A DNA stretch of 64,000 nt, from positions 1 to 64,000 of the forward strand of contig JALONH010000010.1 in NCBI GenBank assembly GCA_025455005.1, given 5' to 3'. Both the position numbers and the translations under genes were made by a program. Shown piece by piece: positions 1 to 64,000 of this stretch. The notes beneath the pieces were generated by a model. That model was given only the letters and a program-made list of their open reading frames with translations. It was not told the DNA's origin and ran no database searches. Source of the stretch: Cytophagaceae bacterium (lineage in GTDB: Bacteria > Bacteroidota > Bacteroidia > Cytophagales > Cytophagaceae). The stretch's first letter is position 1. Each line of letters begins with the position of its first letter.

Positions 1-335
1 CTATCGACCGTTTCTAAAGCTGAATAGTCGGGAATCATATTCGCTTTAGACCAATAATACAGGTGCTTATCTTTAAAAATATAATAGGGAGTTTCCGGCC
101 CTATGCGGATATGGTTTAATTCTTCGAAGGTGGGTGCTAATACCCTTTCCAAATAATGTATCACCTCCTTGTTTTGACGTATTATCTTTGAAATATTACG
201 GTCTACTTGCCATTGTACTTGTTGACTATACATCCATTGATCTATCCGAATACAATATTCTTTTGCCCCTTCTGTAAATAATAGAATGGATAAGAAAATA
301 GTAAGCAAATAATGTCGTCTTAAAAACGAGCCCAA
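1..335 (-). CDS. Partial membrane-anchored protein, possibly a sensor kinase N-terminus
   Basis: An open frame on the minus strand runs off the left edge; about 111 codons are visible. No ATG lies in frame after the upstream TAA, so the most likely start is a TTG at 335. The product begins with basic residues and a hydrophobic stretch (LLTIFLSILLF), then a soluble part rich in Tyr, Trp and Gln with segments such as YYIFKDKHLYYWSK. That order, one membrane segment then an extracytoplasmic domain, resembles the input domain of Bacteroidota sensor histidine kinases. This is inference only, because no kinase domain is inside the window. It follows the small membrane protein by 65 bases in the same direction and may be read from the same transcript. 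Confidence 0.5.
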   Translation of the reverse strand, partial: MGSFLRRHYLLTIFLSILLFTEGAKEYCIRIDQWMYSQQVQWQVDRNISKIIRQNKEVIHYLERVLAPTFEELNHIRIGPETPYYIFKDKHLYYWSKANMIPDYSALETVD

Positions 336-400
336 GGAAGTAAGAATAAGGTTATTTAAAAATACGGATTAGAACCGAGCAAAAAAAGGGAATTAAACGC

Positions 401-643
401 TTAGGCAGATTTAGCTTTTTTAAAATGTTTGTACCACAAATACGCTATAACCGCTATTAAAAAATATGGGAATATCATTAAATATAAAATTCCGGAGTTT
501 ATACCGGTGTTTTGAGCATCCGCTTTATTTTCAAGTTGAGCCTTACACATGGCACATTGTGCTTCTACATCCGTCGGAAATAAAACGTATAGTAGAAACA
601 CGCTACTAAGAGTAAGAATCATTTTAATGATGCTGGAAGACAT
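401..643 (-). CDS. Small Cys-containing membrane protein at the end of the oxidase cluster
   Basis: The product is 80 residues if started at the ATG at 643; an upstream in-frame start at 706 would overlap the DUF420 gene by 59 bases and is less likely. It has an N-terminal hydrophobic segment that looks like a cleavable signal (ending near VEAQ), the motif CAMCKAQ just after it, a short polar stretch, and a C-terminal membrane segment (GILYLMIFPYFLIAVIAYLW) followed by a basic tail. The gene begins 4 bases after the DUF420 stop codon, which suggests translation with the oxidase assembly genes. The CxxC pair placed outside the membrane next to SCO1 and DUF420 suggests a role in metal or thiol handling during oxidase assembly, but no function is known to me. 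Confidence 0.65.
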   Translation of the reverse strand: MSSSIIKMILTLSSVFLLYVLFPTDVEAQCAMCKAQLENKADAQNTGINSGILYLMIFPYFLIAVIAYLWYKHFKKAKSA

Positions 644-647
644 AATT

Positions 648-1178
648 TTAATGTTTATAATACGGACTGATGAGAATATATACCATGACTCCCGTAATCG
701 ATACATATAGCCATATTGGATATGCCCATTTAACTACTTTTTTATGTGCTTCAAAATCTGATGTAAAAGCAAAATACAATGCTTTTAATACAAAAAACAC
801 AACCACTGCTGCTAATGTAATATGTGAAATCAATAAAATGTAATATACCATCGCCACCCATCCTGTTCCACCAAACGTTGTGGACGGATTAGATAAATGG
901 TATAATACATAGGACACCAAAAACACCGTACCTAATGCTACACTGCATAACATAAATATTTTATGTGCCTTTTTAAGTCCTCTTCTTATAGCCGCGAAAC
1001 CAATAACCAACGTAAGAGCAGTAAAACTATTGATAAATGCATTGATATGGGGTAGTGCCGTGGTCCAGGAACCTAAATCAAACTTTGTTCGAATACCTAA
1101 TAAAAGTGCTACTACAACAGGTATTGTTATAGCAATGATGTTAATAGTACGATTGGAAACTTTTTCAGACAGTGCCAT
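648..1178 (-). CDS. DUF420 membrane protein (CtaM/YozB-like oxidase assembly factor)
   Basis: The protein has 176 residues with about five hydrophobic segments, matching the DUF420 family. Conserved-looking features are HINAFINSFTALTLVIGF, an HLSNPSTTFGG loop, SHITLAAVVVFFVLKAL and a Lys/Trp segment KKVVKWAYPIWLYVSITG. DUF420 proteins of Firmicutes (CtaM/YozB) are needed for a functional aa3-type oxidase, so a similar role is likely here. The gene sits one base after the SCO1 stop, inside the oxidase cluster. The family call is good; the exact assembly step is inferred. Confidence 0.85.
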   Translation of the reverse strand: MALSEKVSNRTINIIAITIPVVVALLLGIRTKFDLGSWTTALPHINAFINSFTALTLVIGFAAIRRGLKKAHKIFMLCSVALGTVFLVSYVLYHLSNPSTTFGGTGWVAMVYYILLISHITLAAVVVFFVLKALYFAFTSDFEAHKKVVKWAYPIWLYVSITGVMVYILISPYYKH

Positions 1179-1179
1179 A

Positions 1180-1842
1180 TTAATTAGAAATTGAAATCTT
1201 CTGAAGTACTTTTATTTCTGTAATCAAACGATCTATTTCTTCTTCAGAAGTACCGTTATAATACCCTCTAATCCATCCGTTTTGATCTACTAACACTATT
1301 TTTTCACTATGCAAGAAATCCGTTGGATCTAGTTCATTTTGTTTTGTAGTTAAATAAAAATGCTGTTGACCAAGTTTATAAATAGAGTCCTTAGAACCAG
1401 TAAGAAAATACCATTTCTTTTTCTGAGCTTGATATTGATCTGCATATTGTTTTAAAATAGAAACAGTGTCATACCCCGGATCTACTGTTAAAGAGACGAG
1501 AACGACAGAAGAGTCCTCTCTAAAGTACTCTTGAACCCTTGTTAGGTGACGAGTCATTTTTGGACAAATACCGCCACATCGAGTAAACACAAAGTCAACT
1601 ACCTTAATCTTTTGTTGATGCGATGACCATGTAAATGGTTGATTATCCTGATCAGTTAATTGAAAATTAGGGATAGTTTCAGCGGCCGTAACTTGGTATC
1701 CGGCACTTGTTTGAATAGAGTCTAATGCAAAAAAAACAGGTAAGCGATGTCTCGATTTACCAAAGATGCCAAAAGCAATAAGCAAAAAGACCGGAATCAT
1801 GAATATAATACTCAGGAACACGGTCTTTTTAGTAATTTTCAT
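1180..1842 (-). CDS. SCO1/SenC copper chaperone for cytochrome oxidase
   Basis: The protein has 220 residues: an N-terminal membrane anchor (residues about 8-25) followed by a thioredoxin-like domain. The copper-binding CxxxC is visible as FTRCGGICPKM, and the conserved distal histidine is in FLHSEKIVL. SCO proteins carry copper to, or keep reduced, the CuA site of oxidase subunit II. Here the partner is the CoxB product encoded at 7458-8570. The gene lies between subunit IV and the DUF420 gene. A phylum feature is the PxFxLTDQDNQPFTW segment before the redox motif. Family assignment is secure. Confidence 0.93.
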   Translation of the reverse strand: MKITKKTVFLSIIFMIPVFLLIAFGIFGKSRHRLPVFFALDSIQTSAGYQVTAAETIPNFQLTDQDNQPFTWSSHQQKIKVVDFVFTRCGGICPKMTRHLTRVQEYFREDSSVVLVSLTVDPGYDTVSILKQYADQYQAQKKKWYFLTGSKDSIYKLGQQHFYLTTKQNELDPTDFLHSEKIVLVDQNGWIRGYYNGTSEEEIDRLITEIKVLQKISISN

Positions 1843-1890
1843 ATGTATATAACCAACCCTATAGGAGTTTGGTTTTAATATATTTTAAAA

Positions 1891-2238
1891 TTAACCAAAT
1901 ATTGCTTTTAGAGACTCTAATACATAGTTCCCTTCAATCAACATAGCTAGAATTAACCAAATGATAAATAAGATGGGAGCAACAACCGCCCAGATAAGAA
2001 GTTTTACTTCATGAGCTAGGTGCATAAACTCTCCAACAATGTAGAAAGACTTATAGAACGTTAACAAAACGAATATAGAAGTTAATAGATAGCCTCTAGG
2101 AACTGTAAAAGCTAAAACAAATTCTATCGCTGTGGCAACCGCCAAATAAAGGGTTACTTTAAGTATTTTTTTAATTTTCTCAGGGTCTCTTGGTTGTACT
2201 GTTGGAGTACTTACGTGACTGTTATGTGCTTGTCCCAT
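1891..2238 (-). CDS. Cytochrome c oxidase subunit IV
   Basis: The protein has 115 residues and three hydrophobic segments, of the prokaryotic cytochrome oxidase subunit IV (CtaF/CoxD-like) type. The core EFMHLAHEVKLLIW, with Glu-Phe-Met-His, is typical for this subunit in Bacteroidota. The start ATG at 2238 follows the subunit III stop by 25 bases. It is a structural subunit with no cofactor and lies in the order III-III-IV-SCO1. Confidence 0.88.
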   Translation of the reverse strand: MGQAHNSHVSTPTVQPRDPEKIKKILKVTLYLAVATAIEFVLAFTVPRGYLLTSIFVLLTFYKSFYIVGEFMHLAHEVKLLIWAVVAPILFIIWLILAMLIEGNYVLESLKAIFG

Positions 2239-2263
2239 ATTATTAATATAAACAGTTAATGAG

Positions 2264-3019
2264 TTAAACTAAATAGAAGAAGGTAAATACAAATACCCAA
2301 ACTAAATCTACAAAGTGCCAGTAAAGACCTACTTTTTCTACCATTTCATAATGCCCAACACGCTCATAGGTACCAACGCAAACATTATAAAATACAATCA
2401 TATTAATAACTACACCGGACAAAACGTGCGTTCCATGGAAGCCGGTAATAAAGAAGAATAAATCAGCAAACAAACGAGGTCCGTACTCATTTTCAATTAA
2501 AGACGCCCCAAAAATTTGACGGATAGTCCCATCTGCATCCGTTACGGTTAAGCCTTCCGGTGTCCCGGTTATAAATATTGTCCATTCCCAAGCTTGACAA
2601 CCTAGGAAAGCCATTCCACCAACGATAGTCCACAACATCCATTTTTGTACATCTTGTTTATCGTTTCTATGACCGGCTTCTACGGCTAAAACCATGGTAA
2701 CAGAGGATAAAATCAAAATAAAAGTCATCAAACCTACGAAAACAAGCGGTGCATTGATATGGAAAAAAGGTATGTGAGTAAATACTTTTTCCGGAATAGG
2801 CCAGTATTCAACAGATGTTTTAAAGGCCTCTACTGTTCCCTGATACGATTCATGACTGAATCTGGAGAAACCATAGGTTATCAATAAGCCAGAGAACGAA
2901 AGCGCATCCGAGATTAAGAAAAACCACATCATTAGTTTTCCATAACTCGCTTTCATCGGTTCAGCTGCCCCACCCCATAATTGTTTGTTTTCTTTTTCGT
3001 CGATAACTGCAGTTGCCAT
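2264..3019 (-). CDS. Cytochrome c oxidase subunit III
   Basis: The protein has 251 residues with about six to seven membrane segments. Subunit III hallmarks are visible: FLISDALSFSGLLITYGF, LGCQAWEWTIFI, GFHGTHVLSGVVINMIV and the C-terminal VGLYWHFVDLVWVFVFTF. Subunit III stabilises the oxidase core and the proton path. A loop of about 30 residues (after GTPEG, with TVTDADGTIRQIFGASLIE) is inserted between two helices. It is followed upstream by a shorter second subunit III gene. Confidence 0.93.
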   Translation of the reverse strand: MATAVIDEKENKQLWGGAAEPMKASYGKLMMWFFLISDALSFSGLLITYGFSRFSHESYQGTVEAFKTSVEYWPIPEKVFTHIPFFHINAPLVFVGLMTFILILSSVTMVLAVEAGHRNDKQDVQKWMLWTIVGGMAFLGCQAWEWTIFITGTPEGLTVTDADGTIRQIFGASLIENEYGPRLFADLFFFITGFHGTHVLSGVVINMIVFYNVCVGTYERVGHYEMVEKVGLYWHFVDLVWVFVFTFFYLV

Positions 3020-3060
3020 ATAAGAAAGTTTAAACTATTTTATTCAAATATATGTTATTT

Positions 3061-3633
3061 CTAATTATTTAACTGTAAAAATACAAACAAATAAATCCAA
3101 AGCAAATCTAAAAAGTGCCAATAAGTTGTACACAGTTCGATTTGCAAAATCCTTCCGGAATGAATAGATTGTTTAAAAGCTGATAATAAAATAATTATAA
3201 GATAGATAATTCCAGTAATCAAGTGAAATCCGTGCATTAAACTTAAAACATAAACAAAAGAACCCGCCGGATTACTGTATTTACCACCCAAATATATTTT
3301 ATTGGCATACAATTGCCCCCACCCTTTCACTTGTAAATAGAGAAAGATAATTCCTAACAATAAAGTAGCAATTGTGTAGATTTTAATTTTTTCAAACTCA
3401 TTTTTAGCAGCAGCGTTGTATGCCAATTGCATGGTAAGACTACTTAAAATGATTACCCCGGAACTAATCCAAAACATAGAAGGAAGATCGAAATGGAGCC
3501 AATCTCCATCTGAACTTCGAACTAAATAGGCACTGGTTAGGGAAGCAAAAAACATGATTATAGTTACTACAAATAACCAGAGTAAGAATTTTTTAGGATT
3601 CATGTTAAAGGCTTCCGGACTGTTTGTTTCCAT
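3061..3633 (-). CDS. Second heme-copper oxidase subunit III
   Basis: The protein has 190 residues from the ATG at 3633. A longer frame from a TTG at 3660 would overlap the ctaB stop, so the ATG 13 bases after ctaB is preferred. It has about five membrane segments and subunit III signatures MHGFHLITGIIYLI and CTTYWHFLDLLWIYLFVFL. It is shorter and clearly diverged from the subunit III at 2264-3019. Two adjacent subunit III genes are common in Bacteroidota oxidase clusters; whether both are in one enzyme is not shown by the sequence. Confidence 0.88.
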   Translation of the reverse strand: METNSPEAFNMNPKKFLLWLFVVTIIMFFASLTSAYLVRSSDGDWLHFDLPSMFWISSGVIILSSLTMQLAYNAAAKNEFEKIKIYTIATLLLGIIFLYLQVKGWGQLYANKIYLGGKYSNPAGSFVYVLSLMHGFHLITGIIYLIIILLSAFKQSIHSGRILQIELCTTYWHFLDLLWIYLFVFLQLNN

Positions 3634-3646
3634 AAATTCGTTAATT

Positions 3647-4501
3647 TTAAATTCGATCAAGTACTAAGGCAATTTGCACTATTGGTAAATATAGAAAGGA
3701 TCCAAACATCAACGCGAGGGCTGCTTTTTTGGAAGGTTGTTTCCATAAGTACATTACCTGAAGTAAAAACAAACAACTACAGGCAAAAGTTATAAGTGCA
3801 GATGTAATTCCGGACATTTGCAAGAAAAAGGGTAACCAGCCCATAGGAAGTAAACATATAGTATACCAGAACATGATTTTCGCTGCTTTAGTACTCGGTT
3901 CCGGCGTGGGCAATAATTTTATAGAAGCCTTAGTATAATCGTCATGTAAGACCCAAGCAATTGCCCAGAAATGGGGAAATTGCCAAAAAAACTGTATTCC
4001 AAAAAGTGCTCCCGGTTCCCAACCAAATTCATTCGTAACGGCTAACCAACCAATCATCGGAGGAAATGCCCCAGGGAATGCACCTACAATGACCGCGAAA
4101 GGGGATTTAGACTTTAATGGTGTATATAAAAATGCATATAGTACAAGGGATAATATGGATATGGCAAGCGCTTTTGGGGTTGAATATAAATAAAGTAGTA
4201 TAGTCCCACACATTAAGAAAAATAAGCCTATACATAATGCTTCCAATATGGAAATATGATTCGCAGGTAAAGGACGTTTCATAGTCCTTATCATTAAGGA
4301 GTCGCTATCTTTTTCTAGTATTTGATTAAATATGTTAGCCGCAAACGTAATCCCCATTCCTCCTATTAAAAAAATAAATAAAGAAGCCCAATTCCATTCT
4401 CCGCGTTGCGCTAATATAAAGCCAATGCCCGAAGAAAAGGCCACTGTTGCACTTAATCTAAATTTAAGTAAGGCAAAATACGACTTTAATTTTTGAATCA
4501 A
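3647..4501 (-). CDS. ctaB: Protoheme IX farnesyltransferase (heme O synthase)
   Basis: The protein has 284 residues with about eight membrane segments, of the UbiA prenyltransferase superfamily. It converts heme b to heme O with farnesyl diphosphate. The first Asp-rich site is visible as NIFNQILEKDSDSLM followed by RTMKRPLP, and the second region as HDDYTKASIKLLPTPEPS. The only start in frame near the N-terminus is a TTG at 4501, because a TAA lies a few codons upstream. It precedes the subunit III genes and follows ctaA, so heme A is made next to the oxidase that uses it. Confidence 0.92.
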   Translation of the reverse strand: MIQKLKSYFALLKFRLSATVAFSSGIGFILAQRGEWNWASLFIFLIGGMGITFAANIFNQILEKDSDSLMIRTMKRPLPANHISILEALCIGLFFLMCGTILLYLYSTPKALAISILSLVLYAFLYTPLKSKSPFAVIVGAFPGAFPPMIGWLAVTNEFGWEPGALFGIQFFWQFPHFWAIAWVLHDDYTKASIKLLPTPEPSTKAAKIMFWYTICLLPMGWLPFFLQMSGITSALITFACSCLFLLQVMYLWKQPSKKAALALMFGSFLYLPIVQIALVLDRI

Positions 4502-4526
4502 CGGTACTAAGGATTAAGGTACAAAG

Positions 4527-5477
4527 TTACACGGAAGATGTCTTATGTCCTATCATAAAACGAAAAACAAAATACCATTGTATACCAATCACAATACAAG
4601 AAAAAAAGAAATGTACCGGTTGTAGCCAAGCCGGTATTGAGCCGTAAGCCATACCAATACCGGCTACTACGACTACAGTAAGAAATCCGGTATGTAATTG
4701 AAACCATCTTCGTTGCCACCAACTAAAGGATTGAATCTTATATTTCCATAGGACGATTGTTAGGACAACTATTAGTATGGAGAAACTTCGGTGTATTAAA
4801 AATATTGTACCGGATAAATCAATCCATAACTCCCTATGCATATAGTTAAATTGGGTACTTAAAGCATCTATTTTCTCTCTTACTTCTGTACCTAAAAAGA
4901 CTTGAATAAGAGTTAATCCAATTAGGCTAACCCATAAATACCATAAACTTTTATTAACAGTTGGGATTTCAGGCGTAAGTTGGGTATTAACAAGCGCAAT
5001 TAAATATAATAGAACAAGTACAATTACTAATGCGGCTAACATATGAAGTGTTATCATATACGATAACAAAAAAGTCCAAACAACACCTGCGCCTAATAAG
5101 GCTTGAAAGCCCATTAATACTACTAGTAAGAATGATAACAAAGGAATTTTAAGCGACAACCTTCTCCATTTTAAGGAAGCGATACATTGTATGAATATAA
5201 GTAAACCGGCTACAGCACCAACCAAACGATTGACATATTCTATCCATGTTTTTACTGCATTAAATTCGGCGTCATGCCCTTGAACTGCATATTTTGTTGT
5301 ATAGTTTAAGGGCAATTCCGAAATGTCTGTTGGGGGGATGTATTGACCAAAACATTTAGGCCAATCAGGACATCCCATTCCTGAGCCAGTAGCTCGTACC
5401 ACACTGCCTGCCAATATAACTAAGTAAACAGTGCACAAGCTCCACAATAATAATTTTTGAAATCCTCTTAGTGTCAT
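4527..5477 (-). CDS. ctaA: Heme A synthase
   Basis: The protein has 316 residues with about eight membrane segments (COX15/CtaA family). It oxidises the methyl group of heme O to the formyl of heme A. The N-terminal segment VVRATGSGMGCPDWPKCFGQ has the paired cysteines of the family. Candidate heme-ligand histidines are in LHMLAALVIVL, MHREL, IHRSFSILI and VHFFFSCIV. The gene starts after the terminator that follows subunit I and is separated from ctaB by 25 bases. It is expected to act with CtaB to supply the two A-type hemes of the subunit I product. Confidence 0.92.
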   Translation of the reverse strand: MTLRGFQKLLLWSLCTVYLVILAGSVVRATGSGMGCPDWPKCFGQYIPPTDISELPLNYTTKYAVQGHDAEFNAVKTWIEYVNRLVGAVAGLLIFIQCIASLKWRRLSLKIPLLSFLLVVLMGFQALLGAGVVWTFLLSYMITLHMLAALVIVLVLLYLIALVNTQLTPEIPTVNKSLWYLWVSLIGLTLIQVFLGTEVREKIDALSTQFNYMHRELWIDLSGTIFLIHRSFSILIVVLTIVLWKYKIQSFSWWQRRWFQLHTGFLTVVVVAGIGMAYGSIPAWLQPVHFFFSCIVIGIQWYFVFRFMIGHKTSSV

Positions 5478-5537
5478 CTTTTTATAATAAAGCCTTCCCT
5501 AGTAGTTTATAATACTCCGGAAGGCTTAAATGGTATT

Positions 5538-5565
5538 AAAAAAGCTCCGGTGTTTTCCGGAGCTT
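5538..5565 (-). terminator. Intrinsic terminator after oxidase subunit I
   Basis: A 9-bp perfect stem (5542-5550 with 5557-5565) and a 6-base loop are followed on the minus strand by six T residues (A run 5538-5543). It lies directly after the subunit I stop codon and would end or attenuate the act-cox transcript before ctaA. A second, longer-looped inverted repeat (5490-5498 with 5519-5527) lacks a T tract. Confidence 0.8.
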
Positions 5566-5570
5566 CTTCT

Positions 5571-7439
5571 TTATTCGTCTACTTCATTAGGTAAATTGGA
5601 TTCCGGTGTCTCGGAAAAAGGAACTGTCTGAGGAATGAAATCATCTTTAGCTCCTGGTTTACTATAATCATATGGCCAACGGTATACTTGTGGTATTTCA
5701 CCCGGCCAATTCCCGTGACCAGGGTTAACAGGTGTTGTCCATTCTAAAGTATTTGACTTCCATGGATTAGCTGATGCTACTCTACCTCTATACATGCTGT
5801 AAAAGAAGTTGAATATAAACAAGAATTGTGCAACGAAAGTGATAATGGCAGCAATGGTTATCAATTGGTTCATGTCTGCAAACTTAATGATAGCCTCTCC
5901 TAATTCATTCGTTTCTCCAGTATAAGAGAAAGCATCAAAACCTGTCCAAGAATAATATCTTCTCGGGAAGCCTGCAATACCCATATAATGCATAGGGAAA
6001 AATACCAAGTATACACCAATGAAAGTTAACCAGAAGTGAATGTAACCTAAACGGTCATCTAACATACGTCCAAACATTTTAGGGAACCAATGATACACCC
6101 CAGCTAACATACCAAAGAACGATGCGGATCCCATTACAATGTGAAAGTGTGCTACAACGAAATAGGTATCATGTAATTGAATATCTGTCGCCGCATTTCC
6201 TAATACAATACCTGTCAATCCTCCGGATATGAAGAAGGAAACTAAGCCAATAGAGAATAACATGGCAGGTGTGAATACTATATTACCTCTCCAAATGGTT
6301 GCTATGTAGTTGAAAGCCTTTACAGCAGAAGGAACGGCAATGATAAGAGTTAAGACCATGAAAATGGTACCCAAGAATGGGTTCATACCTGTAACAAACA
6401 TATGGTGCGCCCATACTATAAAGGAAAGGAAAGCTATAGCTACAATAGAGAAAACCATCGCTTTGTATCCGAAAATTGGTTTACGTGAGTTCGTAGCAAC
6501 TATTTCAGATGTTATACCTAAGGCCGGTAGTAATACAATATAAACTTCCGGATGTCCTAAGAACCAAAATAAGTGTTGGAATAAAATAGGGCTTCCGCCT
6601 TCATGGTGTAAAGCTTCACCACCTATGTATATTTCACTTAGGAAGAAACTTGTACCCAAACTCCTATCAAAAATTAATAATAAAGCAGCTGCAAACAACA
6701 CAGGAAAGGATAATAAACCGATGATAGCCGTGATGAAGAATGCCCATATTGTTAGAGGTAAACGAGAAAACGTCATACCTTTTGTTCTTAAATTAATGAC
6801 AGTAGTTACGTAATTTAGACCACCTAATAAAGTGGAGACAATGAAAAGCGCCATCGCCCCCAACCATAATGTCATACCCATCCCAGAACCTGTAACAGCT
6901 TGTGGAAGGGCCGATAATGGAGGGTAAATAACCCAACCACCGGAAGCGGGACCTGTTTTTAAGAAAACAGATATTAACATAACCACACTGGATGCAAAGA
7001 AAAACCAGTAAGAAAGCATGTTTAAGAATCCGGAAGCCATGTCGCGAGCACCAATCTGCAAAGGAATCAGGAAATTAGAGAAGGTTCCACTTAAGCCTGC
7101 AGTCAACACGAAGAATACCATGATGGTTCCATGCATGGTGACCATAGCTAGGTAAAATTCAGGATCTAATTTACCATTCTGTATCCATTCGCCTAAAATG
7201 GGTTTTAACCAAGTTAAGTCAGCATTAGGAAATCCTAACTGTAAACGGAAAATAAGAGAAAACAATCCCCCTAAAACCGCCCACAATATACCGGATATCA
7301 AATATTGTTTTGCAATGTACTTGTGATCTTCACTGAAAACATATTTGCGAATCCAAGGCAAATCATCGTGGTCATGGTCGTGATCATGATCATGTCCATG
7401 AGAAACGCTACCAACGTGTAAGGTATCAACAGATGCCAT
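5571..7439 (-). CDS. ctaD: Cytochrome c oxidase subunit I (aa3-type, A1 family)
   Basis: The protein has 622 residues and about twelve membrane segments and is the catalytic heme-copper subunit. Metal ligands are visible: the low-spin heme His in MHGTIMVFFV, the CuB site in LGHPEVYIVLLP (with the cross-linked Tyr and the A1-type Glu) and in WAHHMFVTGM, and the heme a/a3 histidines in VVAHFHIVMG. An unusual N-terminal extension, residues about 14-26, is His/Asp rich (HGHDHDHDHDHDD). The gene follows subunit II by 18 bases and is closed by a terminator. Function as O2-reducing, proton-pumping oxidase fed by the adjacent complex III is well supported. Confidence 0.97.
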   Translation of the reverse strand: MASVDTLHVGSVSHGHDHDHDHDHDDLPWIRKYVFSEDHKYIAKQYLISGILWAVLGGLFSLIFRLQLGFPNADLTWLKPILGEWIQNGKLDPEFYLAMVTMHGTIMVFFVLTAGLSGTFSNFLIPLQIGARDMASGFLNMLSYWFFFASSVVMLISVFLKTGPASGGWVIYPPLSALPQAVTGSGMGMTLWLGAMALFIVSTLLGGLNYVTTVINLRTKGMTFSRLPLTIWAFFITAIIGLLSFPVLFAAALLLIFDRSLGTSFFLSEIYIGGEALHHEGGSPILFQHLFWFLGHPEVYIVLLPALGITSEIVATNSRKPIFGYKAMVFSIVAIAFLSFIVWAHHMFVTGMNPFLGTIFMVLTLIIAVPSAVKAFNYIATIWRGNIVFTPAMLFSIGLVSFFISGGLTGIVLGNAATDIQLHDTYFVVAHFHIVMGSASFFGMLAGVYHWFPKMFGRMLDDRLGYIHFWLTFIGVYLVFFPMHYMGIAGFPRRYYSWTGFDAFSYTGETNELGEAIIKFADMNQLITIAAIITFVAQFLFIFNFFYSMYRGRVASANPWKSNTLEWTTPVNPGHGNWPGEIPQVYRWPYDYSKPGAKDDFIPQTVPFSETPESNLPNEVDE

Positions 7440-7457
7440 ATATGATTAAGTATTTAT

Positions 7458-8570
7458 TTATTTAACAGATAATGCTTGAAGATTGTTGGAAGTGGAATCT
7501 ACTTTTACAGAATCCATTTCCGGTTGTGCTACCACTGGTAACCCATTTAATTTTAGATATTTTTCTTTTAGTTCTTTAGTAGTCTTTTGTGCTACATACT
7601 CAGCATTTAATTGAGCCCAAGGTGTCTGCTTCTTTTTCCATTCATCATACTCTGCTTGTTCCACTACAACTACCGGAAAACGCATCGCATAATGTCCTCT
7701 ACCGCAAATTTCAGTACAAACTAACTCATAGTTAAAATTAGGATTACCGTTCTTAACGCGCATTTCTTTTGTTGTTATGGTAGGAACAAACCGAAACTTA
7801 GTTGGCATCCCGGGAACAGCATCCATTTTAACTCTAAAGTGTGGTAAAAAGACTGAGTGAATAACATCTCTAGCACGTATTTCTAATAATACCTCTTTCC
7901 CTTTAGGAAGATATAATTCCGTAGGTAAAAAGTCATCAAAACTTTTTTCATCATTAAAGTCAATACCAAATTCATTGGTAGCGTCAATCTTTCTAAAGTG
8001 ATACGCTCCTAATTTATTATCGGATACACCAGGATAGCGTACTTGCCATGCAAATTGTTTAGCCATTACTTCAATTACTTCCGCTTTATCAGAAGCCGGC
8101 TTCATGATATCTGACCATACCAACCATCCAAAGTAAACAAAACCTGTCATTACGATAGCCGGAATGATTGTCCAAATACGTTCTATGAAATGATTGTCCG
8201 GATAAAATAAAGCACGTTTCCCCTCTTTGTAACGATATACAAAAGGGAAAATATATAACATAGTATTGGTAACTAGGAAAGCTAATGTCAATACAGACAT
8301 GATAATCCAAAATAGACGATCGGTTTCAACACCATGTTGAGATGCCGGTTCACCTAGAAAATATTTGGAAGAGTGTACAAACGATAAATAGAAACCAATA
8401 ATACCAAGCACAAATACTACAACAAATAAGAAAGCATTGATGGTATTAGCGGAACCAACTTGTTGGTCTGATTTACCTTTTAACACGTTAGTTAAAATTC
8501 CAATCCTAAAGATTAAGAAGAGGATAGCAAGAATTAAAGAAACCGATACGAATATTAATATAGAATTCAT
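7458..8570 (-). CDS. ctaC: Cytochrome c oxidase subunit II (CuA subunit)
   Basis: The protein has 370 residues: two or three N-terminal membrane segments, then a periplasmic cupredoxin domain. All CuA ligands are present: the His in VIHSVFLPHF and the Cys, Glu, Cys, His and Met of CTEICGRGHYAMRF. No C-terminal heme c domain is fused, so it is a plain subunit II and must receive electrons from a separate cytochrome domain, most likely ActE or ActA of the neighbouring complex. A C-terminal tail of about 60 residues follows the cupredoxin core. It lies 27 bases after actF and 18 bases before subunit I. Confidence 0.95.
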   Translation of the reverse strand: MNSILIFVSVSLILAILFLIFRIGILTNVLKGKSDQQVGSANTINAFLFVVVFVLGIIGFYLSFVHSSKYFLGEPASQHGVETDRLFWIIMSVLTLAFLVTNTMLYIFPFVYRYKEGKRALFYPDNHFIERIWTIIPAIVMTGFVYFGWLVWSDIMKPASDKAEVIEVMAKQFAWQVRYPGVSDNKLGAYHFRKIDATNEFGIDFNDEKSFDDFLPTELYLPKGKEVLLEIRARDVIHSVFLPHFRVKMDAVPGMPTKFRFVPTITTKEMRVKNGNPNFNYELVCTEICGRGHYAMRFPVVVVEQAEYDEWKKKQTPWAQLNAEYVAQKTTKELKEKYLKLNGLPVVAQPEMDSVKVDSTSNNLQALSVK

Positions 8571-8597
8571 TGGTTGATATTTTTTAAATAGAATGAA

Positions 8598-9902
8598 TTA
8601 AAATACGTGGTGATGAACACTTTCCTGAATCATCGGGTGATTCTTTGGTATTAAGGCTAATTTAGAAAGAGCGGTCAATACCATGAATAAGAATATACCC
8701 AAGAATACAAGACCCATACCTAATTCCATAAACAATGTGATACCGTCTAGACCACCTTGTTGCTTCATGATTGGAGGAGTTAACATCATATAGAAATCTA
8801 ACCAATGTCCGACTACAACCACACCACAAATTACTTTTAAGATAATAGATTGTCTTTTTGCATTTCGAGTCATTAATATTAAGAAAGGGAATACGAAATT
8901 CATTACTAATATTAAGAAGAACAACGGAGTATAGGCATCTGTTTTCAAGCGTGTAATAAAATATCCAACTTCTTCCGGTAAATTTGCATAATAATACAAT
9001 AAGAATTGCTCAAACCAGATATATGTCCAAAATATGGAAAATGCAAATACAAACTTTCCTAAATCGTGTATATGATTTTCGTTTACGATTGCTAAATAAC
9101 CATTGTCTTTCAATACTAATACTATGAAGGTTAATATAGCTAAAGCTGAGATGAACCAACTGGCAAAACAATACCAACCAAACATAGTACTAAACCAATG
9201 CGGGTCAACAGACATAGCCCAATCCCAAGCAGACATAGAAGAAGTAACTCCAAATATAACAAGGAAGCCAGCTGACACAATAACAATTTTATGATACCAT
9301 TTTTCGTCTCCTGTAATATCTTCATTCTTCATATGACCACGAATAATGTGGAAGAAAACTAACCAAAGACCAAAATAGACAGCCGAACGAATTAAAAAGA
9401 AAGTAGAATTTAAGTAGCCTTTTTTATGATCTAGTACATGGTCGTATTGAGGAGAATTTTTATCATATAAATATTCATGCGTCCAATGGAATAAATCATG
9501 ACCGAATACGATAAATAAAAGGATTGTAAGTGGAGCTGCTATCCATAAATAGTTACCGAATGCAGCGGGCACTCTGATGATAGAAGACGACCAACCTGCC
9601 CAAGCAACATAATTAAATGCCACGAAGAAAACTCCCATTACTGATATACCAGCAAAGAAAATATTATTGTGCCATAGGTTTTTTGCTAAACGAACTACCC
9701 AAGCCGCAGTTTCATGATGCCCTTCAGCGCTATGAGCTGCCGCAACTTCTTCATGCCCATGATGGCCACCCATCATAGAAAATACAATTCCCAAAATCAA
9801 TAACACTATTCCCAATCCTATGGTCATGAAGATTTTCTTCTTAGCATTGGCGGTGAATACAAATGTTTCGTCCAGATTTACAGTGGTAGGATGATGTGCC
9901 AT
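8598..9902 (-). CDS. actF: Alternative complex III subunit ActF
   Basis: The protein has 434 residues with about ten membrane segments and is the second large quinol-side membrane subunit of alternative complex III, related to ActC. Family-like stretches are WAMSVDPHWFSTMFGWYC, FSIFWTYIWFEQFLLYYYAN and LVGHWLDFY-like VVVGHWLDFYMM. A His-rich loop (GGHHGHEEVAAAHSAEGHHE) lies between the first two helices. It is the last act gene and is joined to oxidase subunit II by a short gap, as in Bacteroidota where the complex III-oxidase supercomplex is known. Confidence 0.93.
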   Translation of the reverse strand: MAHHPTTVNLDETFVFTANAKKKIFMTIGLGIVLLILGIVFSMMGGHHGHEEVAAAHSAEGHHETAAWVVRLAKNLWHNNIFFAGISVMGVFFVAFNYVAWAGWSSSIIRVPAAFGNYLWIAAPLTILLFIVFGHDLFHWTHEYLYDKNSPQYDHVLDHKKGYLNSTFFLIRSAVYFGLWLVFFHIIRGHMKNEDITGDEKWYHKIVIVSAGFLVIFGVTSSMSAWDWAMSVDPHWFSTMFGWYCFASWFISALAILTFIVLVLKDNGYLAIVNENHIHDLGKFVFAFSIFWTYIWFEQFLLYYYANLPEEVGYFITRLKTDAYTPLFFLILVMNFVFPFLILMTRNAKRQSIILKVICGVVVVGHWLDFYMMLTPPIMKQQGGLDGITLFMELGMGLVFLGIFLFMVLTALSKLALIPKNHPMIQESVHHHVF

Positions 9903-9931
9903 ATCTTTTTATAAGATCTTATCAAATATTT

Positions 9932-10525
9932 TTATTTCTGAAGAACGTTTTTTACGTAAAGAGCAATTTTCCAACGATCGCTTGATTCGATCTGGGAACC
10001 ATGTTGCAACATACGTCCTTTACCGTGGGTAATAACGTGGTAAACATGACCTGCTGTTACCAATTTTAAACTGGAAGATTTTAAGTTCGCTATACCGGCT
10101 AGTTTTGTAGATACCGGTCCATCCCCTTCTCCCGTTTCACCATGACAATGCGCGCAGAATCTAACATATAATACTTCTCCTTCTGCTAAAATTTGTTCCG
10201 TAGTATCTAAAGGAGATTTTACATTTGCATTTGCCCATTCTAGCGAATCCTTAGAAACAGAATAAGGTGTGTATCCTCTTTTTATTGTACCCGGAACCGG
10301 CATACGCATATTCATACCGTTGTTATAAGGCATAACATTATATTCCTCCGGATATGCTGCAGAATCATCCACTAAAGTGAATGGCTCATACGCTTCTGAT
10401 ACATACATGTTAGGTGCATATTCAGATCTAGGATTCTCATGAACCGGAATACGGTCAAAGTTATGGTTACACGACATAATCACGGAACCGATAACAGAGA
10501 GAGAAGCAATTAAATTATATTTCAT
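9932..10525 (-). CDS. actE: Alternative complex III monoheme cytochrome c lipoprotein ActE
   Basis: The product is 197 residues from the ATG at 10525; two further upstream codons (TTG GTT) are open but need not be translated. The N-terminus is a lipoprotein signal with lipobox SVIMSC (Cys 19). A single heme c motif CAHCHGETGEGDGPVS lies near residue 125, followed by candidate axial Met residues (GKGRMLQHGS). ActE is the periplasmic monoheme subunit that passes electrons out of complex III. In this cluster the nearby acceptor is CuA of oxidase subunit II. Confidence 0.93.
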   Translation of the reverse strand: MKYNLIASLSVIGSVIMSCNHNFDRIPVHENPRSEYAPNMYVSEAYEPFTLVDDSAAYPEEYNVMPYNNGMNMRMPVPGTIKRGYTPYSVSKDSLEWANANVKSPLDTTEQILAEGEVLYVRFCAHCHGETGEGDGPVSTKLAGIANLKSSSLKLVTAGHVYHVITHGKGRMLQHGSQIESSDRWKIALYVKNVLQK

Positions 10526-10552
10526 AACCAAATGTCAGGTTGCAGTTCTATT

Positions 10553-11083
10553 TTATTCCATGGTTTTAGTAGACACTTCAGAAGCTCCGGAAGCTTTAAT
10601 AATTCCAGATAAAGCTATAGCATCCATACTTGCATTTTTCGCTAAATCAACGGTTAATACAAATTTATCATCAACACTTCTAGGGTCAAACATTTTTGGT
10701 TGTGCCCAAGGTTTTAAATTACTGGCCACGAAAAACGTACCTGTCATCCCCAAAGCACACAATAACACTGTTAATTCAAACGTAATCGGAATAAAATCCG
10801 GTAGTGCTATATATGGTTTACCACCTATATCCATTGGCCAATCAAATCCAAGAGTATAAATCATCATGGTTAATGCCAATATCGTTCCCGTCAATCCGAA
10901 CAAGAAACCGGCGATAGGGAGATTAGAATAGTGGTAACCTAAAGCGTCATCTAATCCATGAACCGGGTAAGGTGTATATACTTCATTTATCTTAACACCT
11001 TGATGACGTATTTTGCCTACTGCTTCTAACAATACGTCCTCTTCATCGTACACCCCAACTACAAAATTTTTTCCTTTTTCCAT
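10553..11083 (-). CDS. actD: Alternative complex III subunit ActD (DUF3341)
   Basis: The protein has 176 residues from the ATG at 11083; a TTG two codons upstream is possible. It has an N-terminal cytoplasmic domain beginning FVVGVYDEEDVLLEA and containing VYTPYPVHGLDDALG, then two membrane helices with the segment LPDFIPITFELTVLLCALG. These are hallmarks of DUF3341/ActD. It is a structural subunit without cofactors and sits between actC and actE. Confidence 0.92.
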   Translation of the reverse strand: MEKGKNFVVGVYDEEDVLLEAVGKIRHQGVKINEVYTPYPVHGLDDALGYHYSNLPIAGFLFGLTGTILALTMMIYTLGFDWPMDIGGKPYIALPDFIPITFELTVLLCALGMTGTFFVASNLKPWAQPKMFDPRSVDDKFVLTVDLAKNASMDAIALSGIIKASGASEVSTKTME

Positions 11084-11110
11084 ATTCAATATAAGTAGTA
11101 TCCGGATTAA

Positions 11111-12466
11111 TTATTTTTTTTCTGAAGATGAATTAATAATGGTTTTAACTTCAGCCATGTTAATTACAGGGAAATATTTTGCAAATAACAAGAACAATGT
11201 GAAGAACAAACCAAACGTGAATAAGTAATCTCCTACATCATACATAGTTGGTGTAAAGTATGACCAGCTAGAAGGAAGGAAATCTCTATGTAAAGAAGTA
11301 CAGATAATAACGAAACGTTCAAACCACATCCCGATGTTCACTACGATACAAAGAATGGATGTCCAAAGTATGCTCGTTCTTACTTTTTTGAACCAAAATA
11401 ATTGTGGCGAGATTACGTTACAACTCATCATAGCCCAATACGCCCAGTAATATGGACCGAATGCGCGGTTGATAAACGCATAACTTTCATAAGGCACACC
11501 TGAGTACCATGCGATAAAGAATTCTGTAATGTAAGCAACCCCTACTATGGAACCGGTAGTAACAATTACTTTATTCATAGACTCCAAGTGATTGATCGTA
11601 ATATAGTCTTCTAGATTATATACTACACGGGTAATCAACATTAAAGTCTGTACCATGGCAAAACCAGAGAAAATAGCACCGGCTACGAAGTAAGGAGGGA
11701 AAATGGTAGTATGCCATCCGGGAATTACAGACGTTGCAAAGTCCATAGATACGATTGTGTGTACAGATAGTACTAAGGGAGTTGAAACACCGGCTAACAC
11801 TAAAGATACGGCTTCGTAACGGGACCATGTCTTAGCAGAACCATCCCAATTCATTGATAAAGCTCCATAAATGGAACGACGGATACCTGTAGCTCTCTCG
11901 CGTATTGTAGCAAAATCAGGAATAAGACCTACATACCAGAAAACAAGCGATACCGTAAAATAAGTGGAGATGGCAAATACATCCCACATTAATGCAGAAT
12001 TGAAGTTTTGCCATAATGATCCGAATGTATTCGGAAGTGGCAACACCCAATGCCCACACCATGGTCTACCCATGTGAGCAATAATGAAAGTAGCGGCACA
12101 TAATACAGCGAAGATTGTCATAGCTTCAGCCGCACGGTTGATTGACGTTCTCCATTTTTGTCTAAACAATAACAAAATAGCAGAAATTAGAGTACCGGCG
12201 TGACCAATACCTACCCACCACACGAAGTTGGTAATGTCCCATGCCCAACCGATCGTTTTGTTAAGACCCCACATACCGATACCTTCGTACCAAGTAGTCC
12301 ATAAACAATACCCACCGTAAATTAACGTAATAACGGAAATGGTAAAGGCTACTATCCAAGCCAGTGAAGGTTTACCTTCAACTTGTTTACATATGTCGTT
12401 GGTAACATCTTTGGCTTTTTTACCATTGGTAACTAATGGAGGCCTAACCGATGAAGTAACTTGCAT
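11111..12466 (-). CDS. actC: Alternative complex III NrfD-like membrane subunit ActC
   Basis: The protein has 451 residues with about ten membrane segments, of the NrfD/PsrC superfamily. It is the membrane subunit that carries a quinol site next to the iron-sulfur subunit. Visible family segments are WVGIGHAGTLISAILLLF, MGRPWCGHWVLPLPNTFG and SVHTIVSMDFATSVIPGWH, then PPYFVAGAIFSGFAMVQTL. It follows actB by 14 bases. Quinol oxidation at ActC/ActF is established for the family; the exact residues here are inferred. Confidence 0.95.
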   Translation of the reverse strand: MQVTSSVRPPLVTNGKKAKDVTNDICKQVEGKPSLAWIVAFTISVITLIYGGYCLWTTWYEGIGMWGLNKTIGWAWDITNFVWWVGIGHAGTLISAILLLFRQKWRTSINRAAEAMTIFAVLCAATFIIAHMGRPWCGHWVLPLPNTFGSLWQNFNSALMWDVFAISTYFTVSLVFWYVGLIPDFATIRERATGIRRSIYGALSMNWDGSAKTWSRYEAVSLVLAGVSTPLVLSVHTIVSMDFATSVIPGWHTTIFPPYFVAGAIFSGFAMVQTLMLITRVVYNLEDYITINHLESMNKVIVTTGSIVGVAYITEFFIAWYSGVPYESYAFINRAFGPYYWAYWAMMSCNVISPQLFWFKKVRTSILWTSILCIVVNIGMWFERFVIICTSLHRDFLPSSWSYFTPTMYDVGDYLFTFGLFFTLFLLFAKYFPVINMAEVKTIINSSSEKK

Positions 12467-12480
12467 ATACTTTAGAATTA

Positions 12481-15400
12481 TTAAGCTTTAGAAATATTTC
12501 TGATTTTAGTTAAGTACGTAACATTCGGTTGAACATTTAATTCTTCCAACACTGTATACGTTCTTTCTTTATTTTCTTCGTTACGTTCTTTATACACTTG
12601 ACTGTTTAAATCTCTATAGTCTCCAAATACAATAGCACCTGTAGCACAAGAGGCAGCACAAGCTGTTTGAACTTCACCGTCTTCTATCTTACGTTTTTCT
12701 TTCTTCGCTTTTAATTTGCCTTCTTGTATTTTTTGAACACAGAAAGAACATTTTTCCATTACACCACGAGAACGAACCGTTACATCCGGATTCAATACCA
12801 TACGACCTAATGAAGTATTCATTGTCACGTTTTTATCAAACATGTCTCCATTGTCAAAGTATTTAAACCAATTGAATCGACGTACTTTATATGGACAGTT
12901 GTTGGCACAATAACGAGTACCGATACAACGGTTATATGTCATCTGATTTAAACCTTCTGAGCTATGAGTAGTCGCTGCAACCGGACACACCGTTTCACAT
13001 GGTGCGTGATTACAATGCTGGCACATCATAGGTTGGAATGTTACTTGAGGATTTTCAGAAGGATCTTCCATGGCTACTACATCACCGTCAAAATAAACGC
13101 CGGTTTCTTTTGGCTCAAATTCTGATGAATAGTAACGATCGATACGGATCCAATGCATTTCACGAGCATTGATGACTTCTTTTTTGCCTACAACCGGAAC
13201 ATTGTTTTCCGCTTGACAAGCAATAACACACGCACCACAACCAATACAAGAGTTCAAGTCGATAGACATGCTCCACAAGTGATTGGGTTGGTGGTGTTGG
13301 TCTTTCCAAATATCTAATTCAGCCGGTGCCACCTTTTTACCGTCACCATTGGTAACTAATGGGATGAAACGACCCGCTGATGGATTCTTTTTATATTCTT
13401 CTAATGTAGCATCCTGTATGATAGGACGTGCCATTAACGTTTGGTGCGTTTGAGTTAACGCAAGTTTAACTACTTCACCGGTTGGTTCAATTGTTACAGT
13501 ACCTGCGTTTGTTGAAATAAAACCTTCAACATTTTTTAACCAAGTAAATACATTTTGACCAACACCATCCCCACATTTTCCGGATTTGGATCTACCATAC
13601 CCTAATGCTATAGAGGCGGTGCCTTTGGCCTGACCTGGTTGAATTAAAACAGGTAAGGTAATGGAGGATTTCCCATTCGTTACTTTTACTAATGCTCCTT
13701 GTTCAAGACCTTTCTCTTTCGCATATGAAATTGGAAGGGCAATGTAGTTATCCCAAGTAGCTTTAGAAATTGGATCCGGAAATTCTTGTAACCAAGGATT
13801 GTTTGCCTGGGCACCATTTCCTAGACCTATTTTTTCATATACTTTTAATTCAATACCATTAACGGCAGTATAATTTTTAGTAAACGAAGTAGATATTGCT
13901 GTTACGTCTAAACCGTTTGAAGCGGGTTCAACTGTAGTCGATGAGATACCCGGCTCTAGTACACCATCATGTAAGGCTTTATCCCAAGACTGACCATTTA
14001 AAATAGAAGAAGTCCAAGTTGATTTTACAAAAGCGTAAAAATCAGATGGAGCTCCTGCCCATTTTAATAATGAAGATTGTGCCTGACGAGTATCAAATAT
14101 ATTTTTAATAGTAGGTTGAGCTAAGGAGTAGAAACCTATTTTAGGTTCAGCGTCATTCCAAGATTCTAGATAGTGAGAATCCGGTGCAATAAAGGTACAT
14201 AAACTTGCTGTCTCATCTGCTCTATCAGCGAAAGAAACAGTAAGCAAGGTATTCTTTAATACTTTCTCAATCTCAGCACCTCTGTAATAATCGTATACAG
14301 GATTAACGCCATAGAATATTACAGCTTTTACGGTTCCCGCTACTAACTCATCTACAAACGTATTCATTTGCTCATCGTTCCCTTGGAAGGTTTGATAGGC
14401 ATTTTTGAAACTGATGGTAGAACCATAGTTACCTAGAATGACGTTAATTTCATTCACTACAGCTTGAATAGAAGGGTCATTAGAACCGGAAACGACAAGC
14501 GATTTACCTCTTGCATTCAACAAATCTGTTGCAGCCTTATTTAAAACATCGTTCTTTTTGGAAGAAACAGAAATTTTATTGGAAGATAATTTATTGTATA
14601 ATTCGCTTACAAAAGCTGCTTCTTCAGAAGGTTTAATCCCCACTCTATAGTCCGCATTCGATCCGGTTAGGGATAAGCCAGTCTCAAATTGATAATGACG
14701 AGACATTGTTTTCTTTTTCGCACTCAATTTACGTGTGGCTGCATATTGACGAGCAAATTCAGTTGGCGATATCCAAGTACCTAAGAAATCTGCACCTAAA
14801 CTTACAATAACATCCGCTTTTGAGAAATCATAAGATGGAACAGCATACTGACCAAAGGTTATTTGATTGGCTTTTAAGATGCCATAATACGATATAGCAT
14901 CGTATTGTATATGTTTTGCTGTTGGAAATTTAGATGCAAAAACAGATAGTGCTCTTTTAGTCGAAGGACTATATATCGAAGGCGTTACGATACGTATTTC
15001 ACCACCTGCTGAAGCTATGGTTTCCAGCGATGAGGTGATTTCAGCATCAATTTTATCCCAAGAAGCCGATTTACCTTTAATAGTAGGTTTAGCTAATCTT
15101 GCTGTATCGTACAATCCAAGAACAGAAGCTTGAGCTTTTACAGAAGTTCCACCTTGGTAAACAGACGACAGTTTATTGCCTTCAATTTTAATTGGTCTAC
15201 CTTCGCGTGTTTTAACAACAACCGGTAAACACTCGCTACCATCTATGTATGTAGTGGCATAATAATTAGCGATACCCGGATCAATTTCTTCCGGTTTATT
15301 AACGTAAGGAATTGCCTTCTTAACCGGAGCTTCACAAGCTGCCAACGTCACCGCTGCAACACTGAAACCTAGCATTTTTAAGAAATCCCTTCTATCCGGA

Positions 15401-15531
15401 CCGCTTTCTGCGTTATCTTCACTTTTTAGAGGAAGGTATTCCGGAAACTCATTATGAGCGGTTTTAACGAAATCTTCTGTTTGGTTCAGCTCTTCTAAGC
15501 CTTTCCAGTATACTTTAGTGTTTTCTTTCAT
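12481..15531 (-). CDS. actB: Alternative complex III iron-sulfur subunit ActB (molybdopterin-oxidoreductase-like)
   Basis: The protein has 1,016 residues. A twin-arginine signal DRRDFLKMLGFS near residue 48 is followed by a lipobox-like LAAC. The first about 700 residues are molybdopterin-oxidoreductase-like; in ActB this part is known to lack the cofactor. The C-terminal part is a ferredoxin-type domain with four Cys clusters: CIGCGACVIACQ, CQHCNHAPCETVCP, CIGTRYCANNCP and CSFCVQKI with CAASCATGAIVFG. Electrons from quinol pass through these clusters to the heme subunits. It is placed between actA and actC, as expected. Confidence 0.96.
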   Translation of the reverse strand: MKENTKVYWKGLEELNQTEDFVKTAHNEFPEYLPLKSEDNAESGPDRRDFLKMLGFSVAAVTLAACEAPVKKAIPYVNKPEEIDPGIANYYATTYIDGSECLPVVVKTREGRPIKIEGNKLSSVYQGGTSVKAQASVLGLYDTARLAKPTIKGKSASWDKIDAEITSSLETIASAGGEIRIVTPSIYSPSTKRALSVFASKFPTAKHIQYDAISYYGILKANQITFGQYAVPSYDFSKADVIVSLGADFLGTWISPTEFARQYAATRKLSAKKKTMSRHYQFETGLSLTGSNADYRVGIKPSEEAAFVSELYNKLSSNKISVSSKKNDVLNKAATDLLNARGKSLVVSGSNDPSIQAVVNEINVILGNYGSTISFKNAYQTFQGNDEQMNTFVDELVAGTVKAVIFYGVNPVYDYYRGAEIEKVLKNTLLTVSFADRADETASLCTFIAPDSHYLESWNDAEPKIGFYSLAQPTIKNIFDTRQAQSSLLKWAGAPSDFYAFVKSTWTSSILNGQSWDKALHDGVLEPGISSTTVEPASNGLDVTAISTSFTKNYTAVNGIELKVYEKIGLGNGAQANNPWLQEFPDPISKATWDNYIALPISYAKEKGLEQGALVKVTNGKSSITLPVLIQPGQAKGTASIALGYGRSKSGKCGDGVGQNVFTWLKNVEGFISTNAGTVTIEPTGEVVKLALTQTHQTLMARPIIQDATLEEYKKNPSAGRFIPLVTNGDGKKVAPAELDIWKDQHHQPNHLWSMSIDLNSCIGCGACVIACQAENNVPVVGKKEVINAREMHWIRIDRYYSSEFEPKETGVYFDGDVVAMEDPSENPQVTFQPMMCQHCNHAPCETVCPVAATTHSSEGLNQMTYNRCIGTRYCANNCPYKVRRFNWFKYFDNGDMFDKNVTMNTSLGRMVLNPDVTVRSRGVMEKCSFCVQKIQEGKLKAKKEKRKIEDGEVQTACAASCATGAIVFGDYRDLNSQVYKERNEENKERTYTVLEELNVQPNVTYLTKIRNISKA

Positions 15532-15558
15532 ATATAGAATGAATAACTAGGCTTTCGA

Positions 15559-16857
15559 TTAATAGTGACATTTAGAGCAATCTAACCCACCGATATTTTC
15601 GGCGGTCATATCCCCTTTACGTTTAGCTTGTTCATGAACTTTTAACAAGCGATCATAATATGCATTATCTTTAGCATTCACTGCCGTTTCTCTGTGACAG
15701 TTGATACACCATCCCATAGTAAGGTTAGAATATTGTTTTACTACTTCCATCTCTTCGATAGGACCATGACATTTTTGACATTCTATACCAGCAACAGTAG
15801 TATGTTGTGAGTGGTTGAAATACGCTAAATCAGGTAAATTGTGTACACGAATCCAGCGGATTGGTTGATTTTTTTCATATGCATCCGTCAATTGCTTGAT
15901 TAAATCTTCCGATCCACTTGGACCTTTTTTCACATGAGTATGACAATTCATACAGATATTTAAAGAAGGTATACTTGCACTTTTAGATTTATAAACGGTA
16001 GTATGGCAGTAATTACAGTTAATTTTTAAATCGCCGGCGTGTAGTTTATGAGAATATGGGATAGGTTGTACCGGTTGATAGTTTTGGTGAACACCAATGT
16101 CCATCATCCCTAACCAACAAGCCCGAATGGTAATAACAACGAATATAACGGAGACAATCGCAATAAATCCTTTACTAGATACAAATTTTTTAATATCAAA
16201 CGACTGATTTACTAATTCTTTATCATCTTCTGCTAGAGTAGCCTCTTTCTCTTTTAAAAATCTTTTTATGACAGATATGAATATCGTAAGAACAACTAAT
16301 ACTAAAATTAATACAACAACTACGATTCCAAGTATCAAAGTGTCATTAGAAGACCCTGAAGCAGATTGGCCTTGTGCAGTTGTTGATGATGCAGATGGAT
16401 CTGCTTTTGCTGCTGGTTTAGGAGCATTTTCAACGTATAATAGAATAGCATCAATTTGAGCATCCGTAAACGTTGGAAAACTTGTCATTTGTACCTTATT
16501 CCACTTATTAAACAATTCGACTGCTTCTTTATCACCATCGGCAATCATTTTAGAAGAATTACGAATCCAAGAATGTAACCAAGCTGTCTTTCGACGTTTG
16601 GTAACACCGGACAGCGCAGGACCTACAGATTCTTCGTAGACATGGTGACAGGATTTACAGTTTTCTTTGAAGAGTTGCTCGCCTTGTGCAATCAAAGCAG
16701 CATCGGCACCACTTGCGGCGGCAGCCGTAGAATCTTGGGCAATCGTGTTAAACGTTGCTACAGAAGCGATGAAGAACGCTACCAGGGTTCTAGATACAGA
16801 CCTCAGAATATTGATTTTGGACATGTTGAAGTGTGTTTTTTCCGAAATTTTGGCCAT
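15559..16857 (-). CDS. actA: Alternative complex III multiheme cytochrome c ActA with an extra N-terminal heme domain
   Basis: The protein has 432 residues. Two ATGs are possible: 16857 and 16824 (Met 12); the second gives the cleaner signal peptide. Six heme c motifs are present. The first, CKSCH at residue 67-71, is in a class I cytochrome domain (residues about 52-150) followed by a membrane helix. A second membrane segment then leads into a pentaheme domain with CNYCH, CMNCH, CQKCH, CINCH and CSKCH. The classical ActA is pentaheme, so the front domain is an addition. It is the first gene of the cluster, directly after a strong promoter match. Confidence 0.94.
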   Translation of the reverse strand: MAKISEKTHFNMSKINILRSVSRTLVAFFIASVATFNTIAQDSTAAAASGADAALIAQGEQLFKENCKSCHHVYEESVGPALSGVTKRRKTAWLHSWIRNSSKMIADGDKEAVELFNKWNKVQMTSFPTFTDAQIDAILLYVENAPKPAAKADPSASSTTAQGQSASGSSNDTLILGIVVVVLILVLVVLTIFISVIKRFLKEKEATLAEDDKELVNQSFDIKKFVSSKGFIAIVSVIFVVITIRACWLGMMDIGVHQNYQPVQPIPYSHKLHAGDLKINCNYCHTTVYKSKSASIPSLNICMNCHTHVKKGPSGSEDLIKQLTDAYEKNQPIRWIRVHNLPDLAYFNHSQHTTVAGIECQKCHGPIEEMEVVKQYSNLTMGWCINCHRETAVNAKDNAYYDRLLKVHEQAKRKGDMTAENIGGLDCSKCHY

Positions 16858-16876
16858 TTTTTCCCGAAAAGTCCTA

Positions 16877-16907
16877 CAAATCTATATTCCGTATTCGATT
16901 AATCAAA
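16877..16907 (-). promoter_or_regulatory. Bacteroidota-type promoter of the act-cox cluster
   Basis: On the minus strand, TTTG (16907-16904) and TAGATTTG (16884-16877) are separated by exactly 19 bases, a full match to the TTTG-N19-TAnnTTTG consensus. The predicted start of transcription is near 16871, giving a leader of about 15 bases to the first ATG or about 47 bases to the second. It is the only clear promoter found upstream of the 16-kb leftward cluster. Confidence 0.75.
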
Positions 16908-17125
16908 CTATTTTTTAGGAGAAAAAGCCCTTTTTAGGGGTTTAAACACCGTTATTGAGCACAAAATATTGAGTGTCTTGGTTTTATAAAATTCAAAAAA
17001 TATGCACAGCCTGTAGTTTAGAATTATTATAAATAATTCGTTTGATTTGCTACTTTTCCAAATAGTATTCTGATTAGTGACAAACAACATAAGCTCATTG
17101 AATAGTAAATGGTTCACTTTTATTT

Positions 17126-17133
17126 TAAGTTTG
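17126..17133 (+). promoter_or_regulatory. Candidate -7 box of the sugar transporter gene
   Basis: The sequence TAAGTTTG matches the TAnnTTTG -7 element and ends four bases before the ATG at 17138, which would give a nearly leaderless transcript. No TTTG was found at the right distance upstream, so the call is tentative. Confidence 0.4.
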
Positions 17134-17137
17134 TGGA

Positions 17138-18397
17138 ATGAACACTACAAAAACAACTCCTCATTCTTTTTATCTTATACTTCTTTTGTTCTTCATTTTT
17201 GGATTTATCACATGGGTAAATGGAGTATTAGTTCCTTACTTAAAATTAGCGTGTGAGTTAGAAGACTGGCAGGCCTACTTAGTCACCACTGCATTTTACT
17301 TACCCTACCCGCTAATGGCTATACCATCCGCATCTATCCTTCAATTCATAGGTTATAAAAAAGGGATGTCAATCGGATTATTGATTGTAGCATTAGGCAG
17401 CTTGCTTTTTATACCAGCAGCATACGAAAGAAAATATAGTTATTTTTTAATAGGATTATTTATTCAAGGTTCCGGTTTATCCTTATTACAAACAGCTGCA
17501 AATCCTTATGTAACAATTGTAGGTCCTATTGAACGTGCGGCACAGCGGATTAGTATAATGGGTATAGGTAATAAAGTAGCCGGTATTTTAGGTGCACTGA
17601 TTTTAGGGCATTTGGTTTTATCTGATGTGGATGTTTTGACGGCTACTTTATCAGACCTATCCGAAATGGCTAAGGCATCGGAATTGGATGCTTTAGCACA
17701 AAGAGTTATTTTCCCATACATATGGATAACACTTGCGCTTGTTGGTTTAAGTATATTTTTAATGTGGGTGTCCTTACCTGAACCGGAATTAATACAACAG
17801 AAAGATGACGTTCGATCTGATTATAGAGGATTGAAACAATTCCCATATTTGTGGATAGGTGTTGTAGCGCTTTTTCTTTATGTAGGGGCAGAAGTGATCG
17901 CAGGAGATACTATTACAGTATATGCAACAGAAAAATGGAACATTCCATTGAGTACTTCCAAATCCTTTACATCGTTGACGTTAATCAGTATGTTGGTTGG
18001 CTATGGAATAGGTGTTATTTGTATTCCAAAATATATTACTCAACAACAAATGTTATCCATAAGTGCCGGTTTGGGCATTGTATTGACATTGGGAATCGTA
18101 GTGTTCGAAGGAATGTATAGTGTAGCTTGTGTTGCATTATTAGGAGCGGCAAATGCTATTGTCTGGCCGGCTATATGGCCATTAGCGATAGAGGGACTTA
18201 AAGAATACACTGCTAAAGGATCTGCTTTTCTTATCATGGGAATATCCGGAGGTGCCCTCCTACCCTTACTTTATGGTTGGTTTACTTCCATTTCCTTCAT
18301 CGGGCAACAATATGCATATGGCATCTTACTTCCTTGCTATCTTTTTATTTTATATTTTGCTCGTAAAGGGCATACACTGGGAAAAAAAATCATATGA
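17138..18397 (+). CDS. Sugar MFS transporter, FucP/GluP family
   Basis: The protein has 419 residues with twelve membrane segments. It opens with FFIFGFITWVNGVLVPYLK and has QTAANPYVTIVGP and IMGIGNKVAGILGALILG, which are typical of the fucose/glucose/galactose-H+ symporter group. The substrate is likely a hexose or an amino sugar, but cannot be set from sequence. Its stop codon overlaps the start of murB (ATGA at 18394-18397), so the two are translationally coupled, an unusual pairing that hints at cell-wall sugar uptake. Confidence 0.9.
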   Translation: MNTTKTTPHSFYLILLLFFIFGFITWVNGVLVPYLKLACELEDWQAYLVTTAFYLPYPLMAIPSASILQFIGYKKGMSIGLLIVALGSLLFIPAAYERKYSYFLIGLFIQGSGLSLLQTAANPYVTIVGPIERAAQRISIMGIGNKVAGILGALILGHLVLSDVDVLTATLSDLSEMAKASELDALAQRVIFPYIWITLALVGLSIFLMWVSLPEPELIQQKDDVRSDYRGLKQFPYLWIGVVALFLYVGAEVIAGDTITVYATEKWNIPLSTSKSFTSLTLISMLVGYGIGVICIPKYITQQQMLSISAGLGIVLTLGIVVFEGMYSVACVALLGAANAIVWPAIWPLAIEGLKEYTAKGSAFLIMGISGGALLPLLYGWFTSISFIGQQYAYGILLPCYLFILYFARKGHTLGKKII

Positions 18398-19407
18398 TAC
18401 AGCAACATTTTTCGATACAACATCTTACGACATTTAAATTTCCTTGTACGGCTGAGGTCTTCGCAACTTTTGATTCTGAAGCATCTTTAATAGAATTATT
18501 AAAACAAGTCCCCTCAACAACGCCCTTTATGGTATTAGGTGGAGGAAGTAATGTTTTATTTTCTCCCAAATATTCCGGTTGGATTTTACACAATCGATGC
18601 AAAGGCATAACGTTACAAAATACTAGTACTTCTTCTGTTACAATTAAAGTTGGAGCAGGAGAAACATGGCATGACTTTGTTTTATATTGCGTTGAAAACG
18701 GTTATTATGGAATAGAAAATTTATCTTTGATACCCGGTACAGTCGGTGCTTCCCCAATACAAAATATTGGAGCTTATGGTGTCGAAGTTAAAGATGTAAT
18801 AGAAAGTGTTGAGGGTATATCTTTACCTACATTTGAAAGAAAGACTTTATACAATAAAGACTGCTGTTTTGGATACAGAGATAGTATTTTTAAAAAAGAA
18901 CTAAAAGGCAAGTTTATTATTACTTCCGTTACATTTACATTGTCCTTACAAAAACAATTGAATACCGAATATGGGGCTATACAATCAACCCTAAAGGAGA
19001 TGCAGATTGAACAACCAACGCTTAAAGATATAAGCCATGCGGTAATAACAATACGTCAGAGTAAGTTGCCGGATCCTTCTGTTATAGGTAATGCCGGAAG
19101 TTTTTTTAAAAATCCGGAAATCACTACTCATCATTTTGCCTCCTTACAAAGTCAATTTCCTACGTTACCCCATTATCCCGGATCTCGATCCGAGTATATA
19201 AAAATTCCTGCGGGATGGTTAATTGAAAAAGCAGGATGGAAAGGAAAACGAAAAGGAAACGTAGGCGTTCACGATAAACAAGCTTTAGTGTTGGTAAATT
19301 ATGGAGAAGGGATAGGAAGCGAACTGATAAGCTTATCGAAAGAAATACAACAAGATGTTTGGGAGAAATTTAGTATTCGATTAGAAGCAGAAGTGAATAT
19401 AGTGTAA
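18394..19407 (+). CDS. murB: UDP-N-acetylenolpyruvoylglucosamine reductase
   Basis: The protein has 337 residues. MurB reduces UDP-GlcNAc-enolpyruvate to UDP-MurNAc with NADPH and FAD in peptidoglycan synthesis. The FAD site is in LGGGSNVLFS and IENLSLIPGTVGASPIQNIG. The catalytic Ser is in NAGSFFKNP and the C-terminal Glu in RLEAEVNIV. The start ATG overlaps the transporter stop. Length and domain order match the long (E. coli-like, type I) MurB form. It ends one base before the convergent deaminase gene, with no clear terminator between them. Confidence 0.96.
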   Translation: MIQQHFSIQHLTTFKFPCTAEVFATFDSEASLIELLKQVPSTTPFMVLGGGSNVLFSPKYSGWILHNRCKGITLQNTSTSSVTIKVGAGETWHDFVLYCVENGYYGIENLSLIPGTVGASPIQNIGAYGVEVKDVIESVEGISLPTFERKTLYNKDCCFGYRDSIFKKELKGKFIITSVTFTLSLQKQLNTEYGAIQSTLKEMQIEQPTLKDISHAVITIRQSKLPDPSVIGNAGSFFKNPEITTHHFASLQSQFPTLPHYPGSRSEYIKIPAGWLIEKAGWKGKRKGNVGVHDKQALVLVNYGEGIGSELISLSKEIQQDVWEKFSIRLEAEVNIV

Positions 19408-19408
19408 G

Positions 19409-19894
19409 CTAATTGGAAGAACTGTTTTTTTGATTATTGTAAGGAACCACTTCAACACCAAACTTTTGTAAAAAAGCTACGCCTTCATCAATAGGTAGCC
19501 CTTTATAAGCAGCATAAGAATTTAGATAAATTACCTTCTTTATTCCGGAGGCATACATAAGACGAGCACAAGATAAGCAGGGGGATAACGTTACGTAAAC
19601 CGTAGCACCGGATATATCCATTCCGTTTTTAACTGCATATACAATGGCATTTTCTTCTGCATGAAGAGCTAAAGAGCAACTACCCTTTGAATCTCTTGGG
19701 CAACCCATTTCCGGCCATTCTTCATCACAATTATGTGTTTTTTCAGGAGGTCCATTATAACCAATAGAAATAATGCGAGTATCCTTCGTCAATACGGCTC
19801 CTACATGGCGTTTAACACAATGTGAACGTTGGGCTAAATTCACAGCCAACTCCATAAAAATATCATCAAATTCAGGTCGCCTGTGCATCCTCAT
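19409..19894 (-). CDS. Deoxycytidylate (dCMP) deaminase family protein
   Basis: The protein has 161 residues from the ATG at 19894; two additional codons to a TTG are open but not needed. It has the zinc-binding deaminase signature LHAEENAI with the catalytic Glu and SPCLSCARLMYASGI with the two zinc cysteines, plus a further Cys-rich insert (HNCDEEWPEMGCP) typical of the ComEB/dCMP deaminase branch. It makes dUMP for thymidylate synthesis. Its start overlaps the stop of the upstream outer-membrane gene (TAATG), which implies coupled translation. Confidence 0.9.
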   Translation of the reverse strand: MRMHRRPEFDDIFMELAVNLAQRSHCVKRHVGAVLTKDTRIISIGYNGPPEKTHNCDEEWPEMGCPRDSKGSCSLALHAEENAIVYAVKNGMDISGATVYVTLSPCLSCARLMYASGIKKVIYLNSYAAYKGLPIDEGVAFLQKFGVEVVPYNNQKNSSSN

Positions 19895-20808
19895 TACCAA
19901 CGATAGGAGATTTGAATCGATACTACTTTAGAACGGAGTAAACCATCCGCTCCAACACTTCGATTGATAAGCGGTTGCGCATAAATTCCTTCTATACCCC
20001 AATGAGATGTGGCAGTATAAGAAAGTCCTGCCAAAATATTTAAAGTAGTTCCTTTTGACCCCTCCGGTGTGACGCGCTGATCTAATGCGTTCAAATAAGA
20101 ATCCCCTTTCAGTCTATACAAAAAAAGTGTTCCCAATATGGGTTGAATTTTTCGTTTACCTATTCTATATTCCAAACGAGCCAGGAAATCATTCCCTCTT
20201 TTCAATTGGTTGGAAGCCTCGTAAAAAGAGCCTTCCGCTTGTCCGTTCCATAGATTTGGCAAAAAGTTATTACTGTTATTGTGAACTAAAACCTGTTGGT
20301 ATCCTAAGCCTAAAGTCCAACCATTCCAAAGTAAAGTGGAATTTAAAATTACATCAAATGTACCCAGAGAACTTTGGTATACCATAGGTAAACTCATAGA
20401 AGAACTTCCACCACCTGTTTGAGAAAAAGTTCCAGTTGGTAATCGAAAACTAATCCCTGTTTTCCATTGTATGGTTTTTATTTTCTTAGTATAAGTTGAA
20501 CCTAGAACTATATCACCAAGAGCTGTAACATTTCCTAATTCACCGGTTGCTAGTTGGAATGGAATTTTTAATTGAAAAGCCAAAGAAGGATTCATATTCC
20601 AAATAGCATCGGCATACCATTGGTGCACTTGAGTATTGCGTTTTGCATCTCCCCAAGAGTACCCAACTTTAACTATTTTTTTAGGTAAAGTATCTTGACG
20701 ATAAGATGACATGGCGCCAACCGAACAGCCTCCGGCATCACTACAACCTTGTCCAAAAGAAAATATAGATATAAAACAACCAATAATAACAGCGATAATC
20801 TTATACAT
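19894..20808 (-). CDS. Outer-membrane beta-barrel protein of unknown role
   Basis: The protein has 304 residues. A signal peptide (IIAVIIGCFISIFSFGQ) is followed by a Cys-containing start (GCSDAGGCSVGAMSS) and many alternating aromatic/polar strands, ending in SIQISYRW, the terminal-aromatic pattern of outer-membrane barrels. Motifs such as LGDIVLGSTYTK and GISFRLPTGT resemble transporter-type porin families. It is encoded just before dCMP deaminase with a 1-base overlap. The function is not recognised. Confidence 0.75.
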   Translation of the reverse strand: MYKIIAVIIGCFISIFSFGQGCSDAGGCSVGAMSSYRQDTLPKKIVKVGYSWGDAKRNTQVHQWYADAIWNMNPSLAFQLKIPFQLATGELGNVTALGDIVLGSTYTKKIKTIQWKTGISFRLPTGTFSQTGGGSSSMSLPMVYQSSLGTFDVILNSTLLWNGWTLGLGYQQVLVHNNSNNFLPNLWNGQAEGSFYEASNQLKRGNDFLARLEYRIGKRKIQPILGTLFLYRLKGDSYLNALDQRVTPEGSKGTTLNILAGLSYTATSHWGIEGIYAQPLINRSVGADGLLRSKVVSIQISYRW

Positions 20809-20881
20809 ACTCTAATATTTATTTAAACTTACACTATTTTCAGTAACCTTTTCGGTATTTCTGTTAATAGTTTTAAAAGCG

Positions 20882-20889
20882 TACTTTTG
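20882..20889 (+). promoter_or_regulatory. Candidate -7 box of the ABC-F gene
   Basis: The sequence TACTTTTG matches TAnnTTTG and ends five bases before the ATG at 20895, so a leaderless or nearly leaderless transcript is predicted. A TTTC at 20858-20861 lies at about the -33 distance but is imperfect. Confidence 0.45.
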
Positions 20890-20894
20890 TAAAT

Positions 20895-22787
20895 ATGCTA
20901 ACATTGAATAACATTTCTTATTTCATTGGTGGTAGAGCGTTATATCAAAATGCCACCTTACAAATACAACCAAAGGATAAAATAGGTTTGATAGGTGCAA
21001 ATGGTACCGGAAAAACAACTTTATTACGAATTATCACAGGGGAATACAGTATAGACGAAGGGACCGTTCAAAAAAGTAAAGACTGCACCATAGGTTACTT
21101 GAACCAAGATTTGTTATCCTTTCAAAGCGATGATAGTATCTTGGCAGTAGCGATGAAAGCTTTTTCAGAAGCAATGGCTATTCAAGTTGAGATGGACCAT
21201 CTATTAGAAAAGATGGAAACACACTATACGGATGCTTTAATTGATAAACTTTCCAAATTACAAGAACGGTTTCAAGCTTTGGAAGGCTATACTATTCAGT
21301 CCTCTGCAGAGAAGATATTAGAAGGATTAGGTTTTTCCTCTACCGATCTTCAACGACCGTTGCGAACCTTCTCCGGTGGATGGAGAATGCGGGTTATTCT
21401 GGCTCAAATGTTATTAGCGAAACCATCCCTCCTATTATTAGATGAACCTACAAACCATTTAGACTTACCCTCCATTCAATGGTTAGAAAATTATTTACAA
21501 GATTACGAAGGTGCGGTAATCATCGTGTCACATGATAGAGCCTTTTTAAATCAAGCGGTAACTAAAATTGTTGAAGTTGCTCAACAACAATTGACTGTAT
21601 ATGAAGGGAATTATGATTTTTACCTAGAAGAGCGCACCTTACGTAAAGAAATACAAAAAGCTGCTTTTGAAAATCAGCAAGCAAAAATAAGACAAACAGA
21701 ACGATTCATCGAACGATTCCGTGCTCAAGCTACAAAAGCTAAGCAAGTACAATCTAGAGTTAAATCGTTAGAACGTATCGATATGATTGAAGACATCGTT
21801 GAAGAAAACCAACATGTCAATTTCAAATTTCAATTTAAGATTTCACCCGGAAGAACTATTACTGAGTTAAAAGAGGTCAGCAAAGCATATGGTGCATTAC
21901 AAATCTTACAGAAAAGCTCCGGACGTATAGAACGAGGCGATAAGATAGCCTTAATCGGAGCTAATGGAAGAGGCAAATCAACGCTTTTACGGATTATTAG
22001 TGGTAGTGAAGCCATCGATGGTGAAGTTATACAAGGACATAATGTACTGCCTTCCTTTTTTGCACAACATCAATTGGAATCACTTGATATAGAGAATACG
22101 TTATTAGATGAATTGAAAATGATGGGTTCCGATAAAAGTGAAACAGAACTTCGGAATGTTTTAGGTTGTTTTCTATTTGCAGGAGACGATGTGTTCAAAA
22201 AAATTAAAGTTTTATCAGGTGGAGAAAAATCACGTGTTGCATTAGCCAAAACTTTAATATCAAATGCCAATTTTTTGTTATTAGATGAACCAACCAATCA
22301 CTTAGACATAGTTTCTGTTAACATACTAATACAAGCGTTACAACAATATGAAGGAACGTTAGTGGTCGTGAGTCACGATCGACATTTTGTATCCCAGGTT
22401 GCGACAAAAATATGGTATATAGAAGACCACCAGTTAAAAGAATATCCGGGTACATTTGATGAATACACCTATTGGTCACAACATCAAAAAACGAATACCA
22501 CACCTTCTAACAGTACAAAAGATAAACCCAGCCAGCCAAACGAGAAACCAAAGGTTGAAAAAAAGGATGGACTGAATAAGAAAGTAGAACAAGACATTAA
22601 GAAAGCAGAAGAAAAAATAACGTTATTGGAAGTGGAGAAAAGGACAATAGAAGAAGAACTAAGTAAAGTAGAGACCTATACTAATCCGGACAAACTAGCA
22701 GAGTTCGGTTTAAAATTACAAACAATAGAAGACCAACTGCTGGAATGGAATAAACGATGGGAGTCCTTATTGGAAAGTTTAGAATAA
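20895..22787 (+). CDS. ABC-F family ATPase (Uup/YdiF-like)
   Basis: The protein has 630 residues with two ABC domains and no membrane segment, so it acts on ribosomes or nucleic acid, not in transport. Domain 1 has IGANGTGKTTLLRI, a TFSGGWRMRV signature and LLLLDEPTNHLDL. Domain 2 has IGANGRGKSTLLRI, LSGGEKSRVALAK and LLLDEPTNHLDI. Between them is a charged linker (residues about 240-310) typical of ABC-F translation factors. A C-terminal coiled-coil with Lys/Glu-rich residues (about 545-630) follows, as in Uup. It stands alone between two weak promoter matches. Confidence 0.93.
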   Translation: MLTLNNISYFIGGRALYQNATLQIQPKDKIGLIGANGTGKTTLLRIITGEYSIDEGTVQKSKDCTIGYLNQDLLSFQSDDSILAVAMKAFSEAMAIQVEMDHLLEKMETHYTDALIDKLSKLQERFQALEGYTIQSSAEKILEGLGFSSTDLQRPLRTFSGGWRMRVILAQMLLAKPSLLLLDEPTNHLDLPSIQWLENYLQDYEGAVIIVSHDRAFLNQAVTKIVEVAQQQLTVYEGNYDFYLEERTLRKEIQKAAFENQQAKIRQTERFIERFRAQATKAKQVQSRVKSLERIDMIEDIVEENQHVNFKFQFKISPGRTITELKEVSKAYGALQILQKSSGRIERGDKIALIGANGRGKSTLLRIISGSEAIDGEVIQGHNVLPSFFAQHQLESLDIENTLLDELKMMGSDKSETELRNVLGCFLFAGDDVFKKIKVLSGGEKSRVALAKTLISNANFLLLDEPTNHLDIVSVNILIQALQQYEGTLVVVSHDRHFVSQVATKIWYIEDHQLKEYPGTFDEYTYWSQHQKTNTTPSNSTKDKPSQPNEKPKVEKKDGLNKKVEQDIKKAEEKITLLEVEKRTIEEELSKVETYTNPDKLAEFGLKLQTIEDQLLEWNKRWESLLESLE

Positions 22788-22796
22788 ATCAGGTAT

Positions 22797-22804
22797 TATA
22801 TTTG
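22797..22804 (+). promoter_or_regulatory. Candidate -7 box of the type IX plug gene
   Basis: The sequence TATATTTG matches TAnnTTTG and ends 14 bases before the ATG at 22819. It lies 9 bases after the ABC-F stop, so the gene may have its own promoter. No clear -33 element was seen. Confidence 0.4.
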
Positions 22805-22818
22805 AGATCAATACGAAT

Positions 22819-24090
22819 ATGAGAATCATCGTCGGTATTACACTGATCTGTATCACTTTTGGAATACCCCTTCCCAAAACCTTTGGTGCAGAAGTACCAG
22901 CTATCGATAAAATATATCGATCAAAAATTTATAATGTTTTAATGTATACCGCCTTAGAAGGTCCCAAAGGGAATACGGGTATAACATCCATAGAACAAAC
23001 CAATCCTTTGATACTAGAATTTGATGATTTGGGAGACGAGCCTCAAAATTACTATTTCAAACTTTACCATTGCAATGCAGATTGGTCGGTATCTTATCTA
23101 AATTCTACACAATACCTGTATGATTTTAACGAGTTTAGAATTTCAGACCGAGAAATGTCCTACGGAACACGGACACTCTATTATCGCCATACCACTGTGC
23201 TCCCTAAAGTAAAAGTAAGTGGAAATTACTTAATAAGAGTATATAGAAATTATGATGAAGATGATTTGGTCCTCACCAAACGTTTTGTAGTATATGAGCC
23301 TATTTGTCAGATTACCACAGATATTCGACGTTCAGTAGTACCGGCGGACGCCTTTCAGAAGCAACAAGTGAATTTTAGAGTAACATACGGTTCATTACAA
23401 GTAATGAATGCTTTTCAAGATTTTAAAGTAACCATACGTCAAAATTATCGTTGGGACAATGCTATAACCAAGTTACAACCTGTGTTTGTTAAGGAATATG
23501 AAAGGGCTTTGGAATATGATTTTTATAATAATGAAAATGCTTTCCCGGGATTAAATGAATATCGGTTCTTTGATATGCGCTCTGTTCAATTTAATGGAAT
23601 GTACATGGCTAAAGTTTTACGAAGTAATGAAGTGTCTCAAGTTTGGATCATGGAAGAATCAACTAGAAAAGGATTCACCTATACTTTTTATGATGATATC
23701 AACGGAGGTTTTTTACCGGAGTTGTATGAAACCAGAAATCGAACTATAGAGCCGGATTATGTGGTGGTACATTTTAAATTAAATGTTAAAGAAAAAGCGC
23801 CCGGTGAAGTCTATATAGTGGGTGGATTCAATCAGAATATAGTAGAAGAACGCTATAAAATGACTTATGATGAAACATTGAAAGCCTATATAGGTTCTTT
23901 TTGGATGAAGCAAGGATACTATAACTACATGTACACGTTAGTACAAGGAGGAAAACGAGATGATAGTTATTTTGAAGGGAGCAGTTCATTAACAGAAAAT
24001 GCCTACGACATTATCGTTTATACCCGTGTTCAAGGTGAATTATACGATAGAGCCGTAGGCTATTTCCATCAACGCTACAGAGGTCGTTAA
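22819..24090 (+). CDS. Type IX secretion plug-family protein (DUF5103)
   Basis: The protein has 423 residues. It starts with a signal peptide (IIVGITLICITFGIPL) and follows the DUF5103 layout: an N-terminal immunoglobulin-like region (IYRSKIYNVLMYTALEG, NADWSVSYLNSTQYLYDFNEF), then two beta-rich domains ending in GYFHQRYRGR. DUF5103 includes the Plug protein that closes the SprA translocon of the type IX system. It fits with the type IX substrate encoded at 30533-37408. The last codon overlaps the convergent Cas6-like gene by four bases (shared TTAA). Confidence 0.85.
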   Translation: MRIIVGITLICITFGIPLPKTFGAEVPAIDKIYRSKIYNVLMYTALEGPKGNTGITSIEQTNPLILEFDDLGDEPQNYYFKLYHCNADWSVSYLNSTQYLYDFNEFRISDREMSYGTRTLYYRHTTVLPKVKVSGNYLIRVYRNYDEDDLVLTKRFVVYEPICQITTDIRRSVVPADAFQKQQVNFRVTYGSLQVMNAFQDFKVTIRQNYRWDNAITKLQPVFVKEYERALEYDFYNNENAFPGLNEYRFFDMRSVQFNGMYMAKVLRSNEVSQVWIMEESTRKGFTYTFYDDINGGFLPELYETRNRTIEPDYVVVHFKLNVKEKAPGEVYIVGGFNQNIVEERYKMTYDETLKAYIGSFWMKQGYYNYMYTLVQGGKRDDSYFEGSSSLTENAYDIIVYTRVQGELYDRAVGYFHQRYRGR

Positions 24091-24902
24091 GCTTCCGGCG
24101 TATGTTTAGATACTATAAAAGGTAATACTCGTTTATTAGGATCAGTGTTGGCGATATCCAACATTCCAAAACCTTTATCTGCATAAAGACCAAATCCACA
24201 AGTGAATACAAATTCTTGCACTTTAGGATGAGCGTATAATTTAAAAGGGAAAGTATAACCTCTAACTTCATGTTTATCACCGGATACATAAACCGGGAAT
24301 ATACGAGCGAACTTTTTCTCTTCCCCTTTGATCTTGTTTAAATAATCTTTATCCGGTACTAATTGAAATTGAAAATACTGGGCTAATTCTTCTTGAGAGA
24401 ATCCGGCCTTTTCCATTCGGCTCATAGTAGCTTCGTATAAAGCATCAGAGAAAACATCGAGCGATGGATTAATAAAGCGTTTAGCATCTACTGAATTATC
24501 AGCAGCCGATATGATGGCTAATGGAGATAAGCAGATATATTTCATTTCATTGGTAAAATCTGGTAACTCTTCTTTATCCGCATTCAGTGGGTTAAGAACT
24601 AATTTACCAATCATAACTTGAGGTTCATCGAATATTTTCTTCACAACAAATTCGATTAATTGAGGATCGTTTGAAGAAAATATTAATGTGATTTTACTGG
24701 AATAGAAATGAAGACCATCCTTTCCAACTCTAGTTTGACCTTTTAGAGCGGAATAGTTGTAGAACGATTGCATGGATTTACCCGGACTTGAACTGAAATA
24801 CTGTTCAATGTAGGTTGACATAAAGTCATGGATTAGATATTGATGATGAAAAGGAACATAAGCTCCTTTATTCACCAAACCGAAAATTAAACGTACTCTC
24901 AC
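24087..24902 (-). CDS. cas6: Orphan Cas6-like RNA-binding/endoribonuclease protein
   Basis: The protein has 271 residues and starts with GTG at 24902, giving MRVRLIF, as in Cas6. Two Cas6 hallmarks are visible: the early segment VPFHHQYLIHDF (residues 16-27), and the C-terminal glycine-rich loop CGFGLYADKGFGML (235-248). Cas6 cuts CRISPR precursor RNA. Here no repeat array or other cas gene is present, and no His is found in residues 26-64, where the catalytic His of archaeal Cas6 would be expected (from memory of that family). It lies 52 bases after ychF, in the same direction. The fold call is good; a CRISPR role is doubtful. Confidence 0.8.
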   Translation of the reverse strand: MRVRLIFGLVNKGAYVPFHHQYLIHDFMSTYIEQYFSSSPGKSMQSFYNYSALKGQTRVGKDGLHFYSSKITLIFSSNDPQLIEFVVKKIFDEPQVMIGKLVLNPLNADKEELPDFTNEMKYICLSPLAIISAADNSVDAKRFINPSLDVFSDALYEATMSRMEKAGFSQEELAQYFQFQLVPDKDYLNKIKGEEKKFARIFPVYVSGDKHEVRGYTFPFKLYAHPKVQEFVFTCGFGLYADKGFGMLDIANTDPNKRVLPFIVSKHTPEA

Positions 24903-24954
24903 AATTACTTTTGTTTAAAAATTTAACATAGAACCCTTTGGAAGTGAAAATAGT

Positions 24955-26052
24955 TCAGACATTGAATCTAAAATGAACAATATCGCCGTCTTCTACTATA
25001 TATTCTTTTCCTTCAATGGATATTTTTCCTGCATCCCTGCAGGCAGACTCTGATTTGTATTTTTGGTAGTCTGCTAACTTTATTACTTCTGCTTTAATAA
25101 AGCCTCTTTCAAAATCGGAGTGAATCACTCCGGCTGCTGCCGGCGCTTTCCATCCTTTTCGTATTGTCCATGCCCTCACTTCTTTTACACCTGCTGTAAA
25201 ATAGGTGATTAAATCTAACAGGTGATAAGCAGCACGAATCAATTTATTTAATCCAGATTCATCTAGTCCATATTCCCCTAAGAACATTGCTTTTTCTTCC
25301 GGATCGGTAAATTCTTGTATTTGAGCTTCAATAGAGGCCGAAACGACTACTACTTGAGCATTTTCATCTTTAACAGCCGCTTTTAGTTTTTCTACCCATT
25401 CATTCCCAAGCGGAAGAGATTTTTCATCTACATTAGCGACGTAAATAACCGGCTTAATGGTTAATAAATGGATATCTTCTACTGCTTTCTTTTCTTCTTC
25501 TGTCAGGTATAAACTACGAGCGCTTTTACCCTCCATTAGGTGTTTTTTATATAACTCTAGGACAATCAGTTCCTTTTTGGCCTTAGCATCTCCGGCTTTT
25601 GCAGATCGTTCAACACGAGCAATCTTCTTTTCTACAGATTCTAAATCTTTTAATTGAAGTTCTGTGTCGATGATTTCTTTATCAGAGACCGGATCTACTT
25701 TACCGTTTACGTGAATGATATTATCGTCTGAAAAGCACCGAATCACATGTGCAATAGCATCCACTTCACGAATATTGGCTAAGAATTGATTACCCAATCC
25801 CTCCCCTTTGCTGGCTCCTTTTACAAGACCGGCAATATCTACAAACTCCATGATGGCCGGAATGGTTTTTTCCGGATGAACCAATTCTTCCAACGCTTCA
25901 ATCCTTGTGTCCGGAACCGTTACAACCCCTATGTTTGGTTCAATCGTACAAAACGGATAATTTGCTGCTTCAGCTTTTGCGTTTGATAAAGCGTTAAATA
26001 AAGTAGACTTCCCTACATTTGGAAGTCCGACAATTCCACATTTTAAACCCAT
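24955..26052 (-). CDS. ychF: Redox-regulated ATPase YchF
   Basis: The protein has 365 residues of the Obg-like GTPase/ATPase family. It has GIVGLPNVGKSTLFNAL (P-loop), a DIAGLVKGASKGEGLGNQF switch region, the altered nucleotide-specificity motif ANVDEK (not NKxD, as in YchF) and a C-terminal TGS domain that ends IEGKEYIVEDGDIVHFRFN. YchF binds ribosomes and prefers ATP. It has its own -7 box upstream and is followed by the Cas6-like gene. Confidence 0.97.
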   Translation of the reverse strand: MGLKCGIVGLPNVGKSTLFNALSNAKAEAANYPFCTIEPNIGVVTVPDTRIEALEELVHPEKTIPAIMEFVDIAGLVKGASKGEGLGNQFLANIREVDAIAHVIRCFSDDNIIHVNGKVDPVSDKEIIDTELQLKDLESVEKKIARVERSAKAGDAKAKKELIVLELYKKHLMEGKSARSLYLTEEEKKAVEDIHLLTIKPVIYVANVDEKSLPLGNEWVEKLKAAVKDENAQVVVVSASIEAQIQEFTDPEEKAMFLGEYGLDESGLNKLIRAAYHLLDLITYFTAGVKEVRAWTIRKGWKAPAAAGVIHSDFERGFIKAEVIKLADYQKYKSESACRDAGKISIEGKEYIVEDGDIVHFRFNV

Positions 26053-26075
26053 TTTTAAAATAAAAAGCTACTATG

Positions 26076-26083
26076 CAAAAATA
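26076..26083 (-). promoter_or_regulatory. Candidate -7 box of ychF
   Basis: On the minus strand the sequence TATTTTTG fits TAnnTTTG and lies 23 bases before the ychF ATG, a leader of about 18 bases. No TTTG was found at the -33 distance. Confidence 0.45.
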
Positions 26084-26164
26084 CGCATAGAAATAGGGAA
26101 AAGCGAACATTACGTTATAAATGTGCGTAAGTCGACGATTTCAGACTATTTTAAAATGTAAGGA

Positions 26165-26497
26165 TTAATCCCATTTCAACTCGGTATCACCTTCAGCGTC
26201 ATCTTCCTCTCTAGAATCGAAAGAGGAAAAATCAACATCCGGAAGTAACTCTGTTTTCACGTGATCGACCGTTTGGCGTAACGCATCCATGAATTTCTCA
26301 AAATCCTCTTTGTATAAGAAAATTTTATGTTTTTCATAGTAGAAACCCTCATCTTTATAGCGCTTCTTACTTTCTGTAATGGTCAAATAGTAGTCGTTTG
26401 ACCGAGTTGACTTAATGTCAAAGAAATACGTTCTTTTTCCTGCACGCACTCGCTGAGAATAAATTTCTCCGCTGTCTTTTTCTTTTCCTTCTTCCAC
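26165..26497 (-). CDS. DUF3276 PUR-domain nucleic-acid-binding protein
   Basis: The protein has 110 residues with a GTG start at 26497. Upstream frame is open for several codons but no ATG occurs. It has GKRTYFFDIKSTRSNDYYL and KHKIFLYKEDFEKFMDALRQ, hallmarks of the Bacteroidota PUR-alpha-like DUF3276 family, which binds single-stranded nucleic acid. A strongly acidic C-terminal tail (SREEDDAEGDTELKWD) follows. It stands between ychF and a divergent DUF58 gene. Confidence 0.88.
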   Translation of the reverse strand: MEEGKEKDSGEIYSQRVRAGKRTYFFDIKSTRSNDYYLTITESKKRYKDEGFYYEKHKIFLYKEDFEKFMDALRQTVDHVKTELLPDVDFSSFDSREEDDAEGDTELKWD

Positions 26498-26630
26498 CAG
26501 ACTAAAAGTTTTAATGTAAGTAAATCTATTTTTTATTCCCTTTAAATTACAAATAAATTCGTAATCCTATATTAAATACTTAAATTTATTTCGAATCTGA
26601 TACTGTATTCAACAAATAGAATCTAAGCAC

Positions 26631-27536
26631 ATGCGACTTGATGACATCCCGTCCTTTGGCAATTTAGAACTTTTAGCTAAGCATTTAGTGGATGGTTTCA
26701 TAACAGGAAAGCACCAATCGCCTTATCATGGATTTTCCGTTGAATTTGCTGAACATCGAAATTATAATTCAGGCGAGAGTATGCGGCATATTGACTGGAA
26801 AGTATATGCCAAAACAGATAAGTTGATGGTAAAGACATATGATGAAGAAACAAACTTAAAAGCCTATGTGGGATTAGATGTTTCCTCCAGTATGTTTTAT
26901 CCAAAAAAAGATAATAAGTCTAAATTAGCCTTTAGTATACTTTCAATAGCAGCTTTATTTCATTTAATGCAACGCCAACGCGATGCTTTTTCATTACATA
27001 CTTTTGCAGCTGAAATTCTCACATCTTCTCCTATTAAATCTACCCGAATTCATTTGCATACCCTACAACAACAAATGCAAACCTTATTAGAGGCTTCACA
27101 ACCAATTCATCAATCCGGAAATTTAGCTTCTGTATGTCATGTGTTAGCAGAAAAAGCAGGCAAACGTTCAATGGTGATTTTGTTTACTGACTTATTAGGT
27201 GAACAAGACCGATTAGAAGAATTCTATGCTGCCTTACAACACTTGAAACACAATAAACATGATGTTTTACTTTTTCATGTTTTAGATACAGCTCAAGAAG
27301 TTGATTTAGCATGGGAGCAACGACCTTATTGGGTTGAAGATGCTGAAAGTGGTGCTAAAATAAAAGTATACCCCCAAGCCATTCAAAAAGAATATCAATC
27401 TAAAATAACACAGTACTTACAAAACATTTATCTTAGATGTGGGGAGATGGGTGTAGAGTTAGTAGTAGCAGATATAAATCAAGATATAGAACAAGTGTTA
27501 ACCCCCTTTTTATTAAGGCGGTCACAATTATATTAA
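26631..27536 (+). CDS. DUF58 protein with von Willebrand A-like domain
   Basis: The protein has 301 residues. It has EFAEHRNYNSGESMRHIDWKVYAKTDKLMVK, split here as the family motif around residues 42-75, and a metal-binding DVSSSM followed by TDLLG. DUF58 proteins often work with MoxR AAA ATPases and vWA proteins in envelope stress complexes. No such partner is adjacent; the next gene is aconitase, in the opposite direction. It lacks a membrane segment. The role is not known. Confidence 0.85.
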   Translation: MRLDDIPSFGNLELLAKHLVDGFITGKHQSPYHGFSVEFAEHRNYNSGESMRHIDWKVYAKTDKLMVKTYDEETNLKAYVGLDVSSSMFYPKKDNKSKLAFSILSIAALFHLMQRQRDAFSLHTFAAEILTSSPIKSTRIHLHTLQQQMQTLLEASQPIHQSGNLASVCHVLAEKAGKRSMVILFTDLLGEQDRLEEFYAALQHLKHNKHDVLLFHVLDTAQEVDLAWEQRPYWVEDAESGAKIKVYPQAIQKEYQSKITQYLQNIYLRCGEMGVELVVADINQDIEQVLTPFLLRRSQLY

Positions 27537-27556
27537 TTCAACAAACGGTTTTTTAT

Positions 27557-27590
27557 AAAAAAAGCCGCTCTTTTAAAAGAGCGGCTTTTT
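27557..27590. terminator. Bidirectional terminator between DUF58 and aconitase genes
   Basis: A perfect 13-bp inverted repeat (27562-27574 with 27575-27587, so a loop forms from the central TTTTAAAA) is flanked by an A run on the left and a T run on the right. It can serve both converging genes. Confidence 0.85.
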
Positions 27591-27611
27591 AATTCATAGG
27601 TAAGTTTAGTT

Positions 27612-29879
27612 TTACGCTTTTACACTGGCACGAATAATATTAAGTGCACCACCTGCTTTGAACCATTCAATTTGTTGTTCATTATAAGAATGATTAGCAG
27701 CTATTTCTTCTTTAGAACCATCTTTATGGGTCAATACTATAGTTAATGGTTTGTTAGGAGTAAATGCGGTAAGTCCAAGGATGTCAATAACATCATCTTC
27801 TTTAATTTTATCATAATCCGCTTTATCTACAAACGTTAAAGCTAACATCCCTTGTTTCTTTAAGTTTGTCTCATGAATACGAGCAAACGATTTAACTAAT
27901 ACTGCCCGAACTCCTAAATGACGAGGCTCCATGGCAGCATGTTCTCTAGAAGATCCTTCCCCATAGTTTTCATCTCCTACAACTATCGATCCGATACCAG
28001 CAGCCTTATACGCACGTTGCGTTGCCGGAACCGGTCCATATGCACCGGTTAATTGGTTCTTCACTTCATCCGTTTTATCGTTGAAGTAGTTAACTGCACC
28101 TATTAACATATTGTTTGATATATTGTCTAAGTGACCACGGTATTTTAACCAAGGACCTGCCATAGAAATATGATCCGTAGTACATTTACCTTTCGCCTTT
28201 ATTAATAATTTTAATCCTTTCAAGTCCGTACCTTCCCAAGCAGCAAACGGATCTAATAATTGAAGACGATCAGATGTAGGCGAAACATTTACAGTAACGT
28301 TTGAACCATCTGCTGCCGGAGCTTGATACCCTGCATCTTCTACAGCGAATCCTTTTTTCGGAAGTTCATCGCCATACGGTCCGTCTAATTTTACTTGTTC
28401 CCCTTTATCATTTGTCAATGTATCAGTAACCGGATTAAATGCCAAATCTCCTGCAATAGCAATAGCTGCTACCAATTCCGGAGAAGCAACAAAGGCATAG
28501 GTATTCGGATTACCATCTGCACGTTTGGCAAAATTACGATTGAAAGAGTGTACAATAGTATTTTTCTCTTTCTTTTCAGCCCCCATACGATCCCACATTC
28601 CAATACATGGACCACATGCATTGGTAAATACCGTTGTATCCATTTTTTTGAACGTATCCAACAGCCCGTCTCTTTCAGCCGTATATCGAACTTGTTCAGA
28701 TCCCGGATTGATTCCAAATTCAGCTTTTTTAGATAATCCTTTCGCTACAGCTTGATTCACTACAGAGGCAGCGCGGGCTAAATCTTCATAAGAAGAGTTC
28801 GTACAAGAACCGATTAATCCCCATTCCACTTTTCTAGGCCAACCGTTTTTCTCTAACTCTTCTTTCATTTTAGAAACAGGGGTAGCTAAATCCGGAGTGA
28901 AAGGACCGTTTAAGTGCGGCTCTAAAGTTGATAAATCTATTTCAATGATTTGATCAAAGTATTTTTCTGGTGATGCATATACCTCCGGATCTGCTGTCAA
29001 ATGTTGTTTGATACCGTTAGCTAAATCTGCTACATCATTACGACCGGTAGAACGTAAGTAGCGTTCCATCGAATCATCATAACCAAAGGTTGAAGTAGTA
29101 GCTCCGATTTCAGCCCCCATATTACAAATGGTACCTTTACCCGTACAAGAAAGTGAAAGTGCTCCTTCACCAAAATATTCCACAATAGCACCAGTCCCCC
29201 CTTTTACCGTAAGTATGCCGGCTACTTTTAATATAACGTCTTTCGGCGCAGTCCAACCATTTAATTTACCGGTTAACTTCACTCCAATTAATTTCGGGAA
29301 TTTTAATTCCCAAGGGAGACCAGCCATTACATCACACGCATCCGCACCACCAACACCAATTGCCAACATACCTAAACCACCGGCGTTTACTGTATGAGAG
29401 TCGGTACCAATCATCATACCACCCGGAAACGCATAATTTTCCAAAACCACTTGGTGAATAATTCCGGCACCCGGTTTCCAAAAACCAATGCCGTATTTAT
29501 TCGATACCGAAGCCAAGAAATCGTAAACTTCTTTTGATTCCTTGTTTGCAACGGCCAAATCTTGCTCTGCCCCTACTTTTGCCGTAATCAAGTGATCACA
29601 GTGTACAGTAGAAGGAACCGCTACTTTAGGGCGACCCGCTTGCATAAATTGTAATAGGGCCATTTGAGCCGTAGCATCTTGCATAGCTACCCGATCCGGT
29701 CTAAAATCTACATACGATTTACCACGTTCGAACACTGACTTAGGCGTACCTTCATCTAAGTGTGCATATAAAATCTTCTCCGTTAACGTAAGTGGTCTAC
29801 CCAATAATTTTTTAGCAGCTTCTACACGTTGAGGAATACGAGCGTATACCTCTTTAATCATTTCCAAATCAAACGCCAT
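27612..29879 (-). CDS. acn: Aconitate hydratase, mitochondrial-type
   Basis: The product is 755 residues from the ATG at 29879; a longer open frame to 29936 only adds an unlikely N-terminus. It has the mitochondrial-type layout with iron-sulfur cysteines in [14 protein letters not shown] and [14 protein letters not shown], an early [13 protein letters not shown], and swivel-domain [17 protein letters not shown]. It interconverts citrate and isocitrate in the TCA cycle. It is a single gene with its own -7 box and shares a terminator with DUF58. Confidence 0.97.
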
Positions 29880-29933
29880 AATAAAGTGTAATAATAATTG
29901 ATGTTTATTAAAGTCAATAAATTGAGTTAAAGA

Positions 29934-29941
29934 CAAAAATA
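29934..29941 (-). promoter_or_regulatory. Candidate -7 box of aconitase
   Basis: On the minus strand TATTTTTG matches TAnnTTTG, about 55 bases upstream of the ATG. The nearest upstream TTTG is 24 bases away, five more than ideal. The remainder of the gap up to 30162 is AT-rich; a 19-codon ORF at 30045-30104 is not convincing. Confidence 0.4.
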
Positions 29942-30162
29942 CGAAAAGAAATAAAAATTAAAATTCAAAATTTTAGATATCCACAATATAAAATTTTGTA
30001 TTTTGCCAACATCTTATTTTGGTACAATTAATACCCCTTTAACTATGGATTTTACGATTAAAAGCATTAAATATTACTACTTTTTGGTTAAATATTTAGT
30101 TTAATCACAACCCCCAAAAGTTATTCACGTATAAAAAAGGGCAAACTGTCCTTCAAAAGGTC

Positions 30163-30528
30163 ATGATAAACAAACGATTAACTTCCATTATTGGAATTTC
30201 AAGTCTACTTAGTATCCTATTCTTACTGTCTTCTTACAGAAATAGCGATACTATAGTTCGAGTTACTGCTGGAATCGAACAATCGTCTTCTGTACAAGTA
30301 ACGATTCAAAAAACGATTCCTACAAATGGACAATCAAATGGAAGTATTACCCTTCGAGTAGTGAAAGGGGTAGCCCCTTTGACACTTACTGTGTTTTCCA
30401 CCCATTCAAATATAAAAAATATTCCGTTTAGCGGTTCTTATACTTTATCCAACTTACCTTCCGGAGACTATCTCTTAGTGATTACAGACGCTACCAAAGC
30501 ATTTGTAAGCGAACAAGTAACCCTCTAG
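30163..30528 (+). CDS. Short secreted protein with a single SprB-like repeat
   Basis: The protein has 121 residues. An N-terminal membrane/signal segment (IIGISSLLSILFLLSSY) is followed by one degenerate SprB-type repeat: QSNGSITLRVVKGVAPLTL, then GSYTLSNLPSGDYLLVITDA. The same Asn-Gly-Ser-Ile and Gly-x-Tyr...Thr-Asp pattern fills the giant adhesin encoded 5 bases downstream. It has no type IX C-terminal signal. Function unknown; a subunit, chaperone or accessory of the adhesin is plausible. The close spacing implies one transcript. Confidence 0.75.
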   Translation: MINKRLTSIIGISSLLSILFLLSSYRNSDTIVRVTAGIEQSSSVQVTIQKTIPTNGQSNGSITLRVVKGVAPLTLTVFSTHSNIKNIPFSGSYTLSNLPSGDYLLVITDATKAFVSEQVTL

Positions 30529-30532
30529 TCCT

Positions 30533-33500
30533 ATGCTATCCATACCAACATATCGTAGGTTCGAGTGTAAACGTATTATAATACCACTACTACTCTTTTG
30601 GTCCTTCTTATTTTTGCCAATCGAAAAAAGTAGTGCACAATGTACTTCACCATTATTAAATTGGACCGTTACCCCTACCAATTTAAGTTGTAATAATGAT
30701 AATTCAGGTAGTATATCGGTTTCGGTAACCGGAACCTTTCCATCTTATACGTATTCTTTGTTTGGTGTAGTGACAGGGCCTGTTATAATACCCAATCATC
30801 CATTTAATAATTACACATTTTCCAATTTACCAGCTGATAATAATTATTTATTAGTTGTACAGGTTCCTTTGGGTGGCAATATATTCGCAGTGTGCAATAC
30901 AAACGTTGTTTTGTTAGAACCTCCTCCTTTATCTATTAACTTACAGAATCAAACAAACAATATTTGTTTTGGACAATCCAATGGAAGCATTGATATAGAT
31001 GTGAGTGGGGGGACACCCGCTCCGCCCTATACATATAGTTGGACGAATGGAGCGACAACACAAGATATAAGCTCTCTTCCTAATGGAACTTATACAGTCA
31101 CTGTTCGAGATGGAAATAATTGTCCTACAACATCAAACTATACCATAAATTCCCCTTCCGTTCTTACGGCAACAGCTTCGGGTACCTCTCCTAGTTGCTC
31201 CGGTGGAACAAATGGAAGCATCGATTTGAATGTAACCGGTGGAACAGTACCCTATACTTACCTATGGAATACTGGAGCAGTATCTGAGGATATCTCTGGA
31301 CTTGCAGCTGGAAATTACTCGGTTACTGTAACCGATATAAATGGTTGTACTCAAATAGCCAATGTTACACTCACCAATCCAACTGCACTTTCATTAAGTT
31401 CAACTACCACCTCTCCAAGTTGTTTTGGCAGTTCTAATGGCAGTATCGATCTAACCGTAAATGGTGGAACAGCACCCTACAATTACCTATGGGATACCGG
31501 TTCAACAAATGAGGACATCAGTGGGTTGGCGGCCGGAAGTTATACTGTTACCGTGACGGATGCCAATGGATGTACTGCCAATCGTTCGATTACGTTAACT
31601 AATCCCTCCAGTCTTAATCTTTCCATACTGCAAACCAATGTAACGTGTTTTGGAGGCACGAATGGTTCTATCAATTTAACTGTCAGCGGAGGAACTCCCG
31701 GGTATATTTATGTATGGTCCAATGGAAGTGTAAGTGAAGATCTTAATGCATTAACTGCCGGAAATTATACCGTTACTGTAACCGATTTGAATAGTTGTAC
31801 AGCTAATGCAACCTACACCATAGTAGAACCCACAGCCATTCAAATCAGCGGTAGTATAACACCTGTTGCGTGTTTTGGAGGGAATACCGGCGCAATCAAT
31901 GTTACAGTTTCCGGAGGAACCGGTAGTTATACCTATACATGGTCAAACGGAGCTATAACAGAAGATATTACTACTGTCGGATCGGGAAGTTATACGTTAA
32001 CCGTACAAGACGCTGCCTTGTGTACAGCGAATTATAGTGGGACTATATCATCTCCTACAACCCTAATTATTAATTCCGTACCAACACCTATAGCCTGTTT
32101 TGGTGGAAATACCGGGTCGATTGATGTGACAGTCAGCGGTGGCACTGCTCCTTATAGTTACTTATGGAATAATGGAAATACAAGTCAAGATTTAAGTAAT
32201 GTCGTTGCCGGAAATTATACTGTTTCCATAACGGATGCTTCCGGATGTACCGGTTCTACCTCGGCACTTATTACACAACCTTCAGCAGCACTTTCTGTAT
32301 CAAGCGTAACTACAGCAACATCTTGTTTTGGAGGTACAAATGGAGCTATAAACTTAACTGTTTCAGGTGGAACCGCACCTTATACCTTTAATTGGAGTAA
32401 TGGTTCAACCAGCGAAGACATCACCGGGTTAAATAGTGGAAGTTATTCCCTTACCATTACCGATGCTGCAGGATGTACCTTTTCTTCTTCCTATACGGTT
32501 TCTCAACCTCCAGCCCTATCCATTAATGGGGTAATCATAGAAGTCCGTTGTACAGGTGGTTCTACCGGAGGTATTGATGCAACGGTTTCCGGTGGTGTAG
32601 CGCCTTACAGTTATAGTTGGTCTACCGGTTCTATTACTGAAGATATAACAGGGCTTTCAGCTGCTGCTTATACACTTACCGTTGTTGATGCTAACAGTTG
32701 TTCCACTGCTCAATCGTTTACTGTAACCGAACCGACTATCTTAACGATTAGCGGTACCATTACGAATACGTCATGTACCGGGGGGAACAACGGCAGCATA
32801 AACACTACAACCCTTGGTGGAACGGCACCCTATACCTACGTATGGTCAACTGGTGCGACTACTTCGTCTATCTCTGGCTTGGCAGTTGGTAGTTACACGG
32901 TAACCGTTACCGATAGCCGTTTATGCACCACAACTGCTACCTATAATGTTAGTGCTCCTTCCCCAATAGTATTATCCCATACATCAGTCAATGAACGTTG
33001 TTCTAACAGTTCGGATGGAAGTATTAATTTATCTGTATCCGGAGGTTCTTTACCTTACAGCTTTTCATGGAGTAATGGCGCCACTACAGAAGATATTAAC
33101 AGTTTGGATGCCGGTACTTATACCGTTTTAGTTTCTGATGCACAAGGATGTTCACAAAACAGAGCAATCCTTATCAGCTCTCCTCCGGCATTAAATGTAA
33201 GCCTTACTCCTAACCATATTACCTGTTTTGGTGCAGGTAATGGAAGTATAAGTACAACAGCGAGCGGTGGCACTAGTCCATACACCTATTTATGGAGCAA
33301 TGGTTCCACTGCAGAAGATCCAATTAATCTGGGCCCGGGTAGTTTTAGTCTTACTGTAACGGACAACAATGGATGTATAATTACTAGCAATACCACTATC
33401 ACACAACCATCCGCGATTGTAATCACTCGTACCATAACAAATGTTACATGTAATGGAGGAAACAATGGTGCGATTAATCTTACGCTTTCCGGCGGAGTAG

Positions 33501-36500
33501 GACCATTTTTATATGTTTGGTCCAATGGTGCTACAACCGAAGATATAAGTGGACTTATAGCCGGTAATTACACCGTAACCATTACTGATGCAAATGGTTG
33601 TAGTAGTAATGCCAGTTATAATGTAATCGAACCCTCCCCACTTCTTATCATAGCGTCTCAAACCGATGCCGATTGTAGTGGTGGAACAAATGGTAGTATT
33701 ACGATAACTTCAGTAACAGGAGGCACAGGACCGTTCAATTATGCTTGGTCTACTGGGGCTAACACTGCTTCCATTTCGAACTTGAGTATTGGCAGCTACA
33801 GTGTAGTCGTTACAGATGCTAATGGATGTATTCAAAACGGTACCTATTCGGTTACCACACCTACTTCTATGATCGTGAGTGCTTCGACCACGTCCCCTGT
33901 CTGTTTTAGTGGAAATACCGGAGTTATCAATATTTCAATCAGTGGAGGCACAGCTCCCTTCACCTATTTATGGAATACAGGAGCAACGACAGAAGATCTA
34001 AATGCAATACCTGCAGGAAGTTATTCTGTAACTGTAACAGATGCTAATCTGTGTGCAACAACAGAAAATTTTAATCTGACGGCGCCAAGTGCACTACTTT
34101 TAAATGCTATAACTACCTCCATTTTATGCAATGGTGGAAACAATGGCGCTATTAATACGACTGTTACAGGAGGAACAGCACCTTATGCCTATGCCTGGAG
34201 TAACGGTGCTACTACCGAAGATTTGACCAATTTAAGTGTTGGCAGTTATACATTAACCGTAACGGATGTAAATGCTTGTGTCAACAATCGTACGTTTACC
34301 ATAACCGAACCCGGTATATTAAGTTCGTCCGGTGTTATCACCAATAGCAGTTGTAATGGAGGTTCGAATGGGAGTATTAATGTAAGCGCTACCGGAGGAA
34401 CGGCTCCATATACGTATCTATGGTCTACTGGCTCTACTTCGGAAGACTTAAGTAGTTTAGCTGCGGGTTCATATTCCGTAACCATCAGTGATAATAACAC
34501 TTGTACAACTACAAACAGTTTCACTATTTCAGAACCTAATGCTTTTCAAATTACAGCGAACATAGGAAATGCTAGTTGTGGTGGAGGCAATGATGGAAGT
34601 GTTTTAATTACATCTGTAACCGGTGGAACAGGACCATATAGCTACTTATGGACGACGGGCGCAACAACTGCCGGTATTACTAATGTAACGGTTGGGACTT
34701 ATACAGTATCTGTTACAGATAATGCCGGTTGTACAAATGACTCTACCTTCACTGTAATAACCCCAAGTACTATGCTCCTTACTGCTGTAGTATCCGATAT
34801 ATCTTGTGCAGGAGGTACTAACGGCGCTATTAATCTGAGTGTTAGTGGAGGAAATAGTCCCTACACCTATAGTTGGTCTAACGGGGCTATTACTGAAGAT
34901 ATTTCGACTTTAAGTGTTGGTACCTATACTGTAATTGTAACCGATGCCGCTTTATGTTCTCAATCTGCTAATTTTTCTGTAAACTCAGCGGCACCAATAC
35001 TCATTACTTTATCCCCGACTTCTGTATTATGTAATGGTCAAAATAATGGAAGCATAAATGCAACTGTTACTGGAGGAGCCCTTCCTCTTACCTATAGTTG
35101 GTCTAATGGAGCCACAACAGAAGATATCAATGGCTTGATTGCAGGAACGTATTCCTTAACGGTTACCGACAACGGAGGTTGTACCAACATACAAAGTGTA
35201 CCGGTGAATGAACCTGGATTATTGGTAACCATATTATCCTCAACAGACGCCTCGTGTAACGGAGTTGCAAATGGAAGCGCTACGCCGAGTGTAAGCGGAG
35301 GAACGGCACCTTACACTTATTTATGGTCTAATGGAAATACAGCATCAACACAAACAACATTAGCAGCCGGTTCCTATTCTGTAACCGTAACTGATGCAAG
35401 AGGTTGTAATTCATCTGATTTTACTACAATAGCAAATGGACCTGCTATAACCGGCAGTGCAACAGCCAGCCCCGCCATTATATGTGCTGCATCCGGCGCA
35501 ACCATAACAGCATCTTTAGATGCTGCTTATACCGCAGGTTTAACGCCCTATTCTTTCAATAATGGCCTATCCTTTCAAACCGGGGCAACCTATACTATTC
35601 CTTCTGTTTTATCGGATAGTATAGTGTCCGTAGTTGTTCAAGATATTAATGGATGTACCAGTTTACCCATTCCGGTTAATTTAAGTACAAAAAAAATAAC
35701 CGCTACTGTAAACATTACCAATACCCCTACATGTGCGGGTGACACAGATGGAAGTATAGAAGTGATTGTTACCGGTTCATCAACCGGCTTTACCTATTCT
35801 TTAGATGGAGGCGCATTCCAAAATTCACCTATTTTTAATTCGATTAGTGGAGGGTCTCATGCTGTCATTATTAATGATGGAACAGGTTGTAATGCTTCTT
35901 ATAGCATTCTATTGATAGAACCTCCGGTTTTATCAATAGGCATTGTATCTACCACACAAATAAGTGGCTGTTTTGGAAATACCAACGGACAAATTGAAGT
36001 AACTGTCAATGGAGGAACACCATCCTATACCTTTATTTATACCGGTGGTTCCATAGGAACAGATAGCGTATTTAGAAATTTATCTGCGGGAAGTTATACC
36101 GTAACTGTTACGGACATCAATGGTTGTACTGCCTCTGTTTCTACATCATTAACTCAACCTGCCGGAATTGATGCAGCAGCCATTGTAGCTACTATTAATA
36201 ATGTTAATTGCCCCGGTCGCGACGAAGGTTCTATCGCATTATCCAATGTTACCGGAGGTACTGCTCCTTATTCGTATGCATTAGGAAGTACAAGCAATAC
36301 ATCAGGAAGTTTTAATAATCTGATTGCAGGAAATTATTCTATAACGATAACAGATGGTAATACATGTAGTATTGGTTATCCTTTCGTGATTACAGAACCC
36401 AATCCAATTATATTCACAGCTATAGTTACCCGACCCGCAACGTGTACCGATCCGGATGGAATAGTAGAATTCATCTCTGTAAGTGGAGGTAATCCGGGAT

Positions 36501-37408
36501 ATGAATATAGTATGGATGATGGCGCTACATATTTTCCAACCACTATATTTAACAATTTAGTTGCGGCTCCTTATGAAGCAAGAGTTCGAGACAGTAGAGG
36601 TTGTACTGCCAGTTATACCGTTACGTTACCTCAAAAAGAGGGCCCGATTCCTTTTATCCGTGTCAATCCACCTACTTGTAATGGTTACAGCGATGGATAT
36701 ATAGTAGTAGATTCCCTTAGAGGAGGTGTAGGACCATTCTCTTACCGATTAAACAACACTAATTTTGGTTCCTCTACGGTATACTTTAATATTAGTAAGG
36801 GTAATTACGCACTGCAGATAAATGACATTGAATGTTCTTATCCAATTGATAGTTTCTATTTATATAATCGAATTACGGGAATATATGACACCCTTTCCTT
36901 AGACAGTATACCTGTTACGGAACCTGCGCCTATAACTGCTTCCACCTTCAGTTCATTAGCTGATCGCTATTATGCTACAGCAGAAGCCGGTTTATATAAC
37001 CTACAAGGTGGCACTCCTTATTATAGTTGGAGTAGAGACAACATAACTTTTACACGCATAACACGTGATACAACCTTATTAACAAACTTTGCTCGAGGAA
37101 CACATACACTATACCTACAAGATTCCTTAGGTTGTATAGGTCAAGTAGAAGTTCGAGTAAACGTAGCCTTCTTTATTCCAAATCTAATTAGCCCAAATAA
37201 CGACGGTCAAAATGATCGTTTTGAAATCATGGGCTTACCTAGAGGTTCCTTCCTGCGCATTACCAATAGATGGGGAGATACTGTATTCCGAAGTGAAAAC
37301 TATGATAATTCTTGGGATGCGGATGAACTTTCGGACGGTGTGTTTTATTATGAATTAAGATTACCTAATGGCGACGACCATAAAGGATGGGTTCAGGTAG
37401 TTAGATAA
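30533..37408 (+). CDS. Giant SprB-repeat adhesin with gliding/type IX C-terminal domain
   Basis: The protein has 2,291 residues. A signal peptide (LLLFWSFLFLPIEKSSAQ) is followed by a first degenerate repeat, then about 20 clear SprB repeats (residues about 145-1645, about 75 residues each). Each has a start like C-F-G-G-x-N-G-S-I, then TAPYTYLWSNGATTEDI, then a Gly-x-Tyr-Thr-Val-Thr-Val-Thr-Asp segment. Six or seven weaker domains follow (1645-2200), then a C-terminal domain FFIPNLISPNNDGQNDRFEI...FYYELRLPNG (about 2211-2291), the type B sorting signal (CHU_C/gliding motility-associated). It should be exported by the type IX system and attached to the surface, and act in adhesion or gliding. 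It ends with a long terminator. Confidence 0.93.
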   Translation: MLSIPTYRRFECKRIIIPLLLFWSFLFLPIEKSSAQCTSPLLNWTVTPTNLSCNNDNSGSISVSVTGTFPSYTYSLFGVVTGPVIIPNHPFNNYTFSNLPADNNYLLVVQVPLGGNIFAVCNTNVVLLEPPPLSINLQNQTNNICFGQSNGSIDIDVSGGTPAPPYTYSWTNGATTQDISSLPNGTYTVTVRDGNNCPTTSNYTINSPSVLTATASGTSPSCSGGTNGSIDLNVTGGTVPYTYLWNTGAVSEDISGLAAGNYSVTVTDINGCTQIANVTLTNPTALSLSSTTTSPSCFGSSNGSIDLTVNGGTAPYNYLWDTGSTNEDISGLAAGSYTVTVTDANGCTANRSITLTNPSSLNLSILQTNVTCFGGTNGSINLTVSGGTPGYIYVWSNGSVSEDLNALTAGNYTVTVTDLNSCTANATYTIVEPTAIQISGSITPVACFGGNTGAINVTVSGGTGSYTYTWSNGAITEDITTVGSGSYTLTVQDAALCTANYSGTISSPTTLIINSVPTPIACFGGNTGSIDVTVSGGTAPYSYLWNNGNTSQDLSNVVAGNYTVSITDASGCTGSTSALITQPSAALSVSSVTTATSCFGGTNGAINLTVSGGTAPYTFNWSNGSTSEDITGLNSGSYSLTITDAAGCTFSSSYTVSQPPALSINGVIIEVRCTGGSTGGIDATVSGGVAPYSYSWSTGSITEDITGLSAAAYTLTVVDANSCSTAQSFTVTEPTILTISGTITNTSCTGGNNGSINTTTLGGTAPYTYVWSTGATTSSISGLAVGSYTVTVTDSRLCTTTATYNVSAPSPIVLSHTSVNERCSNSSDGSINLSVSGGSLPYSFSWSNGATTEDINSLDAGTYTVLVSDAQGCSQNRAILISSPPALNVSLTPNHITCFGAGNGSISTTASGGTSPYTYLWSNGSTAEDPINLGPGSFSLTVTDNNGCIITSNTTITQPSAIVITRTITNVTCNGGNNGAINLTLSGGVGPFLYVWSNGATTEDISGLIAGNYTVTITDANGCSSNASYNVIEPSPLLIIASQTDADCSGGTNGSITITSVTGGTGPFNYAWSTGANTASISNLSIGSYSVVVTDANGCIQNGTYSVTTPTSMIVSASTTSPVCFSGNTGVINISISGGTAPFTYLWNTGATTEDLNAIPAGSYSVTVTDANLCATTENFNLTAPSALLLNAITTSILCNGGNNGAINTTVTGGTAPYAYAWSNGATTEDLTNLSVGSYTLTVTDVNACVNNRTFTITEPGILSSSGVITNSSCNGGSNGSINVSATGGTAPYTYLWSTGSTSEDLSSLAAGSYSVTISDNNTCTTTNSFTISEPNAFQITANIGNASCGGGNDGSVLITSVTGGTGPYSYLWTTGATTAGITNVTVGTYTVSVTDNAGCTNDSTFTVITPSTMLLTAVVSDISCAGGTNGAINLSVSGGNSPYTYSWSNGAITEDISTLSVGTYTVIVTDAALCSQSANFSVNSAAPILITLSPTSVLCNGQNNGSINATVTGGALPLTYSWSNGATTEDINGLIAGTYSLTVTDNGGCTNIQSVPVNEPGLLVTILSSTDASCNGVANGSATPSVSGGTAPYTYLWSNGNTASTQTTLAAGSYSVTVTDARGCNSSDFTTIANGPAITGSATASPAIICAASGATITASLDAAYTAGLTPYSFNNGLSFQTGATYTIPSVLSDSIVSVVVQDINGCTSLPIPVNLSTKKITATVNITNTPTCAGDTDGSIEVIVTGSSTGFTYSLDGGAFQNSPIFNSISGGSHAVIINDGTGCNASYSILLIEPPVLSIGIVSTTQISGCFGNTNGQIEVTVNGGTPSYTFIYTGGSIGTDSVFRNLSAGSYTVTVTDINGCTASVSTSLTQPAGIDAAAIVATINNVNCPGRDEGSIALSNVTGGTAPYSYALGSTSNTSGSFNNLIAGNYSITITDGNTCSIGYPFVITEPNPIIFTAIVTRPATCTDPDGIVEFISVSGGNPGYEYSMDDGATYFPTTIFNNLVAAPYEARVRDSRGCTASYTVTLPQKEGPIPFIRVNPPTCNGYSDGYIVVDSLRGGVGPFSYRLNNTNFGSSTVYFNISKGNYALQINDIECSYPIDSFYLYNRITGIYDTLSLDSIPVTEPAPITASTFSSLADRYYATAEAGLYNLQGGTPYYSWSRDNITFTRITRDTTLLTNFARGTHTLYLQDSLGCIGQVEVRVNVAFFIPNLISPNNDGQNDRFEIMGLPRGSFLRITNRWGDTVFRSENYDNSWDADELSDGVFYYELRLPNGDDHKGWVQVVR
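30965..35470 (+). repeat. Array of about 20 diverged SprB-type coding repeats
   Basis: About 20 in-frame units of close to 225 bases each were counted by eye in the adhesin gene. Each encodes a repeat with the first Cys in a C-x-G-G-x-N-G motif and a second Cys after V-T-D-x-x-G-C. The DNA of the units differs at many third positions, so this is an old array, not a recent expansion, although slippage between neighbours stays possible. Confidence 0.85.
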
Positions 37409-37451
37409 GAGTTTAATATGCTACTAGTATAAGTCTAAAGTAGCGTGATTA

Positions 37452-37494
37452 AAAACAAAACCCTTGGTGAAATACCAAGGGTTTTGTTTTTTTT
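37452..37494 (+). terminator. Strong intrinsic terminator of the adhesin unit
   Basis: A 17-bp stem (37452-37468 with 37474-37490) with a 5-base loop runs into a T tract to 37494. Its outer half consists of A/T pairs, so it may work in both directions. The gap from 37495 to 37653 holds nothing else that I can support. Confidence 0.85.
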
Positions 37495-37653
37495 AAAGTA
37501 ATTTTTAATTAATAATACATAAGGGCAATAACCAATAAGGATGGAGTTGTGATGCATTATACATTAACACTTTTTTTATTAAAATCGATTAAATAATAAA
37601 GAATAATTCTTAAAGTTTTAAAGCATACATCCAAACAAAACAGGGGTGTAAGT

Positions 37654-37944
37654 TTAACGAAAGGCCTCTTGTATATCCTTTAAAATGGTGGAAGGGTGAG
37701 TATCGATTATTTTTATGTTTGGTCTTAGATTCGTAAACTCTATATGAAAAAAATCTCTGCTTATTTTATCCACTCCACCACCTATAATTACTGCATCAAA
37801 CACGTTCCGTTGAAAAGTAGCAATAGCCTTATCGTTTGCACTTTCACCTATTGCGGAATATCCATTTTCCTCCAGCAAATGAACTATTCTTGTTAAAATA
37901 GTATCATGCCGACCAATCACTAATATATTTTTTTTTACATTCAA
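37654..37944 (-). CDS. Degenerate receiver-like protein
   Basis: The protein has 96 residues with a TTG start at 37944; an ATG at 37940 is out of frame and ends at once. The pattern KKNILVIGRHDTILTRIVHLLEENGYSAIG and FDAVIIGGGVDKIS fits the first three strands of a response-regulator receiver, but the phospho-acceptor Asp after strand 3 is replaced by Gly (IIGGG). Similar small proteins are conserved in Bacteroidota, to my recollection. It follows the acyl-CoA reductase by 17 bases. It may be a pseudo-receiver binding a ligand or protein partner. Confidence 0.65.
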   Translation of the reverse strand: MNVKKNILVIGRHDTILTRIVHLLEENGYSAIGESANDKAIATFQRNVFDAVIIGGGVDKISRDFFHIEFTNLRPNIKIIDTHPSTILKDIQEAFR

Positions 37945-37961
37945 ACCTTTCTTCTCCGTAG

Positions 37962-38999
37962 TTACAAATTAATCAAAAACTCCATTGTATCTATTCCATC
38001 TGCATATTCCGTAATATCGGGGCATTGAGCATATCCAATAGGTATAAGTTCTATATCCCCTATAGAACTTCCCTCCCCTACTACACATTGTATGGATGAT
38101 TGATGGTGCTGAATAAATGGCAGGATTTCAGATTCCTGTTCATAAAACTGAATAAACACAACCCCTATAGGTGAAAACAACTCCGTGTCTTCCTTCAACA
38201 AAACTGCACCTGTATCCCAGTGAGGTATAGAATTGATTAAATACACCGCTTTATTATATTCATAATTATTAAAGTACTTATGATGTTCAGCTACTTTTTC
38301 GAAAGGTTTCCATTGATCCAATAAATGGGGTATAGAATACCCTTTTGGTAAAAAAATCTTGGATACATTCCGACAACCTAAGCCAAAATATTTAAAAACC
38401 TCATGTCCTAAAACCTGTAACGTGTCTTTTGATTCTGTTCCTTTCAAAATTGCAATAGAGGTTCTGTTTTTTCGAATAATGTGAGGCGTATTTTTAAAAT
38501 AATACTCAAAATAGCGGGCAGAATTATCGCTGCCGGTTGCAATATAGGCGTCCATTCCTTTCAATTGGTCTACCCAATGTAGTTTCTCAATTGTATTCGG
38601 ATATTCGTTCTCGAGTAAATGAAACAAGAAGGGCAATAGTATTTTGTCGGTAGAACTAAGTTTTACATAAGCCTCATGACCGGATAACAGAACACAAACG
38701 ATATCATGAAAGGCTACCGCCGGAATATTTCCGGCTGCTATAATTCCAATTCGTTTGGGTTGAGGAACCGGTAATCTATAGTTATGATCCCATTCCACAA
38801 TATCCGATTCTTTCAACAAGTGAACGATACCATCCAAAGCATATTTTACAGATTCAGGGGTAAACCAAGCATTATTGTTGGAAATAACAGGATACCAATC
38901 CAATAAAGTTGATTCCGGTAATGTGGACAGAATCTCCCCTAATCGTATAAACGCTTTCAAATCAGACCGTAAACTTTTCATTATTATAAATTGTTTCAT
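37962..38999 (-). CDS. Acyl-CoA reductase, LuxC family
   Basis: The product is 345 residues from the ATG at 38999. The longer open frame to 39134 runs through the promoter and the start of the divergent ferredoxin and is rejected. It shows LuxC/aldehyde-dehydrogenase features: PKRIGIIAAGNIPAVAFHD, HEAYVKLSSTDKILLPFL, ATGSDNSARYFEYYF and HEVFKYFGLGCRNVSKIF with the catalytic Cys in GLGCRN. It reduces fatty acyl-CoA (or a similar thioester) to aldehyde. It is divergent from a ferredoxin gene, a pairing that recurs in Bacteroidota. Confidence 0.88.
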   Translation of the reverse strand: MKQFIIMKSLRSDLKAFIRLGEILSTLPESTLLDWYPVISNNNAWFTPESVKYALDGIVHLLKESDIVEWDHNYRLPVPQPKRIGIIAAGNIPAVAFHDIVCVLLSGHEAYVKLSSTDKILLPFLFHLLENEYPNTIEKLHWVDQLKGMDAYIATGSDNSARYFEYYFKNTPHIIRKNRTSIAILKGTESKDTLQVLGHEVFKYFGLGCRNVSKIFLPKGYSIPHLLDQWKPFEKVAEHHKYFNNYEYNKAVYLINSIPHWDTGAVLLKEDTELFSPIGVVFIQFYEQESEILPFIQHHQSSIQCVVGEGSSIGDIELIPIGYAQCPDITEYADGIDTMEFLINL

Positions 39000-39007
39000 G
39001 TAAATTA

Positions 39008-39015
39008 CAAATATA
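39008..39015 (-). promoter_or_regulatory. Candidate -7 box of the acyl-CoA reductase gene
   Basis: On the minus strand TATATTTG fits TAnnTTTG and ends nine bases before the ATG at 38999, giving a very short leader. It lies one base from the -33 box of the divergent ferredoxin promoter. Confidence 0.45.
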
Positions 39016-39016
39016 C

Positions 39017-39047
39017 TTTGCAGTAAAGCAATTAATAAATAATTTTG
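39017..39047 (+). promoter_or_regulatory. Bacteroidota-type promoter of the ferredoxin gene
   Basis: TTTG (39017-39020) and TAATTTTG (39040-39047) are exactly 19 bases apart, a full match to the Bacteroidota consensus. The predicted transcript start is near 39053, about 20 bases before the ATG at 39073. Confidence 0.75.
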
Positions 39048-39072
39048 CACACCAAAACAAAAAGTTCGAACT

Positions 39073-39420
39073 ATGGCTATAATGATTACCGACGAATGCA
39101 TCAACTGTGGTGCTTGCGAACCGGAATGTCCCAATACAGCAATTTATGAAGGAGGAGTAGAGTGGAATTACGCCGGAGGTACTGCTTTAAAAGAAATACC
39201 AATGGAAGATGGTTCAGTAGTTGACGCAAAAACTCCAATGGAGCCTGTATCCAATGAATTCTATTATATCGTTACCAATAAGTGTACGGAATGTACCGGC
39301 TTCCATGAAGAGCCTCAATGTGCTGCCGTATGCCCGGTAGATTGTTGTGTGGAAGATCCTGACAACGTGGAAACTGAAGACGAATTAGTAGCTAAAAAGG
39401 CTTGGTTACACGGAGAATAA
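39073..39420 (+). CDS. Ferredoxin with two 4Fe-4S clusters
   Basis: The protein has 115 residues. Cluster 1 is DECINCGACEPECPN. Cluster 2 has the long-spaced form CTECTGFHEEPQCAAVCP, followed by CC, of the Allochromatium-type dicluster ferredoxin. Between the clusters is an insert of about 45 residues (EWNYAGGTALKEIP...). It carries low-potential electrons and is divergent from the acyl-CoA reductase gene. The start ATG is placed 20 bases after a good promoter. Confidence 0.93.
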   Translation: MAIMITDECINCGACEPECPNTAIYEGGVEWNYAGGTALKEIPMEDGSVVDAKTPMEPVSNEFYYIVTNKCTECTGFHEEPQCAAVCPVDCCVEDPDNVETEDELVAKKAWLHGE

Positions 39421-39436
39421 ACAATTAAACTCTACT

Positions 39437-39471
39437 AAAAAAAAGTCCCGACCCCATCGGGACTTTTTTTA
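39437..39471. terminator. Intrinsic terminator after the ferredoxin gene
   Basis: An 8-bp GC-containing stem (39444-39451 with 39457-39464) and a 5-base loop are extended by A and T runs on both sides. It separates the ferredoxin from pgk. Confidence 0.85.
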
Positions 39472-39520
39472 ATCTATCCGTTTCACTATTTTAGGACCTT
39501 TCAAAGCAATATAAACGAAC

Positions 39521-40708
39521 ATGAAAACAGTAGACAGTTACAACTTTTCCGGCAAAAGAGCCCTCACCCGCGTTGATTTTAACGTTCCCTTGAATAAAAG
39601 CTTCGAGATTACAGACGATACACGTTTGAAAGCGGTACTACCAACCGTTACAAAAATATTAAAAGATGGTGGTTCTGTAGTGTTAATGTCCCATTTAGGC
39701 AGACCTAAAGGTGGTCCTGAAGAAAAGTATTCATTGAAACATATTGTTCCCTATCTTACCAAGATGTTTGGCAAACCGGTACAATTCGCTTCGGATTGTA
39801 TTGGCGATGAAGCAGAAAAAGCGTCTAAAGAGCTTCAGCCCGGTGATATTTTACTGTTAGAGAATCTTCGTTTTTATAGCGAAGAAGAAAAAGGTGATGC
39901 CGCATTTGCTAAAAAACTGTCGGTACATGGAGACGTTTGGGTAAACGATGCATTTGGCACTGCCCATCGTGCACATGCCTCAACAGCTGTTGTAGGGCAA
40001 TATTTCACAGATAAAGTTTGTGGGTATGTGATGCAAGCAGAATTAGATAATGCCAATAAATTATTAAAAGGCGGAGAAAAACCTAGAACGGCTGTAATGG
40101 GTGGTTCTAAAATTTCAGATAAAATTTTAGTTATAGAAAACTTATTGGATACGGTGGACAACCTGATTATAGGAGGTGGGATGTCGTATACATTCGTAAA
40201 AGCGTATGGTGGAAATATTGGCAAATCGATTTGTGAATTAGACAAATTAGATTTAGCTAAATCCCTTGTTGATAAAGCTACCGCAAAAGGTGTTAAATTA
40301 TATTTACCGGTTGATAATATTATAGCAGATGATTTCAGTAATCAAGCGAATCGTCAAACAGTAAAAAAAGGTGAAATTCCGGATGGTTGGGAAGGATTAG
40401 ATATCGGACCTGAAACAGTTACATTATTTGCAGATGTAGTACGCCAATCTAAAACTATTTTATGGAATGGCCCGATGGGTGTATTTGAATTTTCAAATTT
40501 TGCTACCGGAACCATTGAAATTGCCAAAGCAGTAAAAGACGCAACAAATAATGGCGCCTATTCGCTTATTGGTGGTGGAGATTCTGCCGCTGCTATCAAT
40601 AACTTAGGTTTTGGTAATGATGTCTCTTATGTATCTACCGGTGGTGGAGCATTATTAGAATATTTTGAAGGTAAAGTATTACCGGGAGTAGCAGCACTTG
40701 AAAAATAA
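39521..40708 (+). CDS. pgk: Phosphoglycerate kinase
   Basis: The protein has 395 residues. Family hallmarks are [53 protein letters not shown] and the ATP-site [13 protein letters not shown]. It makes ATP from 1,3-bisphosphoglycerate in glycolysis and runs in reverse in gluconeogenesis. It is a single gene bounded by terminators. A -7-like TATTTTAG (39487-39494) upstream has one mismatch. Confidence 0.98.
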
Positions 40709-40726
40709 AGCCTTCCAAATCTTATA

Positions 40727-40763
40727 TAAAAAAGCCTTGAAATTCTTGTTTCAAGGCTTTTTT
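40727..40763 (+). terminator. Intrinsic terminator after pgk
   Basis: An 11-bp stem (40732-40742 with 40749-40759) with a 6-base loop is followed by T residues to 40763; an A run precedes it. Confidence 0.85.
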
Positions 40764-40875
40764 GATTTAAAAATACCCTAAGGAAAAACTATATATTTTT
40801 TCTTACGTTTAAAGAAATATCCATTATTTCAAATTGCATTATTTTATTTAAACACTTTTGACCTCTCCTTTACAT

Positions 40876-41670
40876 ATGAACTTTAAACGAATTATTATTG
40901 GCATTGTAGTGTTGGTATCTTTTGTTCAAGCCAACTTAACTAAAGTAATCAAACAAGAAACCATCAAAACATTTAACGGATTGAATGTACTAGAATCTAT
41001 TAAAATGAATGATTTCAATGAGAAAGGTAAACTCATTAAAACTACCGAATTTACTTCCGATAAGACCATGAAATCGTATACATTATATGAGTACGATTCA
41101 AAAGGAATGTTAGTTAAATCTTTTACTTACGCAGAAGACAGTACATTAAATAACGCAGGGGAATATTGGTATAATGAAAAAGGTGATCGCATCATTGATC
41201 GAACTGATTACAAATCCTCCAGTACCAGTTCGGTTATAAATTCTAAATATGAATATGATAAAAAAGGGAATGTAATAAGACAAGCCAATTCGTTTTCAAT
41301 TCTTCCGGCATTAAATCATGAAATCGTGAATACCTTTGATTCACTTGGTAATAATGTACATACCGACTTATATTTTAGCAATACACTTTTACAAGAAACG
41401 GATAGAGTATTTCAAAATAAGCTAATAATTTCTAATCAAGTTTATGGTTTTGACAAAAAGAATAAAAAAGTATTAACAGAGACCAATACCTTTTCCTACA
41501 AAGACACCCTTCAAACAAAAATTGTAGAACAAAATTATGAAAAAGGAAAAGTGACAAGTGAAAAAATATTTATTAAGGCCTACAATGCAGAAGGACATAT
41601 AATAGAATTTAAAAAATCCACCAATGGTATTTTGAATCAAAAAATTGAGTACAGCTATATATACTATTAA
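40876..41670 (+). CDS. Secreted protein with YD/RHS-like short repeats
   Basis: The protein has 264 residues from the ATG at 40876; a TTG at 40858 is possible but leaves the signal peptide (KRIIIGIVVLVSFVQA) further in. The mature part has several short repeats of the type YEYDSKGMLVKSF, YWYNEKGDRI, YEYDKKGNVIRQ and SYIYY, like wall-associated or RHS/YD repeat units, but no RHS core or toxin domain is present. Role unknown. Isolated between terminators. Confidence 0.65.
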   Translation: MNFKRIIIGIVVLVSFVQANLTKVIKQETIKTFNGLNVLESIKMNDFNEKGKLIKTTEFTSDKTMKSYTLYEYDSKGMLVKSFTYAEDSTLNNAGEYWYNEKGDRIIDRTDYKSSSTSSVINSKYEYDKKGNVIRQANSFSILPALNHEIVNTFDSLGNNVHTDLYFSNTLLQETDRVFQNKLIISNQVYGFDKKNKKVLTETNTFSYKDTLQTKIVEQNYEKGKVTSEKIFIKAYNAEGHIIEFKKSTNGILNQKIEYSYIYY

Positions 41671-41683
41671 TCTTTTGTGTTAG

Positions 41684-41722
41684 AAAAAACCATATAAAGT
41701 CTACACTTAATATGGTTTTTTT
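41684..41722. terminator. Bidirectional terminator
   Basis: A 12-bp A/T-rich stem (41684-41695 with 41710-41721), with CCATAT/ATATGG at its core and a 14-base loop, lies between two converging genes. A and T runs flank it on both sides. Confidence 0.7.
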
Positions 41723-41731
41723 ATTTGTATC

Positions 41732-42670
41732 TCAAGAAGTTATTTTACTCTCCTTAATATTATGAATAATTCCTTCGATCAATCGAACTCGAGCGGGGTA
41801 ACCGGCCCACGCAATATGTGGTGTCAATAACAAACGGTATACTTTACTCGCTTCTATTAACGGATGTCCCTTTTTTAAAGGTTCTTGTTCAAACACATCT
41901 AAAGCCGCACCATAAACTATCTTAGACTCTAACGCATTTATCAAATCCTCTTCTACAACAATTCCACCTCTACCCATATTGATTAGTACTGCAGAAGATT
42001 TCATACATTTAAAAAACGTAGAATTAATCAACCCTTTAGTTTGTTCATTCAGTGGAGCATGAATAGATACCACATCCGACAGTTGTGCCAAATCATTCAA
42101 AGAGACCATAGGGTATCCGGCATTAGTATTTTTGCCTGAGGAAGAATAATACAGTATTTTCATACCAAATGCTTCTGCGACTTTGGCTACACCTCTTCCA
42201 ATAGCCCCCATGCCAATAATACCCATTGTTTTCCCTTCCAACTCTATTAAATCCGGTCCTATATGAGTGAATAAGGGTTGATTAGAATATTCACCGGATT
42301 GAACATATGAATGATAGTAAGGTAAATTGTACAGTAATTCTAATAACACACCAAAGGTTAATTGTACTACAGACGCAGTAGAATACCCCTTCACATTTTT
42401 CACTTGAATATTTAAGTCAGCAGCTGCAGATAAATCAATATTATTCATACCTGTTGCTGCAACACATATCAATTTTAACGTTGGCAGTTGTTTCAACATT
42501 TCAGCAGATAAAACAACTTTGTTTGTTATAATTACGGACGCACCTTGAACCCGATCTAAGACTTGTAGGGGCATGGTATGATCGTAAAAGGTTACGTTGC
42601 CTAGACTTCGCAATTTATCTAACTCGGGCATAGGTCCCATAGTAGCTGCATCTAAAAATACTATCTTCAT
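41732..42670 (-). CDS. D-2-hydroxyacid dehydrogenase
   Basis: The product is 312 residues from the ATG at 42670, three bases after the recQ stop; an upstream TTG would overlap recQ. It has the NAD-binding GKTMGIIGMGAIGRGVAKV, INMGRGGIVVEEDLINAL with the substrate Arg-like site, and the catalytic LLTPHIAWAG. It belongs to the glycerate/lactate/phosphoglycerate dehydrogenase superfamily. The substrate is not set by sequence; it could be glycerate or hydroxypyruvate. It is read with recQ. Confidence 0.87.
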   Translation of the reverse strand: MKIVFLDAATMGPMPELDKLRSLGNVTFYDHTMPLQVLDRVQGASVIITNKVVLSAEMLKQLPTLKLICVAATGMNNIDLSAAADLNIQVKNVKGYSTASVVQLTFGVLLELLYNLPYYHSYVQSGEYSNQPLFTHIGPDLIELEGKTMGIIGMGAIGRGVAKVAEAFGMKILYYSSSGKNTNAGYPMVSLNDLAQLSDVVSIHAPLNEQTKGLINSTFFKCMKSSAVLINMGRGGIVVEEDLINALESKIVYGAALDVFEQEPLKKGHPLIEASKVYRLLLTPHIAWAGYPARVRLIEGIIHNIKESKITS

Positions 42671-42672
42671 CT

Positions 42673-44580
42673 TTATTTTTTTATTTTCCAATAATATTCT
42701 CCTTCATCCGTCAACCCTATTTTCCCTTTATCCATCCATCGTCTCAAGCTATCAATAATTAAATTAGTAGCGATTCCTTTAAATATCGTTTCTATAGCGG
42801 ACATCGGTAGATTTTTTTCTTTAAGATAGGATTCAACTACAGTATCTACATGTATTTGTTGGTCTGATTGCTTTTTATTTTCGATGCAAATATCACATAT
42901 TCCACAAGGCTCTGTCTTTTCTTCACCAAAATAGTCAAGTAAATAGATGGATCGACAATATTCGGATGTTAAAAAACCTATTACAGCTTGCACTTGCTCT
43001 ATTTGGTGTTGTTTTTTTTCTTCCAACATCAAAGAATTAATGGGAAGTTTTAAAGCGTCCATCCGAGGTAAAGTAAATGTAATTTGAGGTTGATCACTTC
43101 CTTCTATAAAACTAAGGATGCCTTCTTTATCTAAATAATGTATGCGTTTGCGCAACTCGGTTGGAGAAAGCTGTAATTCTTTTGCTATAGTATTTAATGA
43201 TACCGGAATGGGAGAAGTATATACCTCCCCTCCCAGGGTTCGTAAAAGTTGTTTTAATAACGGATCGTGTACCGGAAATTTAATTCTATAAGCATAGATT
43301 TCTTCGTGACTACCGTTAATCTTAATTTTATCCGGTCGGTGTATACTTTCGCTCAATTGCACGATGCCATGTTGTTCTAGACGCTTCAACGCATGGTATA
43401 CTTCTAAAACCGAAAATTGAAATTGTTTCGAAAACCTTTCCATTTCAAAATCAAAACTTTCTAAATGACCACTTCCAACGGCTAATTGATAATAATTAGC
43501 TAAAGCTTGATAGACTTTTCGAATAGTTTCTAAAGAAGGATGAGCCGTTTCTACTTTGCGCCAGAGCTCAGCTTCATCCGAGGTTTGATGTAATAAAACA
43601 GCAAAGGATTTATACCCATCTCTTCCTGCTCTCCCTGCTTCTTGAAAATATGCTTCGATTGATTCCGGCAAATCGATATGAATGACTAATCGAATATCCG
43701 GTTTGTCAATCCCCATTCCAAAAGCATTCGTTGCCACCATTATCGTAGCGTTGCCGGTCATAAAATATTGCTGTTGATGGCTCCGCTCTGCGGGTGTTAA
43801 TCCACCGTGGTAATACGCTACAGGGAGTTTTTTATTTTTTAGAAAGCGATACATTTCCATTACACCCGATCGTGTACGAGCATAGATAATGGTAGAACCG
43901 TTCACTTTTGACATCATGGAAAGAATACGAGCTTCTTTGTTTTCTTCCTTCAGTGCACTATACGATACATTTTTACGAAAAAAACTTTGTTGAAAAACAA
44001 CCGGTTCTCTTAATTCCAATTGCTCTTGAATGTCGTCTAAAACCAATGGAGTCGCTGTTGCGGTAAGGGCTATAATAGGAACTTCCGGAAGGTATTGGCG
44101 GATTTCTTTAATTTTCAAAAAAGCCGGTCTAAATTCATGTCCCCATTCGGAAATACCATGGGCTTCATCTACTGCGATAAACGATACTTTGACCGATTGT
44201 ATCACTTCTAAAAATCGATCCGTTGCGACACGTTCCGGTGATACATATACTAACTTATAGTTTCCATAACGAATGTGATCGTAAACATTTTCTATTTCTC
44301 TCCGGTGCATTCCGGAGTGCATCATCAAAGCAGGTATACCTTTTTGTTTCAATTGGTCTACTTGATCTTTCATTAAAGCAATTAACGGAGAGATGACAAG
44401 GGTCAAACCATTTGATGCTAAAGCGGGCAACTGGTAACAAATAGACTTCCCTCCTCCGGTGGGTAATAAAGCAATCGTATCGTGTCCGGATAAAATAGAT
44501 TCTATAATAGATTCTTGAAGCGGTCGAAACGTTCCGTGCCCCCAATATTTTTTTAATAAGGTTAAGAGGGGTGTTGCCAT
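42673..44580 (-). CDS. recQ: ATP-dependent DNA helicase RecQ
   Basis: The protein has 635 residues. Helicase motifs are LLPTGGGKSICYQLPAL, VDEAHGISEWGHEFRP (DEAH), LTATATPLV and YFQEAGRAGRDG. The zinc-binding RQC region ends in YCRSIYLLDYFGEEKTEPCG and CDIC. No HRDC domain is clear; the C-terminus is a winged-helix-like segment. It unwinds DNA at forks and recombination intermediates. It begins 4 bases from lolD and ends against the dehydrogenase gene, in one leftward run. Confidence 0.95.
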   Translation of the reverse strand: MATPLLTLLKKYWGHGTFRPLQESIIESILSGHDTIALLPTGGGKSICYQLPALASNGLTLVISPLIALMKDQVDQLKQKGIPALMMHSGMHRREIENVYDHIRYGNYKLVYVSPERVATDRFLEVIQSVKVSFIAVDEAHGISEWGHEFRPAFLKIKEIRQYLPEVPIIALTATATPLVLDDIQEQLELREPVVFQQSFFRKNVSYSALKEENKEARILSMMSKVNGSTIIYARTRSGVMEMYRFLKNKKLPVAYYHGGLTPAERSHQQQYFMTGNATIMVATNAFGMGIDKPDIRLVIHIDLPESIEAYFQEAGRAGRDGYKSFAVLLHQTSDEAELWRKVETAHPSLETIRKVYQALANYYQLAVGSGHLESFDFEMERFSKQFQFSVLEVYHALKRLEQHGIVQLSESIHRPDKIKINGSHEEIYAYRIKFPVHDPLLKQLLRTLGGEVYTSPIPVSLNTIAKELQLSPTELRKRIHYLDKEGILSFIEGSDQPQITFTLPRMDALKLPINSLMLEEKKQHQIEQVQAVIGFLTSEYCRSIYLLDYFGEEKTEPCGICDICIENKKQSDQQIHVDTVVESYLKEKNLPMSAIETIFKGIATNLIIDSLRRWMDKGKIGLTDEGEYYWKIKK

Positions 44581-44583
44581 GAG

Positions 44584-45246
44584 TTAACCTAAAATAGACC
44601 CATCACGAATGGTATAACTTCGATCCGACAATGCAGCCAACGATGGATTATGTGTAACAATAACAAAGGTCTGTTGGAATTCTTTTCTCAATTGAAAAAA
44701 TAATTCATGTAAATCTTCTGCATTCTTTGAATCTAAATTTCCACTTGGCTCATCTGCAAAAATTATATCCGGTTGATTGATTAAAGCACGGGCTACCGCA
44801 ACCCGTTGTTGTTCCCCTCCGGAAAGTTGATTGGGGTAATGTGCCATACGATGCCGAATTCCCAAGAACTCCACTAAACGATTCAATTCTCCTTGTACGG
44901 CAGCAGGTGATTTACCTGCTATCAGGGCAGGTAACATACAATTTTCTTCGGCTGTAAATTCGGGTAATAAATTATGGAATTGAAAAACAAAACCAATATG
45001 ACGATTTCTAAAAGCCGATAAAGGTGCGTCTTTAAGTCGATGAATATCGGTATCTTTTAACCAAACAGAGCCTTTATCCGGAGTATCCAAACTACCTAAT
45101 AAATGGAGGAGTGTACTTTTGCCGGCTCCACTAGGGCCAACCAAGGTAATTACTTCACCTTTATGTACTTCCAACGAAACATCGGTTAGTACAGACACTG
45201 AACCATACGATTTATACAAATTAGAAGCGCGCAAGACAACAGACAT
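44584..45246 (-). CDS. lolD: ABC transporter ATP-binding protein, LolD-like
   Basis: The product is 220 residues from the ATG at 45246; the longer frame to 45324 is rejected as it only adds a non-family N-terminus. It has TLVGPSGAGKSTLLHLLG, QLSGGEQQRVAVARAL and FADEPSGNLDSKNAEDL, the Ser-Gly-Asn-Leu-Asp form of the MacB/LolD/FtsE group. In lipoprotein export LolD drives LolCE, but no membrane partner gene is next to it, so LolD is a family-level name. Confidence 0.85.
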   Translation of the reverse strand: MSVVLRASNLYKSYGSVSVLTDVSLEVHKGEVITLVGPSGAGKSTLLHLLGSLDTPDKGSVWLKDTDIHRLKDAPLSAFRNRHIGFVFQFHNLLPEFTAEENCMLPALIAGKSPAAVQGELNRLVEFLGIRHRMAHYPNQLSGGEQQRVAVARALINQPDIIFADEPSGNLDSKNAEDLHELFFQLRKEFQQTFVIVTHNPSLAALSDRSYTIRDGSILG

Positions 45247-45310
45247 AGCAATAGAATCGGATAATTTATAAAAGTAGTAAAATAGGATGGAAAAGCATAT
45301 CCTTTTCTGT

Positions 45311-45341
45311 TTTGAAAAATGCACTAAATAACTTAGATTCG
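45311..45341 (+). promoter_or_regulatory. Candidate promoter of sucC
   Basis: TTTG (45311-45314) and TAGATTCG (45334-45341) are 19 bases apart; the second has one mismatch to TAnnTTTG. The predicted start is about 28 bases before the ATG at 45375. Confidence 0.55.
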
Positions 45342-45374
45342 TGCTTTAACCCTTAATTAACTTAGATTTAATCT

Positions 45375-46589
45375 ATGAATATTCACGAGTATCAAGCCAA
45401 AGAAATCCTTAAAAAATATAAGGTAAAAATTGGAGAAGGATTGTACGCCAACTCTGCGGAAAGTGCGGTAGAAGCGGCAAAGAAATTACAAGAATTGACC
45501 GGTACAGATATCTTTGTAGTGAAAGCTCAAATTCATGCCGGAGGAAGAGGAAAAGGGAAGTTCGTGGGAACGGAACACCGTGGGGTTATGATTGCAAAAA
45601 GTATTGAAGAAGTTCGAGAAAAAGCAACCCAAATGTTGGGCAATACATTGGTTACCATTCAAACCGGCCCTTCTGGTAAAGTGGTTAACCAACTTTTAAT
45701 AGCTGCCAATGTTTACCAAAAAGGCGCAACGGAACCTAAAGAATTATACATGTCGATTCTGTTGGACAGAGGTACCGGTAAAGATGTCATTATTGCTTCT
45801 ACTGAAGGCGGTATGGATATTGAAGAAGTAGCCCACAGCACACCGGAATTAATTTTCAAAGAATTTATTGACCCTGCTGTAGGTTTACAAGGATTTCAAG
45901 CGCGTAAAATTGCATTTAACTTAGGTTTACAGGGTAACGCCTTTAAAGATATGGTGAAGTTTGTTACTTCATTGTATGAAGCATATAAAGGTTCCGATGC
46001 CTCTATGATGGAAATCAATCCGGTTTTAAAGACTTCGGATGATCAAATCTTAGCTGTAGATGCAAAAGTATCCTTAGACGACAACGCCTTATATAGACAT
46101 CCGGATTTAGCTACTTACAGAGACATTACGGAAGAAGATCCATTAGAAGTGGAAGCCGGTGAGAACCATTTGAATTATGTAAAATTAGATGGCAATGTTG
46201 GTTGTATGGTGAACGGTGCCGGTTTAGCCATGGCAACAATGGATGTGATTAAATTGGCCGGTGGAGAGCCTGCTAACTTTTTAGATGTTGGAGGTGGAGC
46301 AAATGCTAAAACCGTTGAAGCAGGGTTTCGAATTATACTAAAAGATCCAAATGTAAAAGCAATATTAATCAATGTTTTTGGTGGTATTGTTCGTTGTGAC
46401 CGTGTAGCCAACGGAGTTGTAGAAGCCTATAAAAACATAGGTAATATCAATATCCCTATTATCGTTCGTTTACAAGGTACGAATGCGGAAGAAGGAGCTA
46501 AAATCATCAATGAATCCGGATTAAAAGTACGTTCAGCTGTCATATTAAAAGATGCAGCTAAATTAGTTACAGAAGCATTAAGTGCTTAA
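45375..46589 (+). CDS. sucC: Succinyl-CoA synthetase beta subunit
   Basis: The protein has 404 residues with an ATP-grasp fold. It starts MNIHEYQAKEILKKY, contains QIHAGGRGKGKFVGTE, MEINPVLKTSDD and the C-terminal FGGIVRCDRVANGV. It makes ATP or GTP from succinyl-CoA in the TCA cycle. The alpha subunit gene (sucD) is not adjacent. It ends in an intrinsic terminator. Confidence 0.96.
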   Translation: MNIHEYQAKEILKKYKVKIGEGLYANSAESAVEAAKKLQELTGTDIFVVKAQIHAGGRGKGKFVGTEHRGVMIAKSIEEVREKATQMLGNTLVTIQTGPSGKVVNQLLIAANVYQKGATEPKELYMSILLDRGTGKDVIIASTEGGMDIEEVAHSTPELIFKEFIDPAVGLQGFQARKIAFNLGLQGNAFKDMVKFVTSLYEAYKGSDASMMEINPVLKTSDDQILAVDAKVSLDDNALYRHPDLATYRDITEEDPLEVEAGENHLNYVKLDGNVGCMVNGAGLAMATMDVIKLAGGEPANFLDVGGGANAKTVEAGFRIILKDPNVKAILINVFGGIVRCDRVANGVVEAYKNIGNINIPIIVRLQGTNAEEGAKIINESGLKVRSAVILKDAAKLVTEALSA

Positions 46590-46612
46590 TCCCATATTGA
46601 TTGCAAAGATTC

Positions 46613-46647
46613 AAAAGCCTCTTCTATAAAAGAAGAGGCTTTTTTTA
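46613..46647 (+). terminator. Intrinsic terminator after sucC
   Basis: An 11-bp stem (46615-46625 with 46631-46641) with a 5-base loop is followed by T residues to 46647. The next gene starts 13 bases later. Confidence 0.88.
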
Positions 46648-46659
46648 TATTTTAGAAGC

Positions 46660-47121
46660 ATGTTTAAACCGGGAGATTTAGTAGCCATTAAAGGTCGTAA
46701 AGAAGTAGGTACAATCCTATCGATACAAGGCAAACAAGCAGAAGTGGCTTTCGCCATGTTAAAACTTCGCGTTTCTATAAGTGATTTGGAAGTAGTAACA
46801 GAAGATGAACTGGAAGAAGAGGAAACAAGTTCAACCCCATTTAACACTTCCATCGATACAAAAGAACGTATGTTACACTTTCAATTTGAGTTGGACCTGA
46901 GAGGAAAAATGAAGGACGAAGTCCTAGTGCTTTTAACCTCTTGGATGGATGATGCTCTCTTGCTAGGCGTAGAAAAAGCTACAATAATCCATGGTCGAGG
47001 AACCGGTGTAATAAAGGATACAGTTCGAAATTTTATTCGTCAATACAAAGAAGCGGACATTCTACACGACCCTTCCCTACGAAATGCTGATAGTATTACG
47101 ATAGTCCGATTTAAAAAATAA
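46660..47121 (+). CDS. Stand-alone Smr-domain protein resembling the MutS2 C-terminus
   Basis: The protein has 153 residues. The N-terminal about 48 residues (PGDLVAIKGRKEVGTILSI, then KQAEVAFAMLKLRVSISDLE) resemble the KOW-like segment before the Smr domain of MutS2. The Smr domain follows (FELDLRGKMKDEVLVLLTSW, IIHGRGTGVIKDTVRNFI, DPSLRNADSITIV), with the LDLRG and HGRGTG motifs. In MutS2 this tail is an endonuclease or ribosome-rescue module. No MutS-like ATPase is encoded next to it, so it may be a free-standing Smr nuclease or a remnant of a split gene. Confidence 0.82.
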   Translation: MFKPGDLVAIKGRKEVGTILSIQGKQAEVAFAMLKLRVSISDLEVVTEDELEEEETSSTPFNTSIDTKERMLHFQFELDLRGKMKDEVLVLLTSWMDDALLLGVEKATIIHGRGTGVIKDTVRNFIRQYKEADILHDPSLRNADSITIVRFKK

Positions 47122-47383
47122 CGTAAAAATGGATTACTTGCATTGGACGAACTCATTAAAAAAAAGAGGCTAATTGACCATCCGGTTGAAACAACCAAGA
47201 CAGAACAATTAACCTTCTCTACTACCCAACTTTTAAATATTTTTACGATGCTTTTCTGACATCGAATATCACAAAAATAATACGCACGACTAAATTTCCA
47301 AATGAAAGCGTTGATTTTTTAAAGGAATAAAAGATTATTCTGTATTTTGACGCCATAAACATACTTTAATGTACAAATAATCG

Positions 47384-47391
47384 TAGTTTTG
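47384..47391 (+). promoter_or_regulatory. Candidate -7 box for tRNA-Arg
   Basis: The sequence TAGTTTTG matches TAnnTTTG and ends 10 bases before the tRNA 5' end. The gap 47122-47383 otherwise holds only an AT-rich stretch; no gene is supported there. Confidence 0.45.
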
Positions 47392-47401
47392 TACCCCCTT
47401 T

Positions 47402-47473
47402 GCACCCGTAGTATAATGGATAGTATTTCAGATTCCGGTTCTGACGGTAGGGGTTCGAATCCCTTCGGGTGCA
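47402..47473 (+). tRNA. tRNA-Arg (anticodon CCG)
   Basis: A 72-base cloverleaf is readable: acceptor stem GCACCCG with CGGGTGC, anticodon stem TCAGA with TCTGA, loop TTCCGGT with anticodon CCG at 47435-47437, and T arm AGGGG-TTCGAAT-CCCTT. The D arm is loosely paired. The 3' CCA is not encoded. It reads codon CGG. The kinase gene starts 14 bases after it, so the two may share a transcript. Confidence 0.95.
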
Positions 47474-47486
47474 CTACTTTTACATC

Positions 47487-47990
47487 ATGCCAGTACTACT
47501 CCTAATGTCCGGTTTACCCGGTTCGGGTAAAAGTTACTTAGCAAGAACCCTTGCGAAACAAACCGGTATGGATTATTTCAATACCGATCTGGAAAGAAAA
47601 AAATTATTCCCGCAACATCGACAATACACAGAAGCTGAAAAACAGGCCGTTTATTCTCATTTACTTCAGTTAGCAGAAACTTCTATCCAACAAAAAAACT
47701 CCGTCATTGTAGATGGAACTTTTTATCGGGAGGATTTAAGACAACCCTTTTATGAGTTGGCACAGTCGCATCCCTGTAAATTAAAAATAGTGTATGTGAA
47801 AGCCTCTGAAGAGATCATACGTCTCCGTACATCCCAACCAAGACCGGATAGTGAAGCAAACTATGATGTATACCTAAAATTAAAGACTTTAGTAGAGCCC
47901 ATTCCATTACCACACTTGATAGTAGACACCACTTTCGATCCCGTAGAGGTGTCTATCTCAGAAATTCTACACTTCCTGCATACTCCATGA
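47487..47990 (+). CDS. P-loop kinase/ATPase, first of a split pair
   Basis: The product is 167 residues from the ATG at 47487; a GTG start at 47469 would overlap the tRNA and is rejected. It has a Walker A motif LMSGLPGSGKSYLARTLA, an FNTDLERKKLF segment and SVIVDGTFYREDLRQPFYE, as in the gluconate-kinase/AAA_33 small-molecule kinase group. The stop overlaps the start of the next gene (ATGA at 47987-47990). Such a domain is often fused in one protein with an aminoglycoside-phosphotransferase-like domain; here the two are separate genes. Confidence 0.82.
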   Translation: MPVLLLMSGLPGSGKSYLARTLAKQTGMDYFNTDLERKKLFPQHRQYTEAEKQAVYSHLLQLAETSIQQKNSVIVDGTFYREDLRQPFYELAQSHPCKLKIVYVKASEEIIRLRTSQPRPDSEANYDVYLKLKTLVEPIPLPHLIVDTTFDPVEVSISEILHFLHTP

Positions 47991-48991
47991 CGGGCGCTGA
48001 AATACATCGACTTATTCAACAGAAACCATTTCCATTTGGAGAAACAGATGTTGATGAAGTGATAGAGACACATATCTCCTGGGTATTGTTAACCTCTAGC
48101 CATGCCTATAAAATAAAAAAACCGCTGCGTTTAAATTTTTTAGACTTTACAACTTTAGATCAACGTCATTTTTATTGTAAAGAGGAAGTACGATTAAACC
48201 AACGATTCTCCCAAGAGATGTATTTAAAGGTGATACCGATTTATTTACGGGATGGTCAACTCTCGTGGACAGCACCCGGTTCTATTGTAGACTATACTGT
48301 TGTGATGAAACGAATGGATACGTCGCGTGAAATGTTATTCTTGCTAGAACACCATAATCTTCAAGCGTCTCAAATAGAACAATTGGCTCAAACTATTGCC
48401 TATTTTCATGCTTCTGAAAGATCGTTAGTGCTTTCGTTTGACCCATTTTTTCTTGCAACCGAATTTGCAGATATCGCTTCCCTCCTTCCTGCTTTATCCG
48501 GTGTAGCAACTAAAAAGATGATGGAAACTATTTCTACATGTATACAACAATCTACCAACTTTATACAAAGCAATGCAGCCGGCTTTAAACAAAGAGCCAA
48601 AGAGGGTTATGTCAAAGATTGTCATGGTGACTTACATCTAAAAAATATTTTTATTACAGATACACCGGTATTGTTTGATTGTATTGAATTCAAAGCAAGC
48701 TTTAGAGAAATAGATGTATTAAATGACATCGCCTTTTTAGCAATGGATTTAGAGGCACATGGTGCGGAAGAATGGAGTGTACTATTCGTAGAAAAGTATC
48801 AGCACTTTAGTAAAATTCTATGGACTCCTAGAGACAAAGCGCTCTTTTTATATTATAAAGCTTTCCGAGCTTGTATTCGAGCAAAAGTAAATGCGTTGGC
48901 ATGGTTAGAGCATCCGGAAGATACAGCTCTCGAAAAAGAAGTTATTCGTTATGTGGAGCGGATGGCCGACTATTTCTCCAAATTGAATTAA
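47987..48991 (+). CDS. Aminoglycoside phosphotransferase-like protein
   Basis: The protein has 334 residues of the APH/choline-kinase superfamily. The segment VKDCHGDLHLKNIFITD carries the catalytic HGDLHxxN motif, followed by FDCIEFKASFREIDVLNDIAF with the metal-binding Asp. An N-terminal domain (AEIHRLIQQKPFPFGE, SHAYKIKKPLRLNFLDF) corresponds to the known N-terminal half of fused AAA/APH proteins. The substrate is unknown; drug resistance is not implied. The start overlaps the P-loop gene. The stop codon shares TTAA with the convergent barrel gene. Confidence 0.85.
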   Translation: MTGAEIHRLIQQKPFPFGETDVDEVIETHISWVLLTSSHAYKIKKPLRLNFLDFTTLDQRHFYCKEEVRLNQRFSQEMYLKVIPIYLRDGQLSWTAPGSIVDYTVVMKRMDTSREMLFLLEHHNLQASQIEQLAQTIAYFHASERSLVLSFDPFFLATEFADIASLLPALSGVATKKMMETISTCIQQSTNFIQSNAAGFKQRAKEGYVKDCHGDLHLKNIFITDTPVLFDCIEFKASFREIDVLNDIAFLAMDLEAHGAEEWSVLFVEKYQHFSKILWTPRDKALFLYYKAFRACIRAKVNALAWLEHPEDTALEKEVIRYVERMADYFSKLN

Positions 48992-49617
48992 TTTTTATAC
49001 AACGAGTACGTTATATAAAATCCTATATATTGTTGACGTAAGGATTTTAATCCGTCTCGATTATCTTTATACAAACCGGTCAAGCCGAGATACCAATGTA
49101 TACCAGTACTTACTTGCTCATTTATTTGATACCCTCCTTTTAATACCCAACCTATATCAACAGGATTAATCAACGGTGTTTCATTGCTTGATGGTTCATT
49201 ATCGCCATTGTATCGACGATGGTAACTTGCGTGCAGTAAAAAATTACATTGTATTCCAGTTCCAACAAACCAGACATCATTAATGTGGTATTGAATTAAA
49301 ATCGGCAATTGGATATAATGGAATTTATAAATATCTAATGTCGTGACATAGGTTTGTTGGTCTTTGTATTTAAATGCAGCACTTAAATAGGCATACGATA
49401 ATTCAGAATACAATTTCCAATAGTTTGTTATCTCATAGGTTCCATAAACACCCATTTGAAAGCCTCCACGCGTTACCCTGTTGGTGGTAAACGTCCTATC
49501 GTATCGACCGCTAAAATAACCTAATGATACACTTCCTTTAATACCGATATCTACCTGAGCAGATGTAAGAAGTGATGTTAATCCTAAAAGTATACCACCG
49601 ATTATACTTTTGATCAT
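48988..49617 (-). CDS. Outer-membrane beta-barrel protein (tandem copy 1)
   Basis: The protein has 209 residues. A signal peptide (IIGGILLGLTSLLTSAQ) precedes alternating strands with VDIGIKGSVSLGYFSGRY and ends in GFYITYSLYKN. It belongs to the porin/PorT-like outer-membrane barrel group. Its ATG overlaps the stop of the upstream copy by one base, so both are coupled, and they look like diverged paralogs. No substrate or partner can be set. Confidence 0.75.
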   Translation of the reverse strand: MIKSIIGGILLGLTSLLTSAQVDIGIKGSVSLGYFSGRYDRTFTTNRVTRGGFQMGVYGTYEITNYWKLYSELSYAYLSAAFKYKDQQTYVTTLDIYKFHYIQLPILIQYHINDVWFVGTGIQCNFLLHASYHRRYNGDNEPSSNETPLINPVDIGWVLKGGYQINEQVSTGIHWYLGLTGLYKDNRDGLKSLRQQYIGFYITYSLYKN

Positions 49618-50303
49618 TAATAATTTTGGTGGTTATAAAATTGAATGGTTTCTTTATCTGAAGTAAAGAGTCTGTAAGTGGTAAAAACAGAAGCTGTAAA
49701 ATTTTTAATACCCACTTCAGCCGTAACATTTTCACTCATGGGTGAATTTATTCCAACATGAAAATTACCTCCAAACTGCCACTTGTCTACTTTGGCTCCT
49801 ACCATAAAGACAGGACCATACGTTAAGGAATTATGACGTTCAGATTTAATTTTCTCATAATCTGCCAAAACAGAACCATTCAATCGATACAAAGAAGAGG
49901 AACTTAACAAGAAATTAAACTGAGCCCCTAGTCCCCAAAACAAATGTTCGTTTACCTGAAAGGCAAACATAGCCGGAATTTGAAACGCATTAAAGTTATC
50001 GTTTTGTATCACCTCGCTAGTGTCTGTAGTGAATCGTTTACCGGCTCCGGAATGCCCATATAGTAATTCAAAATGGAATCTCCACTTTTTGGAGGTACTG
50101 AATTCTCCATATGCTCCTACACAATAATAACCGGATGCAATGTTTTGATATTCGTTCCACTTCACTTCAGACTCTTCGATTTTTCCAATGTTCGAACTAA
50201 CTCCAAGACCACCTTTAATCCCAAGATTAAGTACTTGTCCGAAAGTCAAGGTTGAAAAGATTAGTGTAAAGGGTAAACTCAATAAGCGAATGTATGAAAC
50301 CAT
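49617..50303 (-). CDS. Outer-membrane beta-barrel protein (tandem copy 2)
   Basis: The product is 228 residues from the ATG at 50303. A TTG at 50327 would give an N-terminus MIKNIIG that resembles MIKSIIG of the neighbouring paralog, so the longer form is also possible. The mature region starts GQVLNLGIKGGLGVSSNIG, similar to VDIGIKGSVSLG of copy 1. Strand-rich throughout. Role unknown. It ends one base into the next gene. Confidence 0.75.
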   Translation of the reverse strand: MVSYIRLLSLPFTLIFSTLTFGQVLNLGIKGGLGVSSNIGKIEESEVKWNEYQNIASGYYCVGAYGEFSTSKKWRFHFELLYGHSGAGKRFTTDTSEVIQNDNFNAFQIPAMFAFQVNEHLFWGLGAQFNFLLSSSSLYRLNGSVLADYEKIKSERHNSLTYGPVFMVGAKVDKWQFGGNFHVGINSPMSENVTAEVGIKNFTASVFTTYRLFTSDKETIQFYNHQNY

Positions 50304-50463
50304 GTTACCTATAATATTTTTAATCAATTAAATCAACGTCGTTTCGTTACAACCTAACCGGATTTATTTCTTTATAAAGGTTCAATAATTGAATAAAACT
50401 CATGTAAAACTTAAACCCATTCAGTTTATCCTTGTTAACAGAACGACATTAACATTTAAATAT

Positions 50464-50492
50464 AAAAAAAGCTGCCCTGAATTCAAGGCAGC
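50464..50492 (-). terminator. Intrinsic terminator of the GH3 gene
   Basis: An inverted repeat (50471-50476 with 50487-50492, weaker pairs inside) is followed on the minus strand by seven T residues (A run 50464-50470). It sits 27 bases after the GH3 stop. Confidence 0.75.
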
Positions 50493-50519
50493 CTTTCAAT
50501 ATTTCTTTAAATATGGCTA

Positions 50520-52958
50520 TTATTTAGACTTATAGTATAAGTTAATGGCTCCCTGGTAAGTTCTGGACTTAAATGCCACCCAAGGGAATTCCGGTTTTTC
50601 TAATTCAAAACCTAATCCGCTTACCATTAATTTGAAATCACCCTCTTCGGTCACACGTTGGAAGGTATGTGCAGATTGGTCTTCTAAAATGAATGATAAA
50701 TCATTTTTAGATAGTTCAAACGAAACTGTTTTTTCTTCACCGGCTTTTAGAGCTATTCGTTGGAACGCTTTCAATCTGCGAAGTGCCGGTGTGATGCTCG
50801 CATACATATCACGGATATACAATTGAACTACTTCTTCTCCATCCACAGATCCGGTATTCTTCACTTTAACCGATACTGTTACTTTATCGTCTCCTACTAA
50901 GGTATCTTTACTTACTTTAAAGTCAGAATAAGCAAAAGTAGTATAACTTAAACCATAACCAAATGGCCATTGCGGTTGATACCCTGTGTCTACAAAATTA
51001 CCCGGAGTAGGCTCAATGTTAACCTCAGTCCACTTGTGGTCGTAGGTCATTAAATCGTTGGTATAACGAGGATAGGTGTACGGTAATTTACCACCCGGAT
51101 TATAATCTCCAAATAAAACATCCGCTATGGCGTTCGCACCTTGACTTCCCGGCCAATATGCTTGGATAACACCTTTAGTACCATCTACAAAAGAAGAAAT
51201 AATTCTAGGTCTTCCTTCAACCAATACTAAAATTACGGGCTTACCGGATTTGATTGCCGCTTGAGCTAACGCAATCTGACGTGCATCTAGTGTTAAATCA
51301 CGAATAGATCCAGGAGATTCAGCATAAGAATTTTCACCTAAACATAAAACGATTGCATCTGCACCACTTACGTTTGGTAATTGATAGTTTTTCTCATCTT
51401 CATAATTCGATACCGATTGACACACTACATTACCGGCACCAATTTTAGCTTCTAAAGCTTGTTTGATGGATAATGTACTGGACGGATATAAATTGATAAA
51501 AGAATCTTTAGGTGTAACACCCGGGATAAACTTAACCGTTGTATCCATCACTTTTGCTTGTAAGTCCGCTCCTTGCCAGGTGTAGGACCAACATCCATGT
51601 AAGGATGCAATATTATTAGCATTAGGACCTGCTACTACGATTTTTAACGATTTCTTTAATGGAAGAACATTATTCTCATTTTTCAATAATGTGATGGTCT
51701 TACGAGCAGCGTCTAAAGCCGCTTGTTGGTATTCAGCTTTACCGAAATTTGCAATAGCTTCTTTTTCAACTATTGGGTTTTCAAACAAACCTAATTTTAC
51801 TTTTAAAGTTAAAATACGACGCACAGACTCATCAATACGAGACATCGGAACAGCCCCTTCGTTTACTAATTCGATCAATAACTTAGTAAATTCAAAATCG
51901 TGTGGGGTCATACTCATATCGATACCGGCCATGATCGCTACACGTACAGCTTCTTTAAGAGAAGGCACCATGTTATGACGTTCATATAAACGGTTAATGT
52001 CTTCCCAATCTGTTACTACTAAACCTTTGAAACCAAGTTCCCCACGTAATACATCTGTTAACAAATATTTGTTGGCATGTACAGGTATTCCATTCATTTC
52101 TCCGGAATTGATCATGATAGTAGAGGAACCAGCCTTAACCGCTGCTTGAAATTGAGGTAAATAATATTCTCTAAGTTCAATTTCAGGAATATAAATAGGT
52201 GTACGATCACGACCTGTTCTTGATCCGGAATATCCGATAAAGTGTTTCATACAAGACGCTACAGCTGTAGGCTTAGATAAACCATCTTCTTCATATGCTG
52301 TAATAGCGGCAACCCCCATTTTCTCAATTAAGTAAGGGTCTTCTCCAAATGTTTCAGGGAAACGAGGCCATACTGCGTTTCGAGCGATATCCAATACCGG
52401 ATCAAAGTTCCAACGCAAACCACACGCACGTGCTTCTGCCGCCGTTACTTTGGCGCAAGTAGCCGGAACAGAAGGGTCCCAAGACGCGGCAGCACCTATG
52501 TTATGAGGGAATAAGGTAGAGTTTAATGTAAAGGTCACCCCATGTATAGCGTCAATTCCATATAACACAGGAATTTTAGAACCGGATGCCGTTGCTTTAT
52601 TTTGTATTTGAGTAATGATGTTTATCCATTGATCTTGAGTATACGCTCTATTAATGGCGTTCAAGATAGACCCTACTCTATATCTGGAAATGGCAGTATC
52701 TAACAAGGCCGGGTCAATTACCCCTAAGCTATTATCATAACCACTTCCATTTCCTGTGTAAAGAATTTTATTCAAGTTGACTTGTGTCATTTGACCTACT
52801 TTGTCTTCGACACTCATTTTAGATAGTAATTCTTCCACTTTGGCATTCACTGCACTATCGTCGGTTGATGCTCCGGCAGTATCTTCTGCCTTTTTACAAG
52901 AACCAAACGTGAAAATTGCAGCCGCCAGTCCAAAAAGATAAACGGATTTTTTCATCAT
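50520..52958 (-). CDS. Glycoside hydrolase family 3 lipoprotein (beta-glucosidase-like)
   Basis: The protein has 812 residues; two adjacent ATG codons (52958, 52955) may serve as start. A lipobox FTFGSCKKAED marks it as a lipoprotein. The GH3 catalytic domain contains YGIDAIHGV, FGEDPYLIEKMG, CMKHFIGYSG and the nucleophile Asp in GLVVTDWEDI; the second GH3 domain and a C-terminal fibronectin III-like domain (SVKVKNTGSVDGEEVVQLYI) follow. It removes beta-linked glucose or xylose units from oligosaccharides. No SusC/SusD genes are adjacent, so it is not part of a visible polysaccharide locus. Confidence 0.92.
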   Translation of the reverse strand: MMKKSVYLFGLAAAIFTFGSCKKAEDTAGASTDDSAVNAKVEELLSKMSVEDKVGQMTQVNLNKILYTGNGSGYDNSLGVIDPALLDTAISRYRVGSILNAINRAYTQDQWINIITQIQNKATASGSKIPVLYGIDAIHGVTFTLNSTLFPHNIGAAASWDPSVPATCAKVTAAEARACGLRWNFDPVLDIARNAVWPRFPETFGEDPYLIEKMGVAAITAYEEDGLSKPTAVASCMKHFIGYSGSRTGRDRTPIYIPEIELREYYLPQFQAAVKAGSSTIMINSGEMNGIPVHANKYLLTDVLRGELGFKGLVVTDWEDINRLYERHNMVPSLKEAVRVAIMAGIDMSMTPHDFEFTKLLIELVNEGAVPMSRIDESVRRILTLKVKLGLFENPIVEKEAIANFGKAEYQQAALDAARKTITLLKNENNVLPLKKSLKIVVAGPNANNIASLHGCWSYTWQGADLQAKVMDTTVKFIPGVTPKDSFINLYPSSTLSIKQALEAKIGAGNVVCQSVSNYEDEKNYQLPNVSGADAIVLCLGENSYAESPGSIRDLTLDARQIALAQAAIKSGKPVILVLVEGRPRIISSFVDGTKGVIQAYWPGSQGANAIADVLFGDYNPGGKLPYTYPRYTNDLMTYDHKWTEVNIEPTPGNFVDTGYQPQWPFGYGLSYTTFAYSDFKVSKDTLVGDDKVTVSVKVKNTGSVDGEEVVQLYIRDMYASITPALRRLKAFQRIALKAGEEKTVSFELSKNDLSFILEDQSAHTFQRVTEEGDFKLMVSGLGFELEKPEFPWVAFKSRTYQGAINLYYKSK

Positions 52959-53012
52959 GTTTTAATTATTAGGTTAAGAAATATTGACATTAGTAGCCCT
53001 TAGGAGGTAATC

Positions 53013-53020
53013 CAAAGGTA
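53013..53020 (-). promoter_or_regulatory. Candidate -7 box of the GH3 gene
   Basis: On the minus strand TACCTTTG matches TAnnTTTG, about 55 bases before the ATG. No clear TTTG is found at the -33 position. The rest of the 53021-53222 gap is AT-rich with no other signal seen. Confidence 0.4.
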
Positions 53021-53222
53021 CCTGAACAAGTATACTGAAAAGTGACCGTATACGGTACAGATAGGTTTCAAAAATAGGACTTTTTTTCCTAAAAAAATCT
53101 AATTGTTTGGGCTTTTTTTCCTATTTCAATACCCGAAAAAAAGGGCTTAAAAACAATTTAAAACAGCTTTTTATAAAAAATAATTGGCTTCAGTACCCGT
53201 TATTCCTTTTGACTCCTTCTCT

Positions 53223-54203
53223 CTAATGTTTACGACGTATCGTATAGTCTACTAAATCTAGTAAGGATTGCTTGTAAGGGGAATCAGGGAAGTCTGTCAG
53301 TAACTCCACTGCCTCATTTGACAATCGATTCATGGCAGCACGTGCATATTCAATCCCACCGGAAGCACGGACAAAGTCTAATACTTCTTTTACTTTGGCT
53401 GTTTTATGGGTTTGATGCTTGATAATAAAACGAATTTTTTTGCTCTCCCACCAACCGGCTTTTTGTAGGGCAAAGATGAGAGGTAAGGTTAATTTTTTTT
53501 CTTTTATGTCGATGCCTACCGGTTTCCCAATTACTTCTGCAGTTTCATAATCAAATAAATCATCTTTCACCTGAAAGGCTAAGCCTACTTTCTCACCAAA
53601 TAAGCGAGCCTTTTCGATTAAATTGGCATCAGATGTAACAGATGCAACTCCTACCGAACAACAGGATGCAATTAATGAAGCCGTTTTTTGACGGATAATG
53701 GTATAATAGACTTCTTCTGTGATGTTCAAATGGCGTGCCTTTTCAATTTGTAATAATTCCCCTTCGCTCATTTCGCGCACTGCTTGAGAAACTATTTTTA
53801 ATAAGTGAAAATCAGCATGATCGATAGACAATAATAACCCTCTGGACAACAAGTAATCACCTACTAAAACGGCAATTTTATTTTTCCATAAGGCATTAAT
53901 GGAAAAGAGACCGCGTCTATAATTAGAATCATCCACTACATCATCGTGTACTAAGGTGGCCGTATGCAATAACTCTATTAAGGCGGCACCCCGATAAGTA
54001 GATTCGTTGACCGGACCGGCTAAATGTGCACTTAAAAAAACAAACATCGGACGCATTTGCTTCCCCTTCCGCTTTACGATGTAATTCATTATCGTATCCA
54101 ACAACATGACGTTGGACTTCATGGATTGTCTGAATTTAATTTCAAATTCAGACATCTCCTGATCAATAATGGATTTAATGTCGTCTAATGAGCGTTGGGC
54201 CAT
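53223..54203 (-). CDS. Polyprenyl diphosphate synthase
   Basis: The protein has 326 residues of the trans-isoprenyl diphosphate synthase family. Both Asp-rich motifs are clear: LVHDDVVDDSNYRRG (first) and QVKDDLFDYE (second), with KRKGKQMRPMFVFLSAHL near the start. It makes the long isoprenoid chain for menaquinone or another respiratory quinone, which would serve the complex III above. It is 20 bases after yajQ and probably co-transcribed. Confidence 0.93.
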   Translation of the reverse strand: MAQRSLDDIKSIIDQEMSEFEIKFRQSMKSNVMLLDTIMNYIVKRKGKQMRPMFVFLSAHLAGPVNESTYRGAALIELLHTATLVHDDVVDDSNYRRGLFSINALWKNKIAVLVGDYLLSRGLLLSIDHADFHLLKIVSQAVREMSEGELLQIEKARHLNITEEVYYTIIRQKTASLIASCCSVGVASVTSDANLIEKARLFGEKVGLAFQVKDDLFDYETAEVIGKPVGIDIKEKKLTLPLIFALQKAGWWESKKIRFIIKHQTHKTAKVKEVLDFVRASGGIEYARAAMNRLSNEAVELLTDFPDSPYKQSLLDLVDYTIRRKH

Positions 54204-54222
54204 GGTCTATTGAAACTCTAAA

Positions 54223-54714
54223 CTACGATTTCATATTGATATACTGAAGCGCCACACCTAAATCTTTTGATCGAATGAGCGCGATGACCGACTGTAAATC
54301 ATCAATTTTTTTTGCTGTGACGCGTACGATGTCGTCCATTTGGGCCGGGGTCACTTTTAATCCGGAGTCTTTAATTATTTTAACAATTTTTTTACACGTG
54401 TCTTTATCGATACCGGTTTTAACCGGCAAATCCAATTTCATCATAGGTCCGGAAGGATACGCTTCTTTACTTAAATCCAAAGCTTTGGAATCTAAACCTT
54501 GTTTTGCCATACGGGTAATGATAATATCCAGAATATTATCGATACGCATTTGATTTTCAGTAGTGATATGTATGATGTTGGCTTTTTTATCCAATTCTAC
54601 TTCCGTCTTAGAGTCCCTAAAATCATAGCGATTTTTTATTTCTTTAACCGCAACATTAATGGCGTTATCTAAAGTTTGAGCATCTACTTTGCTCACAATA
54701 TCAAAGGATGGCAT
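54223..54714 (-). CDS. yajQ: YajQ family nucleotide-binding protein
   Basis: The protein has 163 residues. MPSFDIVSKVDAQTLDNAIN and KNRYDFRDSKTEVELDKK are the conserved starts, and TPAQMDDIVRVTAKKIDDLQ is the conserved C-terminal segment. In other bacteria this family binds cyclic di-GMP or RNA. The role here is inferred from family only. Confidence 0.93.
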   Translation of the reverse strand: MPSFDIVSKVDAQTLDNAINVAVKEIKNRYDFRDSKTEVELDKKANIIHITTENQMRIDNILDIIITRMAKQGLDSKALDLSKEAYPSGPMMKLDLPVKTGIDKDTCKKIVKIIKDSGLKVTPAQMDDIVRVTAKKIDDLQSVIALIRSKDLGVALQYINMKS

Positions 54715-54951
54715 AGTCTTATGTGTCGATATGAAGGCTTAAATATACAAGATTTTTTTCATCCAAAATCAGACGAAGGTCAGAACCGAAGCACTGGAAT
54801 ATACGTATTAAAACTTATTCACAATGTGTAAAAAATCATGTAAGCCGACACTTTTATTTCCTATAGAACCGGTATCTTAAACTCGATATTTGTTCTTTTT
54901 ATCTATTAATCATTCATACACGAATCGACGTACGCATTACGTTACAACATC

Positions 54952-56307
54952 ATGGCAAAAGCGAAGAAAGAAAAAGAATCCGGTAAGAAGATATTCGTAC
55001 TGGACACGTCCGTTATATTATTTGATCATAATGCTGTTAAAAGTTTTCAAGACAACGATGTATTGATTCCTATTACTGTGCTGGAAGAATTGGATAATTT
55101 TAAAAAAGGGAATGACATTAAAAATTTTGAAGCACGGGAGTTTATTCGTTTTTTAGATGAATTAGCGGCTGATTATTCTTCCATGCAAGATTGGATGACC
55201 TTAAAAAATTATGCCGAAGGTCGCTTGAAAGTGTATATGAAAACGTCCGGTGCTAATAACGTAGACGCGGAAAAAGTTTTTGATGACAGAAAAAATGATC
55301 ATAAGATTTTAAACGCCGCCATTTCGATACAAGCCGAACATCCGGAGTCTAAAGTAGTGTTAGTCAGTAAGGATATTAACTTACGCTTAAAAGCTAAATC
55401 ACTTAATATACCGGCCGAAGATTTTACAACCGGTAAAGTAAAAGACATAGACCGTTTGTATTCCGGAAAAACAATCATTGATAATATAGATCCGGCAGTT
55501 ATTAATGAGTTATATGAAAAAGGGTATTGTTCATCTGAACACATACCTAAAGAGCAGTTGATCAATAATCATTATTATATTTTAAAGAGTGTTAAAAGTT
55601 CTGCCTTGGCATTTTACAATCCGGTAGAGCAACAAATCGTTCACGTTGAAAAGCGCAGTGTATATGGAATTAAACCCCGCAATGCAGAGCAAGCCTTTGC
55701 GATTGATGCAATATTAAACCCCAATATAAAACTTGTTTCGTTACAAGGGGTTGCGGGTACCGGTAAAACCCTAATTGCCTTAGCGGCAACATTAGAGCAA
55801 CGTAAAAACGTAAAGCAGATTTTCTTAGCCCGACCTATTGTACCTTTAAGTAATAAAGATATTGGGTATTTGCCCGGGGATATAAAATCCAAACTAAATC
55901 CCTACATGGAGCCATTGTTTGACAACTTAAAGTTTATTCAAAATCAATTCAGTGAAACTGATCAGGATTATCAGCGCATAACGGATATGGTGAATAAAGA
56001 AAAGTTAGTCATCACCCCATTGGCGTATATACGAGGAAGAAGTTTGTCCAACATTGTGTTTATAGTAGATGAGGCACAAAATTTAACTCCACACGAAGTA
56101 AAAACTATCATATCGCGTGCGGGGGAAAATTGTAAAATCATATTCACCGGAGATATCTTCCAGATTGATACACCGTATTTGGACTCCGAATCAAATGGAT
56201 TGTCTTACTTAATCGATCGATTAAAACATAACCACTTATACGCACACGTAACGCTTGAAAAAGGTGAACGTTCTGAGTTAGCTAACTTAGCAAACGAGCT
56301 GTTATAA
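54952..56307 (+). CDS. PIN-PhoH family protein
   Basis: The protein has 451 residues. The N-terminal PIN nuclease domain has KKIFVLDTSVILFDHNAV with the active-site Asp, and VTVLEELD-like ITVLEELDNFKKG. The C-terminal PhoH domain has the P-loop LQGVAGTGKTLIALAA, LPGDIKSKLNPYMEP and IVDEAQNLTPHEVKTI. It is an ATP-driven RNase/helicase of the PhoH2/YlaK type. It is divergent from yajQ and followed by a terminator. Confidence 0.94.
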   Translation: MAKAKKEKESGKKIFVLDTSVILFDHNAVKSFQDNDVLIPITVLEELDNFKKGNDIKNFEAREFIRFLDELAADYSSMQDWMTLKNYAEGRLKVYMKTSGANNVDAEKVFDDRKNDHKILNAAISIQAEHPESKVVLVSKDINLRLKAKSLNIPAEDFTTGKVKDIDRLYSGKTIIDNIDPAVINELYEKGYCSSEHIPKEQLINNHYYILKSVKSSALAFYNPVEQQIVHVEKRSVYGIKPRNAEQAFAIDAILNPNIKLVSLQGVAGTGKTLIALAATLEQRKNVKQIFLARPIVPLSNKDIGYLPGDIKSKLNPYMEPLFDNLKFIQNQFSETDQDYQRITDMVNKEKLVITPLAYIRGRSLSNIVFIVDEAQNLTPHEVKTIISRAGENCKIIFTGDIFQIDTPYLDSESNGLSYLIDRLKHNHLYAHVTLEKGERSELANLANELL

Positions 56308-56331
56308 AAGATTAAGGTTTAAAATATAAAG

Positions 56332-56358
56332 AGGGTGGCTGAAAGGCTACCCTTTTTT
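56332..56358 (+). terminator. Intrinsic terminator after PhoH
   Basis: An 8-bp stem (56332-56339 with 56346-56353, one G-T pair) runs into a T tract to 56358. Confidence 0.8.
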
Positions 56359-56359
56359 G

Positions 56360-57093
56360 TTACCAATAACCAATAGGAACTCCTATTCTTATTTTTCTTG
56401 TTCGCAAATGGACATCAAAGTATTTTTTCCCCTTAGCAGAAACTTCAATGCATTCCTCACCTTTATATTTAATTGTTTTTTTTATCACATGTGTACGTTT
56501 TTTATAATACACATAGCTTTTTTTATAATTTATTCGCCTTCTATTTTTTATTGCTCGTATTTCAATGATGTCTCCTGTTTTAATAGTATCTGGTAGCCAA
56601 ATAGTAGTAGAGTCTGTAATTATTTTATATTGATTATATTTTTTATTAATATAAATGTAAACACCAAACGTGTCTATATACTTCTTCCCTTGCTTAGTAG
56701 TCACATAAAACTTTTGTGTACTATCTTGGTCAACTTAAACCGTTGGTGGAGTTATTTTTTCATCACTTGCCCAGCTATGTTGTTGGATAAAAAAAAACAA
56801 AAAAAAGTGGGTAAGTATAATATGGAGTATTGTTTTAGGCGTAGAAAGAAATTGGGTGACGGAAGTGCAGGAATATGCACTCGTATTTGATCTTCATAAT
56901 ATACGCCACAAAAATCACCCTTGGCTTGGGTATGAATTTCATTCAAATAATTTTCGTTTTTATTCCTAAAGTCGTACACCTTTTTATCGCAATGTGAACA
57001 GAAGTACGCATTGTCTACTTTAGACTCCTTTGAGGTATTCAAAAAAGTACAAGGTTCAGGGATGTTTAAGTCTTTGTAACGAATAATAAATAA
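56360..57093 (-). pseudogene. Decayed Cys-domain membrane protein gene
   Basis: Reading in the minus direction, codons from near 57093 give RYKDLNIPEPC and then FCSHCDKKVYDF and GDFCGVYYEDQ, an N-terminal Cys domain found on many Bacteroidota proteins (from memory). No ATG, GTG or TTG precedes the IPEPC part in frame. After a membrane segment the frame ends at NIAGQVMKK with a stop at 56752. One base more in the A run would give MKKITPPTV, followed by another stop, then VDQDSTQKFYVTTKQG in the frame that runs to the stop at 56360. So the gene seems to have lost its start, gained a one-base frameshift in an A run and a nonsense codon. The two surviving open pieces (56752-57042 and 56360-56704) look like halves of one protein. 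Confidence 0.6.
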
Positions 57094-57178
57094 CTATTAT
57101 AACTAATTCATATTCAATTCATAGAAAAACCAATATTGTTTATAGATTCTATTTTTAGTAATTATGTAACTCCATATT

Positions 57179-58114
57179 ATGAGTACAGAAGCCCCAAAAG
57201 ATACACGTCCGTTTAGCAAACGTTTAAAATACCAAATTCTTTATTATTTGGTGCGTTTTGTCATTTTCATTACTGGCAAAATTCCTAGAAGGATAACGCT
57301 TGCCCTCTACGGTGGATTAGGTTCCCTAGCGTATTATTTTGCCGGTAAATCTAGAGACCGTGCCGTTGCCCATTTACAAATGGTATTTGGCAAAACACAA
57401 ACGGAAGCAGAATCCAGAAAAATTGCCAAACGAATGTATACCAATATTGGTAAAAACTTTTCTGACATCATTCGTACGTTCTCCATGGAAACGAGTGAGG
57501 AATTAACCTCCTTGTTTGAAGTGAAAGGAAAAGAACATTTAGACGCTGCCTTTGCAAAAGGGAAAGGTGTTTTAGCGCTCACCGGACACTACGGAGCGTT
57601 TGAATTTTTAGGACCCTATATAGGATTGAACTATCCATTTATTGCTATGGGAACAAAATTAAAAGATCCTAAACTGGATTCTCTTATTGTTAAACACCGG
57701 AGTCGAAATAATGTAGAATACATTTACCGAGGGGAGAACACTATGAAATTACTGAGAGCTCTTAAACAAGGTATGGTGGTTCCTATTCTTATAGATCAAG
57801 ATACTAAAGTAAAAAGTAGATTTGTGGAGTTTATGGGAATTCCGGCGGCTACTCCTATTGGTGCCGTAACCTTAGCGTTAAAAACCGGCGCAGCTGTAGT
57901 TCCTATGTATACTTTCTTAGATGAAAACAACAAACAATCCTTTAACATTCTTCCGGAAATTCCAATGACCATCACCGGAGATGATGAAGTTGACTTTGTT
58001 GTGAATACTAAAAAGATGAATGAATCCTTAGAACAATTTATTTATAAAGATCCATCTCAATGGGTATGGATGCACGAGCGATGGAAAACAAAACCCGGTG
58101 AAGAAATTCTATGA
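57179..58114 (+). CDS. Lysophospholipid acyltransferase, LpxL/HtrB-like
   Basis: The protein has 311 residues. An N-terminal membrane segment is followed by the catalytic LTGHYGAFEFLG (HX4E motif), MGTKLKDPKLDSLI and PILIDQDTKVKSRF. It belongs to the lipid A late acyltransferase (LpxL/LpxM) superfamily that acylates lipid A at the inner membrane. Whether the substrate is lipid A or another lipid cannot be told. It is a single gene ended by a terminator. Confidence 0.88.
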   Translation: MSTEAPKDTRPFSKRLKYQILYYLVRFVIFITGKIPRRITLALYGGLGSLAYYFAGKSRDRAVAHLQMVFGKTQTEAESRKIAKRMYTNIGKNFSDIIRTFSMETSEELTSLFEVKGKEHLDAAFAKGKGVLALTGHYGAFEFLGPYIGLNYPFIAMGTKLKDPKLDSLIVKHRSRNNVEYIYRGENTMKLLRALKQGMVVPILIDQDTKVKSRFVEFMGIPAATPIGAVTLALKTGAAVVPMYTFLDENNKQSFNILPEIPMTITGDDEVDFVVNTKKMNESLEQFIYKDPSQWVWMHERWKTKPGEEIL

Positions 58115-58115
58115 T

Positions 58116-58147
58116 AAAAAAAGCCATCCTCTTCGATGGCTTTTTTT
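58116..58147. terminator. Bidirectional terminator between acyltransferase and holin-family genes
   Basis: An 8-bp GC-containing stem (58121-58128 with 58135-58142) with an A run on the left and T run on the right. The T run overlaps the stop codon of the following minus-strand gene. Confidence 0.85.
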
Positions 58148-58496
58148 ATGCTCGTTTTGGAGGAAAAATTTTTTCAAACAACATATTCGACAAGGACAAT
58201 ATTAATCCAAATAAAAACGCATGCCAAAATGCCTCTATTTCAAATCCATCAATAAAATAATCAGCGATTCTAACCATTATACCATTGATGATTAACAAGA
58301 AAAAACCAAAAGTAAATAAGGTTAATGGAATAGTGATTAATGTTAAAAAAGGTTTAACAAATATATTCAGGAGGGATATAACGGCCACAAAAACTATAGC
58401 AGAACGTACGTCTTGAACATGTACAAAAGGGAAGAGATAGGTACACCCCATCACTACACCTACATTAAAGCCAAATCGAATAATACTTCGTAACAT
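58146..58496 (-). CDS. Small four-helix membrane protein, phage holin family (YvlD-like)
   Basis: The protein has 116 residues and four membrane segments, with VISLLNIFVKPFLTLITIPL and GFFLLIINGIMVRIADYFI typical of the holin-superfamily IV membrane proteins. Despite the family name it is a chromosomal housekeeping-type gene; no phage gene is nearby. Role unknown. Confidence 0.85.
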   Translation of the reverse strand: MLRSIIRFGFNVGVVMGCTYLFPFVHVQDVRSAIVFVAVISLLNIFVKPFLTLITIPLTLFTFGFFLLIINGIMVRIADYFIDGFEIEAFWHAFLFGLILSLSNMLFEKIFPPKRA

Positions 58497-58598
58497 GGAA
58501 GGATAATAAGTACAAAGTCTGGAGTAAACAGTATTCAGACTTTAAAACGTTAATTGATATTTTTTCCATAAAGATAAAAAAATCCTTAATACTTAATA

Positions 58599-59936
58599 CT
58601 ACTTCTCTTCCGTTAGCGGTACAGTACCCGAATCAACTTTTCCGAACACAAAATTAATACCTCCCCTTACATTAAAATATTTTTGATTATACGGATCAAA
58701 TGCCGCAGGTAAATGATCACAAGATACATATAATTGTACCGGACCCGCATTAAAAGCAAAGCCGCCTCCTAGATTAAAGGCATTCTCGGTCATATACGTA
58801 TAGTTTACCGTAGCTTGAAATAATTGACCTAACTGTACCACACCCCCTACGGAAAACATGGGCCTATATCGATAATAAATATCAGAAATGTAGGAGGCGA
58901 AAAGAGTAAGCTTTTGAGAATACACATACTCTCCGGTTAAATAAATTTGTGGTGATAAATAGGACGTATAGGCTGACCGACTAATATCCGGTTTGAAAAT
59001 ACTTTCTAACGTATCTAATACATTCTGCCAATCGGCATTTGCTAAATCGGCACTATCTCTCAGTACAAGTCCTGTATAGGTATATTCTCCGTTCACATCA
59101 TAGCGGGTGATTTGGTTTTTCCAACGAATCATACCTAGATTTACCGCATTGGCAGAAAGTGTTACTTTATCTGAAACTTTATAACGAGTTCCCGCATCTA
59201 ATCCCCAACCTAGATTTTTCAATCCTAAAAATGTTTTGGCTTCAACCGCTATTTCGCCTTGTTCATCAATTAATCCGGAGGTATAGATGTCTATATCAGC
59301 AGTACCGGTCAGTTCTAATCCATTGCTTTCGGTGTACAAGGTATTAGTGGAATGACGAGTGGTTACATTCGTTATGCCAAATAGAAGTTTAGGTTTAAAA
59401 CCTATTGTCCATCGATCGTTTATTTTCTTGGTATACCCTATAGCTAACTCTCTATATAAATTTTGTTGTATTCTAAAACCACTTAGGTCTGCTGTCTGTC
59501 CAGCAAAATAGCCATTCCCATACCAAACCAGTTGGGCTAATGTTTGAGGATAGTTAACACGCAAAGAATATACTTCTCGCAAAGAAACTTTCCATTGTTT
59601 GTCGTCTTTTCGAATTCGAACATTAAACCATTCCAAACTGCCGTTGGTAGTTAAAAAATTCATTTTGTTTAATCCCGGTATCACCCGATTAGGATCTACT
59701 ACATTATCCGAGGTGACCAATTCATTAAACGTAAAACCGGAGTTTAAAAAAGATTGGTGTAATCCTCCTAAAATTGGGAACGCGACGGATGTTCTAAAAT
59801 TAGAAAGTCGAGTAACATCTGCATACCCGGATTGTGGCGTAAAACTCAACATTGGTATTGTGGTTTCCTGCTGGGCGGCAACGGACCAAGACCAGAATAT
59901 GAATACGATCGAACTATACCACTTAGAAGGCCACAT
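58599..59936 (-). CDS. DUF5723 outer-membrane beta-barrel protein
   Basis: The protein has 445 residues. A signal peptide (SSIVFIFWSWSVAAQ) is followed by a strand-rich barrel with GLHQSFLNSGFTFNEL, NFLTTNGSLEWFNVRI, ELAIGYTKKINDRWTIGFKP and LGWGLDAGTRYKVSD, typical of DUF5723. The start ATG overlaps the stop of the upstream lipoprotein gene by 14 bases. Outer-membrane location is likely; function unknown. The gap 58497-58598 is AT-rich with nothing clear. Confidence 0.82.
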   Translation of the reverse strand: MWPSKWYSSIVFIFWSWSVAAQQETTIPMLSFTPQSGYADVTRLSNFRTSVAFPILGGLHQSFLNSGFTFNELVTSDNVVDPNRVIPGLNKMNFLTTNGSLEWFNVRIRKDDKQWKVSLREVYSLRVNYPQTLAQLVWYGNGYFAGQTADLSGFRIQQNLYRELAIGYTKKINDRWTIGFKPKLLFGITNVTTRHSTNTLYTESNGLELTGTADIDIYTSGLIDEQGEIAVEAKTFLGLKNLGWGLDAGTRYKVSDKVTLSANAVNLGMIRWKNQITRYDVNGEYTYTGLVLRDSADLANADWQNVLDTLESIFKPDISRSAYTSYLSPQIYLTGEYVYSQKLTLFASYISDIYYRYRPMFSVGGVVQLGQLFQATVNYTYMTENAFNLGGGFAFNAGPVQLYVSCDHLPAAFDPYNQKYFNVRGGINFVFGKVDSGTVPLTEEK

Positions 59937-61536
59937 CCGCTGTTACTTTAGTTCCTAATCGAGTTTGAAATCGATAATCTGAATAAATTTTAATCGCCGT
60001 AGCACCATTATTCGGTGTTCTAAAACGGGAAACCACAACGGCTCGAGTAGTAGTGGCTATGGTTTCATAGCGAGCTTGAGACATTGTTTCTTGAGTCAGG
60101 GATACGATAGGAGCTACTACTCTACCGGATGCATTTAAGGTAGGCTCCGGTACTTCAATTGGTCCGGCAGAAAATAATGAATCTACAATAGTACCATTGT
60201 CCGTTATGAAATACATTTGAGTAAAGGAGCGCATCGGAAAACCGTTGGTCACTTGAAAATTAGCCACCACTTCTTTCAATGTTACTTTACCTTGTTCTAA
60301 TGTTAAATCCGGGTATGTTATACCGGTAATTGTATCCAATAAAACAAAATTAGTAATACGACCTTCCATTGGAATTTCAGCTTCTGCACGAACACGAATA
60401 GAACTGGTATCGGTAACATGGTTTACGCTTTTACCTGTAGGATTAACGGCTCCTACTAATTCATAAATCACCAATCTAGGTGCTGGATTAAATACCGTTT
60501 GAACATTAGAATTGGTTTTGTCTAATTGTATAGTGGTAGTCTCGACTTGACCTACATTTGTTAAACTTGGAAATGCAATCGGAATATTCGTATTGATAGG
60601 TGTACCGGTTATAGCTACAGGACCTGTAATGGAAGATACGGCCGTAAGGGATGGAATTCGAACGCGAGCCGGTGCTCCTATGGAATTGAATATGACAACT
60701 CTAACTTTAGGATCTTCAAAAAAGATATTTCCTGCAAAAGCATTATCAAATATATCTATGTTTACAGAATCTCTTGGTATCGATAAATTATAACTACCAA
60801 TATACCCTTCAGCGTATTGATATTGAATTGCGCTAAGGGAAGAGTTAACGGTTAACTGTTGTGCTGTCGAAATCGCATTACCGGAAATATAATTTATTCT
60901 AAACGATATCGAATATGGAATACGATTAAACGATGCCCCCCCGTTGGTTAAATCCAACAGGTAATTAGCTAAGTCCACCGTAACGGTTCGATTGATAGGG
61001 ACGGTACCTGTAAAATTTAAATCAATGGTACGAGATAAAGGCACCCCATTCAGTTGAACTGTAGGGAAGTTAATGGTTGCTCGAATGTTATGGCGAAATG
61101 TAGATTGAAGATTTAAGGTCAACTGAGCTGATTTTACCAGTACTTCATTCAATTCAGCACCATTGGTTAAGGGTAAAACAATAGTACCGTTAATGGTTTT
61201 GTTTAATGTAACATTACCAGGTAGACCGGCCACCTCAGCTGTAGTCAAGCGAATAACATCACTTCGATCAATAGTTGAAATACGAAGCACATCGCGAACA
61301 TATTGTTGGTAGACATCTTCATAATAGACGAACGTATAGAAACCGTCCCCATCCTCTAAAATATTTAGTTTAGACTTTACAGGGTCTACCATGTCTTTTA
61401 AAGTTAACGACGCATCTAATAATGGATATAATAGGGTAGGCTGAGCATTGGCCAGTCGCAAATCATCAAAATCCCTTTTATAACACCCCGAAAGGATACA
61501 AAAAAATAGAAATAACACTAAAAATTGTAACTTCAT
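59923..61536 (-). CDS. Large lipoprotein partner of the DUF5723 barrel
   Basis: The protein has 537 residues with a lipobox (FCILSGCYKRDFDD). The rest is beta-strand rich with many Thr, Asn, Val and Pro residues (e.g. TLNLQSTFRHNIRATINF, VDLANYLLDLTNGGASFNR), which suggests several immunoglobulin-like or surface-layer domains. No family is recognised. The 14-base overlap with the barrel gene implies coupled translation and perhaps a barrel-lipoprotein complex at the cell surface. Confidence 0.75.
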   Translation of the reverse strand: MKLQFLVLFLFFCILSGCYKRDFDDLRLANAQPTLLYPLLDASLTLKDMVDPVKSKLNILEDGDGFYTFVYYEDVYQQYVRDVLRISTIDRSDVIRLTTAEVAGLPGNVTLNKTINGTIVLPLTNGAELNEVLVKSAQLTLNLQSTFRHNIRATINFPTVQLNGVPLSRTIDLNFTGTVPINRTVTVDLANYLLDLTNGGASFNRIPYSISFRINYISGNAISTAQQLTVNSSLSAIQYQYAEGYIGSYNLSIPRDSVNIDIFDNAFAGNIFFEDPKVRVVIFNSIGAPARVRIPSLTAVSSITGPVAITGTPINTNIPIAFPSLTNVGQVETTTIQLDKTNSNVQTVFNPAPRLVIYELVGAVNPTGKSVNHVTDTSSIRVRAEAEIPMEGRITNFVLLDTITGITYPDLTLEQGKVTLKEVVANFQVTNGFPMRSFTQMYFITDNGTIVDSLFSAGPIEVPEPTLNASGRVVAPIVSLTQETMSQARYETIATTTRAVVVSRFRTPNNGATAIKIYSDYRFQTRLGTKVTADVAF

Positions 61537-61635
61537 AAAAGGATAATCGATATAGCTTATTAAGCAAGCTTATTTGCTAATGTAATGAATTTTAACTAAC
61601 TATAATACGTAATTTCGACTAAATTATCTATAGAT

Positions 61636-61803
61636 ATGTCCTTCATACGTTTTGTAACCTTTGGATTAATACTTATCTGCAGTGCCACTAGTGCTTCTGC
61701 TTTTAGTAGCTCTCCTAAAAAACCCAAATCCAGCACCGATAAACGGATTAAAAAGCAAAAAAAACACCAGAAAAAACATCCTTGTCCACAAATTGATTGT
61801 TAA
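61636..61803 (+). CDS. 55-residue secreted basic peptide
   Basis: The start is the ATG at 61636 and the stop the TAA at 61801. A signal-like N-terminus (FVTFGLILICSATSASAF) precedes a Lys-rich mature part (SSSPKKPKSSTDKRIKKQKK, then HQKKHPCPQIDC) with two Cys at the end. Codon use and the signal peptide support a real gene, and a terminator follows directly. Role unknown; an antimicrobial, nucleic-acid-binding or metal-binding role is possible. Confidence 0.6.
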   Translation: MSFIRFVTFGLILICSATSASAFSSSPKKPKSSTDKRIKKQKKHQKKHPCPQIDC

Positions 61804-61804
61804 A

Positions 61805-61832
61805 TAAAAAAGGCGGTAATCCGCCTTTTTTA
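61805..61832. terminator. Bidirectional terminator
   Basis: A 7-bp stem (61810-61816 with 61821-61827) and a TAAT loop with A run and T run on either side. It closes both the short secreted gene and hisIE and overlaps the hisIE stop. Confidence 0.85.
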
Positions 61833-62423
61833 TTTATGTCGTTCTTGTAAAACAGCAATTATATCATCTAATCCCATTCCTTTTGCTTCTAACAAAACCA
61901 TATAATGGAACAGCAAATCAGCGGCTTCATTTTTAAACAAATCATCGTTCGAATCTTTTGCTTCTATGACCGTTTCAACGGCTTCTTCTCCCACTTTCTG
62001 TGCGATTTTATTGATGCCTTTTTTAAACAAACTAGCCGTATATGAGGTATCGGAAGGATTATTTTTTCTATCCTTTATGACTTGTTGTAATTTTTCTAAG
62101 AAAAATATTTTTCCCACATTGGGTTCAAACCAACACGTATCATTACCGGTATGACAAGTTGGACCGTTCGGTAGCGCTTGAATCAACAAAGTATCTTGAT
62201 CACAATCGATAGCTATCGATACCAACTGCAGGTAATGACCGGTCGTTTCCCCTTTAGTCCATAAACGACTTTTACTCCGACTAAAAAACGTTACTTTTTT
62301 TTCTTGTACCGTTTTATCATACGCCTCTTGATTCATGTATCCCATCATCAATACCCGACGCGTGGTAGCATCTTGAACGATAGCGGGTACTAATCCATTC
62401 CCTTTATCAAAATTAATAGTCAT
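61830..62423 (-). CDS. hisIE: Bifunctional phosphoribosyl-AMP cyclohydrolase/phosphoribosyl-ATP diphosphatase
   Basis: The protein has 197 residues. The HisI part has GYMNQEAYDKTVQEKKVTFF, SRSKSRLWTKGETTGHYLQL and the metal site IDCDQDTLLIQ with GPTCHTGNDTCW. The HisE part (residues about 105-197) has KVGEEAVETVIEAKD. It carries out steps 2 and 3 of histidine synthesis. No other his gene is adjacent, so the pathway is split elsewhere. Confidence 0.96.
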   Translation of the reverse strand: MTINFDKGNGLVPAIVQDATTRRVLMMGYMNQEAYDKTVQEKKVTFFSRSKSRLWTKGETTGHYLQLVSIAIDCDQDTLLIQALPNGPTCHTGNDTCWFEPNVGKIFFLEKLQQVIKDRKNNPSDTSYTASLFKKGINKIAQKVGEEAVETVIEAKDSNDDLFKNEAADLLFHYMVLLEAKGMGLDDIIAVLQERHK

Positions 62424-62503
62424 GACTGTTTGGTATTCCGTAAATAAGATTCTAAAGGTACAAAATAATATTTATTCGAGTATGGAGTTTATTTTTAATC
62501 ATT

Positions 62504-64000
62504 TTAAGAAGAAAAACGCGACTTTAATTGAGCTAATTTCGTTTGCATATCTCCTTCAACCTCTTTTTCCTTTTTACCTCCGGATTTTATTTTTGATCCG
62601 CCTCCAGCTGAAGCGCCCTCTGCTTTCATAGATAAACTAATGCGCTTACGGGCTTCATCCACTTCCATAACTGTCACCATCACTTTTTGTTGAACTTTTA
62701 CTACTTCTGAAGGATCTGTAATAAAGCGATCAGTTAGTTGGCTGATATGTATTAATCCGTCTTGGTGCACTCCAATATCAACGAATACACCAAATTTTGT
62801 CATATTGGTAACCACTCCCGGTAACCGCATACCGATCCTTAAATCGCTAATGTCATTTACGCCCTCTGTAAACGATACCAATTCAAACTCTTGACGTGGA
62901 TCGCGTCCCGGTTTTTCCAATTCTGCTATAATATCCTTTAAAGTTGGTAACCCTACCGTTTCACTTACATATTTTTTAATATCGATTTGTTTTCGAATGT
63001 CAGCTTTGATTAATAAATCTTGAACACTTGCGTTTAATTCTTTTGCCATTTGTTCTACGATAGCATACCGTTCCGGGTGAACCGCACTGCGATCTAATGG
63101 ATGTTCCGCGTCTCGAATGCGAAGAAATCCTGCACATTGTTCAAACGCTTTATCTCCCATTATGGCTACTTTTTTCAAATCCTGACGCGAACGAAACGCT
63201 CCGTTCGTTGTTCGATATTCAATAATATTTTGCGCTAGTTGAGGTCCTAATCCGGATACATAGGTTAACAATTGTTTACTGGCAGTATTGACTTCCACAC
63301 CAACGCTGTTCACACAACTCATCACAACAGTATCCAAGCTCTTCTTCAATAAGACTTGATCTACATCATGTTGGTATTGACCTACCCCTATCGATTTAGG
63401 ATCAATCTTTACCAATTCGGCTAAGGGGTCCATCAAGCGACGACCTATAGAAATGGCTCCTCTTACAGTAATATCTTGATCCGGAAATTCTTCCCGAGCC
63501 ACTTCGGATGCGGAATATATGGAAGCCCCACTTTCGTTTACCATAACAATTAATATGTTCGTCGGTAAACCAATACTTTTTATAAAAGACTCTGTTTCTC
63601 TTCCGGCTGTTCCATTTCCTATTGCTATGGCCTGAATATCGTAACGAATACAAAGTGCGCCAATAATTGCAGCGGCTTGATCTCTTTGTCTGTTTTCATG
63701 TGGATAGATGGCGGTAAATTCTTTTAACGTCCCTACAGCATCTAGTACAACAACCTTACAACCCGTTCTAAAACCCGGGTCTATTGCCAGTATATTTTTT
63801 TGACCAAGAGGTGCAGCCAACAGTAATTGACGTAAATTTTCTGCAAACACTTGAATGGCTTCTTCATCTGCTTTTTGTTTCGATCCCATTCGTACTTCTG
63901 TTTCCATGGATGGGCGTAACAATCGGCGATACGCATCTTTAACTGCTATTTTCACTTGATCCGAAGCTTCATTTTTAGCTTTTACGAATTGATTTTCTAA
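62504..64000 (-). CDS. tex: Tex-family RNA-binding transcription accessory protein (C-terminal part)
   Basis: The frame is open to the right edge, so the N-terminal part is outside the window (about 498 codons visible). It has the YqgF-like region NILAIDPGFRTGCKVVVLD, AIGNGTAGRETESFI, a helix-hairpin-helix VSGLGPQLAQNIIEYR, and a C-terminal S1 domain GVVTNMTKFGVFVDIGV...HISQL. Tex binds RNA and acts in transcription. A GTG at 63955 is not the true start. It is read toward the left edge. Confidence 0.95.
   Translation of the reverse strand, partial: LENQFVKAKNEASDQVKIAVKDAYRRLLRPSMETEVRMGSKQKADEEAIQVFAENLRQLLLAAPLGQKNILAIDPGFRTGCKVVVLDAVGTLKEFTAIYPHENRQRDQAAAIIGALCIRYDIQAIAIGNGTAGRETESFIKSIGLPTNILIVMVNESGASIYSASEVAREEFPDQDITVRGAISIGRRLMDPLAELVKIDPKSIGVGQYQHDVDQVLLKKSLDTVVMSCVNSVGVEVNTASKQLLTYVSGLGPQLAQNIIEYRTTNGAFRSRQDLKKVAIMGDKAFEQCAGFLRIRDAEHPLDRSAVHPERYAIVEQMAKELNASVQDLLIKADIRKQIDIKKYVSETVGLPTLKDIIAELEKPGRDPRQEFELVSFTEGVNDISDLRIGMRLPGVVTNMTKFGVFVDIGVHQDGLIHISQLTDRFITDPSEVVKVQQKVMVTVMEVDEARKRISLSMKAEGASAGGGSKIKSGGKKEKEVEGDMQTKLAQLKSRFSS

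Follow-up and report, generated by a model that had tools for sequence, protein, structure and literature searches.

A 64,000-nt stretch of DNA from Cytophagaceae bacterium (GCA_025455005.1, JALONH010000010.1, positions 1 to 64,000, forward strand), here called the window, carries a cas6-like gene that, judging from profiles and a tree, is an ordinary inherited gene of much of Cytophagales and constitutes a lineage of its own. The gene appears to be separable from CRISPR, and its product has a predicted Cas6 fold. What is the biological function of this protein? We lean toward the reading that it is a domesticated Cas6, vertically inherited in Cytophagales and descended from a CRISPR-type Cas6, that would work without CRISPR and bind cellular RNA without canonical cutting. 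Among the possible modes of action, binding without canonical cutting is the one that we consider moderately probable, followed by cutting through a rebuilt site, which is unlikely, and by service to CRISPR in trans, which is more doubtful still. The features of the locus are collected in Table 1.

Table 1. Features of the cas6-like locus, in window coordinates.
Feature	Position	Strand	Basis or remark
cas6-like gene, Cytophagales resident lineage	24087..24902	(-)	271 aa, GTG start; ORF listing, profiles, tree, model
GTG start codon	24900..24902	(-)	start-codon count over 101 distinct orthologues
F-H-H-Q lineage motif, codons 18-21, immediately before helix 1	24840..24851	(-)	residue counts, model
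Glycine-rich loop CGFGLYADKGFGML of Cas6/RAMP proteins, codons 235-248	24159..24200	(-)	translation, residue counts
52-nt gap separating ychF from the cas6-like gene	24903..24954	(-)	
ychF, co-directional, directly upstream of the cas6-like gene	24955..26052	(-)	
Type 9 secretion plug-domain protein, convergent neighbour	22819..24090	(+)	4-nt overlap of 3' ends
DUF3276 protein, farther upstream, conserved block	26165..26497	(-)	

The first-pass annotation proposed that the open reading frame encodes a relative of Cas6, and both family profiles and the predicted fold confirm this relationship. The Pfam model Cas_Cas6_C (PF01881) matches the protein at 2.6e-17, with 64.2 bits against a cut-off of 23, and the PADLOC Cas6b model at 7.1e-25. 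The NCBIfam model TIGR01877 matches at 2e-14 with 54.5 bits, about 4 under its curated cut-off of 58.65; it is also matched by all 23 aligned relatives and is the sole NCBIfam model listed at E <= 0.001. Single-sequence matches to the PDB sequences 3ufc, 5yi6, 3qjp and 3qjj are weak (1e-4 to 0.0065) and strengthen to 2e-14 to 1e-11 in a profile search. An AlphaFold2 model of the protein was built on 23 sequences (mean pLDDT 86.6, pTM 0.85). Structure prediction had been suggested as a check, and Cas6 crystal structures are the top matches to the model, at Z 24. Foldseek places 3ufc first (E 1.2e-17), then 3qjj, 5yi6 and 3i4h, and the VIA-align Z values are 24.4 for 5yi6 and 24.0 for both 3i4h and 3ufc, with the next drop in the list occurring after 23.3, down to 14.1. 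The model aligns with 5yi6 over 229 residues at an rmsd of 2.6, so that the predicted two-RAMP Cas6 fold spans the whole protein. Of the two sequence marks that had been ascribed to Cas6 endoribonucleases, the glycine-rich loop CGFGLYADKGFGML is present, whereas the early F-H-H-Q segment proves to be a hallmark of this lineage and no general Cas6 motif.

The best 80 of 369 confirmed relatives, from a collection with record titles, were taken as named loci, and in 78 of these 80 the gene immediately upstream, on the same strand, is ychF. The distance between the two genes, match to match, ranges from 46 to 436 nt in the named loci, where a DUF3276 gene, a type 9 secretion plug protein gene and an ABC-F gene are also often found nearby. 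In the other two loci (L096 and L115), the stretch examined contains no ychF, and the gene, in a different setting, remains an open frame. Thus, the cas6-like gene does not need ychF as its neighbour. The earlier proposal of a Cas6 fold kept outside CRISPR and beside ychF is nonetheless supported over much of Cytophagales, the tie to YchF being one of gene neighbourhood, in a protein that is strongly conserved and has lost the PfuCas6-type site.

A match occurs in 42 of 59 genomes of a first sample and, among these, in 18 of 19 genomes of the host's own family (the window's genome, G000, included in both), the sole miss in the family being a 69%-complete genome. Across the phylum, 47 of 296 genomes match at E <= 0.001, and the scores split into two groups. 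The top group comprises eight genomes at 379-425 bits, all from the host's own order; every match beyond these eight scores at most 81 bits, and no strong match occurs outside Cytophagales among the 296. Within a Cytophagales sample, 117 of 194 genomes match, 115 of them at >= 226 bits, which we count as the orthologue. It is present in 17 of the 17 own-family genomes inside this sample, seven of which hold Cas1. The orthologue is strong in Cytophagales families f1, f2, f4, f5, f7, f9, f15-f20 and f22 and absent from the sampled members of f11, f13 and f21, among other families. Record titles among the best 80 of 369 include Cytophaga, Sporocytophaga, Fulvivirga, Belliella, Echinicola, Cecembia and Rhodocytophaga, all of which we take to belong to Cytophagales, besides others; a few read only Bacteroidetes or Bacteroidia, and two (L088 and L089) Chitinophagaceae.

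In a tree of 44 Cas6 rows, a branch with 100/100 support separates 20 rows of the lineage from 24 other Bacteroidota Cas6 rows, which were chosen by their similarity to the resident lineage. The lineage stem measures 1.67 changes per site, and mean identity between the lineage and the 24 outside rows is approximately 22%. The tree is unrooted, midpoint rooting having been used just for drawing, and descent from a CRISPR-type Cas6 is the direction of change that we infer. Two of the outside loci (L172 and L173) carry an array and Cas1 within the same stretch. For ten of the remaining 22, one neighbour each was scanned, yielding three type III signalling or effector proteins, one CorA-like protein and six without a match.

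The catalytic residues of P. furiosus Cas6 are Tyr31, His46 and Lys52 (PMC3652601, accessible sections). Their columns were set by alignment with the PfuCas6 fragment over 100 lineage members and the 24 outside rows, of which the truncated row L052 was excluded from the triad count. All 23 intact outside rows have the complete Y31/H46/K52 triad, versus none of the 100 lineage members. All 100 are gapped at the His46 column, no member has Tyr in the Tyr31 column, and only two have Lys in the Lys52 column. The compared stretch, which opens immediately before the Tyr column and closes immediately after the Lys column, has a length of 19 to 26 residues among lineage members (24 residues in 76 of the 100), as against 30 in PfuCas6 and 36 or 38 in the outside rows. 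Some His lies within the shortened stretch in 14 of the 100 members, at positions that vary in the ten printed. The first-pass statement that residues 26-64 contain no His is correct for the translation. The absence of the triad rules out a PfuCas6-type site only, as other Cas6 subfamilies rely on other residues.

A comparison of conserved residues, also proposed beforehand, gave a second result alongside the loss of the triad: with duplicates merged, the first residue excluded and L010, L072 and L091 dropped because the match ran past a stop codon, 48 residues are invariant over 100 lineage sequences and 58 are conserved at >= 99%. All 100 members have F18, H20 and Q21, and 97 have H19. Of the 24 outside rows, 23 have Asn at position 19, and at position 20 the rows vary (Asn 9, Cys 4, Thr 4, Tyr 3, His 2). 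R4, F18, H20, Q21, K54, G55, Q56, S152, K196, K197, Y216, T217 and D249 are invariant in the lineage and mostly different outside it; R200 and R214 are likewise invariant and mostly replaced by Lys outside. In the glycine-rich loop, G236, G244 and G246 occur in 100 of 100 members and G238 in 99, and S126-P127 and F220 are common to the lineage and all 24 outside rows. Because invariant residues are particular to the lineage, the gene is not decayed and is under constraints of its own. We regard H20/Q21, K54/Q56, K196/K197, R200 and Y216 as a candidate RNA-contact or reaction site.

Could these residues form a new active site? The cas6-like protein may still be a domesticated endoribonuclease that cuts a specific cellular RNA via a rebuilt site composed of H20 or H19 together with K54, K196/K197 or Y216. 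Such a site would draw on residues (H20, Q21, K54, Q56, K196, K197, Y216) that are fixed in the lineage and mostly other residues outside, along with the invariant R200 and R214. In the model, helix 1 comprises residues 21-38, which places H20 just ahead of it, and an H-Q-x-L stretch is presumably common to Cas6e, Cas6f and the resident lineage. Cas6e and Cas6f hold a catalytic His inside helix 1 (PMC3652601, in part), and by analogy the invariant H20 before helix 1 may confer residual activity on the cas6-like protein. Cas6 active sites do vary, with a helix-1 His in Cas6e and Cas6f and none in SsoCas6 (excerpts of PMC3652601 and PMC3727216). However, none of the three residues of the closest catalytic structure survives, the stretch that would bear the His is shorter, and the His that P. 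furiosus Cas6 has at the H20 position lies outside its triad. We consider cutting through a rebuilt site unlikely, albeit the strongest of the alternatives to RNA binding without canonical cutting.

The relation of the gene to CRISPR was followed at three levels, the first of which is the window itself. It had been described as devoid of a CRISPR array; accordingly, no CRISPR-like repeat was detected in it, and the Cas1 gene of the genome sits on contig C2 instead. The only direct-repeat family listed for the window lies at 30995-35127 and consists of 14 copies of 74 nt, spaced by 225, 450 or 453 nt with 61-100% similarity to the reference copy; they may belong to a repeat-rich protein. Rfam over the window returned a tRNA only and no candidate RNA target of the cas6-like protein.

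The genome of the window (2.94 Mb, 45 contigs, 99.6% complete) does contain CRISPR. A type II locus on C2 encodes Cas2, Cas1 and a 1379-aa Cas9, and a 46-nt repeat, in 77 copies, is split across two contig ends (C2, as L002 1-177, and C34, 1-5770). The only Cas1 match in the genome is the one beside Cas9, outside the window; profile searches of the whole genome found no RAMP or Cas5 match, and its one PF01881 gene is the cas6-like gene, which is not beside an array or a type I, III or IV cas operon. Processing of type II arrays relies on RNase III and tracrRNA (PMC3727216 and PMC6452270, available text), so that no component detected in this genome has a known requirement for Cas6. Dependence of CRISPR elsewhere in the genome on this protein, the result named beforehand as refuting domestication, was not observed within the reach of these searches, the CRISPR system detected being type II. 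Upstream of cas9, at L002 8542-9195, there is also a 155-nt repeat in three copies that are 68-100% alike, with starts 246 and 253 nt apart.

Across the 194 genomes of the order, the searches detected Cas1 in 81, RAMPs in 28 and Cas5 in 16. A search for the ychF-cas6 pair in strains without CRISPR had been recommended; among the 115 genomes with the orthologue, neither Cas1 nor RAMP nor Cas5 was detected in 47, as judged by three Pfam models for cas genes, among which that for Cas5, given the few genomes found, is probably insensitive. Two of the genomes with the orthologue and no match to these markers (G012 and G022) are single contigs. No class 1 marker (Cas1 >= 200 bits, a threshold of our own, RAMP or Cas5) is present in 75 of the 115, and 69 of those 75 hold a single PF01881 gene. 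Cas1 at >= 270 bits, provisionally taken as I-B-like under score bands of our own, occurs in 22 orthologue genomes, 21 of which have an additional PF01881 gene. Genomes with Cas1 carry the orthologue more often than those without it (65 of 81 versus 50 of 113; odds ratio 5.1, Fisher p 4e-7, uncorrected for kinship). This enrichment is as expected of a CRISPR-linked gene and counts against a domesticated RNA binder. An equal excess is seen with type II-like Cas1 (29 of 34, odds ratio 5.0, again uncorrected for kinship), and type II-like Cas1 systems need no Cas6.

Enrichment in Cas1-bearing genomes would also suit a resident Cas6 that serves CRISPR by processing arrays in trans for transient type III systems. 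Consistent with such a service, 13 of 16 orthologue genomes that have RAMP genes and no Cas1 >= 270 bits are without another PF01881 gene, and in one genome (G053; L167 3268-6963 and 15673-16539) a CRISPR array and cas1 are located approximately 11 kb and 9 kb, respectively, from the cas6-like gene. However, a local Cas6 of the PADLOC family PDLC01381, which PF01881 misses, was present in three of the five type III genomes opened (L168, L169 and L171), the triad is lost, and none of the three markers was detected in 47 of the 115 orthologue genomes. Service in trans is improbable. No local Cas6 was found among the three ORFs scanned in each of L170 and L167, the latter stretch containing an array and cas1 without RAMP genes. 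The type III loci of L168, L169 and L171, with their divergent Cas6, are cases in which PF01881 listed the resident orthologue alone. A functionless relic or a hitchhiker next to ychF, as the mostly constant neighbourhood might suggest, is very improbable given the residue conservation over 100 sequences (48 invariant, 58 at >= 99%) and the open frame retained away from ychF in L096 and L115.

The start of the gene is conserved in an unusual form. Among 101 distinct orthologues (matches at >= 35% identity, duplicates merged), the start codon is GTG in 53, TTG in 41, ATG in 5 and TTA in 2, so that GTG or TTG accounts for 94 of 101, and 99 of the 101 have no upstream in-frame ATG. The ychF start is ATG in 91 of the 91 readable of the same loci (four unreadable). 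AGA or AGG follows as the second codon in 100 of 102 sequences. Conservation of a weak start may reflect selection for low expression or translational feedback. At DUF3276 (window 26165-26497), GTG stands at the aligned N terminus, a putative start, in 62 of 63 readable loci (36 unreadable).

Leaders from the gap between ychF and the cas6-like gene were aligned by MAFFT in groups of 31 and 30 and folded by RNAalifold with 50 column shuffles. The group of 31 shows no conserved structure (0.0, as in the shuffles), and the group of 30 shows one weak 6-bp stem (-1.55 versus 0.0 in the shuffles), located within the first codons, where the sequence is nearly invariant. An RNA element in the gap was dropped as a candidate on these energies, the sole stem being inside the coding start. 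In Cyclobacteriaceae, the leaders share a conserved promoter-like block, TAnnTTTG, which we take to be a promoter motif, and a T-rich stretch ahead of the start. Identity of the 45-nt leaders is 0.63 for cas6, 0.58 for ychF and 0.49 for DUF3276, a difference too small to build on. Synonymous conservation is raised at codons 1-15 and 46-75 in 30 Cyclobacteriaceae sequences; order-wide, over 102 sequences, the excess is highest at codon 2 (0.34) and at most 0.22 elsewhere. A raised synonymous conservation is also seen at the start of ychF.

How may a domesticated, RNA-binding Cas6 have arisen? A CRISPR-type Cas6 would have been fixed beside ychF in an ancestor of much of Cytophagales. It would then have lost its crRNA-cutting site, as the His-bearing stretch shortened, and kept the two-RAMP fold and the glycine-rich loop. 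The triad-less Cas6 would have taken on one or a few cellular RNAs, and it probably binds these specifically, controlling or protecting them rather than cutting CRISPR repeats. Owing to their slow turnover, Cas6 proteins are arguably RNA chaperones as much as enzymes (PMC3652601, in the portion available), and this view fits a change of role from crRNA cutter to RNA binder. The weak start codon may hold the protein at a low level, perhaps through feedback on its own mRNA. More tentatively, we envisage an exapted Cas6 that acts as a regulator of cellular RNA, is co-inherited with the ribosome-associated ATPase YchF and is held scarce by a near-obligatory non-ATG start, perhaps with control of its own mRNA; it would apparently be the first housekeeping Cas6, although this complete picture is rather unlikely to hold in every part.

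The present analysis documents decoupling from CRISPR, loss of the triad and spread over an order. If an RNA target is found, the gene would show how an RNA processor of adaptive immunity can become a housekeeping RNA-binding protein. Caution is also warranted in annotation, as family models label such genes CRISPR endoribonuclease despite the absence of a CRISPR marker and the loss of the known active site. The role of the cas6-like gene can be put to a direct test in relatives that lack CRISPR markers.

Non-CRISPR relatives of Cas1, Cas4 and Cas9 have already been described (PMC6452270, PMC3150331 and PMC5704561, partial texts). For Cas6, no description of a widespread CRISPR-independent form was found among the matches listed in full-text literature, which includes few subscription papers and leaves bioRxiv outside its scope, and the main text of PMC5294841 on isolated cas loci, in its accessible part, does not mention Cas6. 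Catalytic Cas6/Cas6b proteins of types I-B and III (PfuCas6, 3i4h/3pkm, and Bacteroidota Cas6) share the fold, the glycine-rich loop and the PF01881 match with the resident lineage, which differs in being without Tyr-His-Lys, in having its own locus without CRISPR and in forming a separate clade. SsoCas6 is active although it has no catalytic His, and the resident lineage is likewise without the triad His; however, SsoCas6 retains the catalytic Lys and processes CRISPR RNA (PMC3652601, excerpt), whereas the Lys column of the lineage holds Lys in 2 of 100.

The nearest known kind to the resident lineage is the non-catalytic Cas6 of Pyrococcus. PfuCas6nc (3ufc), a non-catalytic P. furiosus Cas6 paralogue (PMC3652601, as far as accessible), and PH0350 (3qjj) are the top Foldseek structures and have the two-RAMP fold and the glycine-rich loop in common with the cas6-like protein. 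They also share with it a Cas6 fold without the PfuCas6 catalytic residues, seen here in a predicted model. Identity to the cas6-like protein is only 17-19%, and between helix 1 and the next strand 3ufc has a few more residues than the resident lineage in the profile alignment. The hosts of PfuCas6nc and PH0350 presumably carry CRISPR. Unlike these two proteins, the resident gene is spread over a bacterial order, including genomes without a detected CRISPR marker.
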